Source: Martelella mediterranea DSM 17316
GTDB taxonomy: Bacteria; Pseudomonadota; Alphaproteobacteria; Rhizobiales; Rhizobiaceae
NCBI RefSeq assembly: GCF_002043005.1
Contig: NZ_CP020330.1
Location: forward strand, 1,561,001-1,625,000
DNA length: 64,000 nt
Direction: 5' to 3'
Part shown: positions 1-64,000 of the stretch, piece after piece
How the letters are laid out: each line of letters starts with the position of its first letter
How positions within the stretch are numbered: position 1 is the stretch's first letter
Position numbers and translations under genes: made by a program
Notes under the pieces: generated by a model
Seen by the model: the letters and a program-made list of their open reading frames with translations, nothing else
What the model was told of the DNA's origin: nothing
The model's database searches: none

Positions 1-225
1 CTTGCCGATTTCCTGAACCGGCAGCACCAGAACGTCGAGATCGTCGGAGATCATGTCCTGAAGCGTGTCCAGCATGCCGCGCGCGATCGCCACATCGGTC
101 GCGACCGGCAGATGAGGGCCGTGCTGCTCGGTGGAGGCGATCGGCAGGATCGCGATCGTCTTTTCGGCATCAAGTGCTGAAAATTCCGGGCTCGTCAGTT
201 CATTCCAGTAAAAGCGCTTGGCCAT
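1..225 (-). CDS. Creatininase-family amidohydrolase (N-terminal part, runs off the window)
   Basis: The first 75 residues are present, starting MAKRFYWNEL at 225; the rest lies before base 1. The segment ILPIASTEQHGPHLP followed by ATD carries the E-x-H and D metal-ligand pattern of the creatininase/formamide hydrolase fold, which hydrolyses a C-N bond in a small substrate using two metal ions. The substrate cannot be told from the family signature. No obvious partner is visible, because the next gene (DMT exporter) is on the same strand but separated by 122 bases. Confidence 0.8.
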   Translation of the reverse strand, partial: MAKRFYWNELTSPEFSALDAEKTIAILPIASTEQHGPHLPVATDVAIARGMLDTLQDMISDDLDVLVLPVQEIGK

Positions 226-347
226 GTCTCACCTGTCTGATGTTCCCCGCCGCTTTTCGTTGCGGCGTCTCAGACAGGTTTAGGCAAAGGGCGTGATCGG
301 CAAAAGCATCGTTTTGCGTTCCGGCCGCTCTCTTTTTGCGCGCGGTC

Positions 348-1259
348 TCAGGCCGGCTTCGGTTTGCCCCACTGGGCGAGCGCGATCCCGCCGACGACGA
401 GCACAAGGGCGATCGCGTGGAATCCCGAAAGCTGCTCGTCGAGCACCAGCACGGCGATGATCGTGCCGAACACCGGGATCAGGTTGATGAAGATGCCGGC
501 GCGATTGGGGCCGATCACGTCGACGCCGCGGATGAAAAAGGCCTGGGAGACAAGCGAGGGAAACAGGCCTGCATAAAGCACCACGCCGAAGCCGATGGCA
601 TCATGCGGCCAGATCGCGGAGCCCAAGGCGATTTCGGCTGCCACCAAAGGTATCGAGGCGATCACCGCTCCGCAGCAGAACGAGATCACCATCACCCGCC
701 AGTCGAGCGGCGGCTTCCAGCGCAGCGCCACGGTGTAGCCGGAATAGCTGAGCGCCGCGGCGAGCGCCAGCAGATCACCGAGATTGAGATCGAGATGCAA
801 CAGCTTGCGCATCTCGCCCTGGGAAACGACGGTGGCAACGCCCGCCAGCGTGACCAGAAAACCGGTCATCTGCAGCACGGTCGAACGGGTGCGAAACAGC
901 GCGAAATTGATGGCGAGGATGCAAAACGGCAGGCTCGCCTGGATCATCGACACGTTGATCGCCGAGGTGAGCTGGAGCCCGGAATAGAGAAAGGCGTTAT
1001 AGGCCGTATAGCCGACCGCGCCGAAGGCGAGGATTGCCGGCCAGTTACGCCTGACCACCGGCCAGTCCCGGCGGATCTGCGGCAGCGAAAACAGGCCGAG
1101 AACGATCGCCGCCATGGTCCAGCGCAGGGAATTGAGAACCATGGGTGAGACGTGACCGACCGCCAGCTTGCCCGCGGTCATGTTTCCGCCCCAAAGAAAT
1201 GCCGTGATGGTGAGAAGCAGATAGGCCTGCCATTCGCTGGCGTGCGCGCCTGATTTCAT
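348..1259 (-). CDS. EamA/DMT-superfamily transporter
   Basis: A 303-residue inner-membrane protein with about ten hydrophobic segments in two EamA halves. It begins with a helix at residues 11-30 (AYLLLTITAFLWGGN), the usual first helix of drug/metabolite transporters. The family exports amino acids, metabolites or drugs; the substrate is not predictable. Length is normal (about 300). It is transcribed divergently from purA, so the 163-base gap at 1260-1422 should hold promoters for both. Confidence 0.88.
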   Translation of the reverse strand: MKSGAHASEWQAYLLLTITAFLWGGNMTAGKLAVGHVSPMVLNSLRWTMAAIVLGLFSLPQIRRDWPVVRRNWPAILAFGAVGYTAYNAFLYSGLQLTSAINVSMIQASLPFCILAINFALFRTRSTVLQMTGFLVTLAGVATVVSQGEMRKLLHLDLNLGDLLALAAALSYSGYTVALRWKPPLDWRVMVISFCCGAVIASIPLVAAEIALGSAIWPHDAIGFGVVLYAGLFPSLVSQAFFIRGVDVIGPNRAGIFINLIPVFGTIIAVLVLDEQLSGFHAIALVLVVGGIALAQWGKPKPA

Positions 1260-1422
1260 GTCATTCGCCGATCCATTCGAGGGTAAGACCGGAATAGTCC
1301 GTCAGCCATGGCGCTGTCACGAGAAAATTTTGCGCTTGCGGGCGTGGGGGATCGCAATATGACAGCGAGATGGTTATAGATGCTGCGGCTTAACCGTGAC
1401 TTAGGACTTCCAGGTAGGTGAT

Positions 1423-2721
1423 ATGACAAATGTTGTAGTGGTCGGCTCGCAATGGGGCGACGAGGGCAAGGGCAAGATCGTTGACTGGCTTTCCGAGCGC
1501 GCCGATATCGTGGTGCGCTATCAGGGCGGTCACAATGCCGGCCACACGCTGGTGATCGACGGCGTGAGCTACAAACTGTCGCTGCTGCCGTCGGGCGTGG
1601 TGCGCGAGGGCAAGCTTGCCGTCATCGGCAACGGCGTCGTCGTCGACCCGCATGCGCTGATCGCCGAGATCGGCCGGCTGGAAGCGCAAGGGGTGAAGAT
1701 CTCGCCTGAAAATCTCCGCATCGCCGACAATGCGACGCTGATCCTCTCGCTCCACCGCGAGCTTGACGGTATGCGCGAGGACGCGGCCACCAATTCCGGC
1801 ACCAAGATCGGCACCACGCGGCGCGGCATTGGTCCGGCCTATGAGGACAAGGTCGGCCGCCGCGCGATCCGGCTGATGGACCTTGCCAATCTGGAGAGCC
1901 TGCCGGCCAAGGTCGACCGGCTGCTGACCCATCACAATGCGCTGCGCCGCGGCTTCGGCGCGCCCGAGATTTCCCATGATGCGATCATGGAGGAGCTCAC
2001 CTCGGTCGCCGATCAGGTCCTGCCTTACCGCGAAACCGTGTGGCTGCTGCTCGACAAGAAGCGCCGCGCCGGCCAGCGCATCCTGTTCGAGGGCGCGCAG
2101 GGCACGCTGCTCGATATCGACCACGGCACCTACCCCTTCGTGACCTCGTCGAACACGGTCGCGGGGCAGGCTGCGGCCGGCTCCGGCATGGGGCCGGGCT
2201 CGCTCGGCTATATTCTCGGCATCACCAAGGCCTATACCACGCGCGTCGGCGAAGGGCCGTTCCCGACGGAACTCAATGACGAGATCGGCAATTTCCTCGG
2301 CGAGCGCGGCCATGAATTCGGCACGGTGACCGGGCGCAAGCGCCGCTGCGGCTGGTTTGATGCCGTGCTGGTGCGCCAGGCCGTCGCCACCAACGGCATC
2401 ACCGGCATCGCGCTGACCAAGCTAGACGTGCTGGACGGGTTGGACGAGTTGAAGATCTGCGTCGCCTATGAACTCGATGGCGAGCGGATCGAGGCGCTGC
2501 CGGCGAGCCAGGGCGCGCAGGCGCGGGTCAAGCCGGTCTATGTCACGCTGGAAGGCTGGAAGGAATCAACCGTCGGCGCGCGCAAATGGGCGGACCTGCC
2601 GGCGCAGGCGATCAAATATGTACGCCAGGTTGAGGAGCTGATCGGGGCTCCCGTTGCGCTTTTATCCACAAGTCCTGAGCGCGATGATACCATTCTCGTG
2701 ACCGATCCATTTGAAGATTAA
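1423..2721 (+). CDS. purA: Adenylosuccinate synthetase
   Basis: A 432-residue cytoplasmic enzyme joining IMP and aspartate with GTP, the first committed step to AMP. The N-terminal phosphate-binding loop GDEGKGK (residues 12-18, catalytic D13) and the GHNAGHT segment with H41 are intact, as is [13 protein letters not shown]. Full length and near-identical in layout to other bacterial PurA. It ends 51 bases before the next gene, which may be co-transcribed. Confidence 0.98.
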
Positions 2722-2772
2722 GAAAAAATCGTAGTATTGTCGCGGCACTGTCCCGCACAATAGGGGTGATTC

Positions 2773-4557
<1,785 letters not shown>

Positions 4558-4609
4558 GGGCTTTCCAATAAAGTCTGCACGTTTGCCGAGGTGAAGCGAG
4601 GCTGGACAG

Positions 4610-5203
4610 ATGGATATAACTCTTGCTCACGCGCTCACCCGGCGTCGCTCTGTCCGCGCGTTCGCGAAGCATGCGATACCGCTTCGCTCGCTGGAAAAAA
4701 TCCTGTGGGCGGGCCAGGGCAAGTCGGGAGAGGATGACGGAAGGACCGTTCCATCCGCCCACGCGCTCTACCCGCTCCGCCTGTTTGTCATGGCAGGCAG
4801 GGTCGTCGGCCTTGAGAGCGGATTGTATACCGCTGTACCGGGCGGGCTGGACCTGAGGAACATCAATCATGCCGATTTGCGCCCGGCTCTCTGCAAGGCG
4901 GCCATTGGTAACCCGGAATGGATTGCGAACGCGGCGTGCATTATTGCCATATGCGCTGACATGCTGACGCCGGTGCGGGCATTCGTTGAACAGCAGCCCT
5001 ATGGCGCGCGCGGCGAGCGCTACATCGTTCTGGAGGCGGGCGCGGCGGCGCAAAATATCCAGCTCATGGCGGTGGCGGAGGGGCTGGGAAGCGTTCTGGT
5101 TGGTGGTTTCAGTGATGAAGCCACAGCCAGTGTTCTCGGGCTGGAGCCACCCCTCGCGCCGCTCGCGTTGATGTGCCTCGGTGCCCCGGTCCCGGAGCGC
5201 TGA
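4610..5203 (+). CDS. SagB-type nitroreductase-family oxidoreductase
   Basis: A 197-residue FMN-dependent nitroreductase-fold protein. RRSVRAF at residues 12-18 is the usual N-terminal FMN-contacting motif. YIVLEAGAAAQNIQLMA and the GGFSDE segment match the central and C-terminal part of SagB-like enzymes. These stand-alone proteins use NAD(P)H to reduce or oxidise small molecules; the substrate is unknown. No thiazole/oxazole biosynthesis partners (SagC/SagD) are nearby, so a peptide-modification role is not supported. Confidence 0.8.
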   Translation: MDITLAHALTRRRSVRAFAKHAIPLRSLEKILWAGQGKSGEDDGRTVPSAHALYPLRLFVMAGRVVGLESGLYTAVPGGLDLRNINHADLRPALCKAAIGNPEWIANAACIIAICADMLTPVRAFVEQQPYGARGERYIVLEAGAAAQNIQLMAVAEGLGSVLVGGFSDEATASVLGLEPPLAPLALMCLGAPVPER

Positions 5204-5234
5204 GGAAGCGCGTCGACATCGTCTTCACACAACG

Positions 5235-5272
5235 CATAACGCCCTCATGCGATGATGCATGAGGGCGTTATG
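5235..5272. terminator. Perfect 16-bp inverted repeat between convergent genes
   Basis: Arms 5235-5250 and 5257-5272 pair perfectly around a 6-base loop (GATGAT). It lies between the end of the nitroreductase (+) and the end of rpoH (-). There is no long T tract on either side, so it is a likely bidirectional terminator or mRNA 3'-end stabiliser rather than a textbook terminator. Confidence 0.6.
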
Positions 5273-5328
5273 ATTTCCAAACGTCCTGTTCCCAGGCGGC
5301 TTGGCCGCTCAGGAACGCGGCGGTGCCG

Positions 5329-6246
5329 CTATTCCGAATCGTCTGCGCCCTCGCGCACGGCTCGGACCGCCTTGGCGTTGGCGGTGACCTGCTTCTGCAC
5401 GGCGTCCTGCACCTTTTCGAAGGCGCGGACCTCGATCTGGCGCACGCGTTCGCGCGAGATGTTGAATTCGCCGGAGAGCGATTCCAGCGTTTCCGGGTCT
5501 TCAGACAGGCGACGGGCCACGAAGATGCGCTTTTCGCGGTCGTTCAGCACGTCCATCGCGGACGACAGCATGTCGCGGCGGTTTTCGAGTTCGTCCTGAT
5601 TGACGAGCATCTCTTCCTGGCTGTCATGGTCATCGACGAGCCAGTCCTGCCACTGCCCGGATTCACCCTCGGTGGCGCGGATCGGCGCGTTCAGAGAGGC
5701 ATCGCCGGAAAGCCTGCGGTTCATCGAGATCACTTCTTCCTCGCTGACATTCAGCTTGGTCGCGATTTCGGTGACCTGTTCGGGCTTGAGGTCGCCATCC
5801 TCGATCGCCTGGATCTTACCCTTGAGGCGGCGCAGGTTGAAGAACAGCCGCTTCTGGTTGGCGGTGGTGCCCATTTTTACGAGCGACCATGAACGCAGGA
5901 TATATTCCTGGATCGAGGCCTTGATCCACCACATGGCGTAGGTGGCCAGACGGAAACCCCGTTCGGGGTCGAATTTCTTGACGGCCTGCATCAGGCCGAC
6001 ATTGCCTTCGGAAACCACCTCGCCGATGGGAAGGCCATAACCGCGATAGCCCATCGCGATCTTGGCGACGAGACGCAGATGGCTGGTGACAAGCTGATGG
6101 GCCGCATTGCGGTCGTCATGCTCCTGATACCGCTTGGCAAGCATGTATTCCTGCTGCGGCTCGAGCATGGGGAATTTGCGGATTTCTTCGAGATAACGGT
6201 TGAGACCGTTTTCTCCGGCACGGATGCTGGGAAGCGTATTGGCCAT
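5329..6246 (-). CDS. rpoH: RNA polymerase sigma factor RpoH (heat shock, sigma-32 type)
   Basis: A 305-residue sigma factor. Region 2 spans about residues 50-120 (HLRLVAKIAMGYRGYG, ATYAMWWIKASIQEYI). The RpoH box QKRLFFNLR is at 131-139, and region 4 has SGEFNISRERVRQIE near the end. It directs core polymerase to heat-shock promoters such as those of chaperone genes; clpB is at 58348. The start is placed at MANTLPS because an AAGGGGG ribosome site sits just upstream; an in-frame ATG eight codons earlier lacks one. Many Rhizobiales carry two rpoH genes; which paralogue this is cannot be decided here. Confidence 0.97.
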   Translation of the reverse strand: MANTLPSIRAGENGLNRYLEEIRKFPMLEPQQEYMLAKRYQEHDDRNAAHQLVTSHLRLVAKIAMGYRGYGLPIGEVVSEGNVGLMQAVKKFDPERGFRLATYAMWWIKASIQEYILRSWSLVKMGTTANQKRLFFNLRRLKGKIQAIEDGDLKPEQVTEIATKLNVSEEEVISMNRRLSGDASLNAPIRATEGESGQWQDWLVDDHDSQEEMLVNQDELENRRDMLSSAMDVLNDREKRIFVARRLSEDPETLESLSGEFNISRERVRQIEVRAFEKVQDAVQKQVTANAKAVRAVREGADDSE

Positions 6247-6344
6247 GCTTTCACCCCCTTGGTGTTGCAATCCTCATCAAATCAGCGGCGATCAACGGGA
6301 CAAAACCCGCAATCCGACCATCGATTTTCTGGAGGGAAAACCCG

Positions 6345-6372
6345 ATTTAAGTATGGCAGGGAGGGCTTTCAA
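6345..6372 (-). promoter_or_regulatory. Candidate rpoH promoter
   Basis: Reading the minus strand: TTGAAA (6372-6367), 16 bases, then TTAAAT (6350-6345), about 100 bases before the rpoH start. The -35 overlaps CTTGAAA, which also resembles a sigma-32 -35 element, so heat-shock autoregulation is possible. This is pattern matching only. Confidence 0.45.
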
Positions 6373-6380
6373 GGGATCTG

Positions 6381-6417
6381 GATCAAAAACTTTCCATTGA
6401 CTGGAATGTTTTTGATC
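6381..6417 (-). terminator. Long inverted repeat between the rluD-like gene and rpoH
   Basis: Arms 6381-6396 and 6402-6417 pair at 15 of 16 positions around a 5-base loop. It starts 12 bases after the stop of the pseudouridine synthase on the minus strand and ends just before the rpoH promoter. The position and T-rich arm fit a terminator insulating rpoH. Confidence 0.65.
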
Positions 6418-6428
6418 GGATTGACCGC

Positions 6429-7454
6429 TCAGCCCTCGAATGCAGCGCAAAGCGCTGCCATATCGGCGGGCAGGGGCGCTTCGAAGCGCATCTCTTCGCC
6501 GGTCGACGGGTGTTCGATCACGAGCAGGGCGGCATGGAGCGCCTGACGGGGGAAGCCGCGCACCAGCGAGGCGGCGGGCTCCTCCAGCAAATTGACCTTG
6601 GTCTTGAAGCCACCGCCATACATGTTGTCGCCGATCAGCGGGTGGCCGATATGCGCCATGTGGACGCGGATCTGGTGGGTGCGGCCCGTCTCCAGCCGGC
6701 ATTCGACAAGGCTTGCCAGCGCGCTACCGTCCGGCTTTTCGCCGAAACGGCGCTCGACCGTGTAATGGGTGATGGCGAAATCGGCATCGGCGCTGTCTGC
6801 CCGTTTAACGGCGCGGCGAATGCGGTCTGGCGCGCGCCCGAGCGGCGCGTCGATCGTACCGTGCAGCATTTTCGGCCGGCCCCAGATCAGCGCCTTGTAG
6901 GCGCGCTGAAGCGGCCCCGTGCGGCCGTGATCGGCGAACTGTGCGGCAAGCGACTGATGAGCGGCGTCGTTCTTGGCGACCACCATCACGCCGGTGGTGT
7001 CCTTGTCGAGGCGGTGGACGATGCCGGGGCGCTTCACCCCGCCAATGCCCGAAAGCGTGTCGCCGCAATGATGGATCAGCGCGTTGACCAGCGTTCCGGT
7101 CCAGTTGCCGGCGCCCGGATGCACCACGAGGCCCGCCTGCTTGTTGATGACGATGATGTCGCCGTCCTCATGCAGGATTTCGAGCGGAATGTCCTCGCCC
7201 TCCGGCTCGGCATCTTCCGCCTCGGGCATGATCAGGCTGATGGCCTCGCCACCTTTGACCTTGCGGCTCGGCTCGGTCGCCGGCTTGCCGTCGATCGATA
7301 CCGCGCCGGCATTGATCAGCGCCTTCACGCGGGTGCGCGACACGCCGTCGCCCATCTCGCGCGCTATGAAAGCGTCCAGACGCTCTTTCGTGCCCTCGGG
7401 GACGAGAAAGTCTTTTCTATCGGCCTGGGTTTGTTTAAACGGGTCGTCTGTCAT
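6429..7454 (-). CDS. RluA-family 23S rRNA pseudouridine synthase (RluC/RluD-like)
   Basis: A 341-residue enzyme converting specific uridines in large-subunit rRNA to pseudouridine. An S4 RNA-binding domain occupies about residues 12-75 (LDAFIAREM...SRTRVKALI). The catalytic motif HRLDKDTTG carries the active-site Asp, and RTHQIRVHMAHIGHPLIGD is the C-terminal family signature. The start MTDDPFKQ is chosen because upstream in-frame sequence reads through the divergent gene. Architecture fits RluD best, but RluC cannot be excluded. Confidence 0.93.
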   Translation of the reverse strand: MTDDPFKQTQADRKDFLVPEGTKERLDAFIAREMGDGVSRTRVKALINAGAVSIDGKPATEPSRKVKGGEAISLIMPEAEDAEPEGEDIPLEILHEDGDIIVINKQAGLVVHPGAGNWTGTLVNALIHHCGDTLSGIGGVKRPGIVHRLDKDTTGVMVVAKNDAAHQSLAAQFADHGRTGPLQRAYKALIWGRPKMLHGTIDAPLGRAPDRIRRAVKRADSADADFAITHYTVERRFGEKPDGSALASLVECRLETGRTHQIRVHMAHIGHPLIGDNMYGGGFKTKVNLLEEPAASLVRGFPRQALHAALLVIEHPSTGEEMRFEAPLPADMAALCAAFEG

Positions 7455-7515
7455 CTGAACTTTGCAAGTGCGGTTCGCGCTTGTTAAGCGAAACCGGCCC
7501 CCGGAGCAATGGACA

Positions 7516-7905
7516 ATGTCGCAACACCGCATTGAAGACGAAGAAGAAGACAAGCCGCTCGACCCCGCGGTCGAGCTGGTGCGGCGGCGGATGCTGCGCT
7601 TGCAGGTCGTCTCCGCGTTGATCATGATCGTCTCGCTGATGGCGGTGTTCGGCGCGATCCTGTACAAGGTCATGAGCCGTCCGGATGAGGCGTCGGTCGC
7701 CGAGCGCGGCGGCGCGATCGTGCCCGCGGATGCGCCAAGGGCGCTGACGGCCAACCTGCCGCGCGGCTTCGAGATTGCCGATATCAGCTATGGCGACGGC
7801 CAGGCGCTGATCTACGGCATCAAGGAAAACGGCGAGCAGACGCTCTATCTCTTCGACCTCCACACCGGCCGCATGGCCGCCGATGTCGAAATCCGCTTCG
7901 ACTGA
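7516..7905 (+). CDS. Small single-pass membrane protein
   Basis: A 129-residue protein with an acidic N terminus (IEDEEEDKPLDP), one transmembrane helix at about residues 33-53 (VVSALIMIVSLMAVFGAIL) and a small C-terminal domain ending ADVEIRFD. It sits between the rluD-like gene (divergent) and an rRNA/tRNA methyltransferase whose start overlaps or abuts its end, so it is probably co-transcribed with the methyltransferase. It resembles a small Rhizobiales family of unknown function (possibly DUF6476, from memory). The start ATG at 7516 is preferred over an upstream start that overlaps the divergent gene. Confidence 0.75.
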   Translation: MSQHRIEDEEEDKPLDPAVELVRRRMLRLQVVSALIMIVSLMAVFGAILYKVMSRPDEASVAERGGAIVPADAPRALTANLPRGFEIADISYGDGQALIYGIKENGEQTLYLFDLHTGRMAADVEIRFD

Positions 7906-7906
7906 G

Positions 7907-8731
7907 ATGGCCGCACCGGCAATCGCAATCACCGATCCGGACGACAAGCGGGTCGCGCCGTTCCGCGCGATCCGGGAAAAGGATCTGGTCGGGCGGCAGG
8001 GCCTGTTCATCGCCGAAGGCACGGTGGTGCTGCGGGTGCTGGCCGAGGCGGATGCCGCGAGGTTCGAAGCCGATCGCATCCTCGTGCTGGAAAACCGGCT
8101 GGCGGGAATTGCAGGCATTCTGGAAAGCTATCCGGAGGATGTGCCGGTTTTCACCTGCAATGCTGCGGTGATGAACGCAATCGCCGGTTTCGACATGCAT
8201 CGCGGAGTTCTGGCGCTGGGCCGCATTGCCGGTCGTCCCATGGCGGAAGAGCTGATCGCCGCACTTCCCGAAGACGCGCTGGTGGTCGTCTGCATTGGTC
8301 TTTCCAATCACGACAATGCCGGCGCGATCTTCCGCAACGCGACCGCGCTCGGCGCCGATGCGGTGTTGCTCGACGAGACCAGTTGTGACCCGCTTTATCG
8401 CAAGGCGCTGCGCGTTTCGGTCGGCTCCGTGCTGAAGATGCCGTGGACCCGAAACGGCAAGGGGCCGGAAATCCTGTCCGCGCTGGCCCGCGCCGGCTTC
8501 GATGTCGTCGCCCTCTCGCCCGCCGGCGGCGAGGCCGTGCATCATCTTGTGCCGGGACGGCGGGTGGCGCTCGTGCTGGGAACGGAAGGCGAGGGGCTGC
8601 CGGTCGATATCATGGAGGCGTTTCGAACCGTGCGCATCCCGCAGGCACCGGGGCTCGACAGCCTCAATGTCGGCAATGCGGCCGCGATCGCGCTTTATCA
8701 GCTTGCGCTTGCGAAAGGCCGCATCGGCTAA
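7907..8731 (+). CDS. TrmH/SpoU-family RNA 2'-O-methyltransferase
   Basis: A 274-residue (or 282 if starting at 7883) SPOUT methyltransferase using SAM to methylate a ribose 2'-OH in rRNA or tRNA. Motif 1 is NHDNAGAIFRNA, motif 2 is LVLGTEGEGLP and motif 3 is SLNVGNAAAIALY: the three knot-forming motifs of the family. The N-terminal substrate-binding part begins RVAPFRAIREKDLVGRQGLFIAEG. The ATG at 7907 directly follows the previous stop; the 7883 start would overlap it by 23 bases. Target RNA is unknown. Confidence 0.9.
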   Translation: MAAPAIAITDPDDKRVAPFRAIREKDLVGRQGLFIAEGTVVLRVLAEADAARFEADRILVLENRLAGIAGILESYPEDVPVFTCNAAVMNAIAGFDMHRGVLALGRIAGRPMAEELIAALPEDALVVVCIGLSNHDNAGAIFRNATALGADAVLLDETSCDPLYRKALRVSVGSVLKMPWTRNGKGPEILSALARAGFDVVALSPAGGEAVHHLVPGRRVALVLGTEGEGLPVDIMEAFRTVRIPQAPGLDSLNVGNAAAIALYQLALAKGRIG

Positions 8732-8740
8732 AGCGTCGAT

Positions 8741-9007
8741 CTACCGCGTTTCGGCAAGCAGGGCGCGGGCGCGTTCGGCAAGGCTGATCCGGTGCGCGCT
8801 GCGGCCTTGATCGCGCGAAAGCGCCGCCGCCAGCGCATCGCGCGCGCCCTCGCCGCCCTCGCGATAGCGATAGGCGATCATCAACGCGGCAAGCTCGGCA
8901 AAGGCCGCGCGCAGGGCCTCGTCCTCGCGATCCGAGCCGGTGGCTTCATCCACCTGGCTGCAGATCGCCGTATAGCGGGCTTCGATGTCTGTTTTCAGGT
9001 CGCCCAA
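8741..9007 (-). CDS. Small helical protein of unknown function
   Basis: An 88-residue, mostly helical protein (MGDLKTDIEARYTAICSQV) ending ISLAERARALLAETR. There is no signal peptide or membrane segment. It lies 13 bases downstream of the DUF1134 gene on the same strand, so the two are likely co-transcribed. I do not recognise a family. Confidence 0.6.
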   Translation of the reverse strand: MGDLKTDIEARYTAICSQVDEATGSDREDEALRAAFAELAALMIAYRYREGGEGARDALAAALSRDQGRSAHRISLAERARALLAETR

Positions 9008-9020
9008 TCCCGCGCTCCAC

Positions 9021-9623
9021 TCAGAAGGGGTTCCAGGTCGGCCGCTCGGTCAGCTTCAGATAACCGACATTGACGCCGAGACGCGCGCCGATGCCCGAGC
9101 GCACCGGAACCAGGATGACATCACGGTATTTGTAGACCTGCATCGAAAAGCCGGCGACGATATAGGCCGAGCCCGAAACGCCGCCATAGCGGTGGTAGAG
9201 GTCGGGCACCGATGGCAGGTTGTAGACCAGCATCATCACCCGCGAGCCGTCGCCGCCATAATCGATGCCGAGCGACGGGCCCTGCCAGAACACCTTGTGG
9301 GAGCCGACATTCTTGGTGTTGAGCGTGCCCTCGCCATAGGTCAGGCCGGCGATGAAGGCGCCGGAACCTTCCGCCCCGAGAATATAGCCATTGGGCAGGC
9401 CGTATTTGGAAAACGCGTTCTGCAGCGTCTGGGCGAGGCCCGAGCTGGCTTCGCCGAAGAAGGTATTGCCGGCGTCGACAATCTCATCGGGCGAGAATGT
9501 GCCGGATTGCTGCGCTTGCTGCTGGGTCTGCTGTTGCGCGCCGGCCGGAACGATGGCGAAGGCCACCATCCAGAGGGCGAAGACAAGTGCCTTGATGAAC
9601 CTTACGGCGTTTCTGGCAAACAT
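9021..9623 (-). CDS. DUF1134 secreted protein
   Basis: A 200-residue protein with a signal peptide (MFARNAVRFIKALVFALWMVAFA, cleavage about AGA|QQQ) and a Gln-rich linker. A glycine-rich globular domain follows (VFWQGPSLGIDYGGDGSRVMMLVYNLP), which is the DUF1134/Ysc84-like signature of alphaproteobacteria. Expected in the periplasm or attached to the outer membrane; function unknown. Start at MFARN because the signal peptide begins there. Confidence 0.85.
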   Translation of the reverse strand: MFARNAVRFIKALVFALWMVAFAIVPAGAQQQTQQQAQQSGTFSPDEIVDAGNTFFGEASSGLAQTLQNAFSKYGLPNGYILGAEGSGAFIAGLTYGEGTLNTKNVGSHKVFWQGPSLGIDYGGDGSRVMMLVYNLPSVPDLYHRYGGVSGSAYIVAGFSMQVYKYRDVILVPVRSGIGARLGVNVGYLKLTERPTWNPF

Positions 9624-9857
9624 GGCGGTTCCATTCCTGTTGCTTTTTGGTCTGGCCCGCAAATGCCGCCAAATCTTGCGGCAGCGATCTGGCGGACAGC
9701 GGACTTTTGGCAGGCATTGTGGGCCATACCCCTTAACAATGGATTTACCAAATGCGAGGATTTTGCCCGAAAGCGATTATCGCTTGCCACGGCGCGGCGA
9801 TACCAGCAAAAGACAGTGGCGGCCGATGGCGGCCTGATCCGAAGGATGGTGGACGCG

Positions 9858-10499
9858 ATGAAGAACCCGAACCTGACCCTGAGCGGCGCAGATCTTGCGG
9901 CCCTGCTTGCGAGCCGCATCTGCCACGATGTCGTCAATCCGATCGGGGCCGCCGGAAACGGGCTGGAACTGCTGGACGAGGGCGGTATGGACGAGGACGC
10001 GCTCCAGCTCATCCGCCAGAGCACGCTTTCGGCCACCATCCATCTGAAGTTCGCCCGCATCGCCTTCGGCGCCTCCGGCACGCTGGATACGCCGCTCGAT
10101 ACCGGCGAGGCGGAGACGGCGGCGCGTGATCTGATCGGGCTCGGCAAGCGGGTGACGCTCAACTGGAGCGGGCCGCGGATCAATGCGCCGAAGAACCGGG
10201 TCAAGCTGCTTTTGAACCTGTTCCTGGTCGCCCAGTCCACTATTCCGCGCGGCGGCACCATCGATGTCGGTCTCGATGCCGCGGGCGATATCTTCGCCTT
10301 CATCATCCGCACCCGCGGCAATTATGTGCAGATGCCGGCCGATTTCGCCCGCATTTATGGCGGGGTCATGGACGATCCGATCACCTCGCATAATGTGCAG
10401 CCCTATTACACCGCGCTGCTGGCGGAGGAGTCCGGCATGGCCATCGAATTCGTGGTCAATGATGGCGAGGTCGTGTTCGAGGCCAAGCCCGCGGCCTGA
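9858..10499 (+). CDS. chpT: Histidine phosphotransferase ChpT
   Basis: A 213-residue dimeric phosphotransferase that passes phosphate from the hybrid kinase CckA to CtrA and CpdR. The phospho-accepting His is in SRICHDVVNPIGA (H23). The rest is a degenerate histidine-kinase-like ATPase fold without an ATP-binding G box (INAPKNRVKLLLNLFLVAQ). An ATG at 9846 is also in frame, but its AAGG would abut the codon; the 9858 start has that site 12 bases upstream. Its substrate gene ctrA is 1.9 kb downstream. Confidence 0.92.
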   Translation: MKNPNLTLSGADLAALLASRICHDVVNPIGAAGNGLELLDEGGMDEDALQLIRQSTLSATIHLKFARIAFGASGTLDTPLDTGEAETAARDLIGLGKRVTLNWSGPRINAPKNRVKLLLNLFLVAQSTIPRGGTIDVGLDAAGDIFAFIIRTRGNYVQMPADFARIYGGVMDDPITSHNVQPYYTALLAEESGMAIEFVVNDGEVVFEAKPAA

Positions 10500-10852
10500 G
10501 CGCTGATTCCCGCTTTCTTTTGCAGCGCAGCAGGCGCTATCCCATTTTTGCCAAGCTTTACGGCTATTCTTTCGGCATTGAATCGCTCGCAGGTCGGCTC
10601 CCGGGAAACAATTTCCCGCCCGAGCCGTTTCTGCGAAGTCTGAACTGCAAATTTCCCGTCAGTTTCTGAGGGAGAGCCCAGCCGTGAGATATCCGCAATT
10701 TCCCCCGGCCTTGCCGGCGGTCTCGAGCGTCTTTGTGCGCAAATCCAGCCGATCCCCGGTCGCCATCCCGTCGCCGAGCGGAACAATTGTTCGCAGCCGC
10801 ACAACGGGTAAGGCCCGCGCCGATGGCATGCCCTCCCGTCTCCAGCCGTGTG
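10500..10852. other. Non-coding gap with one strong hairpin
   Basis: This 353-base gap follows chpT. A hairpin with inner arms CGGGAAA (10602-10608) and TTTCCCG (10612-10618), extended by GGCTC/GAGCC, may terminate chpT. It has no T tract. Nothing else convincing is seen. Confidence 0.4.
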
Positions 10853-12253
10853 ATGCCAACCGTGCCTGATCGAAACTTCCGAAACAGAGGGGCCGCCAGG
10901 CTCAGCATGGGCGCGCTTGCGGGCGTCGGGCTGGCGCTTGCCGGGTGCGCCTCCCAGCAATTGCAGCAAACCGCCCAGCAGATCGACCTGATGGAGCAGG
11001 AACTCAGCGCGCAGCCGCCCGAACCGCCGGCCGACGGATCGGTGCTGGGGCCCACTGAACTTCTGGTGAGCGCGGAAAGCGCCGGCAAGGATTTCATGCG
11101 CGCCCGCATCAGTCGCGCGCGGGCGATGCTCGAACTCGACAAGGTCAAATCCGCGCGACTGCCGCGCATCAGCGCCGAGGCGCGCCAGATTGCCACCTAT
11201 ACCGGCGATGATCTCGGGGATGTGGCCGGGACTTCGAATATCGTGCTCGGCGTCAACTGGGACATCTCGAAGGCCTTGCTCCGCCTCGATCAGCCCTCGG
11301 TCGAGGTCGCCGGCCGGCTGATCCCGGTTCAATACCAGATCGCCCAGCGCACCGCGACGTCCAACCTGCTCAACACCTACAATGAATATACGACCCTCGA
11401 TTTCAGGCATAAAAATGCCGTGTTGAAGGAAAAGGGGCTTGCCTGCCGGGCCGGCGATGTCGAGGCGGAGGTCGCGAACGAAGAGGCCACGCAACGAGAG
11501 TTGAAAGCGCTCAAGGCGCAGGTCGTCGCCGCCCGGCGCGAGGCTGACGCGGTGTCGCGATTGCTCGCCTCGAAACGGGATGAATTGCTGGGCCTTGCGG
11601 GTCTTGCCGAGGGCGGCTATCGCGTGGCCCCGGAGCGTTCCGTGCTGTCTTCGCTTTCGGGCTTTGGGTCGATGAAGAGCGACGATGCGGAGGCCTGTTT
11701 CGCAAGCTCCGGCAAGAAGCGCCTGGAGGATCTGCTCGTTGAAGCCTCGGCCGCGCAGCTCGATCTCGCCCGGCAATCGCGTTTCACCAAGCTGAAAACT
11801 TCGATCCCCAGTTTCATGACCCAGACCGGCGGCCTGAACCTCCAGTTCCTGGTATCCTATGTCCTGCCGCTGATCGATGAAGGCGATGCGCTGCGCATGA
11901 CGCAGAATGCCCGGCTGACGCTTATGGAGACGATCCTGAGCGCGCGCGACAACCGACGCGACTTCATGAACGACTTCAACGCCCTGAAGCTCGGCATCGC
12001 CGCCGCCGAAAGCGACCTCGCCGCGGCGAACGCAGCGCTGGTGCGGGCGGAGAACCAGTTGCAGAACGCCGATGAGGCGGCGCATTGCGGCGAGAGTGTC
12101 GATGTCGAGAAGGCGAAAACCGCCGTCGCGGCCGCGAAATTCAAGATCGACATGCTAAAGAGCCGCCTCCTGCTGCTCTGTGCCCCGCTGGGCGAGAAGA
12201 CAGCCGGGGAGACGGGTGCGGCTCAGCTTGCCGGGATGCGAAGCGGGAAGTGA
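10853..12253 (+). CDS. TolC-like outer-membrane lipoprotein
   Basis: About 466 residues. An N-terminal basic stretch and hydrophobic segment end in the lipobox LAGC, giving a lipidated Cys after cleavage. The body is long alpha-helical/coiled-coil with two halves (about residues 70-260 and 275-455), like outer-membrane efflux proteins that form the periplasmic tunnel. No fusion protein or pump gene is adjacent. The start is uncertain: ATG at 10853 is used; 10823 and 10907 are also in frame. Confidence 0.7.
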   Translation: MPTVPDRNFRNRGAARLSMGALAGVGLALAGCASQQLQQTAQQIDLMEQELSAQPPEPPADGSVLGPTELLVSAESAGKDFMRARISRARAMLELDKVKSARLPRISAEARQIATYTGDDLGDVAGTSNIVLGVNWDISKALLRLDQPSVEVAGRLIPVQYQIAQRTATSNLLNTYNEYTTLDFRHKNAVLKEKGLACRAGDVEAEVANEEATQRELKALKAQVVAARREADAVSRLLASKRDELLGLAGLAEGGYRVAPERSVLSSLSGFGSMKSDDAEACFASSGKKRLEDLLVEASAAQLDLARQSRFTKLKTSIPSFMTQTGGLNLQFLVSYVLPLIDEGDALRMTQNARLTLMETILSARDNRRDFMNDFNALKLGIAAAESDLAAANAALVRAENQLQNADEAAHCGESVDVEKAKTAVAAAKFKIDMLKSRLLLLCAPLGEKTAGETGAAQLAGMRSGK

Positions 12254-12305
12254 GGTTCTGCGGGCGCGCTCGGCCCGGCCGGGCCGGGAAGGGCGCAGGC
12301 TCAAA

Positions 12306-12336
12306 CGAAAAGCGGCGCCGGAGCGCCGCGTTCTTC
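12306..12336. terminator. Bidirectional terminator between the TolC-like gene and ctrA
   Basis: Arms GCGGCGC (12312-12318) and GCGCCGC (12323-12329) around CGGA are flanked by GTTCTT on one side and an A-rich ACGAAAA on the other. The hairpin can therefore terminate both convergent genes. Confidence 0.7.
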
Positions 12337-12352
12337 AGCCTTGTGAACCGCG

Positions 12353-13051
12353 TCAGGCGCGTTTCATCTCCTGCTGGTCCTGTTCGCGCAGCACATAGCC
12401 GCGGCCCCAGACGGTTTCGATGAAGTTGGTGCCGCCGGCGGCGTTGGCGAGCTTCTTGCGGAGCTTGCAGATGAAGACGTCGATGATCTTCAGTTCCGGC
12501 TCGTCCATGCCGCCATAAAGGTGGTTGAGGAACATTTCCTTGGTGAGCGTGGTGCCCTTGCGCAGCGAAAGCAGCTCAAGCATCTGATATTCCTTGCCAG
12601 TCAGGTGAACGCGCTGGCCGCCGACTTCAACGGTCTTGGCATCCACATTGACGGCGAGATCGCCGGTGGAGATGATCGATTGCGCGTGGCCTTTTGAGCG
12701 GCGCACGATGGCGTGGATGCGGGCGACCAGCTCTTCCTTGTGGAACGGCTTCGTCAGGTAGTCGTCGGCGCCGGAGCCGAAGCCGCGCACCTTGTCGTCC
12801 GTGCCGGACATGCCCGAGAGAATAAGGATTGGCGTTGCGATCTTCGAAACCCGAAGCGCCTTGAGCACTTCGTAGCCGGACATATCCGGCAGGTTGAGAT
12901 CGAGAAGGATGATGTCGTAATCGTAGATCTTGCCGAGGTCGACGCCTTCCTCGCCCAGATCCGTGGTGTACACGTTGAAGTTTTCGCTCTTCAGCATCAG
13001 CTCGATGCTTTGTGCTGTGGCGCCGTCGTCTTCGATTAAAAGAACCCGCAT
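12353..13051 (-). CDS. ctrA: Cell-cycle response regulator CtrA
   Basis: A 232-residue OmpR-type regulator. The receiver domain (1-116) has acidic pocket E7, D8, D9, phospho-acceptor D51 ([16 protein letters not shown]) and K-P at the end of strand 5 (YLTKPF). The winged-helix domain spans about 125-225 ([49 protein letters not shown] is characteristic of CtrA). CtrA-P binds TTAA-N7-TTAA sites and controls division, chemotaxis and motility genes, and in Caulobacter also represses the origin. It is phosphorylated through ChpT (9858). Confidence 0.98.
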
Positions 13052-13108
13052 GTCTTTCCCCTTGAACCGCCGCTATGAAAGGTCTGTTGTCGCCCCCGAC
13101 GCGATACG

Positions 13109-13416
13109 GACTCAGTGATGACCTGATTTGGAAGCTGCCATCTAATGGTTAACAAATTCTGATTCTTTTTGGCAAGACAGCCAGAAGATATTAATGAACA
13201 TTAGAATGGCGTTGATTTCATTGAACTTTTTTAATCTCAAAAGCCGATAAAAAAGATTAACCAAAACTGCTAAGTGACTCATCTGACTCGCTAGTTTTTG
13301 TTTGAATCCGATAACGCGGTTTACCGACCCTTAAGCCCTGACGGCTATGATCGGACATGACTGTAAACGAAAGGTTACCGCGATTTCGATTTCGTTAATC
13401 ATTTTTGGCGCGAATC
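13109..13416. promoter_or_regulatory. ctrA-fliJ intergenic region: six GANTC sites and CtrA-like boxes
   Basis: The 419-base divergent intergenic region (13052-13470) is AT-rich compared with its neighbours. GANTC, the CcrM methylation motif, occurs at 13109, 13161, 13276, 13285, 13304 and 13412. A CtrA half-site reading TTAACCAT on the minus strand is at 13145-13152, about 95 bases before ctrA. TTTA-N7-TTAA at 13320-13334 faces fliJ. In Caulobacter, ctrA P1 is activated when its GANTC becomes hemimethylated behind the fork, and CtrA binds its own promoters. Confidence 0.65.
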
Positions 13417-13470
13417 AGAAACCGAGGGGGACCGATCCGCTATGCGTTCGTCAGCCGGGGAGTTTTGCGT

Positions 13471-13821
13471 ATGAAGGCACGAAACAGTCTGTTGCGTCTG
13501 AAGGCGTTTCAGGTAAAGGAAAAGAAGCGGCAGTTGCAGCAATTGCAACTCATGATGGATGAATTCGCCCGTATGTCCGGCGAGCTCATGCAGCAGATCG
13601 CCGCCGAGGAAAAGAAATCCGGGATCACCGACCCCGGCCATTTCGCATATTCGACATTCGCGAAATCGGCGCGCCAGCGGGCCGACAATCTGGCGGTCTC
13701 GGTCGCCGACCTGCGCGAGCAGCGCGACAAGGCCGAAGCCGAGCTCGCCGAGATGGAACTGGACTATGAGCGCGCCGCCGCCCTCGAGGAGCGCGATGCC
13801 GCGGGCCGCAAGCGCGCCTAA
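13471..13821 (+). CDS. fliJ: FliJ-family protein
   Basis: A 116-residue, highly charged coiled-coil protein (MKARNSLLRLKAFQVKEKKRQLQQ at the N terminus, ERAAALEERDAAGRKRA at the C terminus) with the length and heptad pattern of FliJ. FliJ is the flagellar export stalk that links the FliI ATPase ring to FlhA. GGGGA nine bases before the ATG is the ribosome site. fliI is not adjacent, so the flagellar role rests on family resemblance and on the known neighbourhood of fliJ and ctrA in alphaproteobacteria. Confidence 0.7.
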   Translation: MKARNSLLRLKAFQVKEKKRQLQQLQLMMDEFARMSGELMQQIAAEEKKSGITDPGHFAYSTFAKSARQRADNLAVSVADLREQRDKAEAELAEMELDYERAAALEERDAAGRKRA

Positions 13822-13848
13822 GGGCTAAGCCGAGGGGAACCGCTAACA

Positions 13849-13888
13849 CCAAAGGCCGCATCGCGATGATGCGGCCTTTGGCTTTTTG
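13849..13888 (+). terminator. Rho-independent terminator after fliJ
   Basis: Arms 13849-13862 and 13868-13881 (AAAGGCCGCATC core) pair perfectly around a 5-base loop and are followed by CTTTTTG. Confidence 0.85.
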
Positions 13889-14174
13889 TGGGACGGACGA
13901 TTGGTATCGTGGGGTCTCGGAGGGCTTTCGCAAGTAGCCGCGGGGGCTGAAATCGGGCGGCGCCGTCATCGCTCTTTGCAGGATCGGCTTCGCGGATGGC
14001 CGGTCTCCGCTCTTTCGATCGCGGCCTGGCTGATCTCGGCTAAAAGCCGGCATTGATGCGGCGACACTCCTGCCCTGCCGCGTCAAAAACGCCTTCGATG
14101 AGATGGGCCGAAAAGAAACGCGCGGGTCGTCCGGCGCCAGCCGTCACCCGCGGGACGGCGCGGTGCCGCGCCGG
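13889..14174. other. Non-coding gap between fliJ terminator and sciP
   Basis: About 286 bases between convergent genes. No reading frame with gene-like character and no clear RNA structure are seen. Confidence 0.4.
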
Positions 14175-14450
14175 TCAGTTGCGATATTGCTGGATCCGCG
14201 TCGTGCGCAGGCCGGCAAGGCCGTGATCGTCGATCGATGCCTGCCAGGAGAGGAATTCCTCCACCGTCAGGCAGTATCGCTCGCACGCTTCTTCCAGGCT
14301 CAGCAGGCCGCCGCGCACGGCCGCCACGACTTCCGCCTTGCGCCGGATCACCCAGCGCCGCGTATTGGAAGGAGGCAGGTCGGCAACGGTCAGCGGACTG
14401 CCGTCGGGACCTATGACATATTTTGCGCGAACGCGGGCTAGCTCGGTCAT
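14175..14450 (-). CDS. sciP: SciP-type CtrA inhibitor (DUF1153)
   Basis: A 91-residue HTH protein. The near-invariant core KYVIGPDGSPLTVADLPP, NTRRWVIRRKAEVVAAV and SLEEACERYCLTVEEFLSW is the DUF1153/SciP signature; Caulobacter SciP is 93 residues. SciP binds CtrA on DNA and blocks recruitment of polymerase to CtrA-activated promoters, limiting CtrA output in swarmer cells. The start MTELARVRAK is chosen by alignment with the family; an in-frame ATG seven codons upstream is less likely. Confidence 0.93.
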   Translation of the reverse strand: MTELARVRAKYVIGPDGSPLTVADLPPSNTRRWVIRRKAEVVAAVRGGLLSLEEACERYCLTVEEFLSWQASIDDHGLAGLRTTRIQQYRN

Positions 14451-14466
14451 CGTACTCTCTACAAAA

Positions 14467-14538
14467 CTCACAACCTACGCTCACAACCTAGCGCCACACT
14501 TTTAAAATTTGCCTAAGGCAAGTGTAACGCTCTGGTAA
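14467..14538 (-). promoter_or_regulatory. sciP upstream region with direct repeats and a TTAC-N7-TTAC box
   Basis: Two identical 11-base units, CTCACAACCTA on the plus strand (14467-14477 and 14480-14490), lie 17-40 bases before sciP. Further up, the minus strand reads TTAC-N7-TTAC (14538-14524), a two-mismatch version of the CtrA box. In Caulobacter, sciP is activated by CtrA. Binding here is inferred. Confidence 0.4.
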
Positions 14539-14757
14539 CCAGCTTTTCCGGCTTTCATGCGGGCGATGTCGGAAAGGAGAATTTGCATGGGCGAAGGCGC
14601 GCGAATGCATCCATCGCGAGAACCGGCGGCCCGGCGGCAGGGATGGTATCCAGAGGGACATGCCAGTCACGAGCTGGGCAGATCGGGCAGGAGATGGGAT
14701 CGCGGCGCTGATCTTCAGCGTCAAGGATCCATAAAAATTTGATTTTCCTGGGAAAAC
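14539..14757. other. Non-coding gap between sciP promoter and tRNA-Gly
   Basis: With the sciP promoter region, 14451-14757 is a 307-base stretch without a gene. This part shows no convincing coding potential, and no integrase or direct repeat of the tRNA 3' end is seen. Confidence 0.4.
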
Positions 14758-14832
14758 TGGAGCGGGCGAAGGGATTCGAACCCTCGACCCCAACCTTGGC
14801 AAGGTTGTGCTCTACCCCTGAGCTACACCCGC
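14758..14832 (-). tRNA. tRNA-Gly (GCC anticodon)
   Basis: A 75-nt cloverleaf on the minus strand. The acceptor GCGGGTG pairs with CGCCCGC and is followed by T and an encoded CCA. The T loop reads GGTTCGAATCC, and the anticodon loop TTGCCAA (anticodon bases at 14798-14800) decodes GGC and GGT. Confidence 0.97.
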
Positions 14833-15183
14833 TCATAAAACCCGGCCGGGGGTAGTTCTCAGGCCGGATATGTCGTCTCGGCGACGACGAGGGCGTATAT
14901 GGCCCAAGCGGATTTCAAATGCAACAGAGAAATTACGGGAATGGCGCATTTTTTTGCTTGGTCGGCAAAAGCTCTGTATTTCAGTATTTTAGCCGAATTG
15001 CGATACGCCCGCGAACATTGGCAAAGAGCATCGGCGCCTGCTGAATGAAGCGGGGAAGGCGGGCAAGTCGGGCTGCCGGGCCATTGGTGCGGCGACCATT
15101 GCCGCGTCAACCGGCGCGACGGAGTTGCATTGACCGCCGTTTGGTGTTGAAACAGGCGTCAATTCGAAACCGGAACGGCCCTG
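14833..15183. other. Non-coding gap upstream of the deacylase gene
   Basis: About 350 bases between divergent tRNA-Gly and the deacylase. An AT-richer patch around 14920-15000 may hold promoters; no defined element is visible. Confidence 0.35.
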
Positions 15184-15681
15184 ATGACCAAGACCTCCGA
15201 CGACGTGTTCGCCTTTCTCGACGGACTCGGCATCTCCTATCAGAATCACGAGCATCGGCCAGTGTTCACCGTGGCCGAAGGCGATGACCTGCGCGAAAAG
15301 ATCCCCGGCGGCCACACCAAGAACCTGTTCGTGAAGGACAAGAAGAGCCGGTATTTCCTGCTGACGGTGGAAGAGTACGCAACCGTCGACCTGAAGACGG
15401 TGCATACGCTGATCGGGGCGTCGGGACGGGTCTCCTTCGGCAGGCCGGACGCGTTGATGGATTATCTCGGGGTCGAGCCCGGCTCGGTGACGGCGCTTGG
15501 CGCCATCAATGACGAGGAGCGCCAGGTCACGTTCATTCTCGATGAGAGCCTGATGGAGAACGAGATCATCAACTGCCATCCCTTGCGCAACACCGCCACG
15601 ACCTCGATCGGGCGCGATGATCTGTTAAGCTTCATCCGGGCTACAGGGCATGAGCCGGTTGTCTTGAAAGTAACGGTGTGA
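15184..15681 (+). CDS. YbaK/ProX-family tRNA editing deacylase (ProXp-ala/PrdX-like)
   Basis: A 165-residue single-domain deacylase that hydrolyses mischarged aminoacyl-tRNA in trans. The signature GHTKNLFVKDKKSRYFLL (around residues 45-62) carries the catalytic Lys of the family, with GxxPGSVTALG and HPLRNTATTSI further on. The arrangement fits PrdX/ProXp-ala, which clears Ala-tRNA-Pro. A second, different YbaK-like deacylase is encoded at 44431-44901. Confidence 0.88.
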   Translation: MTKTSDDVFAFLDGLGISYQNHEHRPVFTVAEGDDLREKIPGGHTKNLFVKDKKSRYFLLTVEEYATVDLKTVHTLIGASGRVSFGRPDALMDYLGVEPGSVTALGAINDEERQVTFILDESLMENEIINCHPLRNTATTSIGRDDLLSFIRATGHEPVVLKVTV

Positions 15682-15736
15682 CACACGATCTTAAATCCAA
15701 CAGAGACGGGGCCTCGAAGGCCATACGGAGAGAGTG

Positions 15737-16711
15737 ATGAGCGGATTTGACAACCCCTATGGCGGTTCCTTCGGCGGCCAGATGAATGTTTCGGCCGATG
15801 GCGCCGTCAATGGCGCCACGCCGCCCGGCGGGCTGATCAAGGACACGACCACCGCCGCATTCGGCAAGGATGTGATCGAGGAATCGAAGGCCCAACCGGT
15901 GCTGGTGGATTTCTGGGCACCTTGGTGCGGCCCATGCAAGCAGCTCGGTCCGGTGCTGGAAAAGGCGGTCACGGCCGCCGGCGGCAAGGTCAAGCTGGTG
16001 AAGATGAATATCGACGAGCACCCGTCGATCGCCGGCCAGCTCGGCATTCAGTCGATCCCGGCCGTCATCGCGTTTTCCGCGGGCCAGCCGGTGGATGGCT
16101 TCATGGGTGCGGTTCCGGAAAGCCAGGTCAATGAGTTCATCGCCAAGCTTTCCCAGAACAGCCCGTCCGAGCAGGACCGCAAGGCCGAGATCGCCGAGGC
16201 GCTGGACCAGGCCGAGCAAATGCTCGCGGATGGCAAGCTGCAGGAGGCCGGCCAGCTTTTTGCCGCGGTGATGCAGGCCGACCCGGAAAACCCGAAGGCG
16301 CTTGCCGGGATCGGGCGCTGCATGGTTGCCGCCGGCCAGCTCGACCGCGCCCGCCAGGTGCTGGAACAGGTGCCGGAGGAGTTGCGCGAGGATGACGCCA
16401 TCAAAGCGCTCGTCACCAAGATCGAGCAGATCGAGGAGGCGCGCAAGTTCGGCGATCCCGCGGCCCTGGAACATGCTTTGGCCCAGAACCCGGACGATCA
16501 CGAGGCGCGCATGAAGCTCGCCAAGGTGCTGAATGCCGAGGGCAAGCGCGAGGCGGCTGCCGAGCAGCTTCTGATTATCATGCGCCGGGACCGCGAATTC
16601 GACGATGATGGCGCGCGCCGCCAGTTGATCGCGTTTTTCGAGGCCTGGGGGCCGAAGGATCCGGCCACGATTGCAGCCCGTCGCAGGCTTTCGACCATCC
16701 TTTTCTCGTAA
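15737..16711 (+). CDS. cnoX: Thioredoxin-TPR co-chaperone (CnoX/YbbN family)
   Basis: A 324-residue protein. A thioredoxin domain at about residues 38-145 carries active-site WCGPC (63-67), and a TPR-like helical domain at about 150-324 has CnoX/YbbN repeats (AGQLFAAVMQADPENPKALAGIGRCMVAAGQLDRARQVL). It protects substrates and hands them to GroEL or DnaK. Unlike E. coli CnoX, both cysteines are kept, so redox activity is likely. GTG at 15734 abuts the ATG at 15737; ATG is preferred. It is 14 bases from the next gene. Confidence 0.9.
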   Translation: MSGFDNPYGGSFGGQMNVSADGAVNGATPPGGLIKDTTTAAFGKDVIEESKAQPVLVDFWAPWCGPCKQLGPVLEKAVTAAGGKVKLVKMNIDEHPSIAGQLGIQSIPAVIAFSAGQPVDGFMGAVPESQVNEFIAKLSQNSPSEQDRKAEIAEALDQAEQMLADGKLQEAGQLFAAVMQADPENPKALAGIGRCMVAAGQLDRARQVLEQVPEELREDDAIKALVTKIEQIEEARKFGDPAALEHALAQNPDDHEARMKLAKVLNAEGKREAAAEQLLIIMRRDREFDDDGARRQLIAFFEAWGPKDPATIAARRRLSTILFS

Positions 16712-16725
16712 GGGACCAGACCACC

Positions 16726-17391
16726 ATGCAGGTTGGCAATGCCCGTTATCTGACCGCCAAGGATCTGCCGGAGAGCGCTCCGGTGTTTCCGCTGACGGGC
16801 GGGCTGTTGCTGCCGCACGGGCAATTGCCGCTCAACATTTTCGAGCCGCGCTATATCGCCATGGTCGATCATGCGATCGCGGGCAACCGGCTGATCGTCA
16901 TGGCCCAGCCCGCCCGCCACGACGAGACGCTTTCGGTTACCGACGATACGCCGGTTTCCAATATCGGATGCCTCGGCCGGATCACCTCGTTCGCCGAAAC
17001 CGGCGACGGGCGGTACCTGGTGGCGCTGGCCGGCATTTGCCGGGTGCGGCTGATCGATGAGGTGAAAACGACGCGGCCGTTCCGCAGCTTCACCATCGCG
17101 CCGTTCCTGGGCGATCTCAAAATCGAAGGGCAGGATGACGGCGTCGACCGGGCGGGCCTGATCCGGGCGTTCCGAGCCTATCTCGATTCCGAGGGGCTGG
17201 AAACCGAGTGGGATCATATCGAGCAGGCCAGCAATCTCACCCTCGTCAATTCGCTGTCGATGATGGCGCCCTTCGGCCCCGCGGAAAAACAGGCCTTGCT
17301 GGAAGCGCCCGATCTCAGGGCGCGGGCGGCGCTGTTCATCGCGATTATCGAATTCGCGCTTGCCGGCGACCCCGGCGATCGTCTGCAATAG
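16726..17391 (+). CDS. Lon N-terminal (substrate-binding) domain protein
   Basis: A 221-residue stand-alone LON domain: VFPLTGGLLLPHGQLPLNIFEPRYIAMV at the N terminus, GCLGRI in the middle, and a helical tail. It has no AAA+ or protease domain, so it is not a protease. It may act as an adaptor, but no partner is established. It lies in a tight run cnoX - this gene - Trm112-like gene (gaps of 14 and 9 bases), very likely one transcript. Confidence 0.88.
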   Translation: MQVGNARYLTAKDLPESAPVFPLTGGLLLPHGQLPLNIFEPRYIAMVDHAIAGNRLIVMAQPARHDETLSVTDDTPVSNIGCLGRITSFAETGDGRYLVALAGICRVRLIDEVKTTRPFRSFTIAPFLGDLKIEGQDDGVDRAGLIRAFRAYLDSEGLETEWDHIEQASNLTLVNSLSMMAPFGPAEKQALLEAPDLRARAALFIAIIEFALAGDPGDRLQ

Positions 17392-17400
17392 GGGCGAACC

Positions 17401-17589
17401 ATGATCGCCAGGGAAGCCGGGATCGATCCCAAAATGCTCGAACTTCTGGTCTGCCCGCTGACCAAGGGACGGCTTTCCTATGATGACGAACGGCAGGAGC
17501 TCGTTTCGGAGAAGGCGAAGCTCGCCTATCCCATCCGCGATGGCGTGCCGATCATGCTGGCCTCCGAGGCGCGTCCGCTTGAGGACTGA
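17401..17589 (+). CDS. Trm112-family small protein (UPF0434)
   Basis: A 62-residue protein with [16 protein letters not shown] and [12 protein letters not shown], the Trm112/UPF0434 fold. Only one of the usual zinc-knuckle cysteines (C18) is present, as in many bacterial members. Trm112 activates methyltransferases in eukaryotes and archaea; the bacterial role is not established. Last gene of the cnoX run. Confidence 0.88.
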
Positions 17590-17843
17590 CACCGCCCGAT
17601 CTCGCCCACTTGCTGGCGGCAATCCGCTGATCTAGTCTTCGCTTTATTAGGGGAATGTGCACGGCAAACCGGAAATGGTTTCATTCCGTAAAGATTTGCG
17701 GATTAACGTGCATCAAAGGCGGGCCGGCGCAGGCCTTGCGCGGGAACAGACAAGGAGCATGGCGCGGGGTGCCGGACTATGCTCCGGAAGCATTGGATTG
17801 CCCCCGTGGCGCGGCCGGGCGGGCGGTTCAGGACGGAGAACGG

Positions 17844-18428
17844 ATGTCGCGTGTCATCATGCAATCGCCTGCGGGGGACGAGTTTTATCCGGTCCGGGTG
17901 GAGCGGTCCTATTTCAAGCGCGGCGACGCAATCGTGGAGGGCGATCCGCTCTACGATCTGGCGACCGCCAATGGGCGGCAGTTGCAGATCCGCGCAACCC
18001 ATGGCGGCCGCGCGGTGTCGCCGCCCTTCGAGGCCGGCGACTTCCTGAACGCGCCGGAAAGCCTTCTCGAGATCGAAACCGGATTTCACCAGCGCGCGCG
18101 GCCAGACCCGCAGCCGGTCAAGGCGCCTGCGGTTCCCGCGTGGGATGATGATGTTGACGACGAAGTGTGGGATGCCTCGGCGGTCCACCAGAGGCCGAAG
18201 CGGGATCCGCGCAAGGTTCTGCTATGGCTCGGCGGGGGCGTCATCGCCGCTCTGCTTGTCTGCGTGGCGGGCTGGTTCGCGCTGTCCTACATGCCGCTTG
18301 CGACAGACAGCGCGGAGACCGGCGGCTATTACGGCGCGCGCGCCGGGCTTCAGCCGCTCGGGGGCAAGCGCCGGTTTTTCGTGTCCGATGAACAGCAGGA
18401 AAGGTTCGAGCTATGGCTCGGTTCTTGA
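17844..18428 (+). CDS. Membrane protein with a lipoyl/biotinyl-like N-terminal domain
   Basis: A 194-residue protein. Residues about 12-80 (VERSYFKRGDAIVEGDPLYDLATANGRQ and so on) resemble the barrel-sandwich fold of biotinyl/lipoyl domains, but without the modified Lys motif. One transmembrane helix is at about 125-146 (VLLWLGGGVIAALLVCVAGWFALSYM). First gene of a three-gene unit: its end overlaps the next gene by 16 bases. The ribosome site GGACGGAG precedes ATG 17844. Function unknown. Confidence 0.7.
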   Translation: MSRVIMQSPAGDEFYPVRVERSYFKRGDAIVEGDPLYDLATANGRQLQIRATHGGRAVSPPFEAGDFLNAPESLLEIETGFHQRARPDPQPVKAPAVPAWDDDVDDEVWDASAVHQRPKRDPRKVLLWLGGGVIAALLVCVAGWFALSYMPLATDSAETGGYYGARAGLQPLGGKRRFFVSDEQQERFELWLGS

Positions 18429-19390
18429 CGTCTCTTTTCCTGGGATGGCTTGCGCTGCTGCTGCCGGCTGCGGCGGGGGCTGACGGCAATCGTCTGGTGG
18501 AGGCACGGGGGCAGAGCTACAGCGCCAGCTTCACCGCGCCCACGGCGGATGAGCCTTCGACAAGCGTTCTCATCTGGGACGCGGATCTGCACATGGCGCT
18601 GGAGAATGACGCGCCGGTGCTGACCGCGCGCTTTCGCTATGAAATCGAAGACTGGCGCTATCTGTTGCCGACATTTGGGCCGGGTGATGTGCAGGTCTGG
18701 TCGCCATCAGGCGAAACCGGCGCGCGATTGCCCGAGGAGGCGCCGCGCATCCGGCCTTCGGAGGTCGAGATGATGTTCCGGTTTTATGCGCCCGCGCAGA
18801 ATTCCTATGTCGGCGTATCGCAGCGGATCGCGACCCCCGGCGCGCCGGGCGAATGGGTCGAGAGCCCACCGTCGCGGCCCGGCTGGGACCGGACGTTTAT
18901 CTGGCTGAGCGGCATCAACAAGGATGCGTGGCTGTCGCCGGAAACGGCGCGCTCGGTCTGGCAAAGCGAGCTTCGCCCCGAAGGGGTAGAGATCGTGCAA
19001 GCGGCGTGGTCGGCTAACGAGTTGATGACGTTTCTGGCGGAAAACAACATGCGCAACCGCGCCGTGGCCGCCGCCGAGGCGGTCAACCGGCTGCTCGATG
19101 GCGTCGCGCGCAGTTTCGGCTATGAGGTGGCGGCGATGCGCGAGGATCCGCAACGCTATCTGGAGCCGGCCTTTCGCCGGGGCGTGCCGATCGCGCTTCT
19201 GCGCAAGCTCGAGCGGCTGCAAAACCTGCCGAACGGATTGAAGCAGGGCGATGCTGCCGCCTATGAACAGGCCCGCCGGGAGGCCGCCGCGATCATGGCT
19301 GCCATGGAAAGGGCGACCGATGCCGGCGAGAGGCGGGGCGCGGAACCGGGTGGGAACGGACAGCCGGCCGGGGAGGGCGCCGATGAGTAG
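18413..19390 (+). CDS. Secreted protein of unknown function
   Basis: A 325-residue protein with a signal peptide (MARFLTSLFLGWLALLLPAAAGA). A beta-rich domain follows (about 25-165, with FTAPTADEPSTSVLIWDADLHMAL) and then a helical C-terminal half rich in Arg, Ala and Glu. It overlaps its neighbours at both ends (16 and 8 bases), indicating translational coupling within one envelope operon. I do not recognise a family. Confidence 0.7.
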   Translation: MARFLTSLFLGWLALLLPAAAGADGNRLVEARGQSYSASFTAPTADEPSTSVLIWDADLHMALENDAPVLTARFRYEIEDWRYLLPTFGPGDVQVWSPSGETGARLPEEAPRIRPSEVEMMFRFYAPAQNSYVGVSQRIATPGAPGEWVESPPSRPGWDRTFIWLSGINKDAWLSPETARSVWQSELRPEGVEIVQAAWSANELMTFLAENNMRNRAVAAAEAVNRLLDGVARSFGYEVAAMREDPQRYLEPAFRRGVPIALLRKLERLQNLPNGLKQGDAAAYEQARREAAAIMAAMERATDAGERRGAEPGGNGQPAGEGADE

Positions 19391-20444
19391 GCGGACATTG
19401 CGGCAACGCGGATTTCTGTTCCTGAACGCGCTTCTCGCGGGCTGTTTTCTGGCGTCTGCTGCAGTCGCCGCAACCCATGTCGAAGCGGTGGATGGCAGCG
19501 AAGGGCGGGACCGCAGCCTGGCGGCCATCGTCAGCGGCATCGATCAGGTGGTCTGTTCGGGCACGGTCATCGGTCCCCGCCATGTTTTGACGGCGGCGAC
19601 CTGTGTGATCGATCCCGAAACCGGCGCGCCGTTCGAAGACCGCCAGATCATGCCGCGCATCGATCTCGATGACGGCTATATTCCCGCCGGGCGGCGCTTC
19701 GTTCAACGCGTCTATCTGCCCGCCGCCGACGCGCCCTTCGGTCCGGGCGCTTCGCTGAACGACCAGCCTGCTATCGTCGAAGTGAGGGAGGCGGACGGGC
19801 AGCCGGCCTTTTCCGAGGTCACCGCGGAGGCGGGCTTTCACTACGGCCATGCCGGCAATGACGAGGGGCTGAGCGTGGACTTCTATGACGCCGCGACCGG
19901 CGGGCAGATGGCGAGCGACGGCTGCGCGGCGCTTGCGATTGAGGCCGGGGATCTTATGCCGTTGAACTGCGCGCTGCCGGAGGGTGCCGCCGGCGCGGCC
20001 ATCCGTTCGAGCTCCGGCATTGTCGGGATCTATCTCGGCCCCGGGCGCGGCCGCTATATCGGCAAGGCGGAGCAGGAGGGGATCGGCCGAATCATGACGG
20101 GGCTTCAGCCCGGCCAGTTCCGCGTGATGGAAGCCGGTTACGCGCCGTTCATTTCGTTCGTGCTGATGAATGGTTGCAATCAGCCGGTCAGCTATATCGC
20201 CCGCTATCGCGCGATCGAAGCGCGCAAGGACCTGCCATTCTCCACGGTGTCCGGAGAGATCGAAGGTGGGCGAAGCGCGATCCTGCCGCTCAAGACCGAA
20301 AACGGCGTGATTTATCTGCGCGGAACGGCCGATGGCGGCCGGCTGGTCTGGGGCGGTGACCATCGCTTCGAAGGAGAAGGGTATTTCAAGGTGGCGATCG
20401 CCGCATGGGGCGACCATTTCCACACGCTGAGCTGCGGCGAGTAA
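19383..20444 (+). CDS. Trypsin-fold pseudoprotease, secreted
   Basis: A 353-residue protein with a signal peptide (N-terminal RQRGFLFLNALLAGCFLASAAVA). The S1 protease entry motif reads CSGTVIGPRHVLTAATCV: the catalytic His of AAHC is Thr. The region where GDSGGP is expected reads PEGAAGAAIRSSSGIVGI, lacking the nucleophile Ser. The protein therefore keeps the trypsin-like scaffold and its disulphide but cannot be an ordinary serine protease. A C-terminal beta domain (about 255-353) ends in DHFHTLSCGE. A binding or scaffold role in the periplasm is inferred. Confidence 0.75.
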   Translation: MSRRTLRQRGFLFLNALLAGCFLASAAVAATHVEAVDGSEGRDRSLAAIVSGIDQVVCSGTVIGPRHVLTAATCVIDPETGAPFEDRQIMPRIDLDDGYIPAGRRFVQRVYLPAADAPFGPGASLNDQPAIVEVREADGQPAFSEVTAEAGFHYGHAGNDEGLSVDFYDAATGGQMASDGCAALAIEAGDLMPLNCALPEGAAGAAIRSSSGIVGIYLGPGRGRYIGKAEQEGIGRIMTGLQPGQFRVMEAGYAPFISFVLMNGCNQPVSYIARYRAIEARKDLPFSTVSGEIEGGRSAILPLKTENGVIYLRGTADGGRLVWGGDHRFEGEGYFKVAIAAWGDHFHTLSCGE

Positions 20445-20450
20445 AGCGCC

Positions 20451-20678
20451 TCACGCGTCGTCTTTGCCGCTGAAATAGTGCCGATCGGGCGAGAAGAAGA
20501 AGACATAGGCCATATAGGCGGCGGCAGCGCCGAACGGGATCGCCCAGAAGGGCGAGCCGATAAACAGCTCGGCCACAGCCCAGCCGGCGGAGAGCGCCAC
20601 GGCCAGGATGCGCACCCAGAGCGGTTTCAGCGAAGGGTGTTTGAGATCGAAACTCTTCCGCCAGTCCATGCCCGCCAT
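20451..20678 (-). CDS. Small two-helix membrane protein
   Basis: A 75-residue protein with a conserved-looking N terminus (DWRKSFDLKHPSLKPLWVR) and two hydrophobic helices (about 25-42 and 45-62), ending in a charged tail SGKDDA. It is convergent with the pseudoprotease. Proteins of this pattern occur in Rhizobiaceae; no function is known to me. Confidence 0.65.
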   Translation of the reverse strand: MAGMDWRKSFDLKHPSLKPLWVRILAVALSAGWAVAELFIGSPFWAIPFGAAAAYMAYVFFFSPDRHYFSGKDDA

Positions 20679-20834
20679 GATCGCCCTTTCTCCTGCGGAT
20701 GCCCTCCCCGCAAAAGGGGGTCTCCGCTCTTATTGCCTGTCTCGCGCATGTCGCGGCGATTTCACCCGGCCGCGACATGCGGGTTTACAATGGATAGCCC
20801 TGATCACGGCATGCATTCAAGCCGTTCGGGACAA

Positions 20835-21872
20835 TCAGGTCAGAACCGCGATCACCTCGGTGGCGCCATATCCCAGATTGTAGGTCGCTGCCCCGGTGAA
20901 AGATAGCTGCGCGTCGTCGCCGGTCGCAAAATAGGCGATGGCGGTGGACGAGAGCGTGACCTCGTCTCCCCCTGTCGCGCCGCCGCGCACGATCACCACG
21001 TTTTCCGAGGCGTTTTTTTGCAGAGTGACGGTGAAGGGGCCGCTTGCGGTTGCCGAGATATTGAGGGTAACCGCGTAATAGCCGCTGACCGGAAAGGACA
21101 GCTTTTCGCCGCCGCCGGCAACCGCCGCGCCGAGAAAGAACCCGCCCTCGCCCGTGTAAAGCGTGTCGAAGCCGAGCGCGGTTGGCGTGTCGATCAGCGT
21201 GGCGCCAACGGCGCGCGCGGCGCGCGCGAGCGGGCGTTCCGGCGTGACGACCGCACCGGAGGGGGAAACGCGCAGCGCCTCGAACCAGCTTGCGCCGTCC
21301 GGGCTGACCTTGATGGCAAAGCCGTCGGTGCCGGCGAGACCCATTTCCGCGCGGCCGGACCAGCCGGTCTGGAACAGCAGCGAGGCGGTGTCGCCGGGCG
21401 TCGCCTTGTTGATCTTGAGCTGGTGGCCGGCACCTGCATTGTTTAGCAGCGTTGCGGGAGAGGACACCGACAGACGATTGGTGGCATCCGCCGCGGCATT
21501 GATGCCGACGGACGCGAAAGTTGCCTCGTCGGGAACCGGTGGCGTGACCCAGGCGGCACCGTCGAAGACGCGCCATTTAGCATCAGTACCGAACCAGGCG
21601 GTCCAGCCGGCGGCTGGCCCTGCGAACTGCCAGAGACCATCCTGATAGATCGCGATCTCCCCGGCATGGCCGGAGAACAGGCCGGTCGGGCTTTCACCGA
21701 CCAGATGGCAGTCGCCGTCCTCGGGCGTTTCCGGCGGGCTGTCGTCTTCTCCTGCAAGCGCGAGATGAACGACGGCGTCGAGACGCTGCAACGCCTCGTT
21801 ATGGGTGACGTGTTTTTGCGCCTGGGCGGGCAGGATAAAGGGAAGGCCCAGCTTCGATGTTGCATCCGACAT
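20835..21872 (-). CDS. DUF2793 phage/GTA-type protein
   Basis: A 345-residue protein. The N terminus LGLPFILPAQAQKHVTHNEALQRLDAVVHLAL is the DUF2793 signature found in prophages and gene transfer agents. The first half has GLWQFAGPAAGWTAWFGTDAKWRVFDG repeats. The C terminus (about 215-345) is a C1q/TNF-like beta sandwich (GFFLGAAVAGGGEKLSFPVSGYYAVTLNI) typical of fibre tips. AAGGAG eight bases upstream fixes the start. No other phage gene is nearby, so it is an orphan. Confidence 0.85.
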   Translation of the reverse strand: MSDATSKLGLPFILPAQAQKHVTHNEALQRLDAVVHLALAGEDDSPPETPEDGDCHLVGESPTGLFSGHAGEIAIYQDGLWQFAGPAAGWTAWFGTDAKWRVFDGAAWVTPPVPDEATFASVGINAAADATNRLSVSSPATLLNNAGAGHQLKINKATPGDTASLLFQTGWSGRAEMGLAGTDGFAIKVSPDGASWFEALRVSPSGAVVTPERPLARAARAVGATLIDTPTALGFDTLYTGEGGFFLGAAVAGGGEKLSFPVSGYYAVTLNISATASGPFTVTLQKNASENVVIVRGGATGGDEVTLSSTAIAYFATGDDAQLSFTGAATYNLGYGATEVIAVLT

Positions 21873-21970
21873 GAGAATCTCCTTCGCGGGCTGCGTTGTC
21901 ACAAGCCTAGTCCCGCGCGGGAGGCCGGGGAAAATGGTTGGCGCAGGGACGGTTAGGGAGAATGCTTCTT

Positions 21971-22061
21971 GAGCCGGGAGCCGGGAGCCGGGAGCCGGGA
22001 GCCGGGAGCCGGGAGCCGGGAGCCGGGAGCCGGGAGCCGGGAGCCGGGAGCCGGGAGCCGG
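21971..22061. repeat. Heptanucleotide tandem repeat (GAGCCGG)13
   Basis: Thirteen perfect copies of GAGCCGG lie end to end between the DUF2793 start and the end of comM, about 100 bases upstream of the DUF2793 gene. The unit is not a multiple of three, so any frame through it shifts with copy number. Each unit is GC-rich and could form slipped structures. Confidence 0.97.
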
Positions 22062-22131
22062 GACCACGTTCGCGCGGGTGTTTGGTAAGCCCGCATGTCT
22101 CGGGGACGCGGTCGAGCGCTGCGCCGGCGCG

Positions 22132-23670
22132 TCAGGCGATGGCGCCGGTCCTTTCGGCCGTTGCGACGCGATAGGCTATGGCCTCGCCGATATGCATGCG
22201 GCCAACCTGGGCCTTGCCGTCGAGATCGGCGATCGTGCGGGCGACCTTGAGGACGCGGTGATAGCCGCGGGCGGAAAACCGCATCTTCTCCGCCGCCTCG
22301 CGCAGCAGGGCAAGGCCGGCGGCATCGGGTTCTGCGAGTTTCTCGATCAGGTTTGCCGCGCAGCGGGCATTGACCGTGGTCGCCTTCTCATCAAGCCCGG
22401 CAAAGCGCTCGCGCTGGGCATTGCGGGCGCGTTCCACCCTGCGCGCCACCGCGCCGCTCGCTTCGCCCGTCGATTTCGCGCCGATGAGATCAATGGCGCT
22501 GACGGCGGGTACATCGATGCGGATATCGATCCGGTCCATCAGCGGGCCGGAAATGCGGGCCTGATAATCGGCGGCGCAGCGCGGGCCGCGCGCGCAGGAA
22601 TGGCCGGGCTCTCCGGCCATGCCGCAGCGGCACGGGTTCATCGCCGCGACAAGCTGGAAGGCGGCGGGGTAGGAGACGCGGTGATTGGCGCGCGCGATCA
22701 CGCATTCGCCGGTCTCCAGTGGCTGGCGCAAGGCGTCGAGCACCTGCGGCGAGAATTCCGGGAGCTCGTCGAGAAAAAGCACGCCGTGATGGGCAAGCGA
22801 GGCCTCGCCCGGCCGCGCCTTGATGCCGCCGCCCACCAGCGAGGCCATGCTGGCGGAATGATGCGGCGCGCGGAACGGCCGCCGATCCGACAACTTGCCG
22901 CCGGCAAGCTTGCCGGCGATCGAGTGGACCATCGACATGTCGAGCAGTTCCTGCGGCAGAAGCGGCGGCAGGATCGAGGGCAGGCGGGCGGCGAGCATGG
23001 ACTTTCCGGCACCCGGAGGGCCGACCATCAGTAGGTTGTGCCCGCCGGCGGCCGCCACTTCGAGCGCGCGCTTGGCGCTCTCCTGCCCCTTGATATCGGC
23101 AAGGTCCGGCAGGTCGTGCGGTGCGGCGCGCACGGCCGGGTGCGGGCGGGAGAGCACCTGCGTGCCCTTGAAGTGATTGGCGATGCCGATCAGGCTCTTG
23201 GGGGCGAGAATATCGATATCAGCGCTCGCCCAGGCCGCCTCCGGCCCGCAATCGACCGGGCAGATCAGGCCCTTGTCGAGCGCGTTGGCGGCGATGGCCG
23301 CGGGCAGCGCGCCGGCCACGGAGGCGATCGTCCCGTCAAGGTTCAGTTCGCCGATCACCATGTAGCCGGACAGCGCATCCGCTGGCACCGCCCCGAGCGC
23401 CGCCATCAGACCGAGCGCGATCGCAAGGTCGAAATGCGAGCCCTCCTTCGGCAGGTCGGCCGGCGCGAGATTCACGGTGACCCGCTTCGGCGGAAGCGCC
23501 AGGCCCGTGGCATGGAGCGCCGCCTGCACCCGCTCGCGGCTTTCAGCGACCGCCTTGTCCGGCAGGCCGACGATCTGCATGCCGATCTTGCCCGGCGCGA
23601 CCATGACCTGGACATCGACCGGAACGCCCTCGATCCCCTGAAACGCAACCGTATGAACGCGTGAAACCAT
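22132..23670 (-). CDS. comM: YifB/ComM-family AAA+ ATPase (Mg-chelatase-like)
   Basis: A 512-residue helicase-like AAA+ protein. An N-terminal Lon-protease-like fold (about 1-170) is followed by the ATPase core with Walker A GPPGAGKS, Walker B GVLFLDELPEF and sensor AAMNPCRCG. A Cys cluster (CRCG, HSCARGPRC) is followed by a C-terminal domain. ComM is a branch-migration helicase that extends donor DNA in natural transformation. GGGCGGG placed six bases upstream favours ATG 23670 over 23676. Confidence 0.93.
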   Translation of the reverse strand: MVSRVHTVAFQGIEGVPVDVQVMVAPGKIGMQIVGLPDKAVAESRERVQAALHATGLALPPKRVTVNLAPADLPKEGSHFDLAIALGLMAALGAVPADALSGYMVIGELNLDGTIASVAGALPAAIAANALDKGLICPVDCGPEAAWASADIDILAPKSLIGIANHFKGTQVLSRPHPAVRAAPHDLPDLADIKGQESAKRALEVAAAGGHNLLMVGPPGAGKSMLAARLPSILPPLLPQELLDMSMVHSIAGKLAGGKLSDRRPFRAPHHSASMASLVGGGIKARPGEASLAHHGVLFLDELPEFSPQVLDALRQPLETGECVIARANHRVSYPAAFQLVAAMNPCRCGMAGEPGHSCARGPRCAADYQARISGPLMDRIDIRIDVPAVSAIDLIGAKSTGEASGAVARRVERARNAQRERFAGLDEKATTVNARCAANLIEKLAEPDAAGLALLREAAEKMRFSARGYHRVLKVARTIADLDGKAQVGRMHIGEAIAYRVATAERTGAIA

Positions 23671-23833
23671 GACCATCCCGCCCGCTTGCCTGTATCCTCA
23701 GGTTGCAAGGATTCCATAACTCGCGCTTACTTGCAAGAACAAAAAGAGAACTTTCATTTCTCCTTCGTGTTCAACGGGATAGACAGATCGCCAGCGCCGC
23801 AGTAAACCGCGGGTCGAAAGCAAAGAGGGTGCC

Positions 23834-24169
23834 ATGGGACTGACGACCGAAGAGCGGATACTGATCGAGCAGCACGTGACCAACAGCGCCAAATCGCCGG
23901 CGGCTGCCTATCTGCTGTGGTTTTTCCTTGGCTGGGCCGGCATTCACCGGTTTTATCTCGGCCGCATGGGGTCGGGCCTTGCCATGCTTCTGCTCAACGT
24001 CATCGGCGGACTGACCGTCGTCTTCATCGTCGGCTTTTTCCTGCTTGGCATTTGGGCGCTATGGTGGATCGTCGATCTGTTCCTGATCTCGGGCATGATC
24101 GACGCCCAGAAGAACGAGATCCGCGCGCGCCTCACGCAGCAGGCGCTGGCGGGCGAGAACAGATCATAG
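23834..24169 (+). CDS. TM2-domain membrane protein
   Basis: A 111-residue protein. A soluble N terminus is followed by two helices joined by a short turn: [19 protein letters not shown] (the TM2 signature), then [34 protein letters not shown]. Function unknown. Its 3' end overlaps the end of gshB by 6 bases (convergent). Confidence 0.9.
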
Positions 24170-25117
24170 ACCGCCGCGCTTCTTCTCGATCGCGTCCCAC
24201 ATCAGGCTCGCGATATCCGCCCCGCCGAATTTCTTGACCTCGCGGATACCGGTCGGCGAGGTGACGTTGATTTCCGTCATATAGTCGCCGATCACGTCGA
24301 TGCCGACGAGGATGAAGCCGCGCTCTTTCAGTGCAGGGCCGATGCGGGCGCAGATCTCCTTTTCGCGTTCGGTCAGGCCGGCGGCTTCCGCGCGGCCGCC
24401 GACATGCATGTTGGAGCGGCTGTCGGTCTCGGCCGGCACGCGGTTGATCGCGCCGGCGAATTCGCCGTCGACCAGGATGATGCGCTTGTCGCCCTTGCGC
24501 ACGGCCGGCAGATAGGCCTGGGCGATATAGGGTTCGCGGAACATCTGCGCGAACATTTCCAGAAGCGAGGTGAAATTGCGATCGTCTCGGGTGGAGTGGA
24601 ATACGCCCGCGCCGCCATTGCCATAGAGCGGCTTCAGGATGATATCGCCCATTTCCTCGCGGAAACGGCGGATTTCGCCGACATCCTTCGTGATCAACGT
24701 CGGCGGCATCAGGTCCGTGAACTCGGTGACGAAGATCTTTTCCGGCGAGTTGCGCACCCAGGCCGGGTCATTGACCACCAGCGTCTTCGGATGGATGCGC
24801 TCCAGCAGGTGGGTGGAGGTGATATAGGCCATGTCGAAGGGCGGGTCCTGCCTGAGCAGCACCACATCCATGGTCGAAAGGTCGATCCGCTCCGGCGTGC
24901 CGAGCGTGTAATGGTCGCCCTCGACATCGCGCAGCGTCATCGGCTCGACGGTCGCAAACACCTTGCCGTCGCGCAGGCTCAGCCGGTCGGGCGTGTAGTG
25001 GAACAGCTTGTAGCCCCGGTTCTGCGCCTCGAGGCTCATGGCAAAGGTCGAATCGCCGCCGATCTTGACGGTGGAGATATGGTCCATCTGGACGGCGACG
25101 TTCTTGATTGCGGCCAT
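24164..25117 (-). CDS. gshB: Glutathione synthetase
   Basis: A 317-residue ATP-grasp ligase adding glycine to gamma-glutamylcysteine, the last step of glutathione synthesis. The prokaryotic GSH-S N domain (1-120) has [20 protein letters not shown]. The ATP-grasp part has [15 protein letters not shown] and, near the end, [19 protein letters not shown] with metal-binding Asp/Glu/Asn. Normal length. Confidence 0.97.
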
Positions 25118-25194
25118 GAAAAGCGTGTCCCGGTTCGGTTAAAGCGACACGATATTTAGTCATCGCGCCGCCCCTTGGCAATCGCAGGCGTCGC

Positions 25195-26247
25195 TCAGGC
25201 GGTCGAAAGCCGCTTCCCGGTAGCGTGGTCGTAGAAATGCACCTTTTCCGGCAACACCGCGAAGGTGAGTTCGTCGGCAAGCGGTATCTCGGGGGAGAGC
25301 GCCGCAGTCAGCCGCTCGCCGCCGGTCAGGCAATGGGCAAGCCGCGTGGCGCCGAGTTCCTCGACATAATCGAGCCGGGCCTTGAGGCCGGCACCCGCCG
25401 TCGGCTGCAGGTCTTCCGGGCGGATGCCGACGGTGACTGGGCCATCGGCGGGCGGAGCGCTGGAAAATTGCATCCTGTTGTCGCCGATCGTGAGCTGGCC
25501 TTGCGTCAGCTTTCCCTCAACCAGATTCATCGCCGGCGAGCCGATGAAGTTGGCGACGAAGGTCGAGGCCGGCTTGTGGTAGACGTCGAGCGGCGTGCCG
25601 ATCTGTTCGATCCTGCCGCCATTCAGCACCACCAGCCGGTCGGCCAGCGTCATGGCTTCCAACTGGTCGTGGGTGACGTAGATCGAGGTGGTGCCGAGCC
25701 GCTTCTGCAGATGCTTGATCTCGCCGCGCATGGAAACGCGCAGCTTGGCGTCGAGGTTCGACAAGGGCTCGTCGAACAGGAAGGCGGCCGGCTTGCGCAC
25801 GATCGCGCGGCCCATCGCCACGCGCTGGCGCTGGCCGCCGGAAAGCGCGCGCGGCTTGCGCTCCAGATAGGGTTCAAGCTCCAGCATGCGGGCGGCTTCC
25901 GCGACCCGCTCCGCGATTTCGGCCTTCGGCGTGCCGCAGTTCTTCAGGCCGTAGGCCAGGTTGTTATAGACCGTCATATGCGGGTAGAGCGCGTAATTCT
26001 GGAACACCATGGCGATATCGCGCTCGGCCGGGTCCATCCTGTTGACCACATTGCCGGCGATTTTCACCTCGCCTTCGGTGATGGTCTCAAGGCCAGCCAC
26101 CATGCGCAGAAGGGTGGACTTGCCGCAGCCTGACGGGCCGACCAGCACGATGAACTCGCCATCGGCGATCGCGATGTCGACGCTGTCGACCGCGCGCTGA
26201 TCGCCGGAATAGATCTTGGAAACCTTCGAGATTTCGATTGCGGACAT
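25195..26247 (-). CDS. ugpC: sn-glycerol-3-phosphate ABC transporter ATPase UgpC
   Basis: A 350-residue MalK-type ATPase. Walker [10 protein letters not shown], signature [15 protein letters not shown], Walker [13 protein letters not shown] and a C-terminal TOBE-type regulatory domain (about 240-350) are all present. It powers uptake of glycerol-3-phosphate and glycerophosphodiesters through UgpAE. Last gene of ugpBAEC, 11 bases after ugpE. Confidence 0.95.
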
Positions 26248-26258
26248 CGTTGTTGTTC

Positions 26259-27101
26259 CTATTTGTCGCTTTCGGTCAGGCCCTTGATGAACCAGCTCTG
26301 GAAGATCACCACCATCAGCACGGGCGGCAGCATGGCGAGCACGGCAAGGGCGAAGGCCTGATTGTATTCGGGGATCTGGGAGCCGACCCAGACGAGCAGG
26401 ATCTGCTTGATGCCGCGCACCAGCGTGTAGAAGCTCTCGTCATTGGTCATGATCATCGGCCAGAGATACTGGTTCCAGCCATAGACGAACATGATGATGA
26501 AGATCGCGGCGATCATTGTCTTCGACAGCGGCACCAGAATGTCGATGAAGAACTTGAACGGCCCGGCGCCGTCAATGCGGGCCGCCTCCAGCAGTTCGTC
26601 CGGCACCGATTTGAAGAACTGACGGAAGAAGAACGTGCCGGTGGCCGATGCCAGAAGCGGCACGATCAGACCCGTATAGGTGTTGATCAGCCCAAGCTTG
26701 GTCATCACGTCGTAGGAGGGCAGGATGCGCACTTCCAGCGGCAAAAGCAGCGTGGTGAAGATCATCCAGAAGAACAGCGTCGAAAACCTGGAGCGGAAAT
26801 AGACCAGCCCATAGGCGGCCAGCATCGACAGCACGATCTTGCCGACGGCGAAGCCGACGCCGAGGATGAAGGAGTTCATCACCATGCGCGCGCCGGTCAC
26901 CTCGCCGGTAAAGCCGCCCTTGCGGGTGAGCAATTCCTTGTATGTCGCGACGAAATCGCCGCCCCAGCTCACCTGCAGGCCGTTGATATGGACATCGATC
27001 GCCGTGTGGGTGGAGGTCATGAAGGCCACGAACACCGGGCCGATCATGAAGAATACGCCGAACAGCAGGATGATGTGATCGATCAGTTTGGTTCTGTGCA
27101 T
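26259..27101 (-). CDS. ugpE: Glycerol-3-phosphate ABC transporter permease UgpE
   Basis: A 280-residue inner-membrane permease with six hydrophobic segments. The coupling-helix EAA motif reads [24 protein letters not shown]. It forms the channel with UgpA and contacts UgpC. Ten bases separate it from ugpA. Confidence 0.95.
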
Positions 27102-27111
27102 GGCGCTTTCC

Positions 27112-27993
27112 TCAATTGTAGTGGACGCGCCGCTCGATGAAGCGGAACTGGAAGAAGGTGAGCGCGAGGACGATGATCATCAGGATGACCGATTGCGCCG
27201 CCGAGCCGCCGATGTCATTGCCGCGGAAGCCATCCATATAGACCTTGTAGACCAGCGTGATCGGGTTGTTGGCGGCCTTGTCCTTGACGATCACGTCGAT
27301 GATCCCGAACGTGTCGAACAGCGAATAGGTCATGTTGATGATCAGCAGGAAGAAGGCCGTCGGCGCCAGAAGCGGCAGCGTCACGGTCCAGAACCGGCCG
27401 AGGCGCGAGCGGTTGTCGATCGCCGCCGCCTCACGCACCGAGACCGGGATCGATTGCAGCCCGGACAGGAAGAAGATGAAATTATACGGGATCTGCTTCC
27501 ACACGGCGACGGTGATCATCGCGAAGGTGGTGTCGAAATAGTTGATCCCGACCTTCATGTCCCAGCCGAACCAGGACGCCATTTTGACGAACGGGCCGAT
27601 ATGCTGGTCGAAGAACATCATGCCCAAGAGGCCCGCAACCGGCGGGGCGATCGCATAGACCGAGATCAGCAGCGTCTTGTAGCTGCTCGACCCGCGGATC
27701 ACGTCGTCGGCCTTGGAGGCGAGCAGCAGCCCTAGGGTCAGCGACAGGAAGGTGACGATGATGGTGAAGATCACCGTGAACCGCGCGACCTGGAGATAGT
27801 AGGAGGAGGTGAGCGCATCGACGTAGTTGTCGAAGCCGACGAAGGTCTCGCCGAAACCGAACGGGTCCTCCAGAAAGAAGGACGAACGGATCGCCTGTGC
27901 CGAGGGCCAGTAGAAGAAGATCACGATGATCGCCATCTGCGGCAGCACGAAAAGATAGGGCAGCAGGGCCGAATTGAACTGGACGCGCTTCAT
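27112..27993 (-). CDS. ugpA: Glycerol-3-phosphate ABC transporter permease UgpA
   Basis: A 293-residue permease starting MKRVQFNSALLPYLFVLPQ, with six membrane segments and the EAA loop VREAAAIDNRSRLGRFWTVTLPLL. Length equals E. coli UgpA (295). It is separated from ugpB by a 312-base gap holding palindromic repeats. Confidence 0.95.
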   Translation of the reverse strand: MKRVQFNSALLPYLFVLPQMAIIVIFFYWPSAQAIRSSFFLEDPFGFGETFVGFDNYVDALTSSYYLQVARFTVIFTIIVTFLSLTLGLLLASKADDVIRGSSSYKTLLISVYAIAPPVAGLLGMMFFDQHIGPFVKMASWFGWDMKVGINYFDTTFAMITVAVWKQIPYNFIFFLSGLQSIPVSVREAAAIDNRSRLGRFWTVTLPLLAPTAFFLLIINMTYSLFDTFGIIDVIVKDKAANNPITLVYKVYMDGFRGNDIGGSAAQSVILMIIVLALTFFQFRFIERRVHYN

Positions 27994-28305
27994 TTTCTGT
28001 TTCCTGTTGCGGTCGGGGCGACGAACCCGCCTATGCCGCATGGCCCCCAAGTCTTCTCGCCCCGGAGGGGAGAGCGACAGTGAGGGGGGAGACCCACCCC
28101 GCGAACGCCCTCACGATTGGAAAGGCTGCATCACCCTCACTGCCCTTTTCGGGGCATCTCTCCCGCAAGCGGGAGAGAGTATTGGGAGCAAGTTCCATCA
28201 TGCAGAGCAAACGCGACCGCCGTTTGCGACGGGGATTGCATTTGGCAAATACGCCAAAATCCGGGGGCGTTAACCCCCGGACCGGCAATTTTCGTATGCG
28301 GCGCC
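27994..28305. repeat. ugpB-ugpA gap with palindromic repeats
   Basis: The gap contains a 9-bp perfect hairpin (CTCTCCCGC at 28158-28166 with GCGGGAGAG at 28169-28177). A GC-rich palindrome around 28054-28075 and CCCTCA/TGAGGG inverted segments are also present. It resembles the composite palindrome at 41278-41427. In an operon, such structures often mark the 3' border of the mRNA for the highly expressed binding protein, allowing ugpB to be made in excess. Confidence 0.7.
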
Positions 28306-29604
28306 TTAGTTGCCGGCGGTCTTGGCGAAGCGGGCGAGAAGGGCGTTGCCTTCCTGCTCGATCGTTGCCATCGCGTCCTGAACCGAGGTCTCGCCCGCGA
28401 AGATCTTGTTGTATTCGCGTTCCATCACTTCGCGGATCTGCGGGTAGAAGCCCATGCGGTAGCCCTTGGACCATTCGCCGCCCGGCAGCGAAAGCTGCTG
28501 GATGCCGACTTCGGCAACCGGCTGCTCTTCATACCAGCCGTCTTCCTTGGCCAGTTCATAGGCCGCGGTGGTGACCGGAACGTAGCCGGTGGACTTGTGA
28601 TAGAAGTACTGGATTTCCGGCGAGGTCAGGAACTGGAAGAAGTCGGCCGTGCACTTGTTCTCGTCGTCGGACTTGCCGGAAAGCGCGAAGAGCGCCGCGC
28701 CGCCGATGAAGGAATTGGTGCCAGCGCCGTCGATCGAACCCCAATAGGGCAGGAAGGTCGCCGAGAAGGGCATCTGGGCCGTGCTCTGCAGACCGCCGAA
28801 CGAACCGGAGGAACCGATCCACAGCGCAACCTTGTTTTCCTCGAAAGGCTTCTGGTTATCGGACCAGCCGGCGCCGTAATAGCCGAAATAGCCGTTGTCG
28901 TACCAATCCTTGAGCTTCTCATACATCATGACGTGCTCGGGCGTGTTCACCAGGATCTCGGTGCCCTCGACGCTGTCATAGCCGTTGTTGTTGGTCGCGA
29001 ACTGGAGATTGTTGCGCGAGAAGAAGTTCTCGGTCATTTCCCAGGTGAGCTGCGACTGGACGAGCGGAACGTAACCGGCATCCTTCAGGGCAGGCGCGAT
29101 TTCCTCGAACTCTTCCCAGGTCTTCGGCGGCTCGACGCCGGCCTTTTCGAAGGCTTCGGTGTTGATGTACATGATCGGCGCCGACGAGTTGAACGGCATG
29201 CCGACGAACTTGCCGTCGCTGTCGGCGTAGAAGTAGCGCACGCCTTCGATGAAGTCTTCGCGGTTGAAGGTGTAGCCAGCGTCGTTGATCAGGTCTTCGG
29301 CCGGAACGGCAGCGCCCTTGGCGTTGATGATGGTGGCGGCACCTGCGTCGAACACCTGGAGAATGTTCGGCTGCTCGCCCGAACGGAAGGCGGCGATGCC
29401 GGCGGCGAGCGCTTCTTCATAAGTGCCCTTGGAAACCGGCGTCAGCGTGCAGGCGTCCTGCGATGCGTTGAACTTCTCGGCGATCTGGTTGATGACTTCC
29501 TGGTTCTTGCCGCCCATGCCGTGCCACCAGGTGATGTCGGTGGCGGCGAAAGCGGTCGACGTGGAAAGGCCGGCGGCGAGCGCGGCCAGAACAAATTTCT
29601 TCAT
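28306..29604 (-). CDS. ugpB: Glycerol-3-phosphate periplasmic binding protein UgpB
   Basis: A 432-residue solute-binding protein. Signal peptide MKKFVLAALAAGLSTSTAFA, then ATDITWWHGMGGKNQEV, the typical UgpB opening. Substrate-site segments include GMPFNSSAPIMYINTEAFEKAG and GYVPVTTAAYELAKEDGW. It captures glycerol-3-phosphate or glycerophosphodiesters in the periplasm. First gene of ugpBAEC; a candidate PHO box lies upstream. Confidence 0.96.
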   Translation of the reverse strand: MKKFVLAALAAGLSTSTAFAATDITWWHGMGGKNQEVINQIAEKFNASQDACTLTPVSKGTYEEALAAGIAAFRSGEQPNILQVFDAGAATIINAKGAAVPAEDLINDAGYTFNREDFIEGVRYFYADSDGKFVGMPFNSSAPIMYINTEAFEKAGVEPPKTWEEFEEIAPALKDAGYVPLVQSQLTWEMTENFFSRNNLQFATNNNGYDSVEGTEILVNTPEHVMMYEKLKDWYDNGYFGYYGAGWSDNQKPFEENKVALWIGSSGSFGGLQSTAQMPFSATFLPYWGSIDGAGTNSFIGGAALFALSGKSDDENKCTADFFQFLTSPEIQYFYHKSTGYVPVTTAAYELAKEDGWYEEQPVAEVGIQQLSLPGGEWSKGYRMGFYPQIREVMEREYNKIFAGETSVQDAMATIEQEGNALLARFAKTAGN

Positions 29605-29668
29605 GATCAAATTCCCCGGTTCTCAAAATCATCGATAGCGATGATTACCGGGGAGGTAGCCTTGCTGC

Positions 29669-29697
29669 GTGACGGGCAGACGACGGTTTTGTTGCAG
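29669..29697 (-). promoter_or_regulatory. Candidate PHO box upstream of ugpB
   Basis: On the minus strand, 7-base units lie 11 bases apart: CTGCAAC (29697-29691), CCGTCGT (29686-29680) and CCGTCAC (29675-29669). The PhoB consensus is CTGTCAT-N4-CTGTCAT. The last two units fit well and the first weakly. The site is 65 bases from the ugpB start. ugp genes are PhoB-regulated in E. coli and rhizobia. Confidence 0.55.
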
Positions 29698-29722
29698 AAT
29701 TGTAAAAGCGCGCGGCTCGGGG

Positions 29723-30077
29723 TCAGAACGCGTCGGGAAAATGGCGCGGAAGGCGGCCCGGCAGGCAGGCGACGATATCGTAGCGCTGCGAAAGGCGGTG
29801 AAAATCGGGCTGGCGCGCCAGCCAGACATCGGACGTCGCGCGGATGCGGCGCATGGCGGATGGGGTGACTGCGTCGATCGCCACCTGCGCCTCGCGCCGC
29901 GCCTTGACCTCGATGAACACGGCGAGATCGCCCTTGCGGGCAATGATGTCGATCTCGCCGGCATGGGTCTTGTAGCGGGTGGCGACGACGCGGTAGCCCT
30001 TGAGGCGCAGATAGAGCACGGCCAGCCATTCGGCGCGATGTCCGCGCCGTTCGGCCTTGCGCCGGGCTTTCGGCGCG

Positions 30078-30085
<8 letters not shown>
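29723..30085 (-). CDS. yraN: YraN/UPF0102 family protein
   Basis: A 120-residue protein with the Holliday-junction-resolvase-like endonuclease fold: RRGHRAEWLAVLYLRLKGYRV, then GEIDIIARKGDLAVFIEVKAR, which preserves the GEID...EVK nuclease pattern. Physiological role not established. It overlaps rsmI by 8 bases, so the two are coupled. Confidence 0.93.
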
Positions 30086-30965
<880 letters not shown>

Positions 30966-31058
30966 CACCATTGTCCCGGCATTTTCATTGTTCGTTTGAC
31001 CACGGCATGGGAGCGCTCGCAAGGGGCGTGGGGTCTCAGCCTGCGATCAATGGGGAGT

Positions 31059-31075
31059 AAGGGGTCTCACCCCTT
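31059..31075. other. Small hairpin upstream of dnaN
   Basis: AAGGGGT and ACCCCTT pair around CTC within the 207-base rsmI-dnaN divergent gap. No T tract follows. It could influence dnaN mRNA, but nothing proves it. Confidence 0.3.
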
Positions 31076-31172
31076 GCAATCCGGACGGATTTGCTGTCAT
31101 TTTGTCACCCCGCCTGCGCCCCTGCGGCGCATGCCAGTCGCCGTCCGCGCAATAAGAGTGAAAGCGAAAGTC

Positions 31173-32291
31173 ATGCGTATCACGCTTGAGAGATCAAACC
31201 TGCTGAAGTCCCTGAACCATGTGCATCGCGTGGTCGAGCGGCGCAACACCATACCGATTCTCTCCAATGTGCTGTTGAAGGCCGAAGGGAACGATCTCGA
31301 GATGAAGGCGACCGACCTCGATCTCGAAATCACCGAAAAGACGGCGTCGATGGTCGAACAGGCGGGTGCGACCACCGTGCCGGCGCATCTGCTTTACGAA
31401 ATCGTGCGCAAGCTCGCCGATGGCGCGGAAGTGTCGCTGGCCACGGCCACCGACGGCCAGACCATCTCGGTTGCCTCCGGCAAATCCAAATTCTCGCTGC
31501 AATGCCTGCCGCAGGAGGATTTTCCCGATCTGACGGCCGGTTCCTTCAGCCACGCCTTCAAGCTGAAGGCGAGCGACCTGAAGATGCTGATCGACCGCAC
31601 CCAGTTCGCGATCTCGACCGAGGAAACCCGCTATTACCTGAACGGCATCTATTTCCACGCCATGGCCGAGGGCAAGGCGCTGAAGCTGCGCGCCGTCGCC
31701 ACCGACGGCCACCGTCTGGCGCGCGCCGAAATCGACGCGCCGTCGGGCTGCGAGAACATGCCGGGCGTCATCATACCGCGCAAGACGGTCGGCGAGCTGC
31801 AGAAGCTGCTCGATGATCCGGAGGTTATTGTCGCGGTCGAGGTGTCGGATGCCAAGATCCGCTTCACCATCGGTTCGGTGGTGATCACCTCCAAGCTGAT
31901 CGACGGCACTTTCCCGGATTACCAGCGCGTGATTCCCGCCAACAATGACCGTGAGATGCGCATCGATTGCGCCGATTTCACCAAGGCCGTCGACCGCGTG
32001 TCCACCGTGTCGTCGGAGCGCGGGCGTGCGGTCAAGCTGTCGCTTGCCGAAGGCCAGCTTACGCTCACCGTCAACAACCCCGATTCGGGCAGCGCCACGG
32101 ATGAACTCGCCGTCGGCTATGACAGCGAGCCGATGGATATCGGCTTCAACGCCAAGTATCTGCTCGATATCACCGGTCAGTTGACCGGCGACGAAGCGGT
32201 GTTCCTGTTCGCCGATGCCGGCTCGCCGACGCTGGTGCGCGACACCGACAGCGAGAACGCGCTCTATGTGCTGATGCCGATGCGGGTCTAG
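31173..32291 (+). CDS. dnaN: DNA polymerase III beta subunit (sliding clamp)
   Basis: A 372-residue protein forming the dimeric ring that tethers polymerase III to DNA. The three clamp domains are evident: [35 protein letters not shown] at the start, [10 protein letters not shown] and [11 protein letters not shown] in the middle, and the C terminus LYVLMPMRV. dnaA and recF are not adjacent, so dnaN here is not in a dnaA-dnaN cluster and no origin is implied. Confidence 0.97.
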
Positions 32292-32383
32292 CGCAGCCGG
32301 CAGGGCCGGGGCTTTTTCGCTTTTCGCGCGGGCGGTTTTGTGTCAATTGCATCGCAGTGAAACGAGACGAAGGAGCCGATGAC

Positions 32384-33094
32384 ATGCCTGCACGCGACCG
32401 CCTTATCGTGGGTCTGGACGTTTCGACCGTGGCCGAAGCGGAAGCCATGGTCGAAACGCTTGGCGACACCGTTTCCTTCTACAAGATCGGCTATCAGCTC
32501 GCCTTCGCCGGCGGGCTTTCCTTTGCGCGCGAACTGGCCGAGGACGGCAAGCAGGTCTTTCTCGACATGAAGCTGCTCGACATCGACAACACAGTGGCAA
32601 AGGGCGTCGAGAACATCGCGAAGATGGGCGTGACCATGCTGACGCTGCATGCCTATCCGAAGGCGATGCGCGCGGCTGTCGCGGCGGCGGCCGGTTCGCC
32701 GCTCTGCCTGCTCGGCGTCAGCGTGTTGACCTCGATGGACGACGAAGACCTGATCGAAGCGGGCTATGCAGTAACTGCCGCGGACCTGGTTGAGAAACGC
32801 GCCCGCCAGGCGGCCGAGGCCGGCATGGGCGGGGTGGTCTGTTCGGCAGCCGAAGCGCGAACGGTGCGCAGCGTGATCGGACCCGAGATGGCGGTGGTGA
32901 CGCCGGGCATCCGTCCGGCGGGCTCCGTTGCCGACGACCAGAAGCGGGTGATGACGCCGCGCGATGCCATCGCCGCCGGCGCGAGCCATCTCGTCGTCGG
33001 CCGTCCGATCGTCAAGGCCGACGACCCGAAAGCCGCCGCCCGGCGGATTGTCGATGACATCGAGGCGGAGATACTTGGGGCCGCGAACGGCTGA
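32384..33094 (+). CDS. pyrF: Orotidine 5'-phosphate decarboxylase
   Basis: A 236-residue TIM-barrel enzyme converting OMP to UMP in the last step of pyrimidine synthesis. The active-site motif [12 protein letters not shown] contains the catalytic Asp-x-Lys-x-x-Asp array. TPGIRPAG and [14 protein letters not shown] are the phosphate-binding segments. AGGAG eight bases upstream fixes the start at 32384. Confidence 0.97.
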
Positions 33095-33239
33095 GACACC
33101 CCGCGCGCCGCGGCCTGTGTCGCAGCGGCCACGGCGGCCCGCCGAGGCTGTGCGTTATTAACCGCCGCGACCTCTTGTCCCTTCACCTTCGCGGTCAATT
33201 GGGCTAAGGGGGAGCTATCATCCAAACGAGAGGCTTGTC

Positions 33240-34211
33240 ATGACGCTATCGAACATTCCCCCGCTGGTTACGGTCTTCGGCGGTTCCGGTTTTGTCGGTC
33301 GCTATGTCGTCCGGGCGCTGGCCAAACGGGGCTATCGCATTCGCGTTGCCGTTCGCCGTCCCGACCTCGCCCTGTTTCTCCAGCCGCTCGGCAATGTCGG
33401 CCAGATCACCTTCATGCAGGCCAATCTGCGTTATGAGGAATCGGTGCGCCGCGCCATCCACGGCGCCGACCATGTCGTCAATTGCGTCGGCATCCTGTTC
33501 GAGAGCGGCAAGAACGGCTTCGATGCGGTGCAGACCGAAGGCGCGCGTCTGGTGGCCGAAGTCACCTGCTCCGAAGGGGCGAAGCTCACGCACGTGTCCG
33601 CCATCGGGGCCGATGCCGACAGCCCGTCACACTATGCCCGCTCCAAGGGCGTGGCCGAAGCCTCGATCCGCGAAATCTGTCCCGACGCGGTGATCGTGCG
33701 GCCCTCGATCATCTTCGGCCCTGAGGACGACTTCTTCAACAAGTTCGGAAAGATGTCGCTGATCTCGCCGATCCTGCCGCTGATCGGCGGCGGCGAGACG
33801 AAGTTCCAGCCGGTCTATGTCGGCGACGTCGCCGAGGTGATCGCGCGTTCCGTCGAAGGCAAGCTAGAGGGCGGCAAGGTTTACGAACTCGGCGGTCGCG
33901 ACGTGCTGACCTTCCGCGAATGTCTCGAACTGCTGCTCTCGGTGACCGGCCGCAAGCGCGCGCTCCTCTCCATGCCGTTCGGCCTCGCTTCATTGTTCGG
34001 CAGCATTGCCAGCCTCATTCCGTTCATCGCGCCGCCGTTGACGTCCGACCAGGTCAAGCTTCTGAAAGCGGACAATGTTGTCTCCGAAGAAGCGCAGGCG
34101 GAGGGGCGCACGCTCGATGGCCTCGGCATTCGCCCGGCACAGCTTGAGGTGGTGTTGCGCACTTACCTCGTTCAGTACCGACAGCACGGTCAGTTCGGGA
34201 AAATCGCTTGA
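33240..34211 (+). CDS. NDUFA9-like NAD(P)-binding protein (complex I-associated SDR)
   Basis: A 323-residue atypical short-chain dehydrogenase. Rossmann motif VTVFGGSGFVGRYVVRAL is at the N terminus; the Tyr-x-x-x-Lys-like YARSKGVAE segment and VRPSIIFGPEDDFFNKF are typical of the complex I NDUFA9 family in alphaproteobacteria. It is thought to stabilise NADH:quinone oxidoreductase by binding NADPH rather than by catalysis. nuo genes are not in this window. Confidence 0.9.
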   Translation: MTLSNIPPLVTVFGGSGFVGRYVVRALAKRGYRIRVAVRRPDLALFLQPLGNVGQITFMQANLRYEESVRRAIHGADHVVNCVGILFESGKNGFDAVQTEGARLVAEVTCSEGAKLTHVSAIGADADSPSHYARSKGVAEASIREICPDAVIVRPSIIFGPEDDFFNKFGKMSLISPILPLIGGGETKFQPVYVGDVAEVIARSVEGKLEGGKVYELGGRDVLTFRECLELLLSVTGRKRALLSMPFGLASLFGSIASLIPFIAPPLTSDQVKLLKADNVVSEEAQAEGRTLDGLGIRPAQLEVVLRTYLVQYRQHGQFGKIA

Positions 34212-34325
34212 CGGTAAAATGGGGCGGGTGCATATCCTGCCCACAATTTCGCAAAAATTTCGCCACATTCGGGAACCTGTCACAGTAGTTGCGCCTTTAC
34301 TGTTTATTGGAAAGTCATCGCTAAG

Positions 34326-34514
34326 ATGATCAAGCGGGTTCGTATCAAAAGGGTTTCTGAAACGATGGGTAAGTCTATCGCTGTTTTGTTCGCAGGCGCG
34401 GCATTGATGATCATGGCGGCCTCGCTCGCCGCTCCCGGCAGCATTGCCGCGGGCAAGCCCGGCTGTGCGCCCGCCTACGGGGTCGACCCCTGCGCGCTGG
34501 CGGCCGTCAACTGA
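34326..34514 (+). CDS. Small secreted protein
   Basis: A 62-residue product; an internal ATG at 34365 would give MGKSIAVLFAGAALMIMAASLAA, a signal peptide. The mature tail GKPGCAPAYGVDPCALAAVN is only about 20 residues with two Cys. It could be a small periplasmic peptide. No family is recognised, so it is listed with caution. Confidence 0.45.
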   Translation: MIKRVRIKRVSETMGKSIAVLFAGAALMIMAASLAAPGSIAAGKPGCAPAYGVDPCALAAVN

Positions 34515-34595
34515 TTCCATTCGTTGATCATTTTCCGTCCGGCCCGGCTCAAGCTTTCGTGAGGGCCTTGGTGACGGGCTGACGATAATTTAATC

Positions 34596-34601
34596 TTGAC
34601 A
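34596..34601 (+). promoter_or_regulatory. Possible -35 element upstream of bfd
   Basis: TTGACA lies 59 bases before the bfd start in an AT-richer stretch. A good -10 at 17 bases is absent. No palindromic iron-response (Irr or RirA) box was recognised. Confidence 0.3.
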
Positions 34602-34659
34602 ATCAGCCTCGCCTTTTGCAAAACAGCTCTCATCAGAGACTTATGTCAATGGTGGAAGC

Positions 34660-34989
34660 ATGCTGGTTTGCAGTTGCAATTTCATTACCGAAAAGGAAAT
34701 TGAACAGACCATCGTCGAGCTGCTCGACGAGGACTGTTGGCAGCTTATTGTTCCCGCCAAGGTTTATCACCGCATGGCCAAGCGCGGCCGCTGCTGTGGA
34801 TGCTTCCCGAATGTCGCCGATATCATTGTCCGCACGACCGAGGCCTATCATAAAAATAGTGACTCGACCGAAGCTGAGATATGTGATTTTTTGAGCCGCC
34901 TCAAAGAGTTCCACCAAAAGAACAGGAGAGCGGACATTGAAAGGCGACAAAAAAGTTATCGAACGGCTGAACGAAGCTCTGTTTCTTGA
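34660..34989 (+). CDS. bfd: Bacterioferritin-associated ferredoxin (Bfd-like [2Fe-2S] protein)
   Basis: A 109-residue protein. Residues 1-60 carry the Bfd-type Cys pattern: C4-x-C6 (LVCSCNF), then CCGC in [15 protein letters not shown]. The cluster-bearing domain binds bacterioferritin and reduces its core to release iron. The C-terminal 45 residues are longer than in E. coli Bfd (64) and run into the bfr reading frame, overlapping bfr by 53 bases, which strongly suggests translational coupling. Confidence 0.9.
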
Positions 34990-35422
34990 GCTCGGCGCCG
35001 TCAATCAGTACTGGCTGCATTACCGTCTCACGAAAGACTGGGGTCTGACGAAGCTCGCCGAGAAAGAGCGCGCCGAATCGATCGAGGAAATGCATCACGC
35101 CGACAAGCTGATCGACCGCATCATCTTCCTCGAAGGCCATCCCAACCTTCAGACCGTGGCGCCGCTGCGTATCGGCCAGACCGTCAAGGAAGTGCTTGAA
35201 TCCGATCTGGCCGGCGAATACGAAGCGCGCAATTCCTACAAGGAATCCCGTGACATCTGTCACGAGGCTGGCGATTACGTCAGCATGAAGCTCTTCGAAG
35301 AACTGATGATCGACGAGGAAGGCCATATCGACTTTCTCGAAACCCAGCTCGATCTGCTGGATTCGATCGGCGAGCAGAAATATGCCCAGCTCAACGCCGC
35401 ATCGAGCGAGAGTGCCGAATAA
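34937..35422 (+). CDS. bfr: Bacterioferritin
   Basis: A 161-residue four-helix protein; 24 copies form the iron-storage shell. Ferroxidase ligands are visible: E18 ([15 protein letters not shown]), E51-H54 (EEMHHADKL), E94 (EYEARNSY) and E127/H130 ([10 protein letters not shown]). Met52 of MHHAD is the haem ligand. Translation starts at TTG 34937 with AGGAG eight bases before it; no ATG fits. It lies inside the end of bfd. Confidence 0.95.
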
Positions 35423-35450
35423 CCGCTCCCTGGCACTTTCGTGATTCTCT

Positions 35451-35478
35451 AAGGCCCGGATTTGTCCGGGCCTTTTTT
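35451..35478 (+). terminator. Rho-independent terminator after bfr
   Basis: AAGGCCCGGA (35451-35460) and TCCGGGCCTT (35465-35474) pair perfectly around TTTG, followed by TTTTAT. Confidence 0.9.
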
Positions 35479-35497
35479 ATGGTGCGCGGCCCGCTCG

Positions 35498-36004
35498 TCA
35501 GTCCGTCAGGTGCCGGAACTCGTCGACGACCCTTTCATAGACCGCGCGCTTGAAGGTGACGATCAGCCCGGGGAGGGTTTCGATATCGGCCCATTGCCAG
35601 GCGTCGAACTCGCGTTCATGGCCGTCCGGCGGCGGATCGATCGCGATTTCGCTGTCGTCGCCGAGAAATCGGAAGGCGAACCATTTCTGGGTCTGGCCGC
35701 GGAACCTGCCGCGCAGGCCGATGCCGATCAGGTGGTCGGGCAGGTCGTAATTGATCCAGCCGGGCGCCTCTCCGATGAGTTCCACCGATTTCATGCCGGT
35801 CTCCTCGTAAAGCTCGCGGGTTGCGGCCTCGAGGGGCGTTTCACCCGGATCGATGCCGCCCTGCGGCATCTGCCAGAGCTGCGGGGAGCCGTCGGATTCC
35901 GAATTGTTTTCCGACAGGCGTCGTCCGAGCCAGATCTTGCCTTCAGGGTTCAGGATCATCACGCCGACATTCGGCCGGTAGGGCAGTTCATGGGCTTTGC
36001 GCAT
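35498..36004 (-). CDS. rppH: RNA pyrophosphohydrolase RppH
   Basis: A 168-residue Nudix hydrolase that removes pyrophosphate from the 5' end of mRNA, triggering decay. [13 protein letters not shown] opens the fold; the Nudix box is [22 protein letters not shown] with QLWQMPQ just before it, the RppH/IalA pattern. Its Brucella and Bartonella relative IalA is linked to invasion. Confidence 0.95.
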
Positions 36005-36199
36005 GGGAGAAAGTCTCGTCCGATGGGGTTTCTTTCCGCCATGCCTAAAGCAAAGCGCGGCGAATGGGAATTCCTTCGTTCCCGCCAGATGCTGCCGCTT
36101 GGCGTGGCGTATAAAATGTCTGGTGCCCCCGGCGTATTGCTTGCAGGCGCCTGAAAAGCCTGCCATGTCTTGCGTCGTATTGCAGAGGGGGATTTTCGG

Positions 36200-36355
36200 A
36201 TGATGGCACTTCCGTTTTTTATCGGCGCGGGCACGGTTTACCTGGCGCTGAAGGATCGAAAGGGGGCGGCGGTGGCGCTCACGATTGCCGGCTTGCTGCT
36301 GCTTGTCGTGCTCTACCGGCTCCATGCCACCGATACGCTCGATCTGTCGCTTTAG
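36200..36355 (+). CDS. DUF5993-like small membrane protein
   Basis: A 51-residue protein with two short helices ([14 protein letters not shown] and [20 protein letters not shown]). It is encoded 12 bases before a dsbB-like gene; such small proteins (DUF5993, from memory) recur beside DsbB homologues. It may be an accessory subunit. Start ATG 36200 follows an AGAGGGGG site. Confidence 0.65.
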
Positions 36356-36367
36356 GAGGGGAACGCC

Positions 36368-36919
36368 ATGAGTGAAAAACTGGCCGCGACACTGAACGCG
36401 CTTGCCCTGTTGGCGATTTCCATCGTGCTGCTGTTTGCCTTCTATGCACAATTTGCCTATGGCGAACTGCCGTGTCCGCTCTGCCTGCTGCAGCGCGCTG
36501 GCTTTGTCATGGTGGGCGTGGGACTGGCTTTGAACGTCATTTTCGGGGTTGCGCCGCGCCATTACGGGCTGATGATCCTGGGCGCGCTTTCCGGCGCGGT
36601 GCCGGCGCTCCGGCAGGTGGCGCTGCATGTGGTGCCGGGCACCGGGGCCTATGGCGATCCCTTCCTCGGCCTACATTTCTATACCTGGGCTTTTCTGGTG
36701 TTCGCGCTGGTCATTCTCGGTTCGGCGGTCATGCTGGTGCTTGGCGGCTTTGCCACCGCCCCGGCCCGCCGGCTTTCGGGGCTGGGGCTTGTGGCGGTCG
36801 TGTTCTTCGCGCTGATGACGCTCGGCAACGGCGTCTCGACGCTGGCCGAATGCGGGCTCGGCCTTTGCCCGGACAACCCGACGAGCTACGAGGCGCTGGA
36901 CTCGCTCTCCGGGCGGTGA
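36368..36919 (+). CDS. dsbB: DsbB-family disulphide oxidoreductase
   Basis: A 183-residue inner-membrane protein with about five hydrophobic helices. The quinone-linked redox pair is C36-P-L-C39 ([14 protein letters not shown]). The periplasmic loop where E. coli DsbB has its second pair (here about 82-103, [19 protein letters not shown]) contains no Cys. Instead a C-x4-C pair sits after the last helix (C162, C167). It should reoxidise a DsbA-like thiol oxidase using quinone. It overlaps the end of the convergent acr3 gene by 34 bases. Confidence 0.85.
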
Positions 36920-37959
36920 GGGTTGCGGGCAACCGCGGCTCCGCTTTCATACCAGCCCTTGCTGCGGTTGACGATGTAGACCACCGACAGCATCACCGGC
37001 ACCTCGATCAGCACGCCGACAACGGTGGCGAGCGCCGCCCCGGACTGAAAGCCGAACAGGCTGATGGCGGCGGCGACGGCCAGCTCGAAGAAGTTCGACG
37101 CGCCGATCAGGGCCGACGGTCCGGCAACGCAATGCTGCTCGCCCGCCGCCCGGTTGAGCAGATAGGCGAGGCCGGAGTTGAAATAGACCTGGATCAGGAT
37201 CGGCACGGCCAGCAGCGCGATGATCATCGGCTGGGCGATGATCTGTTCGCCCTGAAAGCCGAACAGCAGCACCAGCGTGGCCAGCAGCGCGGCCAGCGAG
37301 GCCGGTTGAAGGCGCGCAAGGAGGGCATCCAGCCGCACCGTTGAACCGCCCGCAAGCAGCGAGCGGCGGATAATCTGGGAAATGATCACCGGGATCACGA
37401 TGTAGAGCCCGACCGACAGCACCAGCGTGTCCCACGGCACGGTAATCGCCGACAGGCCGAGGAGCAGCGCCACGATCGGCGCGAAGGCGACGATCATGAT
37501 CGCGTCGTTGAGGGCGACCTGCGACAGTGTGAAATGCGGCTCGCCCTTCGTCAGGTTCGACCAGACGAACACCATGGCGGTGCAGGGCGCGGCTGCCAGA
37601 ATGATCAGCCCGGCGATATAGGAATCGATCTGGTCGGCGGGCAGATAGGGCCGGAACAGCCAACCGATGAACAGCCAGCCGAGCAGTGCCATGGAGAACG
37701 GCTTCACCGCCCAGTTGACGAACAGGGTGACGGAGATGCCGCGCCAGTGGCGGCCGACGCCTGCAAGGGCGGCGAAGTCGATCCGCAGCAGCATCGGTAT
37801 GATCATCAGCCAGATCAGCACGGCGACGGGAAGGTTGACCCTGGCGACCTCGATGGCGGCAATGGCATGGAAGGCCGTGGGGAAGAAATGGCCAAGCGCA
37901 ACGCCTGCGACGATGCACAGAGCCACCCAGACGGTCAGGTAGCGTTCAAAGGTGGACAT
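36886..37959 (-). CDS. acr3: Arsenite efflux permease Acr3
   Basis: A 357-residue ten-helix transporter of the BART superfamily. ILAAAPCTAMVFVWSNLTKG holds the functional Cys of Acr3, and GPSALIGASNFFELAVA is the second signature. It expels arsenite using the proton gradient. Third gene of arsR-arsC-acr3; one base separates it from arsC, so it is clearly co-transcribed. Confidence 0.95.
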   Translation of the reverse strand: MSTFERYLTVWVALCIVAGVALGHFFPTAFHAIAAIEVARVNLPVAVLIWLMIIPMLLRIDFAALAGVGRHWRGISVTLFVNWAVKPFSMALLGWLFIGWLFRPYLPADQIDSYIAGLIILAAAPCTAMVFVWSNLTKGEPHFTLSQVALNDAIMIVAFAPIVALLLGLSAITVPWDTLVLSVGLYIVIPVIISQIIRRSLLAGGSTVRLDALLARLQPASLAALLATLVLLFGFQGEQIIAQPMIIALLAVPILIQVYFNSGLAYLLNRAAGEQHCVAGPSALIGASNFFELAVAAAISLFGFQSGAALATVVGVLIEVPVMLSVVYIVNRSKGWYESGAAVARNPHRPESESSAS

Positions 37960-37960
37960 G

Positions 37961-38488
37961 TCAGATGGCCTTCGTGCTTTTCTCGGTTGCGCCGTCCATG
38001 GCGCCGATCTGCTTCATATGCGTGTCGATCCCTGCGGAATCGATGGTTTCCTGGGCCAGATTGAGGAAGGCCATGATCCGGCTTTTCAGGAATGTCGCGG
38101 TCTGGGCGAAGGCGCGCAGCTTTTGTTCTTCCGTGCCGGAAACGCCTGCCGGGTCTTCCACGCCCCAATGGGCGCGCCTGCCGCTGCCGCGCATGATCGG
38201 GCAGCTCTCGCCGGCTGCATTGTCGCAGACAGTGATGATGAAATCGATCTCGGGGGCATCGGGTCCGGAAAACTCGTCCCAGCTCTTGGAGCGGAAGCCC
38301 TCCGTGGGGTAGCCCATGGTCTCAAGCGTCTTGAGAGCCAGCGGATGAACCTCGCCCTTCGGCCGGCTGCCGGCGGAAAAGGCATGGAAACGGCCGGCGC
38401 CTTCCTTGTTCAGGATCGCCTCCGCCATGATGGAACGGGCGGAATTTCCGGTGCAGAGAAACAGAACATTATAGATCCGGTCGGTCAT
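37961..38488 (-). CDS. arsC: Arsenate reductase, thioredoxin-coupled (LMW phosphatase fold)
   Basis: A 175-residue enzyme reducing arsenate to arsenite. The P-loop CTGNSARS (C12 to R18) is the nucleophile loop, and the Cys pair in VCDNAAGESCPI is used for the disulphide relay. A C-terminal helical extension (about 130-175) is longer than in S. aureus ArsC (131). Its start lies inside the end of arsR (20-base overlap). Confidence 0.94.
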   Translation of the reverse strand: MTDRIYNVLFLCTGNSARSIMAEAILNKEGAGRFHAFSAGSRPKGEVHPLALKTLETMGYPTEGFRSKSWDEFSGPDAPEIDFIITVCDNAAGESCPIMRGSGRRAHWGVEDPAGVSGTEEQKLRAFAQTATFLKSRIMAFLNLAQETIDSAGIDTHMKQIGAMDGATEKSTKAI

Positions 38489-38852
38489 TTCGGTTGTCCT
38501 CGTGGGTGGGGCCGGCATTGGCGCAACAGGGTGCAAGTCCTTCGATCAGCGGCGCGCAGAGGTCCGCATTGCCGCCGCAGCAATCCTGCAGGAGATAGAG
38601 CATGACGGCGCGGAAGCGCTCCAGATCGGCCCGGTAGATGATCGAACGTCCCTGCCGCTCATTGACGACGATGCCGGCACGGGAAAGCGTCGAAAGATGC
38701 GCCGACATGGTGTTTTGCGGAACGTCGAGCCTGCGGGCGAGTTCGCCCGCGGCGATGCCGTCCGGTTCGCTTTCCACAAGCAGCCGGAAGGTCTGAAGCC
38801 GGGTCGACTGCGCCAGTGCGGCCAGCGCCGCGATTGTCTGATTCTCATCCAT
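38469..38852 (-). CDS. arsR: ArsR-family arsenite-responsive repressor
   Basis: A 127-residue winged-helix repressor (ELARRLDVPQNTMSAHLSTLSRAGIV is the DNA-reading helix region). The metalloid site is C-terminal: C91-C92 and C99 (LLQDCCGGNADLCAPL), the pattern of the Acidithiobacillus/Agrobacterium type rather than the E. coli ELCVCDL type. A further C109-C110 follows. Arsenite binding would release the operator that overlaps its own start. Confidence 0.94.
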   Translation of the reverse strand: MDENQTIAALAALAQSTRLQTFRLLVESEPDGIAAGELARRLDVPQNTMSAHLSTLSRAGIVVNERQGRSIIYRADLERFRAVMLYLLQDCCGGNADLCAPLIEGLAPCCANAGPTHEDNRNDRPDL

Positions 38853-38875
38853 ATATCCAGAATAATGGATATATG
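38850..38875. promoter_or_regulatory. ars operator palindrome
   Basis: CATATATCCA (38850-38859) and TGGATATATG (38866-38875) form a perfect 10-bp inverted repeat with 6 bases between. The left arm contains the arsR start codon. Size, symmetry and place fit an ArsR/SmtB operator that would block the arsR start region. Confidence 0.8.
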
Positions 38876-38951
38876 ATCTTTGTCAAGCATCGACCTTGGC
38901 CTTCGCGATCGGGAAGGGTATGAGGGGCCGGAAGCTTGCGGAGTGAGCGAC

Positions 38952-39563
38952 ATGACCAAGTGCCTGATGCTGGATGTCGACGGCGTCGTCATCAGCGGCC
39001 CGGACGGCCAGTCCTGGGCCCGCGATATCGAGCGTGATCTCGGCATCGATCCGGACATGCTCGAAACCCATTTCTTCATACCGCACTGGCCGGAGATCGT
39101 CGCCGGCAGGAAGGCGCTGCGCGAGGTGCTGGAGGAATGCCTGCCGGTGCTGGCAGCGCCGGTCTCGCCGGATGATTTCATGGCCTACTGGTTCGAGCGC
39201 GATTCGACGATCGACCATGATGTGCTTGCGGCCTGCGACCGGCTGCGCGCGCACGGAACCCGCATCTTTCTAGCCACCAACCAGGAACATCTGCGCGCGG
39301 AATACCTGATGGCGCAACTGAACCTTTCCGATCGCGTCGACGGGATCGTCTATTCGGCGGCTGTGGGCGCGAAGAAGCCGGATCCGGCGTTCTTCGAGGC
39401 AGCCGAGGCAAAGAGCGGCTTTACCGGAGCGGACCATGTTCTGGTGGATGACCAGTTCAAGAATATCGAGGCGGCTCGGGCCTTCGGCTGGCGCGCGTTT
39501 CACTGGACCGGCGGCGAAGACCTTGAGGCGCTGCTGGACGCTGTCGGGCGAGACGGCGGGTAA
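38952..39563 (+). CDS. HAD-superfamily hydrolase
   Basis: A 203-residue phosphatase-like protein. Motif I is MLDVDGVVI (nucleophile D8, acid D10); motif II ATNQ; Lys in GAKKPDPAFF; motif IV VDDQFKNIEAA. Substrate unknown; the small cap suggests a phosphosugar or nucleotide phosphatase. It begins about 75 bases from the ars operator on the opposite strand. Confidence 0.88.
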   Translation: MTKCLMLDVDGVVISGPDGQSWARDIERDLGIDPDMLETHFFIPHWPEIVAGRKALREVLEECLPVLAAPVSPDDFMAYWFERDSTIDHDVLAACDRLRAHGTRIFLATNQEHLRAEYLMAQLNLSDRVDGIVYSAAVGAKKPDPAFFEAAEAKSGFTGADHVLVDDQFKNIEAARAFGWRAFHWTGGEDLEALLDAVGRDGG

Positions 39564-39662
39564 GGAGACGGGGTTGTCACGGATAGACGCCGAGGAGGAG
39601 ACGGTGTGCCTGATCGCTGATGTCGCCTTCCGATGATGCGCAATGTCGGCTAGAACGACGGC

Positions 39663-40442
39663 ATGCAGCCCTATCAAAATGAACAGATACAGTCGGCCTT
39701 GGCTCTCCTGCGCCGCGTTCTGGGCGATGCGCTGCTCGGTGCTTGTCTGCATGGGTCTGCGGTGTCGGGCGGGCTCCGGCCGCAGAGCGACATTGATCTG
39801 CTGGCGGTTGTTGACGCCGCGCTGACCGCGAGCCAGCGCAAAGCTCTGCTGATGGACCTTTTGCGCCTCTCCGGTCGTCACCCTGCCGCAGCCGGCGCGC
39901 CCCGTTGCCTTGAGGTCATGGTATTTTGCAAGGCTGACCTTGCGGGCGGTGACTACCCGGCGCAGGCTGAATTCCTCTACGGAGAGTGGTTGCGGAGCGC
40001 CTTCGAGGCCGGTGAGATCCCGATACCCGAACGTGATCCCGAATATTCCCTGATTATCGCACAGGCTCGTCAGCAGGCCATTTCCCTGCTCGGGCCAGAT
40101 GTGGGGGAACTGCTGCCGGATGTCTCGATAGAGCATGTCCGGCAGGCGATGCGCGATGTCCTTCCCGGTCTGCTGAGCGGGCTGCGCGGCGACGAGCGGA
40201 ATGTCCTGCTGACGTTTGCGCGAATGTGGTACACGGCCAGCACGGGGAAATTCCTCGCGAAGGACGCCGCCGCCAGTTGGGCGATCCCACGCCTCCCGAA
40301 CCCGGATGTCATGATGCTCGACCATGCGCGCCGGGCCTATCTTGGCGAGGTCGCAGACGACTGGACGAACCAGGGCGACGCCGCCCGGCAGTTGGCGGAG
40401 CGTCTCGGCGAATGCGTCAGCAATGCGCTGAAATCAGGATAG
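39663..40442 (+). CDS. AadA-like aminoglycoside nucleotidyltransferase
   Basis: A 259-residue protein matching ANT(3'')/ANT(9) enzymes in length and layout. The nucleotidyltransferase motif is HGSAVSGGLRPQSDIDLL, with metal ligands D43 and D45 and the third carboxylate E84. The C-terminal helical domain (AFARMWYT-type, here NVLLTFARMWYTASTGK) binds the drug. The family transfers AMP to streptomycin or spectinomycin. No integron site or transposase adjoins it, so it looks like a resident chromosomal gene. Confidence 0.85.
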   Translation: MQPYQNEQIQSALALLRRVLGDALLGACLHGSAVSGGLRPQSDIDLLAVVDAALTASQRKALLMDLLRLSGRHPAAAGAPRCLEVMVFCKADLAGGDYPAQAEFLYGEWLRSAFEAGEIPIPERDPEYSLIIAQARQQAISLLGPDVGELLPDVSIEHVRQAMRDVLPGLLSGLRGDERNVLLTFARMWYTASTGKFLAKDAAASWAIPRLPNPDVMMLDHARRAYLGEVADDWTNQGDAARQLAERLGECVSNALKSG

Positions 40443-40513
40443 GTTTCCGGCTGGACGAACCTTGGTCCAGTGGTTGCCAGTTCACGAATATCGAAGCGGG
40501 AGAGCCGCGTAAG

Positions 40514-41119
40514 CTACAGGCTCGTCCGCGCCCTGAGCGCTGCCACCAGCGTGCCCTCGTCGAGATAGTCGAGTTCGCCGCCGACCGGCACGCCATGGGC
40601 AAGCCGGGTCACCTTGATGTCGAGGCCTTCGAGCTGATCGGTGATGTAGTGGGCGGTCGCCTGGCCCTCGACGGTGGCGTTGACGGCGATGATCAGTTCG
40701 CGCACCTCGCCGGCCTTCACCCGGTCGACAAGGGCGGCGATGGTGAGATCGTCCGGCCCGATGCCGTCAAGCGGCGACAGCGTGCCGCCGAGCACGTGAT
40801 AGGCGGCGTTGAGCGCCGCCGCGCGCTCCAGCGCCCACAGATCGCCGACATCCTCCACCACGATGACGAGGCCCTGGTCGCGGGTCGGATCGGTGCAGAT
40901 CGTGCAGGGATCGGATGTGTCGACATTGCCGCAGGTGGAGCAGATCTGCACCTTGTCATAGGCATCCTGCATCGCGCCGGAGAGCGGGCCCATCAACTGG
41001 TCGCGCTTCTTGATCAGATGCAGCGCCGCGCGCCTGGCCGACCGCGGCCCAAGCCCCGGCACCTTCGCCAGAAGCTGGATCAGTTTTTCGATTTCGGGAC
41101 CGGTGACTCGTTTTGCCAT
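40514..41119 (-). CDS. recR: Recombination mediator RecR
   Basis: A 201-residue DNA-binding protein of the RecFOR pathway. A helix-hairpin-helix ([20 protein letters not shown]) is followed by a zinc finger C-x2-C...C-x2-C ([16 protein letters not shown]) and a Toprim domain ([14 protein letters not shown]). Order ybaB-recR after dnaX is the usual bacterial arrangement, though here a LysE gene and a repeat region separate recR from ybaB. Confidence 0.97.
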
Positions 41120-41466
41120 GAGTGCGCTTTATCCGATTGCGGCGGGCAATGGAAACATTATCCGGCGTGGGATCAAGACCTGCCCTCAATTCCACACCTG
41201 CTTTGATGGTTTTGTCCGGTGCTTAGGGTCACGCCCGCGGACAAGGCGAAGATTGTGGAATGACGGCAGGCGCTGCTCCCTCACCCGGCGCATCCGCGCC
41301 ACCCTCTCCCCACGGGGAGAGGGGGAGCGTGGGGCATGCTCGGTGTCTCCGACCGACGCCATCGTCGAACGCGGAGCGCCGCCCCTTCTCCCCTGAGGGG
41401 AGAAGGTGGCCGCAGGCCGGATGAGGGGGGCTCACGCAAACCGCGAGGACCCAGTCATTTCCCACC
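41120..41466. repeat. Composite palindromic repeat between recR and lysE-like gene
   Basis: An outer inverted repeat CCCTCACCCGGC (41278-41289) / GCCGGATGAGGG (41416-41427) encloses two perfect 10-bp hairpins: CCCTCTCCCC/GGGGAGAGGG (41302-41323) and CCTTCTCCCC/GGGGAGAAGG (41384-41406). This is a common rhizobial intergenic repeat type. The rest of the gap shows no gene. Confidence 0.85.
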
Positions 41467-42078
41467 CTACCGCGTCGCTATCGCCACGGCTGCGCCGCCG
41501 ATCATGCCAGCGCTGAGGCGGTTGGCGATCTTCATGGCGCGGGGGCTTTTCAGCAGCCGGCGGGCCCTGGTGGCCAGGAACACCCATGCGAGATCGACCA
41601 CGGCGAGCACCAGCAGCAGCGTGACGGTGAGTTCCAGCCAGCCGACAAGGGTGACGCTTGCGAGATCGAGGATCGTCGGCAGCAGCGCCACATAGAACAT
41701 CATGATCTTCGGGTTGCCGATGGTGATGCTGATGCCGGTCAAAAACATCTTCCAGCCGGAGCTTGCCTGCGGCAGTTCCGCGCCGGCGGTCTCTGTCCTT
41801 GCGAACCACATCTTCCAGGCGAGCCAGAAAAGATAGGCGACGCCCGCCCATTTGATCGCCACAAACACGCCATGAAAGCTGGTGGCGACGGCCGCCAGCC
41901 CGAACACCGCCAGCGTCAGCCACAGCGCCTCGCCCAGCCACATCGCCGCCAGAAACGGCAGCACGTCGCGGTGCCCGCGCGACAAGACGCGGGCGACGAG
42001 GGCTGCCACGCTCGGCCCTGGAGAGCCGGCGGCGACGAACAGCGTGATGGCGAACAGGGCGAGCGCGCCGAGCGTCAT
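41467..42078 (-). CDS. LysE/RhtB-family exporter
   Basis: A 203-residue membrane protein with about six helices. The N-terminal motif AAGSPGPSVAALVARVLSRGHRDVLPFL is the GPxxxxV...G pattern of LysE/RhtB amino-acid and metabolite exporters. Substrate not predictable. It sits between recR and ybaB on the same strand. Confidence 0.92.
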   Translation of the reverse strand: MTLGALALFAITLFVAAGSPGPSVAALVARVLSRGHRDVLPFLAAMWLGEALWLTLAVFGLAAVATSFHGVFVAIKWAGVAYLFWLAWKMWFARTETAGAELPQASSGWKMFLTGISITIGNPKIMMFYVALLPTILDLASVTLVGWLELTVTLLLVLAVVDLAWVFLATRARRLLKSPRAMKIANRLSAGMIGGAAVAIATR

Positions 42079-42088
42079 GGCGCTGTCC

Positions 42089-42412
42089 TCAGAAGGGCAG
42101 CTTCATGCCGGGCGGGATCGGCAGACCGGCGGTCAGTTCCTTGGTCATTTCCTCCGCCTTCTCGCCGGCGCGGTCCTTGGCGTCGCGGTGGGCGGCGACG
42201 ATCAGGTCTTCCAGCATCTCGGCCTCGTCGCCGTTAAGCAGGCTCGGATCGATCTTGATCGACAGCATGTCGCCCTTGCCGGTCATTTCGATCTGCACCA
42301 TGCCGCCGCCGGAAACGCCTTCCACCCGGGCGGCCGCGATCTCTTCCTGCAGCTGCTCCATCTTGGCCTGCATTTCCTTGACCTTGCCCATCATGCCCAT
42401 CAGATCGCGCAT
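42089..42412 (-). CDS. ybaB: YbaB/EbfC nucleoid-associated protein
   Basis: A 107-residue DNA-binding protein. Long helices (MGKVKEMQAKMEQLQEEIAAARVEG) flank the small sheet with VQIEMTGKGDMLSIKIDPSLL. A dimer forms tweezers binding DNA. It follows dnaX by 22 bases. Confidence 0.95.
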   Translation of the reverse strand: MRDLMGMMGKVKEMQAKMEQLQEEIAAARVEGVSGGGMVQIEMTGKGDMLSIKIDPSLLNGDEAEMLEDLIVAAHRDAKDRAGEKAEEMTKELTAGLPIPPGMKLPF

Positions 42413-42434
42413 GTCATCTCCTTGAATGTTGTTT

Positions 42435-44309
42435 CTATTCGTCGATATCGTCTTCCGGCAGCACGTCGCCATCCTCGTTGACGGCGGCGTCGGGCGCATC
42501 GCCGTCTGCCGTATCGGGTGTTTCCGTCTCGGCGCGCACGCGGACGTCGCGGATTTCCGCGCCGGGGAAGAATTTCAGGATCGCGGCGATATCCGGGTCC
42601 TCGCGGGCATCGCGGAAGCGCTGCTCGCGCTCGGCTTCCTCGGCTTCCAGCAGCGTCGGCGCGCCGGCCTCCTTGCTGAGGCTGACGAACCAGCTCTCGC
42701 CGGTCCATTCGCGAAGCTTCGCGCCGAGATCGTTGAGGAAGGTCGCGGATGTGCCGGGCAGAAGGTTGACCTCCAGCCGGCCGGGCTCAAGCCGCACCAG
42801 CCGCACGAAATTGCGGATTTCCGAGCGCATCTTGATCGCGCGGTTCTTCGAGCAAAGGTCTGTAATGTCCTGCAGCGATTTGATCGCCGAGGTCTTCTGC
42901 GGTTCGGGGGCGGGCTCCGGCTCGGCCTCCACGGTTTCCGGCTGCGGCGCGATCTCCGGTTGGCGGGCTTCTGCGCTTTGCGGATGCAGCATGGTGACGG
43001 TCGCGGATTGGCGGGGCGCTTCGCCGGTCTGGCGGGCGGAAACGGCATTGGCGCTGCCGGAACCGCCACCCTGCGGGCGACCGGCCGGCGGCGCGGATGG
43101 GGCCGCCGCTGCGCCGCCCTCCTCCAGCGCCAGCAGCCTGCGGGCGGCATCTTCCGGCGAGGGCAGGCTTGCGGCGTGGGCGAGGCGGATCAGCACCATT
43201 TCGGCGGCGCCCAGCGGGCGGGCGGCGTTTTCGGTCTCGGGAATGCCCTTCAGCAGCATCTGCCAGATGCGCGACAGCGCGGAGACCGCGACCTTTTCGG
43301 CAAAGCCGGCGCCCGCAGTGCGTTCGATCTCGCTCAGCGACACGTCTTCCGCGCCCTCGGGCACATATTTCAACCGCGTCACCAGATGGGTGAAATCCGC
43401 AAGATCATTGAGCACGACCACGGGATTGGCCCCGGCCTCATACTGCGACTGGAATTCGGCCAGCGCCGCAGCAACATCGCCGGTCACGATATGGCCGAAC
43501 AGATCGACAATCCGGGCGCGGTCGGCAAGGCCCAGCATCGCCCGCACGGCGGATGCTTCCACATGGCCGCTGCCATGCGAAATCGCCTGGTCGAGCAGCG
43601 ACAGCCCGTCGCGCGCCGAGCCCTCGGCGGCGCGGGCGATCATCTGCACCGCCTCGTCCTCGATCTCGACGCCTTCCTTGGCGGCAATCGTGGAAAACAG
43701 CCGCACCAGATCGGCGGCCGGAATCCGGCGCAGGTCGAAGCGCTGGCAGCGCGACAGCACCGTGATCGGAACTTTCCGGATTTCAGTGGTGGCGAAGATG
43801 AATTTCACATGCTCGGGCGGCTCTTCCAGCGTCTTCAGCAGGCCGTTGAAGGCCTGGTTGGAGAGCATGTGCACCTCGTCGATGATGTAGACCTTGTAGC
43901 GCGCGGTCGAGGGCCGGTAGCGCACCTGATCGATGATCTCGCGGATATCGTCGATGCCGGTATGGGAGGCGGCGTCCATCTCGATCACGTCGACATGGCG
44001 ACCTTCCATGATCGCCTGGCAGTGCTCGCCGATTTCCTTCAGCTCGATCGTCGGCTTGTCGATGGCGTCGGACTTGTAGTTGAGGCCGCGGGCGAGAATC
44101 CGGGCGGTGGTGGTCTTGCCGACGCCGCGCACCCCGGTCAGCATATAGGCCTGGGCGATGCGGCCGGTCTCGAAGGCGTTGGTCAGCGTGCGCACCATCG
44201 CCTCCTGGCCGACCATCAGGTCGGAGAAATCCTTCGGACGGTACTTGCGCGCAAGCACGCGGTATCCGGCGTCTTTTTCGCGCTGCTGTTCGTTCTCGGC
44301 CATTGCCAC
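42435..44309 (-). CDS. dnaX: DNA polymerase III subunits gamma/tau
   Basis: A 624-residue clamp-loader ATPase. Walker A GVRGVGKTTTARI, Walker B YIIDEVHMLS and the SRC motif VLSRCQRFDLRR are intact. The zinc-finger segment that has four Cys in E. coli reads LNYKSDAIDKPTIELKEIGEHC here, with a single Cys, so zinc binding is probably lost, as seen in Rhizobiales relatives. The C-terminal tau part (about 400-624) is Pro/Glu-rich, then folded. No slippery A-run for a short gamma form was noticed. Confidence 0.96.
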   Translation of the reverse strand: MAMAENEQQREKDAGYRVLARKYRPKDFSDLMVGQEAMVRTLTNAFETGRIAQAYMLTGVRGVGKTTTARILARGLNYKSDAIDKPTIELKEIGEHCQAIMEGRHVDVIEMDAASHTGIDDIREIIDQVRYRPSTARYKVYIIDEVHMLSNQAFNGLLKTLEEPPEHVKFIFATTEIRKVPITVLSRCQRFDLRRIPAADLVRLFSTIAAKEGVEIEDEAVQMIARAAEGSARDGLSLLDQAISHGSGHVEASAVRAMLGLADRARIVDLFGHIVTGDVAAALAEFQSQYEAGANPVVVLNDLADFTHLVTRLKYVPEGAEDVSLSEIERTAGAGFAEKVAVSALSRIWQMLLKGIPETENAARPLGAAEMVLIRLAHAASLPSPEDAARRLLALEEGGAAAAPSAPPAGRPQGGGSGSANAVSARQTGEAPRQSATVTMLHPQSAEARQPEIAPQPETVEAEPEPAPEPQKTSAIKSLQDITDLCSKNRAIKMRSEIRNFVRLVRLEPGRLEVNLLPGTSATFLNDLGAKLREWTGESWFVSLSKEAGAPTLLEAEEAEREQRFRDAREDPDIAAILKFFPGAEIRDVRVRAETETPDTADGDAPDAAVNEDGDVLPEDDIDE

Positions 44310-44430
44310 CTTTCCTGTCCGGTTTGCGACCGGGTTTTCAACAATAGCCCATGCCGTGCGGCTCTGTCACAGAGTGCGGCTCAGTCTGGCAGAGCTTTCG
44401 GCGAAATGCACAGAATTTCTGAGGCCGATG

Positions 44431-44901
44431 TCAGGCAGCGGGCTCGGCACAGACATCGACCCAGTCGGCGCCGGTGATTTCGGCAAGCCTTTCGGGCGCA
44501 ATCCGGATCGCGGCATTGCGGGAGCCTGCGGCCGGCACCACCTCGTCGAACGCCTTCAGGCTTTCATCGCAGTAAACCCGGATCGGGCTTGCGAGGCCGA
44601 AGGGGCAGACGCCGCCGACCGGATGGCCGGTGATCGCCTCGACGTCTTCGAGCGGCAGCATTTTCACCTTGCCGCCAAAGGCCGCCTTGGCCTTCTTGTT
44701 GTCGATCCGCGCATCGCCGCGCGCGACCAGCAGAAACACGTCATCCTTCACGCTGAAGGAGAGCGTCTTGGCGATCTGAGCGGGGGCGACATTATGGGCG
44801 CTTGCTGCCTCTTCCACCGTCGCGCTTGAGGCTTCGGTCTCGATGATGTCGATGTCGGGGGCGGCCGTGTCGAGATGGGCGCGCACGCTTTCGAGGCTCA
44901 T
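44431..44901 (-). CDS. YbaK-type aminoacyl-tRNA deacylase
   Basis: A 156-residue deacylase. AQIAKTLSFSVKDDVFLLVARGDARIDNKKAK contains the catalytic Lys, and GHPVGGVCPFGL is the YbaK/ProX substrate-loop motif. It clears mischarged tRNA in trans. This subtype differs from the PrdX-like enzyme at 15184. The SRP RNA gene lies just upstream. Confidence 0.9.
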   Translation of the reverse strand: MSLESVRAHLDTAAPDIDIIETEASSATVEEAASAHNVAPAQIAKTLSFSVKDDVFLLVARGDARIDNKKAKAAFGGKVKMLPLEDVEAITGHPVGGVCPFGLASPIRVYCDESLKAFDEVVPAAGSRNAAIRIAPERLAEITGADWVDVCAEPAA

Positions 44902-44931
44902 GGCGTCTCCGGAACGATCCGTCGATAAGGT

Positions 44932-45027
44932 GGGAGGCCGGCACGATGACCCGTACACAACTCGTTGGGGCTGCTTCCTTCCGGACCTGACCCGGTTGGC
45001 GAGTGGCACGTCCACCACCAGCCTCCC
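44932..45027 (-). ncRNA. ffs: Signal recognition particle RNA (4.5S, bacterial small type)
   Basis: On the minus strand, the 96-nt RNA starts GGGAGGC (45027-45021) and ends GCCTCCC (44938-44932), which pair. The apical conserved block reads GGTCAGGTCCGGAAGGAAGC with the GGAA tetraloop and the internal-loop bases bound by Ffh. This RNA scaffolds targeting of membrane proteins. Confidence 0.96.
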
Positions 45028-45180
45028 GTCCGGACATATCGTCAATTCGGCCGGTGAATGCAAGCTTGGCGGCGAAAAAATCTGGCTTAAGGATCGCCGT
45101 GCGCCTCGGCGCTGCGGATTGGCATTTGCCGTCGTCGTCCCATTTGATACAGATGGAGCGAGTCATTGCGAAGGAACGAC

Positions 45181-45588
45181 ATGCAGGAATTTCAGATCGA
45201 TCCGCGTCTCGAGCGCGACAGCATGGCGATCGCCGATCTGGGGCTCTGCCAGTTGCGGCTGATGCGCGATGCGCGCTGGCCCTGGCTGCTGGCCGTGCCG
45301 CAGCGTGCCGGGATCGAGGAGATGTTCGATCTGGCGCCGCTCGACCAGACCATGCTGACCTTCGAGGTCAATGAGGCGGCCAAGGCGCTGAAAGCCGTCA
45401 CCGGCGCGACCAAGATCAATATCGCGGCGATCGGCAACATGGTGCGCCAGCTCCATGTCCATGTCGTCGCCCGGTTCGAGGGCGATGCCAACTGGCCGGG
45501 TCCGATCTGGGGCTACGGCACGCGGGAGTCGCGCTCCGATGACGACTGCGCGGCCCTGGCGCGCAAGATTGCAGAGGCAATGGCATGA
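45181..45588 (+). CDS. HIT-family hydrolase
   Basis: A 135-residue protein with QLHVHVVARFEGDANWPGPIWG, the histidine-triad loop (variant HVHVV) that hydrolyses nucleotide phosphoramidates or dinucleotides. The start ATG 45181 follows AAGGA. It ends in an ATGA overlap with nudC, so the two are co-translated. Confidence 0.88.
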   Translation: MQEFQIDPRLERDSMAIADLGLCQLRLMRDARWPWLLAVPQRAGIEEMFDLAPLDQTMLTFEVNEAAKALKAVTGATKINIAAIGNMVRQLHVHVVARFEGDANWPGPIWGYGTRESRSDDDCAALARKIAEAMA

Positions 45589-46538
45589 CATCACTGTTCT
45601 TCAAGGCCGGCCCGCACGAGGATCCGAGCGCGCTGACCGCCTTTGCCGGCTGCCGGATCATCCGCGACAGCGAACACCGCGACGAGGAAACGCTGGAAAA
45701 GGCCGCCGCCGAGCCCAATGCCCGTTTTTTCGGCTTTGCCGGCGGCAAGGGCATCGTCAAGCATGAGCGCCAGGTGCTCGATCCCTATTTCGCCCGTTAT
45801 GAGCTGGCGGCGTATTCTCCCGATCCCGAAAGCGCGATCCTGCTCGGCCGCGAGCCCTCCGGCGCGCCGCTGATCTCGATCAAGCTCGGCCTCGATCCCG
45901 AGGCCCTGCCGGGGCATCTGAAGGCGCTCACCACCCGCGCCGCCTACAGCGAAAGCATGCTCGATCGCGCCACGCTCGGCGCCTTCGCGCTCGCCGTCAG
46001 CCTCAACGCCTGGATTGACAATCACCGCTTCTGCGGCCGCTGCGGTTCGCCGTCGAAGTCGGCCGCCGGCGGGTTTCGGCGCGAATGCACGGCCTGCGGC
46101 AACATGATGTTTCCGCGCACCGATCCGGTGGTGATCATGCTGATCGTGGATGAGGCCGGCGACCGTGTTCTGCTGGGGCGCAGCCCGCATTTCCCGGCCG
46201 GCCGCTATTCCTGCCTCGCCGGCTTTCTGGAGCCCGGCGAGACCGTCGAGGACGCGGTGCGGCGCGAGACGCTGGAGGAATCCGGCATCCGCGTCGGCGC
46301 GGTGCGCTATCATGCCTCCCAGCCCTGGCCGATGCCGCATTCGCTGATGCTCGGCTGCTACGGCAAGGCGGAAAACTTCGATATCAGCCCGGATGACGCC
46401 GAGCTTGAAGACTGTCGCTGGTTTTCCCGCGACGAGCTTGCCGCAATCGTTGACGGCACGCATCCAGACGGCATCAACGCGCCGCCGGATGGCGCGATCG
46501 CCTTCCGGCTGGTGCGCGATTTCCTCGACTGGAAATAG
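45585..46538 (+). CDS. nudC: NADH pyrophosphatase NudC
   Basis: A 317-residue Nudix enzyme that hydrolyses NADH/NAD and removes NAD caps from RNA. A four-Cys zinc ribbon (FCGRCG...CTACGN) lies at about 146-166. The Nudix box is GFLEPGETVEDAVRRETLEESG. SQPWPMPHSLM is the NudC-specific SQPWPFPxS motif. Confidence 0.96.
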   Translation: MTSLFFKAGPHEDPSALTAFAGCRIIRDSEHRDEETLEKAAAEPNARFFGFAGGKGIVKHERQVLDPYFARYELAAYSPDPESAILLGREPSGAPLISIKLGLDPEALPGHLKALTTRAAYSESMLDRATLGAFALAVSLNAWIDNHRFCGRCGSPSKSAAGGFRRECTACGNMMFPRTDPVVIMLIVDEAGDRVLLGRSPHFPAGRYSCLAGFLEPGETVEDAVRRETLEESGIRVGAVRYHASQPWPMPHSLMLGCYGKAENFDISPDDAELEDCRWFSRDELAAIVDGTHPDGINAPPDGAIAFRLVRDFLDWK

Positions 46539-46540
46539 CG

Positions 46541-47227
46541 GTGGCCGGCTCGCGCTCGGAACGGCTGCTGGCGCTCTTGCAGGTGCTGCGCGGCCATCGC
46601 TATCCGGTTTCAGGCAGCAGCCTTGCCGATGAGCTCGGCATCAGTCTCAGAACACTCTACCGCGATATCGCGAGCCTGAGGGCGCAGGGCGCGGCGATCG
46701 AAGGCGAGGCGGGCGTCGGCTATGTGCTGCGTCCGGGCTTCCTGTTGCCGCCGATGATGTTCTCGCAGGAGGAGATCGAGGCGCTGGTGCTCGGCAGCCG
46801 CTGGGTGGCGAGATCCACCGATGCCAAGCTTTCCGAAGCCGCCGCGGCCGCCCTTGCCAAGATCACGGCCGTGCTACCGCCTGCGCTCTGCGATGCGGTG
46901 GATGAAACGGCGCTGATCATCGGTCCGCGTGCGCTTGTCGAGGAGAAGGCCGATATCCCGGCGCTTCGAAGCGCGATCCGCCATGAGCGAAAGCTCGAGA
47001 TCGGCTACAGCGATGAGGCCGGCGCGATCACCCGCAGGATCATCTGGCCGTTCGGCCTCGCCTATTTCGAGAGCGTGCGTGTGGTTCTCGGCTGGTGCGA
47101 GTTGCGTCAGGATTTCCGCCATTTCCGCACCGACCGGATCGCAAGCATGACGGAGCCCGGCGAGCGCTACCCGAAACGCCGCGCGGCGCTGCTGGCCGAA
47201 TGGCGGCGAACGATGAATTATACGTGA
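46541..47227 (+). CDS. WYL-domain transcriptional regulator (YafY-like)
   Basis: A 228-residue regulator starting at GTG 46541. The N-terminal HTH (LADELGISLRTLYRDIASLRAQGAAI) is followed by a WYL domain (LEIGYSDEAGAITRRIIWPFGLAYF) that binds a ligand. The next gene encodes a VOC protein 72 bases downstream, a recurring pair in proteobacteria, so the regulator probably controls it. Confidence 0.9.
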   Translation: MAGSRSERLLALLQVLRGHRYPVSGSSLADELGISLRTLYRDIASLRAQGAAIEGEAGVGYVLRPGFLLPPMMFSQEEIEALVLGSRWVARSTDAKLSEAAAAALAKITAVLPPALCDAVDETALIIGPRALVEEKADIPALRSAIRHERKLEIGYSDEAGAITRRIIWPFGLAYFESVRVVLGWCELRQDFRHFRTDRIASMTEPGERYPKRRAALLAEWRRTMNYT

Positions 47228-47299
47228 AGGCTGCTGACAGAACCTGTCACCGGCAGGCCTTAAGGCTCTCCTCGTTCCCGCAAACGAAGGAGAAACCCA

Positions 47300-47674
47300 A
47301 TGACCGCACTTCCTTTCAACCTTGTCGTTCTCTATGTCGAAGACCCGAAGGCGAGCGCTGAGTTCTACGCCGACTTTCTCGGATTGAAGCCGATGGCGCT
47401 TTCCGACGGCTTTTCATCGCTCACCACCGATGCCGGCATGACGCTCGGCCTGTGGCGCAAGTCGACGGCCCATCCGCCGGCGGAAGGCGGTCCGGGATCG
47501 GTCGAAATCGGCATCATGGCGGCTGATGAGGGCGGCGTGGAGGCGTTGTATGACCGCGTGAAAGCGGACGGGATGACCGTCATTCAGCCGCTGGTCACGG
47601 CGGCGTTCGGCCCGACATTCGTGATCACCGATCCAGACGGTCACCGCATTCGCGTGTGCCAGCCGGATAACTGA
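47300..47674 (+). CDS. VOC-family (glyoxalase/bleomycin-resistance fold) protein
   Basis: A 124-residue two-module VOC protein: LVVLYVEDPKASAEFYADFLGL in the first half and FGPTFVITDPDGHRIRVCQP in the second. Substrate unknown; metal ligands are not fully conserved. AAGGAG stands before the start. Probably regulated by the upstream WYL protein. Confidence 0.88.
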   Translation: MTALPFNLVVLYVEDPKASAEFYADFLGLKPMALSDGFSSLTTDAGMTLGLWRKSTAHPPAEGGPGSVEIGIMAADEGGVEALYDRVKADGMTVIQPLVTAAFGPTFVITDPDGHRIRVCQPDN

Positions 47675-47682
47675 GGCCAAAA

Positions 47683-47707
47683 GCCCCGGGCGGCAGCCGT
47701 CCGGGGC
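47683..47707. terminator. Hairpin between the VOC gene and pheA
   Basis: GCCCCGG (47683-47689) and CCGGGGC (47701-47707) pair, with an inner CGGC/GCCG stem. An AAAA run precedes it, giving a U tract on the minus-strand transcript, so it best terminates pheA and may serve both convergent genes. Confidence 0.65.
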
Positions 47708-47714
47708 CTGGCGG

Positions 47715-48590
47715 CTACGAAATGTCGTCCAGCGACTGCAGGTGACGGCGCATTGGGTGGCCTTCATAGACGCCCAGGATGCGCACCTTCTCGGTGAAGA
47801 ATTCGAGTTCCTCCAGCGCTCGCGCCACGGCCGAATCGTCCGGATGCCCCTCGATATCGGCATAGAACTGGGTGGCGATGAACTTGCCGCCGATCTGGTA
47901 GCTTTCCAGCTTGGTCATGTTGATGCCGTTGGTGGCAAAACCGCCAAGCGCCTTGTAGAGCGCGGCCGGAATATTGCGGACGTTGAAGATGAAGGTGGTG
48001 ACGATCGTGCGGTCTTCGCCGCCCGGCTCCGCTCGCTTCGTCTTGTCGGACAGAATCACGAACCGCGTGATGTTGCTCTCGCTGTCCTCGACGTTCTCGG
48101 CCAGGATATCGAGCCCGTAAAGCGAGGCGGCAAGGCGCGGGGCCAGCGCCGCCATGGAACGGTCGCCCTTTTCCTTCACCAGCATGGCAGCGCCCGCCGT
48201 ATCGCCGGCGATTACCGCGTTCCACTTGTTGCGGCGGATGATCTTTCGGCACTGGCCGAGCGCGTGGATGTGGCTGTGAACGGTCTTGATATCATCGAGC
48301 TTCACGCCCGGCAGCGCCATCAACTGGAAGCGGATCGGCATGAAATATTCGCCGATGATCGACAGGTGCGAATCGGGGAGCTGGTAATGGATATCGGCGA
48401 CGCGGCCAGCGAGCGTGTTCTCGATCGGGATCATCGCCAGATCGGCATCGCCGTTCTCGACCGCCAGGAACGCATCCTCGAAGGTCTTGCAGGGCAGCGG
48501 CTCCATGTCGGGATACATGTCCCGGCAGGCCATGTCGGAATTGGCGCCGTATTCGCCCTGGAACGAGATGCGGTTGGTTTTCATGATCAT
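47715..48590 (-). CDS. pheA: Prephenate dehydratase
   Basis: A 291-residue enzyme converting prephenate to phenylpyruvate for phenylalanine synthesis. The catalytic domain includes [29 protein letters not shown] and SNITRFVIL (TRF motif). An ACT domain (about 195-275, with [28 protein letters not shown]) gives feedback control by Phe (ESR-like ESYQ). There is no chorismate mutase domain. The ATGA overlap with kdsB supports the start at 48590; MKTNR at 48584 is an alternative. Confidence 0.95.
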
Positions 48591-49342
48591 GAGGTGACAC
48601 CTTCCAGAATGCGGCGCGCCTTTTCGAGGTCCTCGGCGGTATCGACGCCGAGCGGCACGGTCGTGACGATCTCGGCATCGATGCGCATGCCGGCTTCCAG
48701 CGCACGCAACTGCTCCAGCTTCTCGCGCCCTTCCAGCGGCGAGACCGGCAGCGAGACGAAGCGCTCGAGGGCGGCGCGCCGATAGGTATAAAGTCCTATG
48801 TGGTGGTAGAGCGGGCCCTCGCCCCAAGGGGCGGTCGCGCGGGTAAAGTAAAGCGCGCGCAGCCTTGTGGGCCCGACCGGTGAGCCGACGAGCTTGACCA
48901 CCTGCGAGGCGGTCTTTTCGGCCTCGTCGGTGATCTCGACCGTTAGCGTCGCGATATCGACCGCGGGTTCGGAAAGCGGGGCCAGCGAAGCCTTGATCAG
49001 CGCCGGGTCGAGGGTCGGCAGGTCGCCCTGGACGTTGACGACCAGTTGGGCGCGGCCGTCGGGATCGACCTTGCCGAGCGCCTCGTGGATACGGTCGGAA
49101 CCGGACTGGTGCGCCATGCCGGTCATCACCGCCTCGAATCCGGCCGCCTCGACGGCCTCGAAAACGGCGGCGTCATCGACGGCGACGACCACGCGGCCCA
49201 TGTCTGATTCGCGCGCGCGTTCGGCGACATGGACGATCATTGGCCGGCCGGCGATATCGGCCAGCGGCTTGCCGGGGAGGCGGCTGGAGGCCATCCGGGC
49301 GGGAATAAGAATGATCGTTTCATCGGATTTGTCGATCGCCAC
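48587..49342 (-). CDS. kdsB: 3-deoxy-manno-octulosonate cytidylyltransferase
   Basis: A 251-residue enzyme making CMP-Kdo for the lipopolysaccharide core. [21 protein letters not shown] is the nucleotide-binding loop, and [14 protein letters not shown] the metal/substrate site. A GTG start at 49342 is chosen because GGAGAG lies seven bases before it and the protein then has the family length. It is coupled to pheA by a 4-base overlap. Confidence 0.95.
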
Positions 49343-49492
49343 TTGCAAGCTCTCCGTTAATTTGCCACTGACAGTCTGACGGGCCGGTGTGCATGCCGAT
49401 GCGGCGTTGCATCGCGGCATCAAAAGACATAGGTTCTGCAAGAATGCAAGGTGTCCGGTAGAGAGGCTGGACGGAAGGGGAGCGGCAACGCA

Positions 49493-50305
49493 ATGAAATT
49501 CAATCTCAATATGGTCCTCGCGGCCCTGTTGGGGACGGTCTTCGTCCTGATGACGGTATCTTTCATCTCAGAAGCGATCTTCGACCCGCACCATCCCGAA
49601 AAGGAAGGTTTCGTCATCGAGGTTGCCGAGACCCCGGGCGGCGGCGCTCCCGTTGCCGAGGAAGAGACGCCGATCGCCGTTCTGCTCGTCGATGCCAATG
49701 CCGAAGCCGGCGAGCGCGTTTTCAAGCGCTGTCAGGCCTGTCACACCGACACCGAGGGCGGGCCCAACAAGGTGGGTCCGAACCTCTGGGACGTCGTTGA
49801 CCGCCCGATCGCCAGCCATGAGGGTTTTTCCTATTCCGCCGCGATGCAGGATTTTTCCGAGGGCGGCAGCAAGCTGTGGACCTATGAGAACCTGAACGTC
49901 TTCATCAAGGCGCCGAAGAAGGATGTCCCGGGCACGGCCATGGGCTTTGCCGGTCTTTCCTCCGACAAGGATCGCGCCGACCTGATCGCCTATCTCAGCA
50001 CCATGTCGAACGATCCGGTGCCGTTCCCCGAGCCGCCGGCCGAGGACGATGCCGCAGCGGCCGAAGATGGCGCGGCGACCGACGACGGCGCGGCAACCGG
50101 CGACGGAGCAGGCGAGGCCGGTGAAGGCGCCGAGGCATCGCCGTCACAAGGCAGCGAGCCGGCCCCCGCGGCAACGGATGAGGCTGCCGGCGATGCCGAT
50201 GCGGGCCCTGCCAACCCGCAAGGCACGACGGCCGAACCCACCGACAACCCCGAGGCCACGCCGCCCGGCGCCGCCGATGTCGAGCAGCCTGAAAAGAGCG
50301 AATAA
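49493..50305 (+). CDS. cycM: Membrane-anchored cytochrome c (CycM-like)
   Basis: A 270-residue protein. Residues 6-28 form an uncleaved membrane anchor ([20 protein letters not shown]). The class I cytochrome c domain (about 68-172) has haem motif CQACH, GPNLWDV and the axial Met in GTAMGF. A 95-residue Ala/Glu/Pro-rich disordered tail follows, unlike the short tails of typical CycM. It carries electrons from the bc1 complex to an aa3 oxidase in rhizobia. Confidence 0.92.
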
Positions 50306-50309
50306 ATGA

Positions 50310-50333
50310 AACGGGGCTTCGGCCCCGTTTTCT
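50310..50333 (+). terminator. Rho-independent terminator after the cytochrome c gene
   Basis: ACGGGGC (50311-50317) and GCCCCGT (50322-50328) pair around TTCG, followed by TTTTCT. Confidence 0.9.
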
Positions 50334-50361
50334 GTTGCTGGCAAACGTCTCCCCATATTCT

Positions 50362-50476
50362 GCGTCATCCTCGTGCTTGACACGAGGATCCAGGCCACCC
50401 GGCAGCGGCCTTGTAAATCGTTGCAAACGCAGTGATTCAAGCCGCCTGGATGCTCGGATCAAGTCTGAGCATGACA
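50362..50476. repeat. REP doublet, copy A
   Basis: The left arm (50362-50391) and right arm (about 50448-50476) are each imperfect palindromes and are inverted copies of one another, separated by about 56 unrelated bases. The right arm contains TGAGCATGACA, which differs by one base from the site used by the IS110 element in copy C and is uninterrupted. Confidence 0.85.
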
Positions 50477-50561
50477 CAAGAACGAACGACAGATGACAGA
50501 CGATGGGCAAAGCTCGTCGCTTTGCAGATCGGGCTTTGTCCCGCTTTCATCAAGGCAAAAA

Positions 50562-51506
50562 TCAATACCCGAGCAGCAGCACCCAAAGACTGACGGTCAC
50601 CACGCCGAGGAGCGTGGTCAGCGTTATGGTGGAGGCGGCGATGTTGCGGCCGGCGCCGAACTGATCGGCAAGCAGGAAGGCGTTGACGCCCGCCGGGCAG
50701 GACGCGCCGAGCACCAGCCCGGCCATGATCGGCTGCGGCAGGCCGAAAGCGTGCGAAAGCGCGAAGACCAAGGCCGGCAGCAGGGCGAGCTTGATGACGG
50801 TGATCGCGGAGAAAAGACCGGCATTGCCCGCCACCTTGTATTGCGCAAGCGTCATCCCGATCGAGACCAGGGCCACGGGCGCTGCGATGCCGGCGAGCAT
50901 CGAGATGACGGTCGCAAGCGGTCCCGCCGGTTGCAGACCGGTGAGATTCATCGCCGCGCCGATGATGAGGCCGATCACCAGGGGGTTGGTCGCAAGATTG
51001 TAGCCGACGGTGGCGGCGAGGCGGGCCGGGTCGCTGGTCGCGCCGCCCTCGCGCGCCTTCGCGCGTTCGGCCAGCACCGTGGCGGTTACCATCAGCACCG
51101 GCATGTGGATCGCGAGCACGATTGAAAGCGCCACCAGCGCGGTTTCACCCGCCACATGGCTGACAAGCGGAATGCCGAGCAGGGCCAGATTGGAAAACGT
51201 GCCGGAAAGCCCGATGATGACGGCGGAGACGCGGTCCCGGTTGAACACGAAACGGGAAACCATGGCGGCGGCGATCCAGGCAATCGCCACGCTGGCAAAA
51301 TAGACACCCCAGATACGCAACGGGTCGGCGCCGGTGAAATCCGCGTTGGCGATGGTGCGCATCAGCAGCACCGGCAGGCCGATCCGGTAGACGAAGCCTG
51401 AAAGCACGCCGGCGCTTTCGGCCGGCAGATAGCGGACCTTGACGGCGACCCACCCGATCAGGATGAGGGCGAAGATCGGGATGACGCTGTTGAATATTTC
51501 TTGCAT
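50562..51506 (-). CDS. AEC-family transporter (auxin efflux carrier superfamily)
   Basis: A 314-residue membrane protein with ten helices in two inverted halves. LALLGIPLVSHVAGETALVALSIVLAIH and GASCPAGVNAFLLADQFGAGRNIAASTITLTTLLGV are the family hallmarks. Substrates include malonate, malate or other carboxylates; not predictable here. Confidence 0.92.
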   Translation of the reverse strand: MQEIFNSVIPIFALILIGWVAVKVRYLPAESAGVLSGFVYRIGLPVLLMRTIANADFTGADPLRIWGVYFASVAIAWIAAAMVSRFVFNRDRVSAVIIGLSGTFSNLALLGIPLVSHVAGETALVALSIVLAIHMPVLMVTATVLAERAKAREGGATSDPARLAATVGYNLATNPLVIGLIIGAAMNLTGLQPAGPLATVISMLAGIAAPVALVSIGMTLAQYKVAGNAGLFSAITVIKLALLPALVFALSHAFGLPQPIMAGLVLGASCPAGVNAFLLADQFGAGRNIAASTITLTTLLGVVTVSLWVLLLGY

Positions 51507-51622
51507 GGCGGGCTTTCAGGCGGGCGGCGCGGCTCGTGCCGCGTGTTCCCGAAACTGTTCCCCGCCGCGACCGGTGTCAAGGTCGCCAGCCCGTCGGATG
51601 GCCTTCAATCGCTCCCGCCGCG

Positions 51623-52933
51623 TCAGCTTTTCAGGGCGGCCGCCGGTGACTGGCGATAGGCAATCAGCGCGGGCAGGGCGGAAAGTACGGCTGCGACCGC
51701 AATCAGCACGGCGGCGGAGCCGAGATCGGCGCGCGTGAACTCGACCGGAAGCGACACGCCGCGCTCCGCCGTGATCGACCGCGCGATCGCGAGCGCCGCC
51801 GCAAGGCCAGCCGCATAGCCGAGCGCGATGCCGAGTGCCACCAGCAGGAAGAGCTCGCCCCAGACGATCGTGAACACCGCCCCGCGTGGCGCGCCGAAAG
51901 CGCGCAATGCCCCGATCTCGCGCCGGCGCTGGGACACATGAATGACGGTGACCAGCATCAGCGCCGCGGCGACCAGCACCTGCGCGCCCGCCGCAATCGC
52001 CGTCAGCACCTGTTTGGCGTCGCCGAGCGTGGCGTAGAGTTTGGTCAGCACCTCCGCCGGGAAGACGGCGAGCGTCTGATCGCCCCGGTAGTCCTGCCGC
52101 AGCTTATAGGCATCGGCGATCGATTTCGGCTTCACCAGGATCGCGGGCAGGCCGGGCGTTTCGCCTTCATGCCAGTGCTCGTCAACAGGTGTTGCGGGGT
52201 CGATATGATGATGGTCTTCTTCATGCCCCGCCTCGTCGTGATCATCGTGGGCGGCGTGTTCGTGGTCGTCCGCCTGCTCGTCATGATCATGGCCGGCCGC
52301 CTCGTGATCATGGCCGTCGGCCTCGTGCGCTTCCATGCCGTGGATTTTCCAGACCGCCTCGATCGGCACGAAGATGGCGCGGTCCCATGGCGTTCCGGTC
52401 GGGTCGGCCCGGCCGGTGACGGTATAGGCGAGTTCGTCATGGGTATGGCCGCCGGTCTCGACCGTGCCGTGCATCGGCTTGATCGTGTCGCCGATCGCAA
52501 GATCGACCGCCGAGCCGGTCACCGCCTCGCCCAGATGGGTGAAATTGTCGCCTTGGGAAAAGCCGGGCGTCGTGTTTTCGATCAGCTCTGATGTGGTGCC
52601 GACGATCGGGTAGCCTTCATAGGAATCGCCGAAGCCGATTGGCGCGGCCCAGGCCACGCGGGGGTCCGCCTGAAGGTCGGGCAGGATGTCGCCGTCCATC
52701 AGCGGCAGGTCGGCGGCCTGCAGGAAGACCGAGGAGAGCACGAGCTGGGTTTCGCTGCCGGGCGCGCCGATCACCAGATCGAATTTCTCCGAGGCCCGGG
52801 CGCTGCCAAGCCTCAGCGCCCGCTCTTCCAGCGTCACGGCGACGCCAAGCGCGGTTGCCAGCATGATCAAAATGACGATGACGATGGAACCGGCCCAGAG
52901 ACGTTTGAGATCTGCGAGGATGAAACGGAACAT
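51623..52933 (-). CDS. FtsX/MacB-like ABC permease with histidine-rich insert
   Basis: A 436-residue permease. An N-terminal helix (about 13-35) is followed by a large extracytoplasmic domain, three C-terminal helices (about 312-335, 360-388 and 405-425) and the FtsX motif QRRREIGALRAFGAPRG. The periplasmic domain holds a stretch at about 198-255 with sixteen His among Asp and Glu (DGHDHEAAGHDHDEQ...), a likely Zn/Ni/Cu-binding loop. It is encoded 4 bases downstream of its ATPase. The family handles envelope release or efflux rather than classical import. Confidence 0.9.
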   Translation of the reverse strand: MFRFILADLKRLWAGSIVIVILIMLATALGVAVTLEERALRLGSARASEKFDLVIGAPGSETQLVLSSVFLQAADLPLMDGDILPDLQADPRVAWAAPIGFGDSYEGYPIVGTTSELIENTTPGFSQGDNFTHLGEAVTGSAVDLAIGDTIKPMHGTVETGGHTHDELAYTVTGRADPTGTPWDRAIFVPIEAVWKIHGMEAHEADGHDHEAAGHDHDEQADDHEHAAHDDHDEAGHEEDHHHIDPATPVDEHWHEGETPGLPAILVKPKSIADAYKLRQDYRGDQTLAVFPAEVLTKLYATLGDAKQVLTAIAAGAQVLVAAALMLVTVIHVSQRRREIGALRAFGAPRGAVFTIVWGELFLLVALGIALGYAAGLAAALAIARSITAERGVSLPVEFTRADLGSAAVLIAVAAVLSALPALIAYRQSPAAALKS

Positions 52934-52937
52934 GGGG

Positions 52938-53609
52938 TCAGCCTCTCTTCTCGTCGCTGGCGATGACGCCGGCAAGCAACGATATCTCGCGCGTCAGCGG
53001 CGCGATCAGCCGCTGGTCATGGGAAACGACGATCAGCGTGGCGCCCTCGGCGAGTTCCAGCAGCAGGCTCCCGACAGTCTCGCCAGATGCGGCGTCGAGG
53101 CTTGCCGTCGGCTCGTCGGCGACGATGATGCCGGGCTCGCGCAACAGCGCGCGGGCAACGGCCACGCGCTGCATTTCGCCGCGCGACATCGTGCCGGTCT
53201 TCTGGTCGTGACGGGAAAGGCCGACGCGCTCGAGCAGGTCGTGCGCGCGCTTTATGCGCTCCGTGCCGGCGGCGCGGGCAAGCCTTGCCGGCAGCAGCAC
53301 GTTGTCGAGCGCGGAAAGGGCCGAAAACAGATGGAAATCCTGCATGATCAGGCCGATATTCTCGCCGCGAAACCGGTCGCGCCGGCTTTCCGACAGCGCG
53401 GAAAGCTCGGTCTCGCCCCAGCGGGCGCTGCCATGGGTGAGCCGCTCCAGCCCGGTGATGATGTTGACGAAGGTGCTCTTGCCGGAACCCGAGGGGCCGG
53501 TGATCGCGACCCGCTCGCCGGCGGCGATATCGAGCTTGGGGATCGTCAGTACCGGACTGTCGAGGCCCGGGAAGGTGACGGCGATATCGTTGAGCGAGAG
53601 AGGCAGCAT
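52938..53609 (-). CDS. LolD/MacB-type ABC ATPase
   Basis: A 223-residue ATPase. Walker A GPSGSGKST, Walker B IIVADEPTASLD and H-loop VVSHDQR are intact. The signature reads MSRGEMQRVAVARAL, an atypical LSGGQ that is usual in this subfamily. It partners with the histidine-rich permease downstream and is 27 bases from the DUF protein upstream. Confidence 0.92.
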   Translation of the reverse strand: MLPLSLNDIAVTFPGLDSPVLTIPKLDIAAGERVAITGPSGSGKSTFVNIITGLERLTHGSARWGETELSALSESRRDRFRGENIGLIMQDFHLFSALSALDNVLLPARLARAAGTERIKRAHDLLERVGLSRHDQKTGTMSRGEMQRVAVARALLREPGIIVADEPTASLDAASGETVGSLLLELAEGATLIVVSHDQRLIAPLTREISLLAGVIASDEKRG

Positions 53610-53636
53610 CGTGACTGACCTTTCGGGTATGTCGTT

Positions 53637-54092
53637 TCAGACCTTGCTGTAGCGCGCGCCGCGCAGGCGCAGCTGGCTGACAAAGCCGGTCTCGGGGTCC
53701 ACCCAGGAGCCGCTTTCGAGCGTGCCGGTCACCTCGATCATCTGGTTGGGCTGGGTGAATGTCTGCTTGCGGTCGAGATAGACGACCATGATATTGTCCG
53801 GCCAGTCGGCATCCGACGAGCAGAACGGGCAGAGCGCCATCGGGATTTCCGACAGCACGAAGAATTTCGCTTCCGCCTTCAGCGGCGGGGCCATGAAGCC
53901 GCGAATCGAGACCTTCTCTCCCGTCAGTTGTTTCACCTTGTCGGAGAACTTCAGGCCGAGCGGACTGAAGGAGCCGTAAAGATCGTCGAAGGACAGTTCG
54001 TCGGCTGCAAAGGCGGGGCGAAAGGCAAGGCCGAGGCCGAGCGCGCCGAAGGCGGCTAGCAGGCTGCGGCGGGAAAGGGACAGAGCGGTCAT
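53637..54092 (-). CDS. Secreted OB-like protein linked to the metal ABC system
   Basis: A 151-residue protein with an RR-containing signal peptide (SRRSLLAAFGALGLGLAFRPAFA), possibly Tat-dependent. The small domain has GEKVSIRGFMAPPLKAEAKFFVLSEIPMALCPFCSSDADWP, including a C-x2-C pair, then VVYLDRKQTF and IEVTGTLE. The pattern resembles DUF3299-type proteins that accompany zinc-related ABC genes in other proteobacteria (from memory). A role in periplasmic metal handling is inferred. Confidence 0.75.
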   Translation of the reverse strand: MTALSLSRRSLLAAFGALGLGLAFRPAFAADELSFDDLYGSFSPLGLKFSDKVKQLTGEKVSIRGFMAPPLKAEAKFFVLSEIPMALCPFCSSDADWPDNIMVVYLDRKQTFTQPNQMIEVTGTLESGSWVDPETGFVSQLRLRGARYSKV

Positions 54093-54158
54093 CGGATCAA
54101 ATCTCCTGGCAGGAGAGGACCGGGCGAAAGCCGCCCGGTCCCGACTTGGAAAAGAAGC

Positions 54159-55916
54159 TTACTGCTTCTGGCTGGAACCGAGAGCGAAGGCGTCGGCCAG
54201 CACGCCGTATACGTCGGACTGTTCCATATAGCCCTTGAAGCCGTCGGCGCCGGGGCCGGTGGCCTGCAGCAGGACGTCATCGACGGCGTGAACGCCGGTC
54301 GAGGCGTCATAGGGCAGGTTGCCGGTGCGCAGAACCGCGCCGGGGACATCCTTGTAGGCTTCGTTGGCGACGTAGCGGCCGTTCTCGTCCTTCACGGCCG
54401 GCTCGAACGGACCGTCCATCTTCGGGCGGAAGGTCTCGTAATAGTCGGGGAAGTTGTTGGCGAACATGGCGAGGCGGCGGGACACGTCGATCTGGTCCGG
54501 ATAGCCGTCGCCGTTTTCATCCGTATAGTTCGGGAAGCCGGCGTCGTCATAGGTCATGACCTTGTTGCGCATTTCGTCCGCCTGGACCTCGTCGTCGATC
54601 GTGCCGATCACCGAGACGCCGTGGGTATGGTCGCCGGTGACGACGATCAGCGTGTCCGGATTGGAATTCATCCATTCCATCGCGGCGCCGACGGCCTGGT
54701 CGAACTCGATCATGTCGATGGCGGCGCGGTCCCAGTCGAGCGGATGCGACATCTTGTCGACATTGGCGGCTTCAACCATCAGGAAGAAGCCTTCCGGGTT
54801 CTTCGAAAGCTGGTCGATGGCGGCCGTGGTCATATCCACGAGGCCGGGCTGGCTCGGGAACTTGTCGACGCTGCCCTTCTTCAGGAATTCGCGGTCGAGC
54901 GTCGAATCCATGTTGCCGGTGTGGAACAGGCCGAGCAGCTTGCCGTCTTCCGGCTTCTCGGCGGAGGCCAGTTCGTCGGCGGAGGTGACGACGGTGTAGC
55001 CGGCCTCTTCGAACATGGCGATGTAGTCATTGTCGTCCTTGCGCTTGGAACCGGCGACATCGGACTTCAGGAAGTAGGCGGAACCGCCGCCGAGGACGAC
55101 TTCCGGCTGGACGTCGTAGAACATGCCGACGATCTCGGCCTTGTCGCCGCGAAGGCGGGTATGGGCGACGACGGCGGCCGGCGTCGCGTCTTCGATTTCG
55201 GCGGTGGAGACAACGCCGATCGACTTGCCGGTCTGGCGGCGCAGCGCCTCGGCAATGGTTTCGACCTTCGGGTCGTCCAGGCTGTCCGGCGTGCGGTCGG
55301 CATAGACGCCGAGCGCGTTCACGCGGGTCTTGTGGCCGGTCATGTAGGCCGACATGGTGTTGGCGGAATCGGTCGCGATCGAATGGGTCGAGGAGGTGCC
55401 GATCGTGGCCATGTTGTCGAGGTCGTCCATGTTCAGGCGGCCGTCGGCCTTGCCCTCGGTCATGCCCTTGGACATGATGCGGGCAGCCGTGCGGTGACCC
55501 ATGGACATGCCATCGGCGACGAAGAAGATGATGTTCTTGGCCTTCGGCATTTCAGGCGTGTCATAGACGGTCCAGGTGACGGTCTTTTCCTCGTCGCCGG
55601 CCTTGACGGCAACGGTGTAGTCGCCGGCGTCGGCAAGGGCGAGATCACGCAGGATCAGGGCCGAGCCGAGGCTCTCGTCATTCTTGCCCTTTTCATCGGT
55701 GACGAATTCGGCTTCCTGGCCGAAGACTTCGGCATAGGGCTTGCCATTGACGGTGACGTCGATATCGCCGGCGTCATAGACCGCGTCGAGTTCGACCTTG
55801 AAGTCGAACGGCGAGGACGCCAGAACGGTGGCGCGGTCGAGCGGATAGATGGTTGCGGCATTGGCGGCACCTGCAAGGCAGGTGGCGGCGGCGAGTAGTG
55901 CGAGACGGGCGCGCAT
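54159..55916 (-). CDS. phoA: Alkaline phosphatase
   Basis: A 585-residue periplasmic phosphomonoesterase. Signal peptide MRARLALLAAATCLAGAANA, an Ig-like N-terminal domain (about 22-125), then the catalytic domain. Metal-site motifs are IFFVADGMSMGH (Asp), HSIATDSANTMSAYMTGHKT (nucleophile Ser), MVEAANVDKMSHPLDW and VVTGDHTHGVSV (Zn His). It releases phosphate from organic esters, is zinc-dependent and lies just upstream of the metal-linked operon. The symbol phoA is given by function, not close identity to E. coli PhoA. Confidence 0.92.
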   Translation of the reverse strand: MRARLALLAAATCLAGAANAATIYPLDRATVLASSPFDFKVELDAVYDAGDIDVTVNGKPYAEVFGQEAEFVTDEKGKNDESLGSALILRDLALADAGDYTVAVKAGDEEKTVTWTVYDTPEMPKAKNIIFFVADGMSMGHRTAARIMSKGMTEGKADGRLNMDDLDNMATIGTSSTHSIATDSANTMSAYMTGHKTRVNALGVYADRTPDSLDDPKVETIAEALRRQTGKSIGVVSTAEIEDATPAAVVAHTRLRGDKAEIVGMFYDVQPEVVLGGGSAYFLKSDVAGSKRKDDNDYIAMFEEAGYTVVTSADELASAEKPEDGKLLGLFHTGNMDSTLDREFLKKGSVDKFPSQPGLVDMTTAAIDQLSKNPEGFFLMVEAANVDKMSHPLDWDRAAIDMIEFDQAVGAAMEWMNSNPDTLIVVTGDHTHGVSVIGTIDDEVQADEMRNKVMTYDDAGFPNYTDENGDGYPDQIDVSRRLAMFANNFPDYYETFRPKMDGPFEPAVKDENGRYVANEAYKDVPGAVLRTGNLPYDASTGVHAVDDVLLQATGPGADGFKGYMEQSDVYGVLADAFALGSSQKQ

Positions 55917-55976
55917 GGGAACCTCTTTGAAAGAGCGTCGGGAAGGGTTAGTGCGCTTCCGCGATAGTCCCGCCAG

Positions 55977-55994
55977 ATAACAATCCGATGACGT
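55977..55994 (-). promoter_or_regulatory. Candidate PHO box upstream of alkaline phosphatase
   Basis: On the minus strand, ACGTCAT (55994-55988) and TTGTTAT (55983-55977) are separated by 4 bases, each 5/7 to the CTGTCAT unit at the required 11-base period. It is about 60 bases from the start codon. Confidence 0.4.
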
Positions 55995-56016
55995 TTTTGC
56001 TGCGGTTTGATGAACC

Positions 56017-56667
56017 TCAGTTGCGGCTTCGCCGCCCGCGCGGTTTCAGGTAACGCTTGCGCCTTCGCTTCTTGAGAGAGAAGTGCAGGACGCGGGTGAT
56101 ATACCAGAACAGCGCAAGCGAAATCACGCCGGCGGCGAGAAAGCCGGTGGCATTGCCGGCGACATGCGCGACGGCGATGATGTTGCGGGAGAACATGAAG
56201 CCGAGCAGGTTATAGGTCGACACCCAGACGGTCTGGCCGCAGATGGCGGCGATGGTAAAGGCGCGCCAGCGCATGCCGGCAGCGCCCGCCACCGGGTTGA
56301 TATAGGGGCTGATCTGGGCCAGCAGCCAGCGCGTGAAGAAGATGGCGAAAACGCCGCGCCGTTCGAGATAGTCCTGGGCGCGGTCCACCAGCCGTTGGCG
56401 CTTGGGCCCCCGCGATGCGAACCGCGCCAGATATTTCGCGCCGCCCTTTCGCCCCACCCAGTAGCCGATCTGGTCGGAGGTGCTTGCGGCGGCGAGGCAG
56501 GCAAGAATGGTTGGCAGCATCGGCAGATCGCCGGAGGCGGCCAGCGACCCGCCGAACAGCATGATCACGGCGGCGGGCATCGGTATGCCGAGGCAGGCCA
56601 GAAACACGATGAGCGCCATGACCGGAATGCCGTAGACCGGCACCAGCGCCAGAAACTGTTCATTCAT
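56017..56667 (-). CDS. DedA-family membrane protein
   Basis: A 216-residue protein with re-entrant and membrane helices. LVDRAQDYLERRGVFAIFFTRWLLAQISPYINPVAGAAGM fits the DedA/SNARE-associated motif (with F-x-R-W in place of F-x-R-F). The family moves undecaprenyl phosphate or other lipids across the membrane. The C terminus is very basic (KKRRRKRYLKPRGRRSRN). It overlaps the preceding gene by 8 bases. Confidence 0.9.
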   Translation of the reverse strand: MNEQFLALVPVYGIPVMALIVFLACLGIPMPAAVIMLFGGSLAASGDLPMLPTILACLAAASTSDQIGYWVGRKGGAKYLARFASRGPKRQRLVDRAQDYLERRGVFAIFFTRWLLAQISPYINPVAGAAGMRWRAFTIAAICGQTVWVSTYNLLGFMFSRNIIAVAHVAGNATGFLAAGVISLALFWYITRVLHFSLKKRRRKRYLKPRGRRSRN

Positions 56668-57016
56668 CGTCGCCGGCCCGTTCGTGCTCGTCGAGGGCTT
56701 CGGCGATCTGTTCTTCCAGTTCCTCCAGCGTCTCGCCGCGCTCGCGCGTGATCCGCCAGAGCGGCAGGCGGCGGCTGTGTTCCGGATCGAGGCCGAGCGC
56801 CTCGGCGAGTTCGTGGACGGGGATATTGTTCACCATCGCCACATGACCAAGCGTCATCCAGCTCTTCAGCTCCAGATCGCGAGGACTGTGCCAGTAATAG
56901 ACCGCAAGCACGGTCTTGAGCGCGAGGGCCAGCGTCAGAAGCAGGGCCCCGATAAAGGCGATGGAAAGCGCGCGGTGGCGCTGCCACAATGCGCGGACGG
57001 GTTTCAGCAGACTCAT
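56660..57016 (-). CDS. Small membrane protein coupled to dedA-like gene
   Basis: A 118-residue protein with one helix (about 17-40, LSIAFIGALLLTLALALKTVLAVYYW). A soluble part (LGHVAMVNNIPVHELAEALGLDPEH) and an acidic coiled tail follow. The 8-base overlap with the DedA gene suggests the two work together. No function known to me. Confidence 0.8.
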   Translation of the reverse strand: MSLLKPVRALWQRHRALSIAFIGALLLTLALALKTVLAVYYWHSPRDLELKSWMTLGHVAMVNNIPVHELAEALGLDPEHSRRLPLWRITRERGETLEELEEQIAEALDEHERAGDDE

Positions 57017-57229
57017 GGCCGTCCTTTCCGGTTACGCTGAAGGAAGCGGAATGTCTCCGCCGGGCTTGCCTCATGCGATAGCCGCTTGGCCGGGATTGCA
57101 CAACACCCCTGCGCGCGCAGCAGCATGGGGAGGATCTCGGCCGGCCCGGTGTTTTTGGGTATCGTCGCGCGGACCAATCCGCTATGAACCCGGTTCATGA
57201 CGACAAGACAGGCGATGGAGATGCGCGAC

Positions 57230-57847
57230 ATGATCCGCGTGCACAAACAAGATATTCCGGCAGAACAGGCGGCGCGTTATACCGGCGCGATCGCGATCGA
57301 CAGCGAGACGTTGGGCCTCATTCCGCGCCGCGACCGGCTGTGCGTCGTGCAGATTTCGCCGGGCGATGGCAGCGCCGACCTGATCCAGATCGCGCCGGGG
57401 CAGACGGAGGCGCCCAACCTCACCGCCATGCTCGCCGACCCCGATCGCCAGAAAATCTTCCATTTCGGCCGCTTCGATATCGCCGTACTCTATCACACCT
57501 TCGGCGTCACCACCGCCAATGTGTTCTGCACCAAGATCGCCTCGCGCCTGACCCGGACCTATACCGACCGGCACGGGCTCAAGGACAATCTCAAGGAAAT
57601 GCTCGACATCGACGTTTCCAAGGCGCAGCAATCCTCCGACTGGGCGGCCGAGGAACTGAGCGAGGCACAGCTGCAATACGCCGCCTCCGATGTTCTTTAC
57701 CTGCATCGCCTGCGCGACAAGCTGATGGAACGGCTGATCCGCGACGGCCGCATGGAGCTTGCCAGCGCCTGTTTCGAGTTCCTGCCCACAAGGGCGAAGC
57801 TCGACCTTCTCGGCTGGGAAGAAACCGACATTTTCGCTCATAGCTGA
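57230..57847 (+). CDS. rnd: Ribonuclease D-like 3'-5' exonuclease
   Basis: A 205-residue DEDD exonuclease. Exo I is AIDSETLGL, Exo II HFGRFDIAVLYHTFG and Exo III QLQYAASDVLYLHRL (Tyr type). The HRDC domains of E. coli RNase D are absent, as in the short alphaproteobacterial form. It trims structured RNA 3' ends. ATG 57230 is chosen: GGAG lies nine bases upstream. Confidence 0.93.
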   Translation: MIRVHKQDIPAEQAARYTGAIAIDSETLGLIPRRDRLCVVQISPGDGSADLIQIAPGQTEAPNLTAMLADPDRQKIFHFGRFDIAVLYHTFGVTTANVFCTKIASRLTRTYTDRHGLKDNLKEMLDIDVSKAQQSSDWAAEELSEAQLQYAASDVLYLHRLRDKLMERLIRDGRMELASACFEFLPTRAKLDLLGWEETDIFAHS

Positions 57848-58347
57848 GGCGTGTGCGGGCGTTGAAGAGCGCATGCTTTCCGGACTACGGCATGCTTCTC
57901 CTTCGGGCATGGCCGGCGAAACCACTCGTTGGCTTGGTCCTCCGCACTCTCCTCATTCTCCGCGTCATCCTCGGGCTCGACCCGAGGATCCATCTACGTC
58001 GGTCACGAGCGGAATAGGCGTTTAGGTAGGCATTCCCACTGCGAAATGTGGCCGTCGTGAAGTGGTCGCGGCGGATATTGCCTGGATCCTCGGGTCAAGC
58101 CCGAGGATGACGCCGGTGAGGGATGGAACTGGCTACAAAAAGACGAAAATCTGGAGGCTTCCAGCCCTGTTGCATATCTGCAACGAATTTGTTTCGCGGC
58201 CTCTTTAAACGGCCGAAATCCGCTCCCATATCTGCCTCAGGCGGCAGCGAATGCCGCTGTCATCGGCTCGCCTCAGAAGAGGGGGTTGACCTGAATCATC
58301 GCGCTGTCGCTTTCCAAAGGGCAGGGTGAGGAATGGAGGCATGAAAC
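57848..58347. other. rnd-clpB intergenic region
   Basis: This 500-base gap carries REP doublet copy B (57961-58113). Between that and clpB there is an AT-richer stretch (58120-58210) that may hold the clpB promoter. No convincing sigma-32 (CTTGAA...CCATAT type) match was found. No gene is supported. Confidence 0.5.
57961..58113. repeat. REP doublet, copy B
   Basis: Left arm 57961-57991 and right arm 58084-58113 are nearly perfect reverse complements of each other, and each folds on itself (CATCCTCGGG...CCCGAGGATC). The 92-base spacer shows no likeness to the spacers of copies A and C. Confidence 0.9.
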
Positions 58348-60951
58348 ATGAATTTCGAAAAATATTCCGAACGGGTTCGCGGCTTTCTGCAGTCCGCGCA
58401 GACCTATGCGCTGGGCGAGGGCCATCAGCAGTTCGACGCAGCCCACATCCTGAAGGTGCTGCTCGACGATGAGGAAGGCATGGCCGCGTCGCTTATCGCG
58501 CGCGCAGGCGGCGACGCCGCCAAGGCGCGTCTTGCCAATGATGCCGTGCTTGCGAAAGTCCCGAAAGTTTCCGGAGGCAACGGGCAGATTTATCTGGCCC
58601 AGCCGCTCGCCAAGGTATTCACCACCGCCGAGGAGGCCGCCAAGAAGGCGGGCGACAGTTTCGTCACCGTCGAACGCCTGCTGCTCGCGCTTGCGATCGA
58701 AAAGAGCGCCTCGACGGCGAAGACGCTGGCCGATGCCGGCGTGACCCCGAACGGGCTCAATGCTGCCATCAACGAAATCCGCAAGGGCCGCACCGCCGAC
58801 AGCGCCAGCGCCGAACAATCCTATGACGCGCTGAAGAAATATGCCCGCGACCTGACGCAGGACGCGCGCGAGGGCAAGCTCGACCCCGTGATCGGCCGCG
58901 ACGATGAAATCCGCCGCACCATCCAGGTCCTGTCGCGCCGCACCAAGAACAATCCGGTGCTGATCGGCGAGCCGGGTGTCGGCAAGACCGCGATCACCGA
59001 GGGCCTTGCGCTCCGGATCGTCAATGGCGACGTGCCGGAAAGCCTGAAGGACAAGAAGCTGATGGCGCTCGACATGGGCGCGCTGATCGCCGGCGCGAAA
59101 TATCGCGGCGAGTTCGAGGAAAGGCTGAAGGCGGTTCTGAACGAGGTGCAGGCGGAAGCCGGCCAGATCATCCTTTTCATCGATGAGATGCACACGCTGG
59201 TCGGCGCCGGCAAGGCCGATGGCGCGATGGATGCGTCGAACCTCCTGAAGCCGGCGCTTGCGCGCGGCGAGCTGCACTGCGTCGGCGCGACCACGCTCGA
59301 CGAGTACCGCAAGCATGTCGAAAAGGACGCGGCGCTCGCCCGGCGGTTCCAGCCGGTGATGGTTGCCGAGCCGACGGTCGAGGACACGATCTCGATCCTG
59401 CGCGGGCTGAAGGAAAAATACGAGCAGCACCACCAGGTGCGCATCGCCGACAGCGCGCTGGTGGCCGCCGCCACGCTTTCCAACCGCTACATCGCCGACC
59501 GGTTCCTGCCGGACAAGGCAATCGACCTGATGGACGAGGCGGCAAGCCGCGTGCGCATGCAGGTGGATTCCAAGCCGGAAGAGCTCGACGAACTCGATCG
59601 CCGCATCATGCAGCTCAAGATCGAGCGGGAAGCGCTGAAGAAGGAAACCGACACGGCCTCCAAGGACCGGCTGGCGCGGCTTGAATCCGAACTGGCCTCG
59701 CTTGAGGAAGAAGCCGATGCGCTGACGGCGCGCTGGCAGTCGGAGAAAAACAAGCTCAACCGCGCCGCCGATCTCAAGAAACAGCTCGAGACGGCCCGCA
59801 ACGAGCTTGCGATCGCCCAGCGCGGCGGCGAATACCAGAAGGCGGGCGAGCTTGCCTATGGCACGATCCCGAAGCTGGAAAAGGAACTGGCCGAGGCGGA
59901 GTCGGAAGACAACACCGTCACGGATTCGATCCTGCAGGAGGTCGTGACCCCGGACAATATCGCCCAGGTGGTCTCCCGCTGGACCGGTATCCCGGTCGAC
60001 AAGATGCTGGAAGGCGAACGCGACAAGCTGTTGCGCATGGAAGACGAACTGGCGAAATGGGTCGTCGGCCAGGGCGAGGCGGTGCAGGCCGTATCGCGCT
60101 CGGTCCGCCGCGCCCGCGCCGGGTTGCAGGATCCGAACCGGCCGATCGGCTCGTTCATCTTCCTCGGCCCCACCGGCGTCGGCAAGACCGAGCTGACCAA
60201 GTCGCTTGCCCGGTTCCTGTTCGACGACGAGACGGCCATGGTGCGCATGGACATGTCGGAATACATGGAGAAGCACTCCGTGGCCCGGCTGATCGGTGCG
60301 CCTCCCGGCTATGTCGGCTATGACGAGGGCGGTGCCCTGACCGAAGCCGTGCGGCGCAGACCGTATCAGGTGGTGCTGTTCGACGAGATCGAAAAGGCCC
60401 ATCCGGACGTCTTCAACGTGCTGCTGCAGGTGCTTGATGACGGGCGTCTGACCGACGGCCAGGGCCGCACGGTCGACTTCCGCAACACGATCATCATCAT
60501 GACCTCGAACCTCGGGTCCGAGTTCCTGACGCAGCTTGGCGACAACGAGGACAGCGAGACCGCGCGCGAGCAGGTGATGGCTGTGGTCCGGGCTTCGTTC
60601 CGGCCGGAATTCCTGAACCGGGTCGACGATATCATCCTGTTCCACCGGCTGCGCCGGGACGATATGGGCCAGATCGTCGATATCCAGCTCGGGCGTCTCG
60701 AAAAGCTGCTTTCGGACCGCAAGATCGTTCTCGATCTCACGCCGGAAGCCCGCAACTGGCTTGCCGACAAGGGGTACGACCCTGCCTATGGCGCCCGCCC
60801 GCTGAAGCGGGTGATCCAGACGGCGGTGCAGGACCCGCTGGCCGAGAAGCTCTTGGCCGGCGAACTCTCCGACGGCACCCATGTGCGCGTCGACGCCGGC
60901 TCCGACCGGCTGGTGTTCACCACCGGCCGCAAGCTGGAAGACGCGGCGTGA
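58348..60951 (+). CDS. clpB: ATP-dependent disaggregase ClpB
   Basis: An 867-residue hexameric AAA+ chaperone that, with DnaK, pulls proteins out of aggregates. The N domain (1-145) is followed by nucleotide-binding domain 1 (Walker A GEPGVGKT, Walker B ILFIDEMH). The coiled-coil middle domain (about 405-525) has the long [24 protein letters not shown] repeat. Domain 2 has Walker A GPTGVGKT and Walker [13 protein letters not shown]. Expected to be under RpoH control. Confidence 0.98.
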
Positions 60952-61024
60952 CCGCGCGCTTCTGAAATGCAAGGGCTCGCCTGACGGCGGGCCCAATCTT
61001 TTTACAGAGTCGCCTTCCTATTCT

Positions 61025-61134
61025 GCGTCATCCTCGGGCTTGACCCGAGGATCCGGGCAGCCGCGCACGAACCGGAAAATACCCTTATGAATAACGGCCG
61101 ACTCACTATGGATGCTCGGATCAAGCCCGAGCAT
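61025..61134. repeat. REP doublet, copy C, interrupted by the IS110 element
   Basis: Left arm 61025-61054; right arm 61110-61134, which stops at CCCGAGCAT where other copies continue GACA or GACG. The missing end, GACACAGG, is found at 62284 on the far side of the IS110 element. The repeat was therefore complete before the insertion. Confidence 0.9.
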
Positions 61135-61152
61135 TGTTTGTCGGATCTGCGC

Positions 61153-61158
61153 TATTGT
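61153..61158 (+). promoter_or_regulatory. -10 element of the circle-junction promoter
   Basis: TATTGT at 61153-61158. In the integrated element, the bases 17 upstream (61130-61135) read AGCATT, a poor -35. If the right end (TTG, 62279-62281) is joined through AT to the left end (T, 61135), the same place reads TTGATT with exactly 17 bases to TATTGT. Confidence 0.65.
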
Positions 61159-61164
61159 TGTGAT

Positions 61165-61325
61165 GCAGCTGCGGGCCGTTGGCTTGCCCGCAGCTGCTGC
61201 AACAGCCGACCGTCCGAGCATTGGGTGGAACACCCGCTGTCATCAAGGTCACTGTTGCACCGAGCAACCGCTTGAAGAGTTGATTGGGCCGCTGATTGCC
61301 ACGCCCGCAAACAATCCCAAGCATG
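61165..61325 (+). ncRNA. IS110 bridge RNA with target- and donor-binding loops
   Basis: A 5' stem-loop pairs 61165-61176 with 61186-61197 (12 bp). The target-binding loop is closed by GCAACAG/CTGTTGC (61199-61205, 61252-61258) and GACC/GGTC (61208-61211, 61247-61250), with apical hairpin GGGTG-GAA-CACCC. It exposes CCGAGCAT (61214-61221), equal to the left target 61127-61134, and TGTCAT (61238-61243), complementary to right target ATGACA (62282-62287). The donor-binding loop, closed by GCTTG/CAAGC, exposes AGAGTTGAT (61276-61284), equal to the right end 62275-62283. It also exposes CAAACAAT (61308-61315), complementary to the left end 61133-61140. Confidence 0.9.
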
Positions 61326-61346
61326 CCTTGAAAGGATAGCATCGCC

Positions 61347-62282
61347 ATGGTCGTTTTGCATCACCCTCCGCACATCTGTCTTGGTTGCGACGTTGCAAAG
61401 GACACGATCGCCGTTTCCTGCGGCGGTCCGGCCACCGTCATCGCCAATCGCAGCAGGGATATTCGTCGCTTCCTGCGAAACTGCGAGGCAGATCTGGTCA
61501 TCTGCGAACCCACCGGCGGGTATGAAACCGTCCTGATCGAAGAGTGCCTGCGGCGCGGCCTTGCCGTTCACCGGGCCGATACGCGCAGGCTCAAGGCCTT
61601 CATTCGTTCGCGTGGACGGGTCGGCAAGAGCGATGCGATCGATGCCCGGGAAATGGTCGCCTATGGCATGGAACGCTGGGCAAGCCTGTCCCTGTGGCAG
61701 GCTGAAAACCCTGAAGAGGCAAGGCTCAAGGCCCTTGTGCGCCGCCGCGCCGATCTGGTCGCCATCAGGGTCGCCGAGCAAAACCGCGCCATGGCGCCGG
61801 GCGGACGTGAACTTGCCGTCACCTTCAAGGCCATGCTCGCTGCCATCAATCGCCAGATCGCGCTGCTCGACAAGGAAATCCGCATGCTCATGCGCAGCGA
61901 AGCCTTTGCAGCCAGGGCCAGCATCGCAATGGCGATGACCGGCATCGCGGAGACAACCGCCGCCGCCCTGATCGCCACAATGCCCGAACTCGGGACGCTG
62001 GATCGAAAGAAGGCGGCGGCGCTGGCCGGCCTGGCGCCGCACCCAAACGAGAGCGGCAACAAGATCGGTTACCGGAGAATGCGCGGCGGCAGACCCGTCA
62101 TGCGCACCATCCTGTTCATGCCGGCCATGCAGGCCGCCCGCGGAAGGGGCGAGTTCGCCGCCTTCTACAAGCGCCTTGTCGAAGCCGGCAAAAAGCCAAT
62201 CGTCGCGATCGCAGCAGTCATGCGAAAAATCGTCGTGACCCTCAATGCAAGGTTCACAGAGAAAGTCATCCAACAGAGTTGA
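61347..62282 (+). CDS. IS110-family recombinase (bridge-RNA-guided)
   Basis: A 311-residue, apparently intact recombinase. The RuvC-like DEDD domain has D15 (LGCDVAKDT), E54 (ICEPTGGYE), D96 and D99 (KSDAIDAREM). A coiled-coil stretch (about 118-185) follows. The C-terminal Tnp_IS110/IS116 domain has GIAETTAAALIATMPELGTL and the serine nucleophile S236 in HPNESGNKIGYRRMRGGRP. AAGGA lies ten bases before the ATG. The stop codon TGA shares its A with the core dinucleotide, and its last codons are the left-donor sequence. By family knowledge it cuts and joins DNA guided by the bridge RNA. Confidence 0.95.
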   Translation: MVVLHHPPHICLGCDVAKDTIAVSCGGPATVIANRSRDIRRFLRNCEADLVICEPTGGYETVLIEECLRRGLAVHRADTRRLKAFIRSRGRVGKSDAIDAREMVAYGMERWASLSLWQAENPEEARLKALVRRRADLVAIRVAEQNRAMAPGGRELAVTFKAMLAAINRQIALLDKEIRMLMRSEAFAARASIAMAMTGIAETTAAALIATMPELGTLDRKKAAALAGLAPHPNESGNKIGYRRMRGGRPVMRTILFMPAMQAARGRGEFAAFYKRLVEAGKKPIVAIAAVMRKIVVTLNARFTEKVIQQS

Positions 62283-62394
62283 TGACACAGGTGGGGGAGG
62301 TGAACGAGGATCAAAAACCTGAGGCCGTAGCTGGTCAACGGTCTGTGGGCTCGCCACGCGGCGCGCCCTTTTTTGCTGGGCGGTTGTTTGCCGG

Positions 62395-64000
62395 TCAGTT
62401 GGCGTTCGAAGCCACCTGGCCGCCGGCATTGTCGTTGCCGAGCAGGGCGTCGATGCGGGCGCGCTCGGACTGGAAGCGGGCGAGGTTGTCGCCGGTGAGC
62501 GCGTCGGAATTGGGGAAGCGGATCTTCATCGGGTCCACCTTGGTTCCGTTGACGATCACCTCGTAATGCAGATGTGCGCCGGTCACCAGGCCGGTCGCCC
62601 CGACATAGCCGATGATCTGGCCCTGCTTGACGCGTGCGCCGGGTTTGACGCCGCCGGCGATCTTGCTCTGGTGGTTATAGGAGGTCTCGTAGCCGTTGGT
62701 GTGGCGGATGATGGTCTGGTTGCCGTATCCGCTGGCCCAGCCGGCCTTTTCCACGATGCCGTCGCCGGCGGCGATGATCGGGGTGCCGGTCGGTGCCGCC
62801 CAGTCGACGCCCGGATGCATGCGGGCGTATTTCAGCACCGGGTGACGGCGCATGCCGTAACCGGAGGTGAACCGGCCGTTCGGAACCGGGTTGCGCAGCA
62901 GGAAGCGCCGGATGCTGCGGCCATCCTTGTCGTAGAAGTCCACGGCGCCGGTTTCCGGGTCGCGGAAACGATAGAGCGCGATCTCCTGGCCGCCGATTTC
63001 CGCGTCGATGTAGAACAGTTCGGAACCATCCGTCGCCCCGCCCTTGGGGTCGGCATCGGAGAAGAACAGCTCGAGCGTGTCTTCGGGCGAGGCCTGCGAC
63101 TGCAGATCGACCTTGCTGGCCAGAAGATTGACCAGTTGCGCCGACATCTGTTCGTTCAGGTCGTAGCTCAGCATGGCCCGGTAGATGCCGTCATAGACCC
63201 GCACCGGCTTTTGCGCCGTGCCGAGCAGCAGGTCGGTCTCGTCCGCGGTGGCATTGGCGACCGCATCGCTCATGGCTGGCGGCGTGCCCTTGACGAAGCG
63301 GCCGTCGTCGTTGAGGGCCATTGTCATGCGATGCTCGCCGTTGCGATAGAGGCTGAGGCGCACGACGCGCATGTTGCGGCCCATGCGCAGGAGCCCGATG
63401 CGCAGCGTGTCGCCGGCCCTGAGCATGGCCGACCCCGTGCCCTCCTGGATCAGTCGGCCAAGTTCGTTGGCCTGCGGCGGTGGATACCCTGCCGCCGTCA
63501 ACAGCTGGGCCGTCTCGACCGCCTGGCGCACCGGCAGAATGTCATCGCTGAAATCACGGGTGAAGACAGATTGCAGCGCGCTCACCGAAACATTCTCATC
63601 GATGATCTGGGCGTTGAGCGCGGGTTTGAGCGGCAACAGGCTGGGTTCCGGCTCGAACCGGTCGGGATCGACATAGCTCAGCATCGAAATCTCGCCGACA
63701 CTGTCCTGAATCATGGCCTCGTTGGCGAGAATGGTCGCCTCGATTTCCTCGGTGCTGAGGTCGGCGGCGAACGGCGCGTCCGGCCGCGTCATCGGAAAGG
63801 CGATCGAACGGATCTCGACCTCGCCCTGAACATCGGTGTCATAGATCACGTCGGCGCCGTGCTGGACATCGGTCGGCGTGTCGCTCGAGGAAAACACGGC
63901 GAAGGGATCGAAGGCCGGATAGGAAGGGGTTTCGCCGTAATTGGCGGCGAGCGCCATCTTGACCTCAGAAAACGGCTCATAATGGACCACGTCGCTGTCG
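62395..64000 (-). CDS. M23-family peptidoglycan endopeptidase (N terminus beyond the window)
   Basis: At least 535 residues; the frame stays open to base 64000, so the start is missing. The LytM/M23 domain is C-terminal (about the last 150 residues): GRFTSGYGMRRHPVLKYARMHPGVDWAAPTGTPI carries the first Zn His and Asp, and AHLHYEV the HxH pair. The upstream half (EISMLSYVDP...) is a LysM/OapA-like segment typical of rhizobial DipM/MepM-like proteins. It cuts peptide crosslinks during growth or division. It is convergent with the IS110 element, about 110 bases away. Confidence 0.9.
   Translation of the reverse strand, partial: DSDVVHYEPFSEVKMALAANYGETPSYPAFDPFAVFSSSDTPTDVQHGADVIYDTDVQGEVEIRSIAFPMTRPDAPFAADLSTEEIEATILANEAMIQDSVGEISMLSYVDPDRFEPEPSLLPLKPALNAQIIDENVSVSALQSVFTRDFSDDILPVRQAVETAQLLTAAGYPPPQANELGRLIQEGTGSAMLRAGDTLRIGLLRMGRNMRVVRLSLYRNGEHRMTMALNDDGRFVKGTPPAMSDAVANATADETDLLLGTAQKPVRVYDGIYRAMLSYDLNEQMSAQLVNLLASKVDLQSQASPEDTLELFFSDADPKGGATDGSELFYIDAEIGGQEIALYRFRDPETGAVDFYDKDGRSIRRFLLRNPVPNGRFTSGYGMRRHPVLKYARMHPGVDWAAPTGTPIIAAGDGIVEKAGWASGYGNQTIIRHTNGYETSYNHQSKIAGGVKPGARVKQGQIIGYVGATGLVTGAHLHYEVIVNGTKVDPMKIRFPNSDALTGDNLARFQSERARIDALLGNDNAGGQVASNAN

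Follow-up and report, generated by a model that had tools for sequence, protein, structure and literature searches.

How does an insertion sequence come to lie in one family of chromosomal repeats, and could the choice be made by guides in its own non-coding leader? The locus that raises this question lies in Martelella mediterranea DSM 17316, in a stretch of 64,000 nucleotides (contig NZ_CP020330.1, forward strand) that was analysed at its full length and is called the window here. Within it, an element of 1151 bp (element A; 61133..62283, + strand) begins and ends with an AT core. An earlier note, made from the letters of this DNA, had read a complete bridge RNA in the leader of the element. 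Judged from its sequence, element A very probably belongs to the IS110 group of insertion sequences and is moved by recombination under the guidance of a bridge RNA.

Element A, its recombinase and its target

The boundaries of element A are common to ten copies in this genome, all of 1151 bp, 99-100% identical, with identical ends, and every one placed in a repeat. The genes on either side of the window copy presumably encode a ClpB-type chaperone and an M23-type peptidase. Its DEDD recombinase of 311 aa (61347..62282, +) has D15, E54, D96, D99 and S236 at the expected motifs. The protein matches the Pfam families PF02371 (Transposase_20; 1.9e-15) and PF01548 (DEDD_Tnp_IS110; 2.3e-9) and reaches 146.2 bits against NCBIfam NF033542, "IS110 family RNA-guided transposase", for which the cut-off is 140. 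Its closest solved relatives by sequence are IS621 (E 3.8e-22) and ISCro4. The E, D, D and S catalytic columns align with IS621; D15 falls outside that alignment, and we take its assignment from the motif. The earlier identification as an IS110 recombinase is thus borne out by Pfam, by NF033542 and by IS621 as best solved relative. A non-coding stretch of 212 bp separates the left core from the start codon and none follows on the right, which is the layout of the IS110 group; in the IS1111 group the long non-coding end lies downstream of the gene.

Could element A be a dead relic, its guides a record of past insertions? Three of the ten genome copies have a recombinase shortened by a stop at codon 239, as a relic might, but the window copy and six others keep the full frame, and identities of 99-100% suggest recent spread, so that this reading is improbable. 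The description of the element as intact stands for the window copy and fails for those three. The stop (element position 929) is common to L021, L028 and L030, which lie at three separate genomic places, and suggests that helper copies or gene conversion have spread it. Across the five variable sites compared in L021-L030, all four combinations occur in 8 of 10 site pairs (sites 43 and 1107, each seen in one copy, were left out), which gives the set a mosaic look. In this genome as a whole (G000) the IS110 family domain is matched 27 times, in frames of several lengths and at several scores. Partial matches to element A at 93-95% identity are present in M. mediterranea USBA-857. Among plasmid relatives, all 1547 matching records were below 60% identity, the best among those listed being 39.5%. 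A search of published papers found none on IS110 in Martelella, which is no proof of absence.

The target is one arm of a palindromic repeat, GGATGCTCGGATCAAGCCCGAGCAT (61110..61134, no strand assigned), whose inverted partner lies at 61026-61052. The pattern CCCGAGNATGAC has 67 matches in the genome against one for the reversed control pattern. A unique chromosomal target was considered and rejected, the target being a genome-wide family of palindromic repeats. In the corresponding gap of a related genome (G276) the repeat is uninterrupted, holds no element and has G at position 7.

The same repeat family is used by a second IS110 element, element B (L027, L031-L034), with five copies of 1142 bp, a CT core and a frame of 318 residues. 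Its target, CGTCATC-CT-CGGGC, lies on the opposite strand to that of element A, and its guides, read by eye, are also different (LTG GTCATCCT, RTG GCCCGAG). At L027 one copy of A adjoins one copy of B. The repeat was also sought around 12 further IS110 loci in this genome and was matched at four, once each.

Four guides in the leader

What in the leader corresponds to these sites? The left target guide (LTG), UCCGAGCAU (61213..61221, +), has C at its position 7 (61219) in the window copy and U in four sister copies. Compared letter by letter, CCGAGCAT (61214-61221) equals the left flank at 61127-61134; left target positions 1-7 read CCCGAGC (61126..61132, +) and run into the left core AT (61133..61134, +). 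The right target guide (RTG), UGUCAU (61238..61243, +), is in its DNA form TGTCAT the reverse complement of ATGACA (62282-62287), which closes with the right target GACA (62284..62287, +); the next base, C (61244), stands at the place of the IS621 handshake guide. The left donor guide (LDG), AGAGUUGAU (61276..61284, +), equals the right end of the element, AGAGTTGAT at 62275-62283. The right donor guide (RDG), CAAACAAU (61308..61315, +), in DNA letters CAAACAAT, is the reverse complement of the left end, ATTGTTTG (61133-61140), and is also followed by C (61316). The AT core lies inside each of the four guides. LTG and LDG match bottom strands, and RTG and RDG top strands, as in the IS621-type bridge RNA.

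The four matches that the earlier note had claimed, with their order, orientation and common AT core, are therefore all exact. It had also called the probability of such a coincidence very small, and none of 200,000 first-order Markov shuffles of 61143-61346 held all four strings; the single strings turned up in 1544, 7933, 122 and 953 of these shuffles, and two or more together in 92. With both strands counted, the LDG and RDG strings are found twice each in the 64 kb, once as guide and once as element end.

Fold of the leader RNA

The leader had been described as a 5' hairpin followed by two internal loops. The 5' hairpin, of 12 bp (61165..61197, +), has a z of -4.41, and position 61165, where the earlier note began its feature, is its exact first base. 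The target-binding stem-loop (61199..61258, +) carries compensatory stem changes; folded separately it has a z of -3.34 and forms an outer stem and a top hairpin. The donor-binding stem-loop (61270..61322, +) comes from the comparative fold and is weak by energy alone; as a separate module it also forms an outer stem and a top hairpin, with a z of -1.22 (27 of 200 shuffles equal or better). The minimum-energy fold of 61135-61346 that had been proposed as a check (z -2.83) contains the 5' hairpin, the remainder being mixed and the two loops not appearing as described. In the best single-sequence folds of the modules three guide bases pair across each loop (GCA/UGU and GUU/AAC), while in the donor-module centroid the three cross-loop guide pairs are open.

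A comparative fold of 19 lineages recovers this target stem and leaves the LTG and RTG columns unpaired in an internal loop; on the donor side RNAalifold pairs guide columns 154-156 with 205-207. The comparison and the pairing counts given below support a 5' hairpin and two stem-loops with internal loops; the single-sequence folds, with their stems and hairpins but also their cross-loop guide pairs, agree in part. The check on whether the guide bases lie in internal loops did not refute the reading: LTG and RTG do in the comparative fold, and three donor-guide columns are paired. Changes on both sides were seen in 7 of 27 predicted pairs, every one in the target stem. For the pairing counts, a structure drawn from the window copy and adjusted to the comparative fold was used. 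Paired cells made up 87.7% against 80.9% in shuffled alignments and 37-51% when the structure was slid, a control in which a structure from one member favours itself; the covariation score was 0.258 against 0.133 for shuffled. One of the five measures, further pair types, was not distinctive and was reached in 62 of 500 shuffles. The outer donor stem consists of four invariant pairs, a neutral finding that is no evidence for that stem. Compared with Rfam at gathering scores, the leader had no match.

Left guide and insertion site across lineages

If the leader guides insertion, does its left guide change with the site? At the levels of family, order and class, protein searches with strict cut-offs found relatives in 8 of 394, 8 of 397 and 2 of 385 genomes (this genome is included in all three counts, and the sets may overlap), and 29 loci came from scanning named genomes. 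Those with a readable leader were chosen, after the leaders had been seen. Fifty-six insertions were parsed, and 55 of them, in 21 guide lineages, were used, L132 being left out as its flank is cut by a contig end. Not counted were L070, L071, L072, L090 (the same element as L069), L095 and L145 (the same place as L087), nor were two left ends of USBA-857 without a locus and contig pieces with a right end only. Relatives at 29-38% protein identity (L101-L108, L111, L113-L116) and partial Phyllobacterium ends (L109, L110, L112) were outside the analysis. The LTG register of L094 was set by hand to end in AT, and in the five rows of G687, where the junction had two candidates, the first was used.

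Over LTG positions 1-7, 15 insertions fit their own flank completely (7 of 7), 31 fit it at 6 positions and 9 at 5. The lineage-mean match is 6.00 of 7 against 3.97 for permuted pairings (sd 0.26, maximum 5.06), and 0 of 20,000 permutations were as good; the 21 lineages and 55 insertions are not so many independent events, as lineages are related and some flanks look alike. Retargeted left guides in these lineages include TCCCGGAAT, TTCCGGGAT, TCTCGCGAT, GCGTAGGAT and GCGGAGGAT. Homologous copies at sites that do not match their LTG had been named as the observation that would speak against guidance; the flanks found match the LTG of their own copy and change with it. The flank of L140 was for a time taken as unusual, a suggestion rejected when the full flank proved ordinary. 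The Aquibium carbonis element (L069/L090) has the same LTG as the G177 element; its site has one mismatch to the LTG and one to the extra right-guide base, and by eye is unlike the palindromic repeat.

The other guides vary far less. GTCAT (RTG) and GAGTTG (LDG) were part of the search pattern, so that their constancy is partly built in; GTCAT is identical in every parsed row and so carries no covariation. The match of the RTG spans the core, GAC and one base more. This first RTG base past GTCAT fits the flank at 0.78 against 0.64 when guides are dealt out (30 of 5000 as good, 20 guide types). A long RTG was rejected, there being no excess match past that one base. The right half-target is ATGAC in nearly all rows with a right flank (ATAAC in L132). 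Donor guides and element ends are nearly fixed across lineages, as partly required by the search pattern. The guide changes seen across lineages thus lie in the left guide. Comparison with homologues, from which co-varying target guides and fixed donor guides had been expected, gives an LTG that follows its flank, an RTG with a single variable base, and donor guides whose near-constancy is in part a product of the search.

The AT core proposed for the element needs one qualification: at the left junction 52 insertions, the window copy included, have AT, and the remaining three of the 55 (L088, L091 and L131) have GT. In L088, L091 and L131 the right core is AT. The core bases of the LTG are other than AT in L088, L089 and L091, and in 4 of 55 insertions the LTG matches only one of the two core bases.

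Might the recombinase protein alone recognise the repeat, the guide-like strings being remnants or coincidence? A protein contact could explain the near-universal ATGAC half-target (ATAAC in L132 apart), and the protein does differ between many of the lineages that have different targets. Near-identical copies with one guide base changed, however, lie at different variants of the repeat. Between the leaders of G687 and G768 there are 6 differences in 207 positions, of which one falls in the LTG, and each LTG is the better fit to its own flank: L122 (G768) matches at 7 of 7, and the five G687 rows at 7, 7, 6, 6 and 6. The four ordered matches, absent from all 200,000 shuffles, also stand against recognition by protein alone, which is very improbable.

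Element ends and a proposed mechanism

On the preferred reading, of a bridge RNA that directs the recombinase, how would the element move? It would excise as a circle in which the right end, AGAGTTGAT, is joined to the left end, TGTTTG. The joined ends would assemble a promoter, TTGATT-17-TATTGT, that is absent from the linear form, and from this junction promoter an RNA of about 180 nt would be made. Its internal loop of LTG and RTG would pair with the chromosomal repeat CCCGAG(C/G)-AT-GAC, that of LDG and RDG would pair with the circle junction, and the recombinase would exchange strands at the common AT core. What the sequence itself shows of this scheme is the set of four matches, an LTG that covaries with its site, donor guides that hardly vary, a target stem, a palindromic repeat that serves as target and, in 16 of 21 lineages, the junction spacing.

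The right end (62275..62283, +) is densely used, with donor site, candidate -35 half, stop codon (62280-62282) and core overlapping. A TGA stop lies inside AGAGTTGAT or a variant of it at 18 of 19 loci, the exception being L093, which has no long frame ending there. The -10-like hexamer TATTGT (61153..61158, +) stands 17 bp from the -35-like TTGATT, which exists only at joined circle ends. TANNNT at the 17-bp junction spacing is found in 16 of 21 lineages (absent in L094, L118 and three G535 lineages), the TTGATT half having been supplied by the script from the common right end. The junction candidate has 8 of 12 consensus letters. No promoter-like site was found in the linear form by the rule of the tool, which would also miss the junction at 8 of 12.

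Position 7 of the left target guide

Can a single guide letter shift the choice of target? Six copies in this genome carry C at LTG position 7 and four carry U. Of the six C copies five lie at C sites, whereas the four U copies all lie at G sites (Fisher 0.048), and all four U7 copies thus mismatch their own flank at this position. The 67 uninterrupted sites with C at position 1 have 49 G, 16 C and 2 A at position 7; when T is allowed at position 1, the 50 listed of 87 have 18 C, 28 G, 2 A and 2 T. The preference of the C7 copies has a p of 0.004 on the first background and of 0.037 on the second. A preference of U7 copies for G sites was rejected as evidence, 4 of 4 being within chance (0.32 or 0.14). 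In USBA-857, as read from contig ends, copies with a C guide lie at C sites (6 of 6) and copies with a G guide at G sites (9 of 9; Fisher 2e-4); the one-group chances are 0.0018 (C) and 0.0054 (G), on the 100 of 135 sites listed (100 of 135 rows in the G222 tally). The single member of the G7 subfamily with a readable protein is 59% identical to the window protein across residues 2-166, so that the guide is a likely difference between the subfamilies, though not the sole one.

The link between position 7 and flank could also come from gene conversion, shared descent or the proteins of the subfamilies, with no choice made by the guide. The copies are mosaic, with all four combinations in 8 of 10 site pairs, and the LTG lies about 87 bp from the left flank, so that linkage would be kept. 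Some flanks are alike over the last 100 bases: 87 for L024/L028 (both U7), 75-86 for L157, L159, L160 and L087, 76 for L025/L026 and 67 for L135/L140. Many others have short stretches in common at a greater distance, which the inverted partner of the repeat would account for. Since several outer flanks are alike, the position-7 counts are not all independent, and the case for guide choice is weakened; the C7 bias in this genome is weak on one background (p 0.037), and the USBA-857 subfamilies differ in protein too. However, the first 85 bases of the elements agree at 81-85, closer than the look-alike flanks (75-92%), and because of this separate insertions into related repeats are favoured over copied segments. 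The USBA-857 split of 6 of 6 and 9 of 9 becomes 6 and 6 (2/924) or 3 and 6 (1/84) when look-alike flanks are counted once, by hand grouping and arithmetic. An origin of the link in conversion, descent or protein is on balance unlikely.

For guide choice, the bases that follow the core are also of interest. In IS621, once strands have been exchanged, the post-core bases of both 3' guides form pairs with position 7 of the other DNA; pairing with their own DNA hinders this (PMC11208158). In the present set C follows the core in the donor loop of all 56 rows and in the target loop of every row but L089, which has G. Position 7 of the donor is G. That of the target is likewise G in 18 of 21 lineages; it is A in G251 and C in the Martelella copies with a C guide, one of which lies at G. 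With C after the core in both loops and G at both positions 7, pairs with own and with foreign DNA would be alike in most lineages.

It is possible, and put forward here tentatively, that target choice evolves by single guide letters in living genomes, with position 7 as a pivot that is read twice and with the repeat shared between two cores. Position 7 would be read first by the LTG on the bottom strand, and a second time, after strand exchange, by the C that follows the donor guide, on the top strand. Two readings are proposed because the donor-loop C would pair at G sites and not at C sites. For C7 copies, C sites would satisfy the first reading. U7 copies would have abandoned that reading in favour of the more frequent G sites, at which the second is still able to pair, and in the G7 sister subfamily both would be satisfied.

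Comparison with known systems

Bridge RNAs are already under development as tools for genome rearrangement. To this the clade adds a natural experiment, in which near-identical elements that share a genome differ by one guide letter and their sites differ accordingly, and in which several species have a retargeted left guide and an unchanged right guide. This natural single-letter variation is the point of specialist interest; it makes testable whether position 7 is read by one guide or by two. The overlap of donor site, stop codon, core and promoter half bears on the shortening of such elements. The clade is also a source of natural AT-core recombinases, IS621 with non-CT cores being generally less efficient (PMC11208160).

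A bridge RNA in element A is to be expected, as one is predicted in 85.7% of IS110s (PMC11208160), and its sequence supports element A as a further IS110-group bridge-RNA element of an already known type. With IS621 of E. coli it has in common a DEDD/Ser recombinase of the IS110 group, a bridge RNA at the left end with a 5' hairpin and a target loop followed by a donor loop, the order and strand sense of the guides, a core inside all four of them and a target in palindromic repeats (PMC11208160, PMC11208158). The candidate promoter at the circle junction would be a further likeness. Similarity to the IS621 protein is weak. The core of element A is AT (GT at the left in three insertions), whereas that of IS621 is CT; element A is therefore not filed as an IS621 orthologue, CT being the mark of that orthologue group and not of the IS110 group. 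Element A has no non-coding right end, whereas the lengths given for IS621 (RE-LE 298 bp, LE 191 bp) imply one of about 107 bp (PMC11208160, PMC11208158). In most lineages of the clade cognate and non-cognate handshake pairs would be the same, unlike in the account given of IS621 (PMC11208158).

Insertion in repeats is likewise described for the IS110 elements ISRm19 of S. meliloti, ISPpu9, ISPpu10 and ISPa11, which lie in REP sequences (PMC1525189); these were reported in 2006, before guides were known, and are likened to element A by description, not by sequence. ISEc21 and ISMch6 (IS110) and the seekRNAs of IS1111/IS110 elements resemble element A in their upstream non-coding RNA and in their matches to both strands (PMC11187229). 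The seekRNA work reports one natural redirection through guide changes (PMC11187229). That redirection concerns one single-copy relative, whereas here the guide changes are found between sister copies within genomes and across several related lineages.
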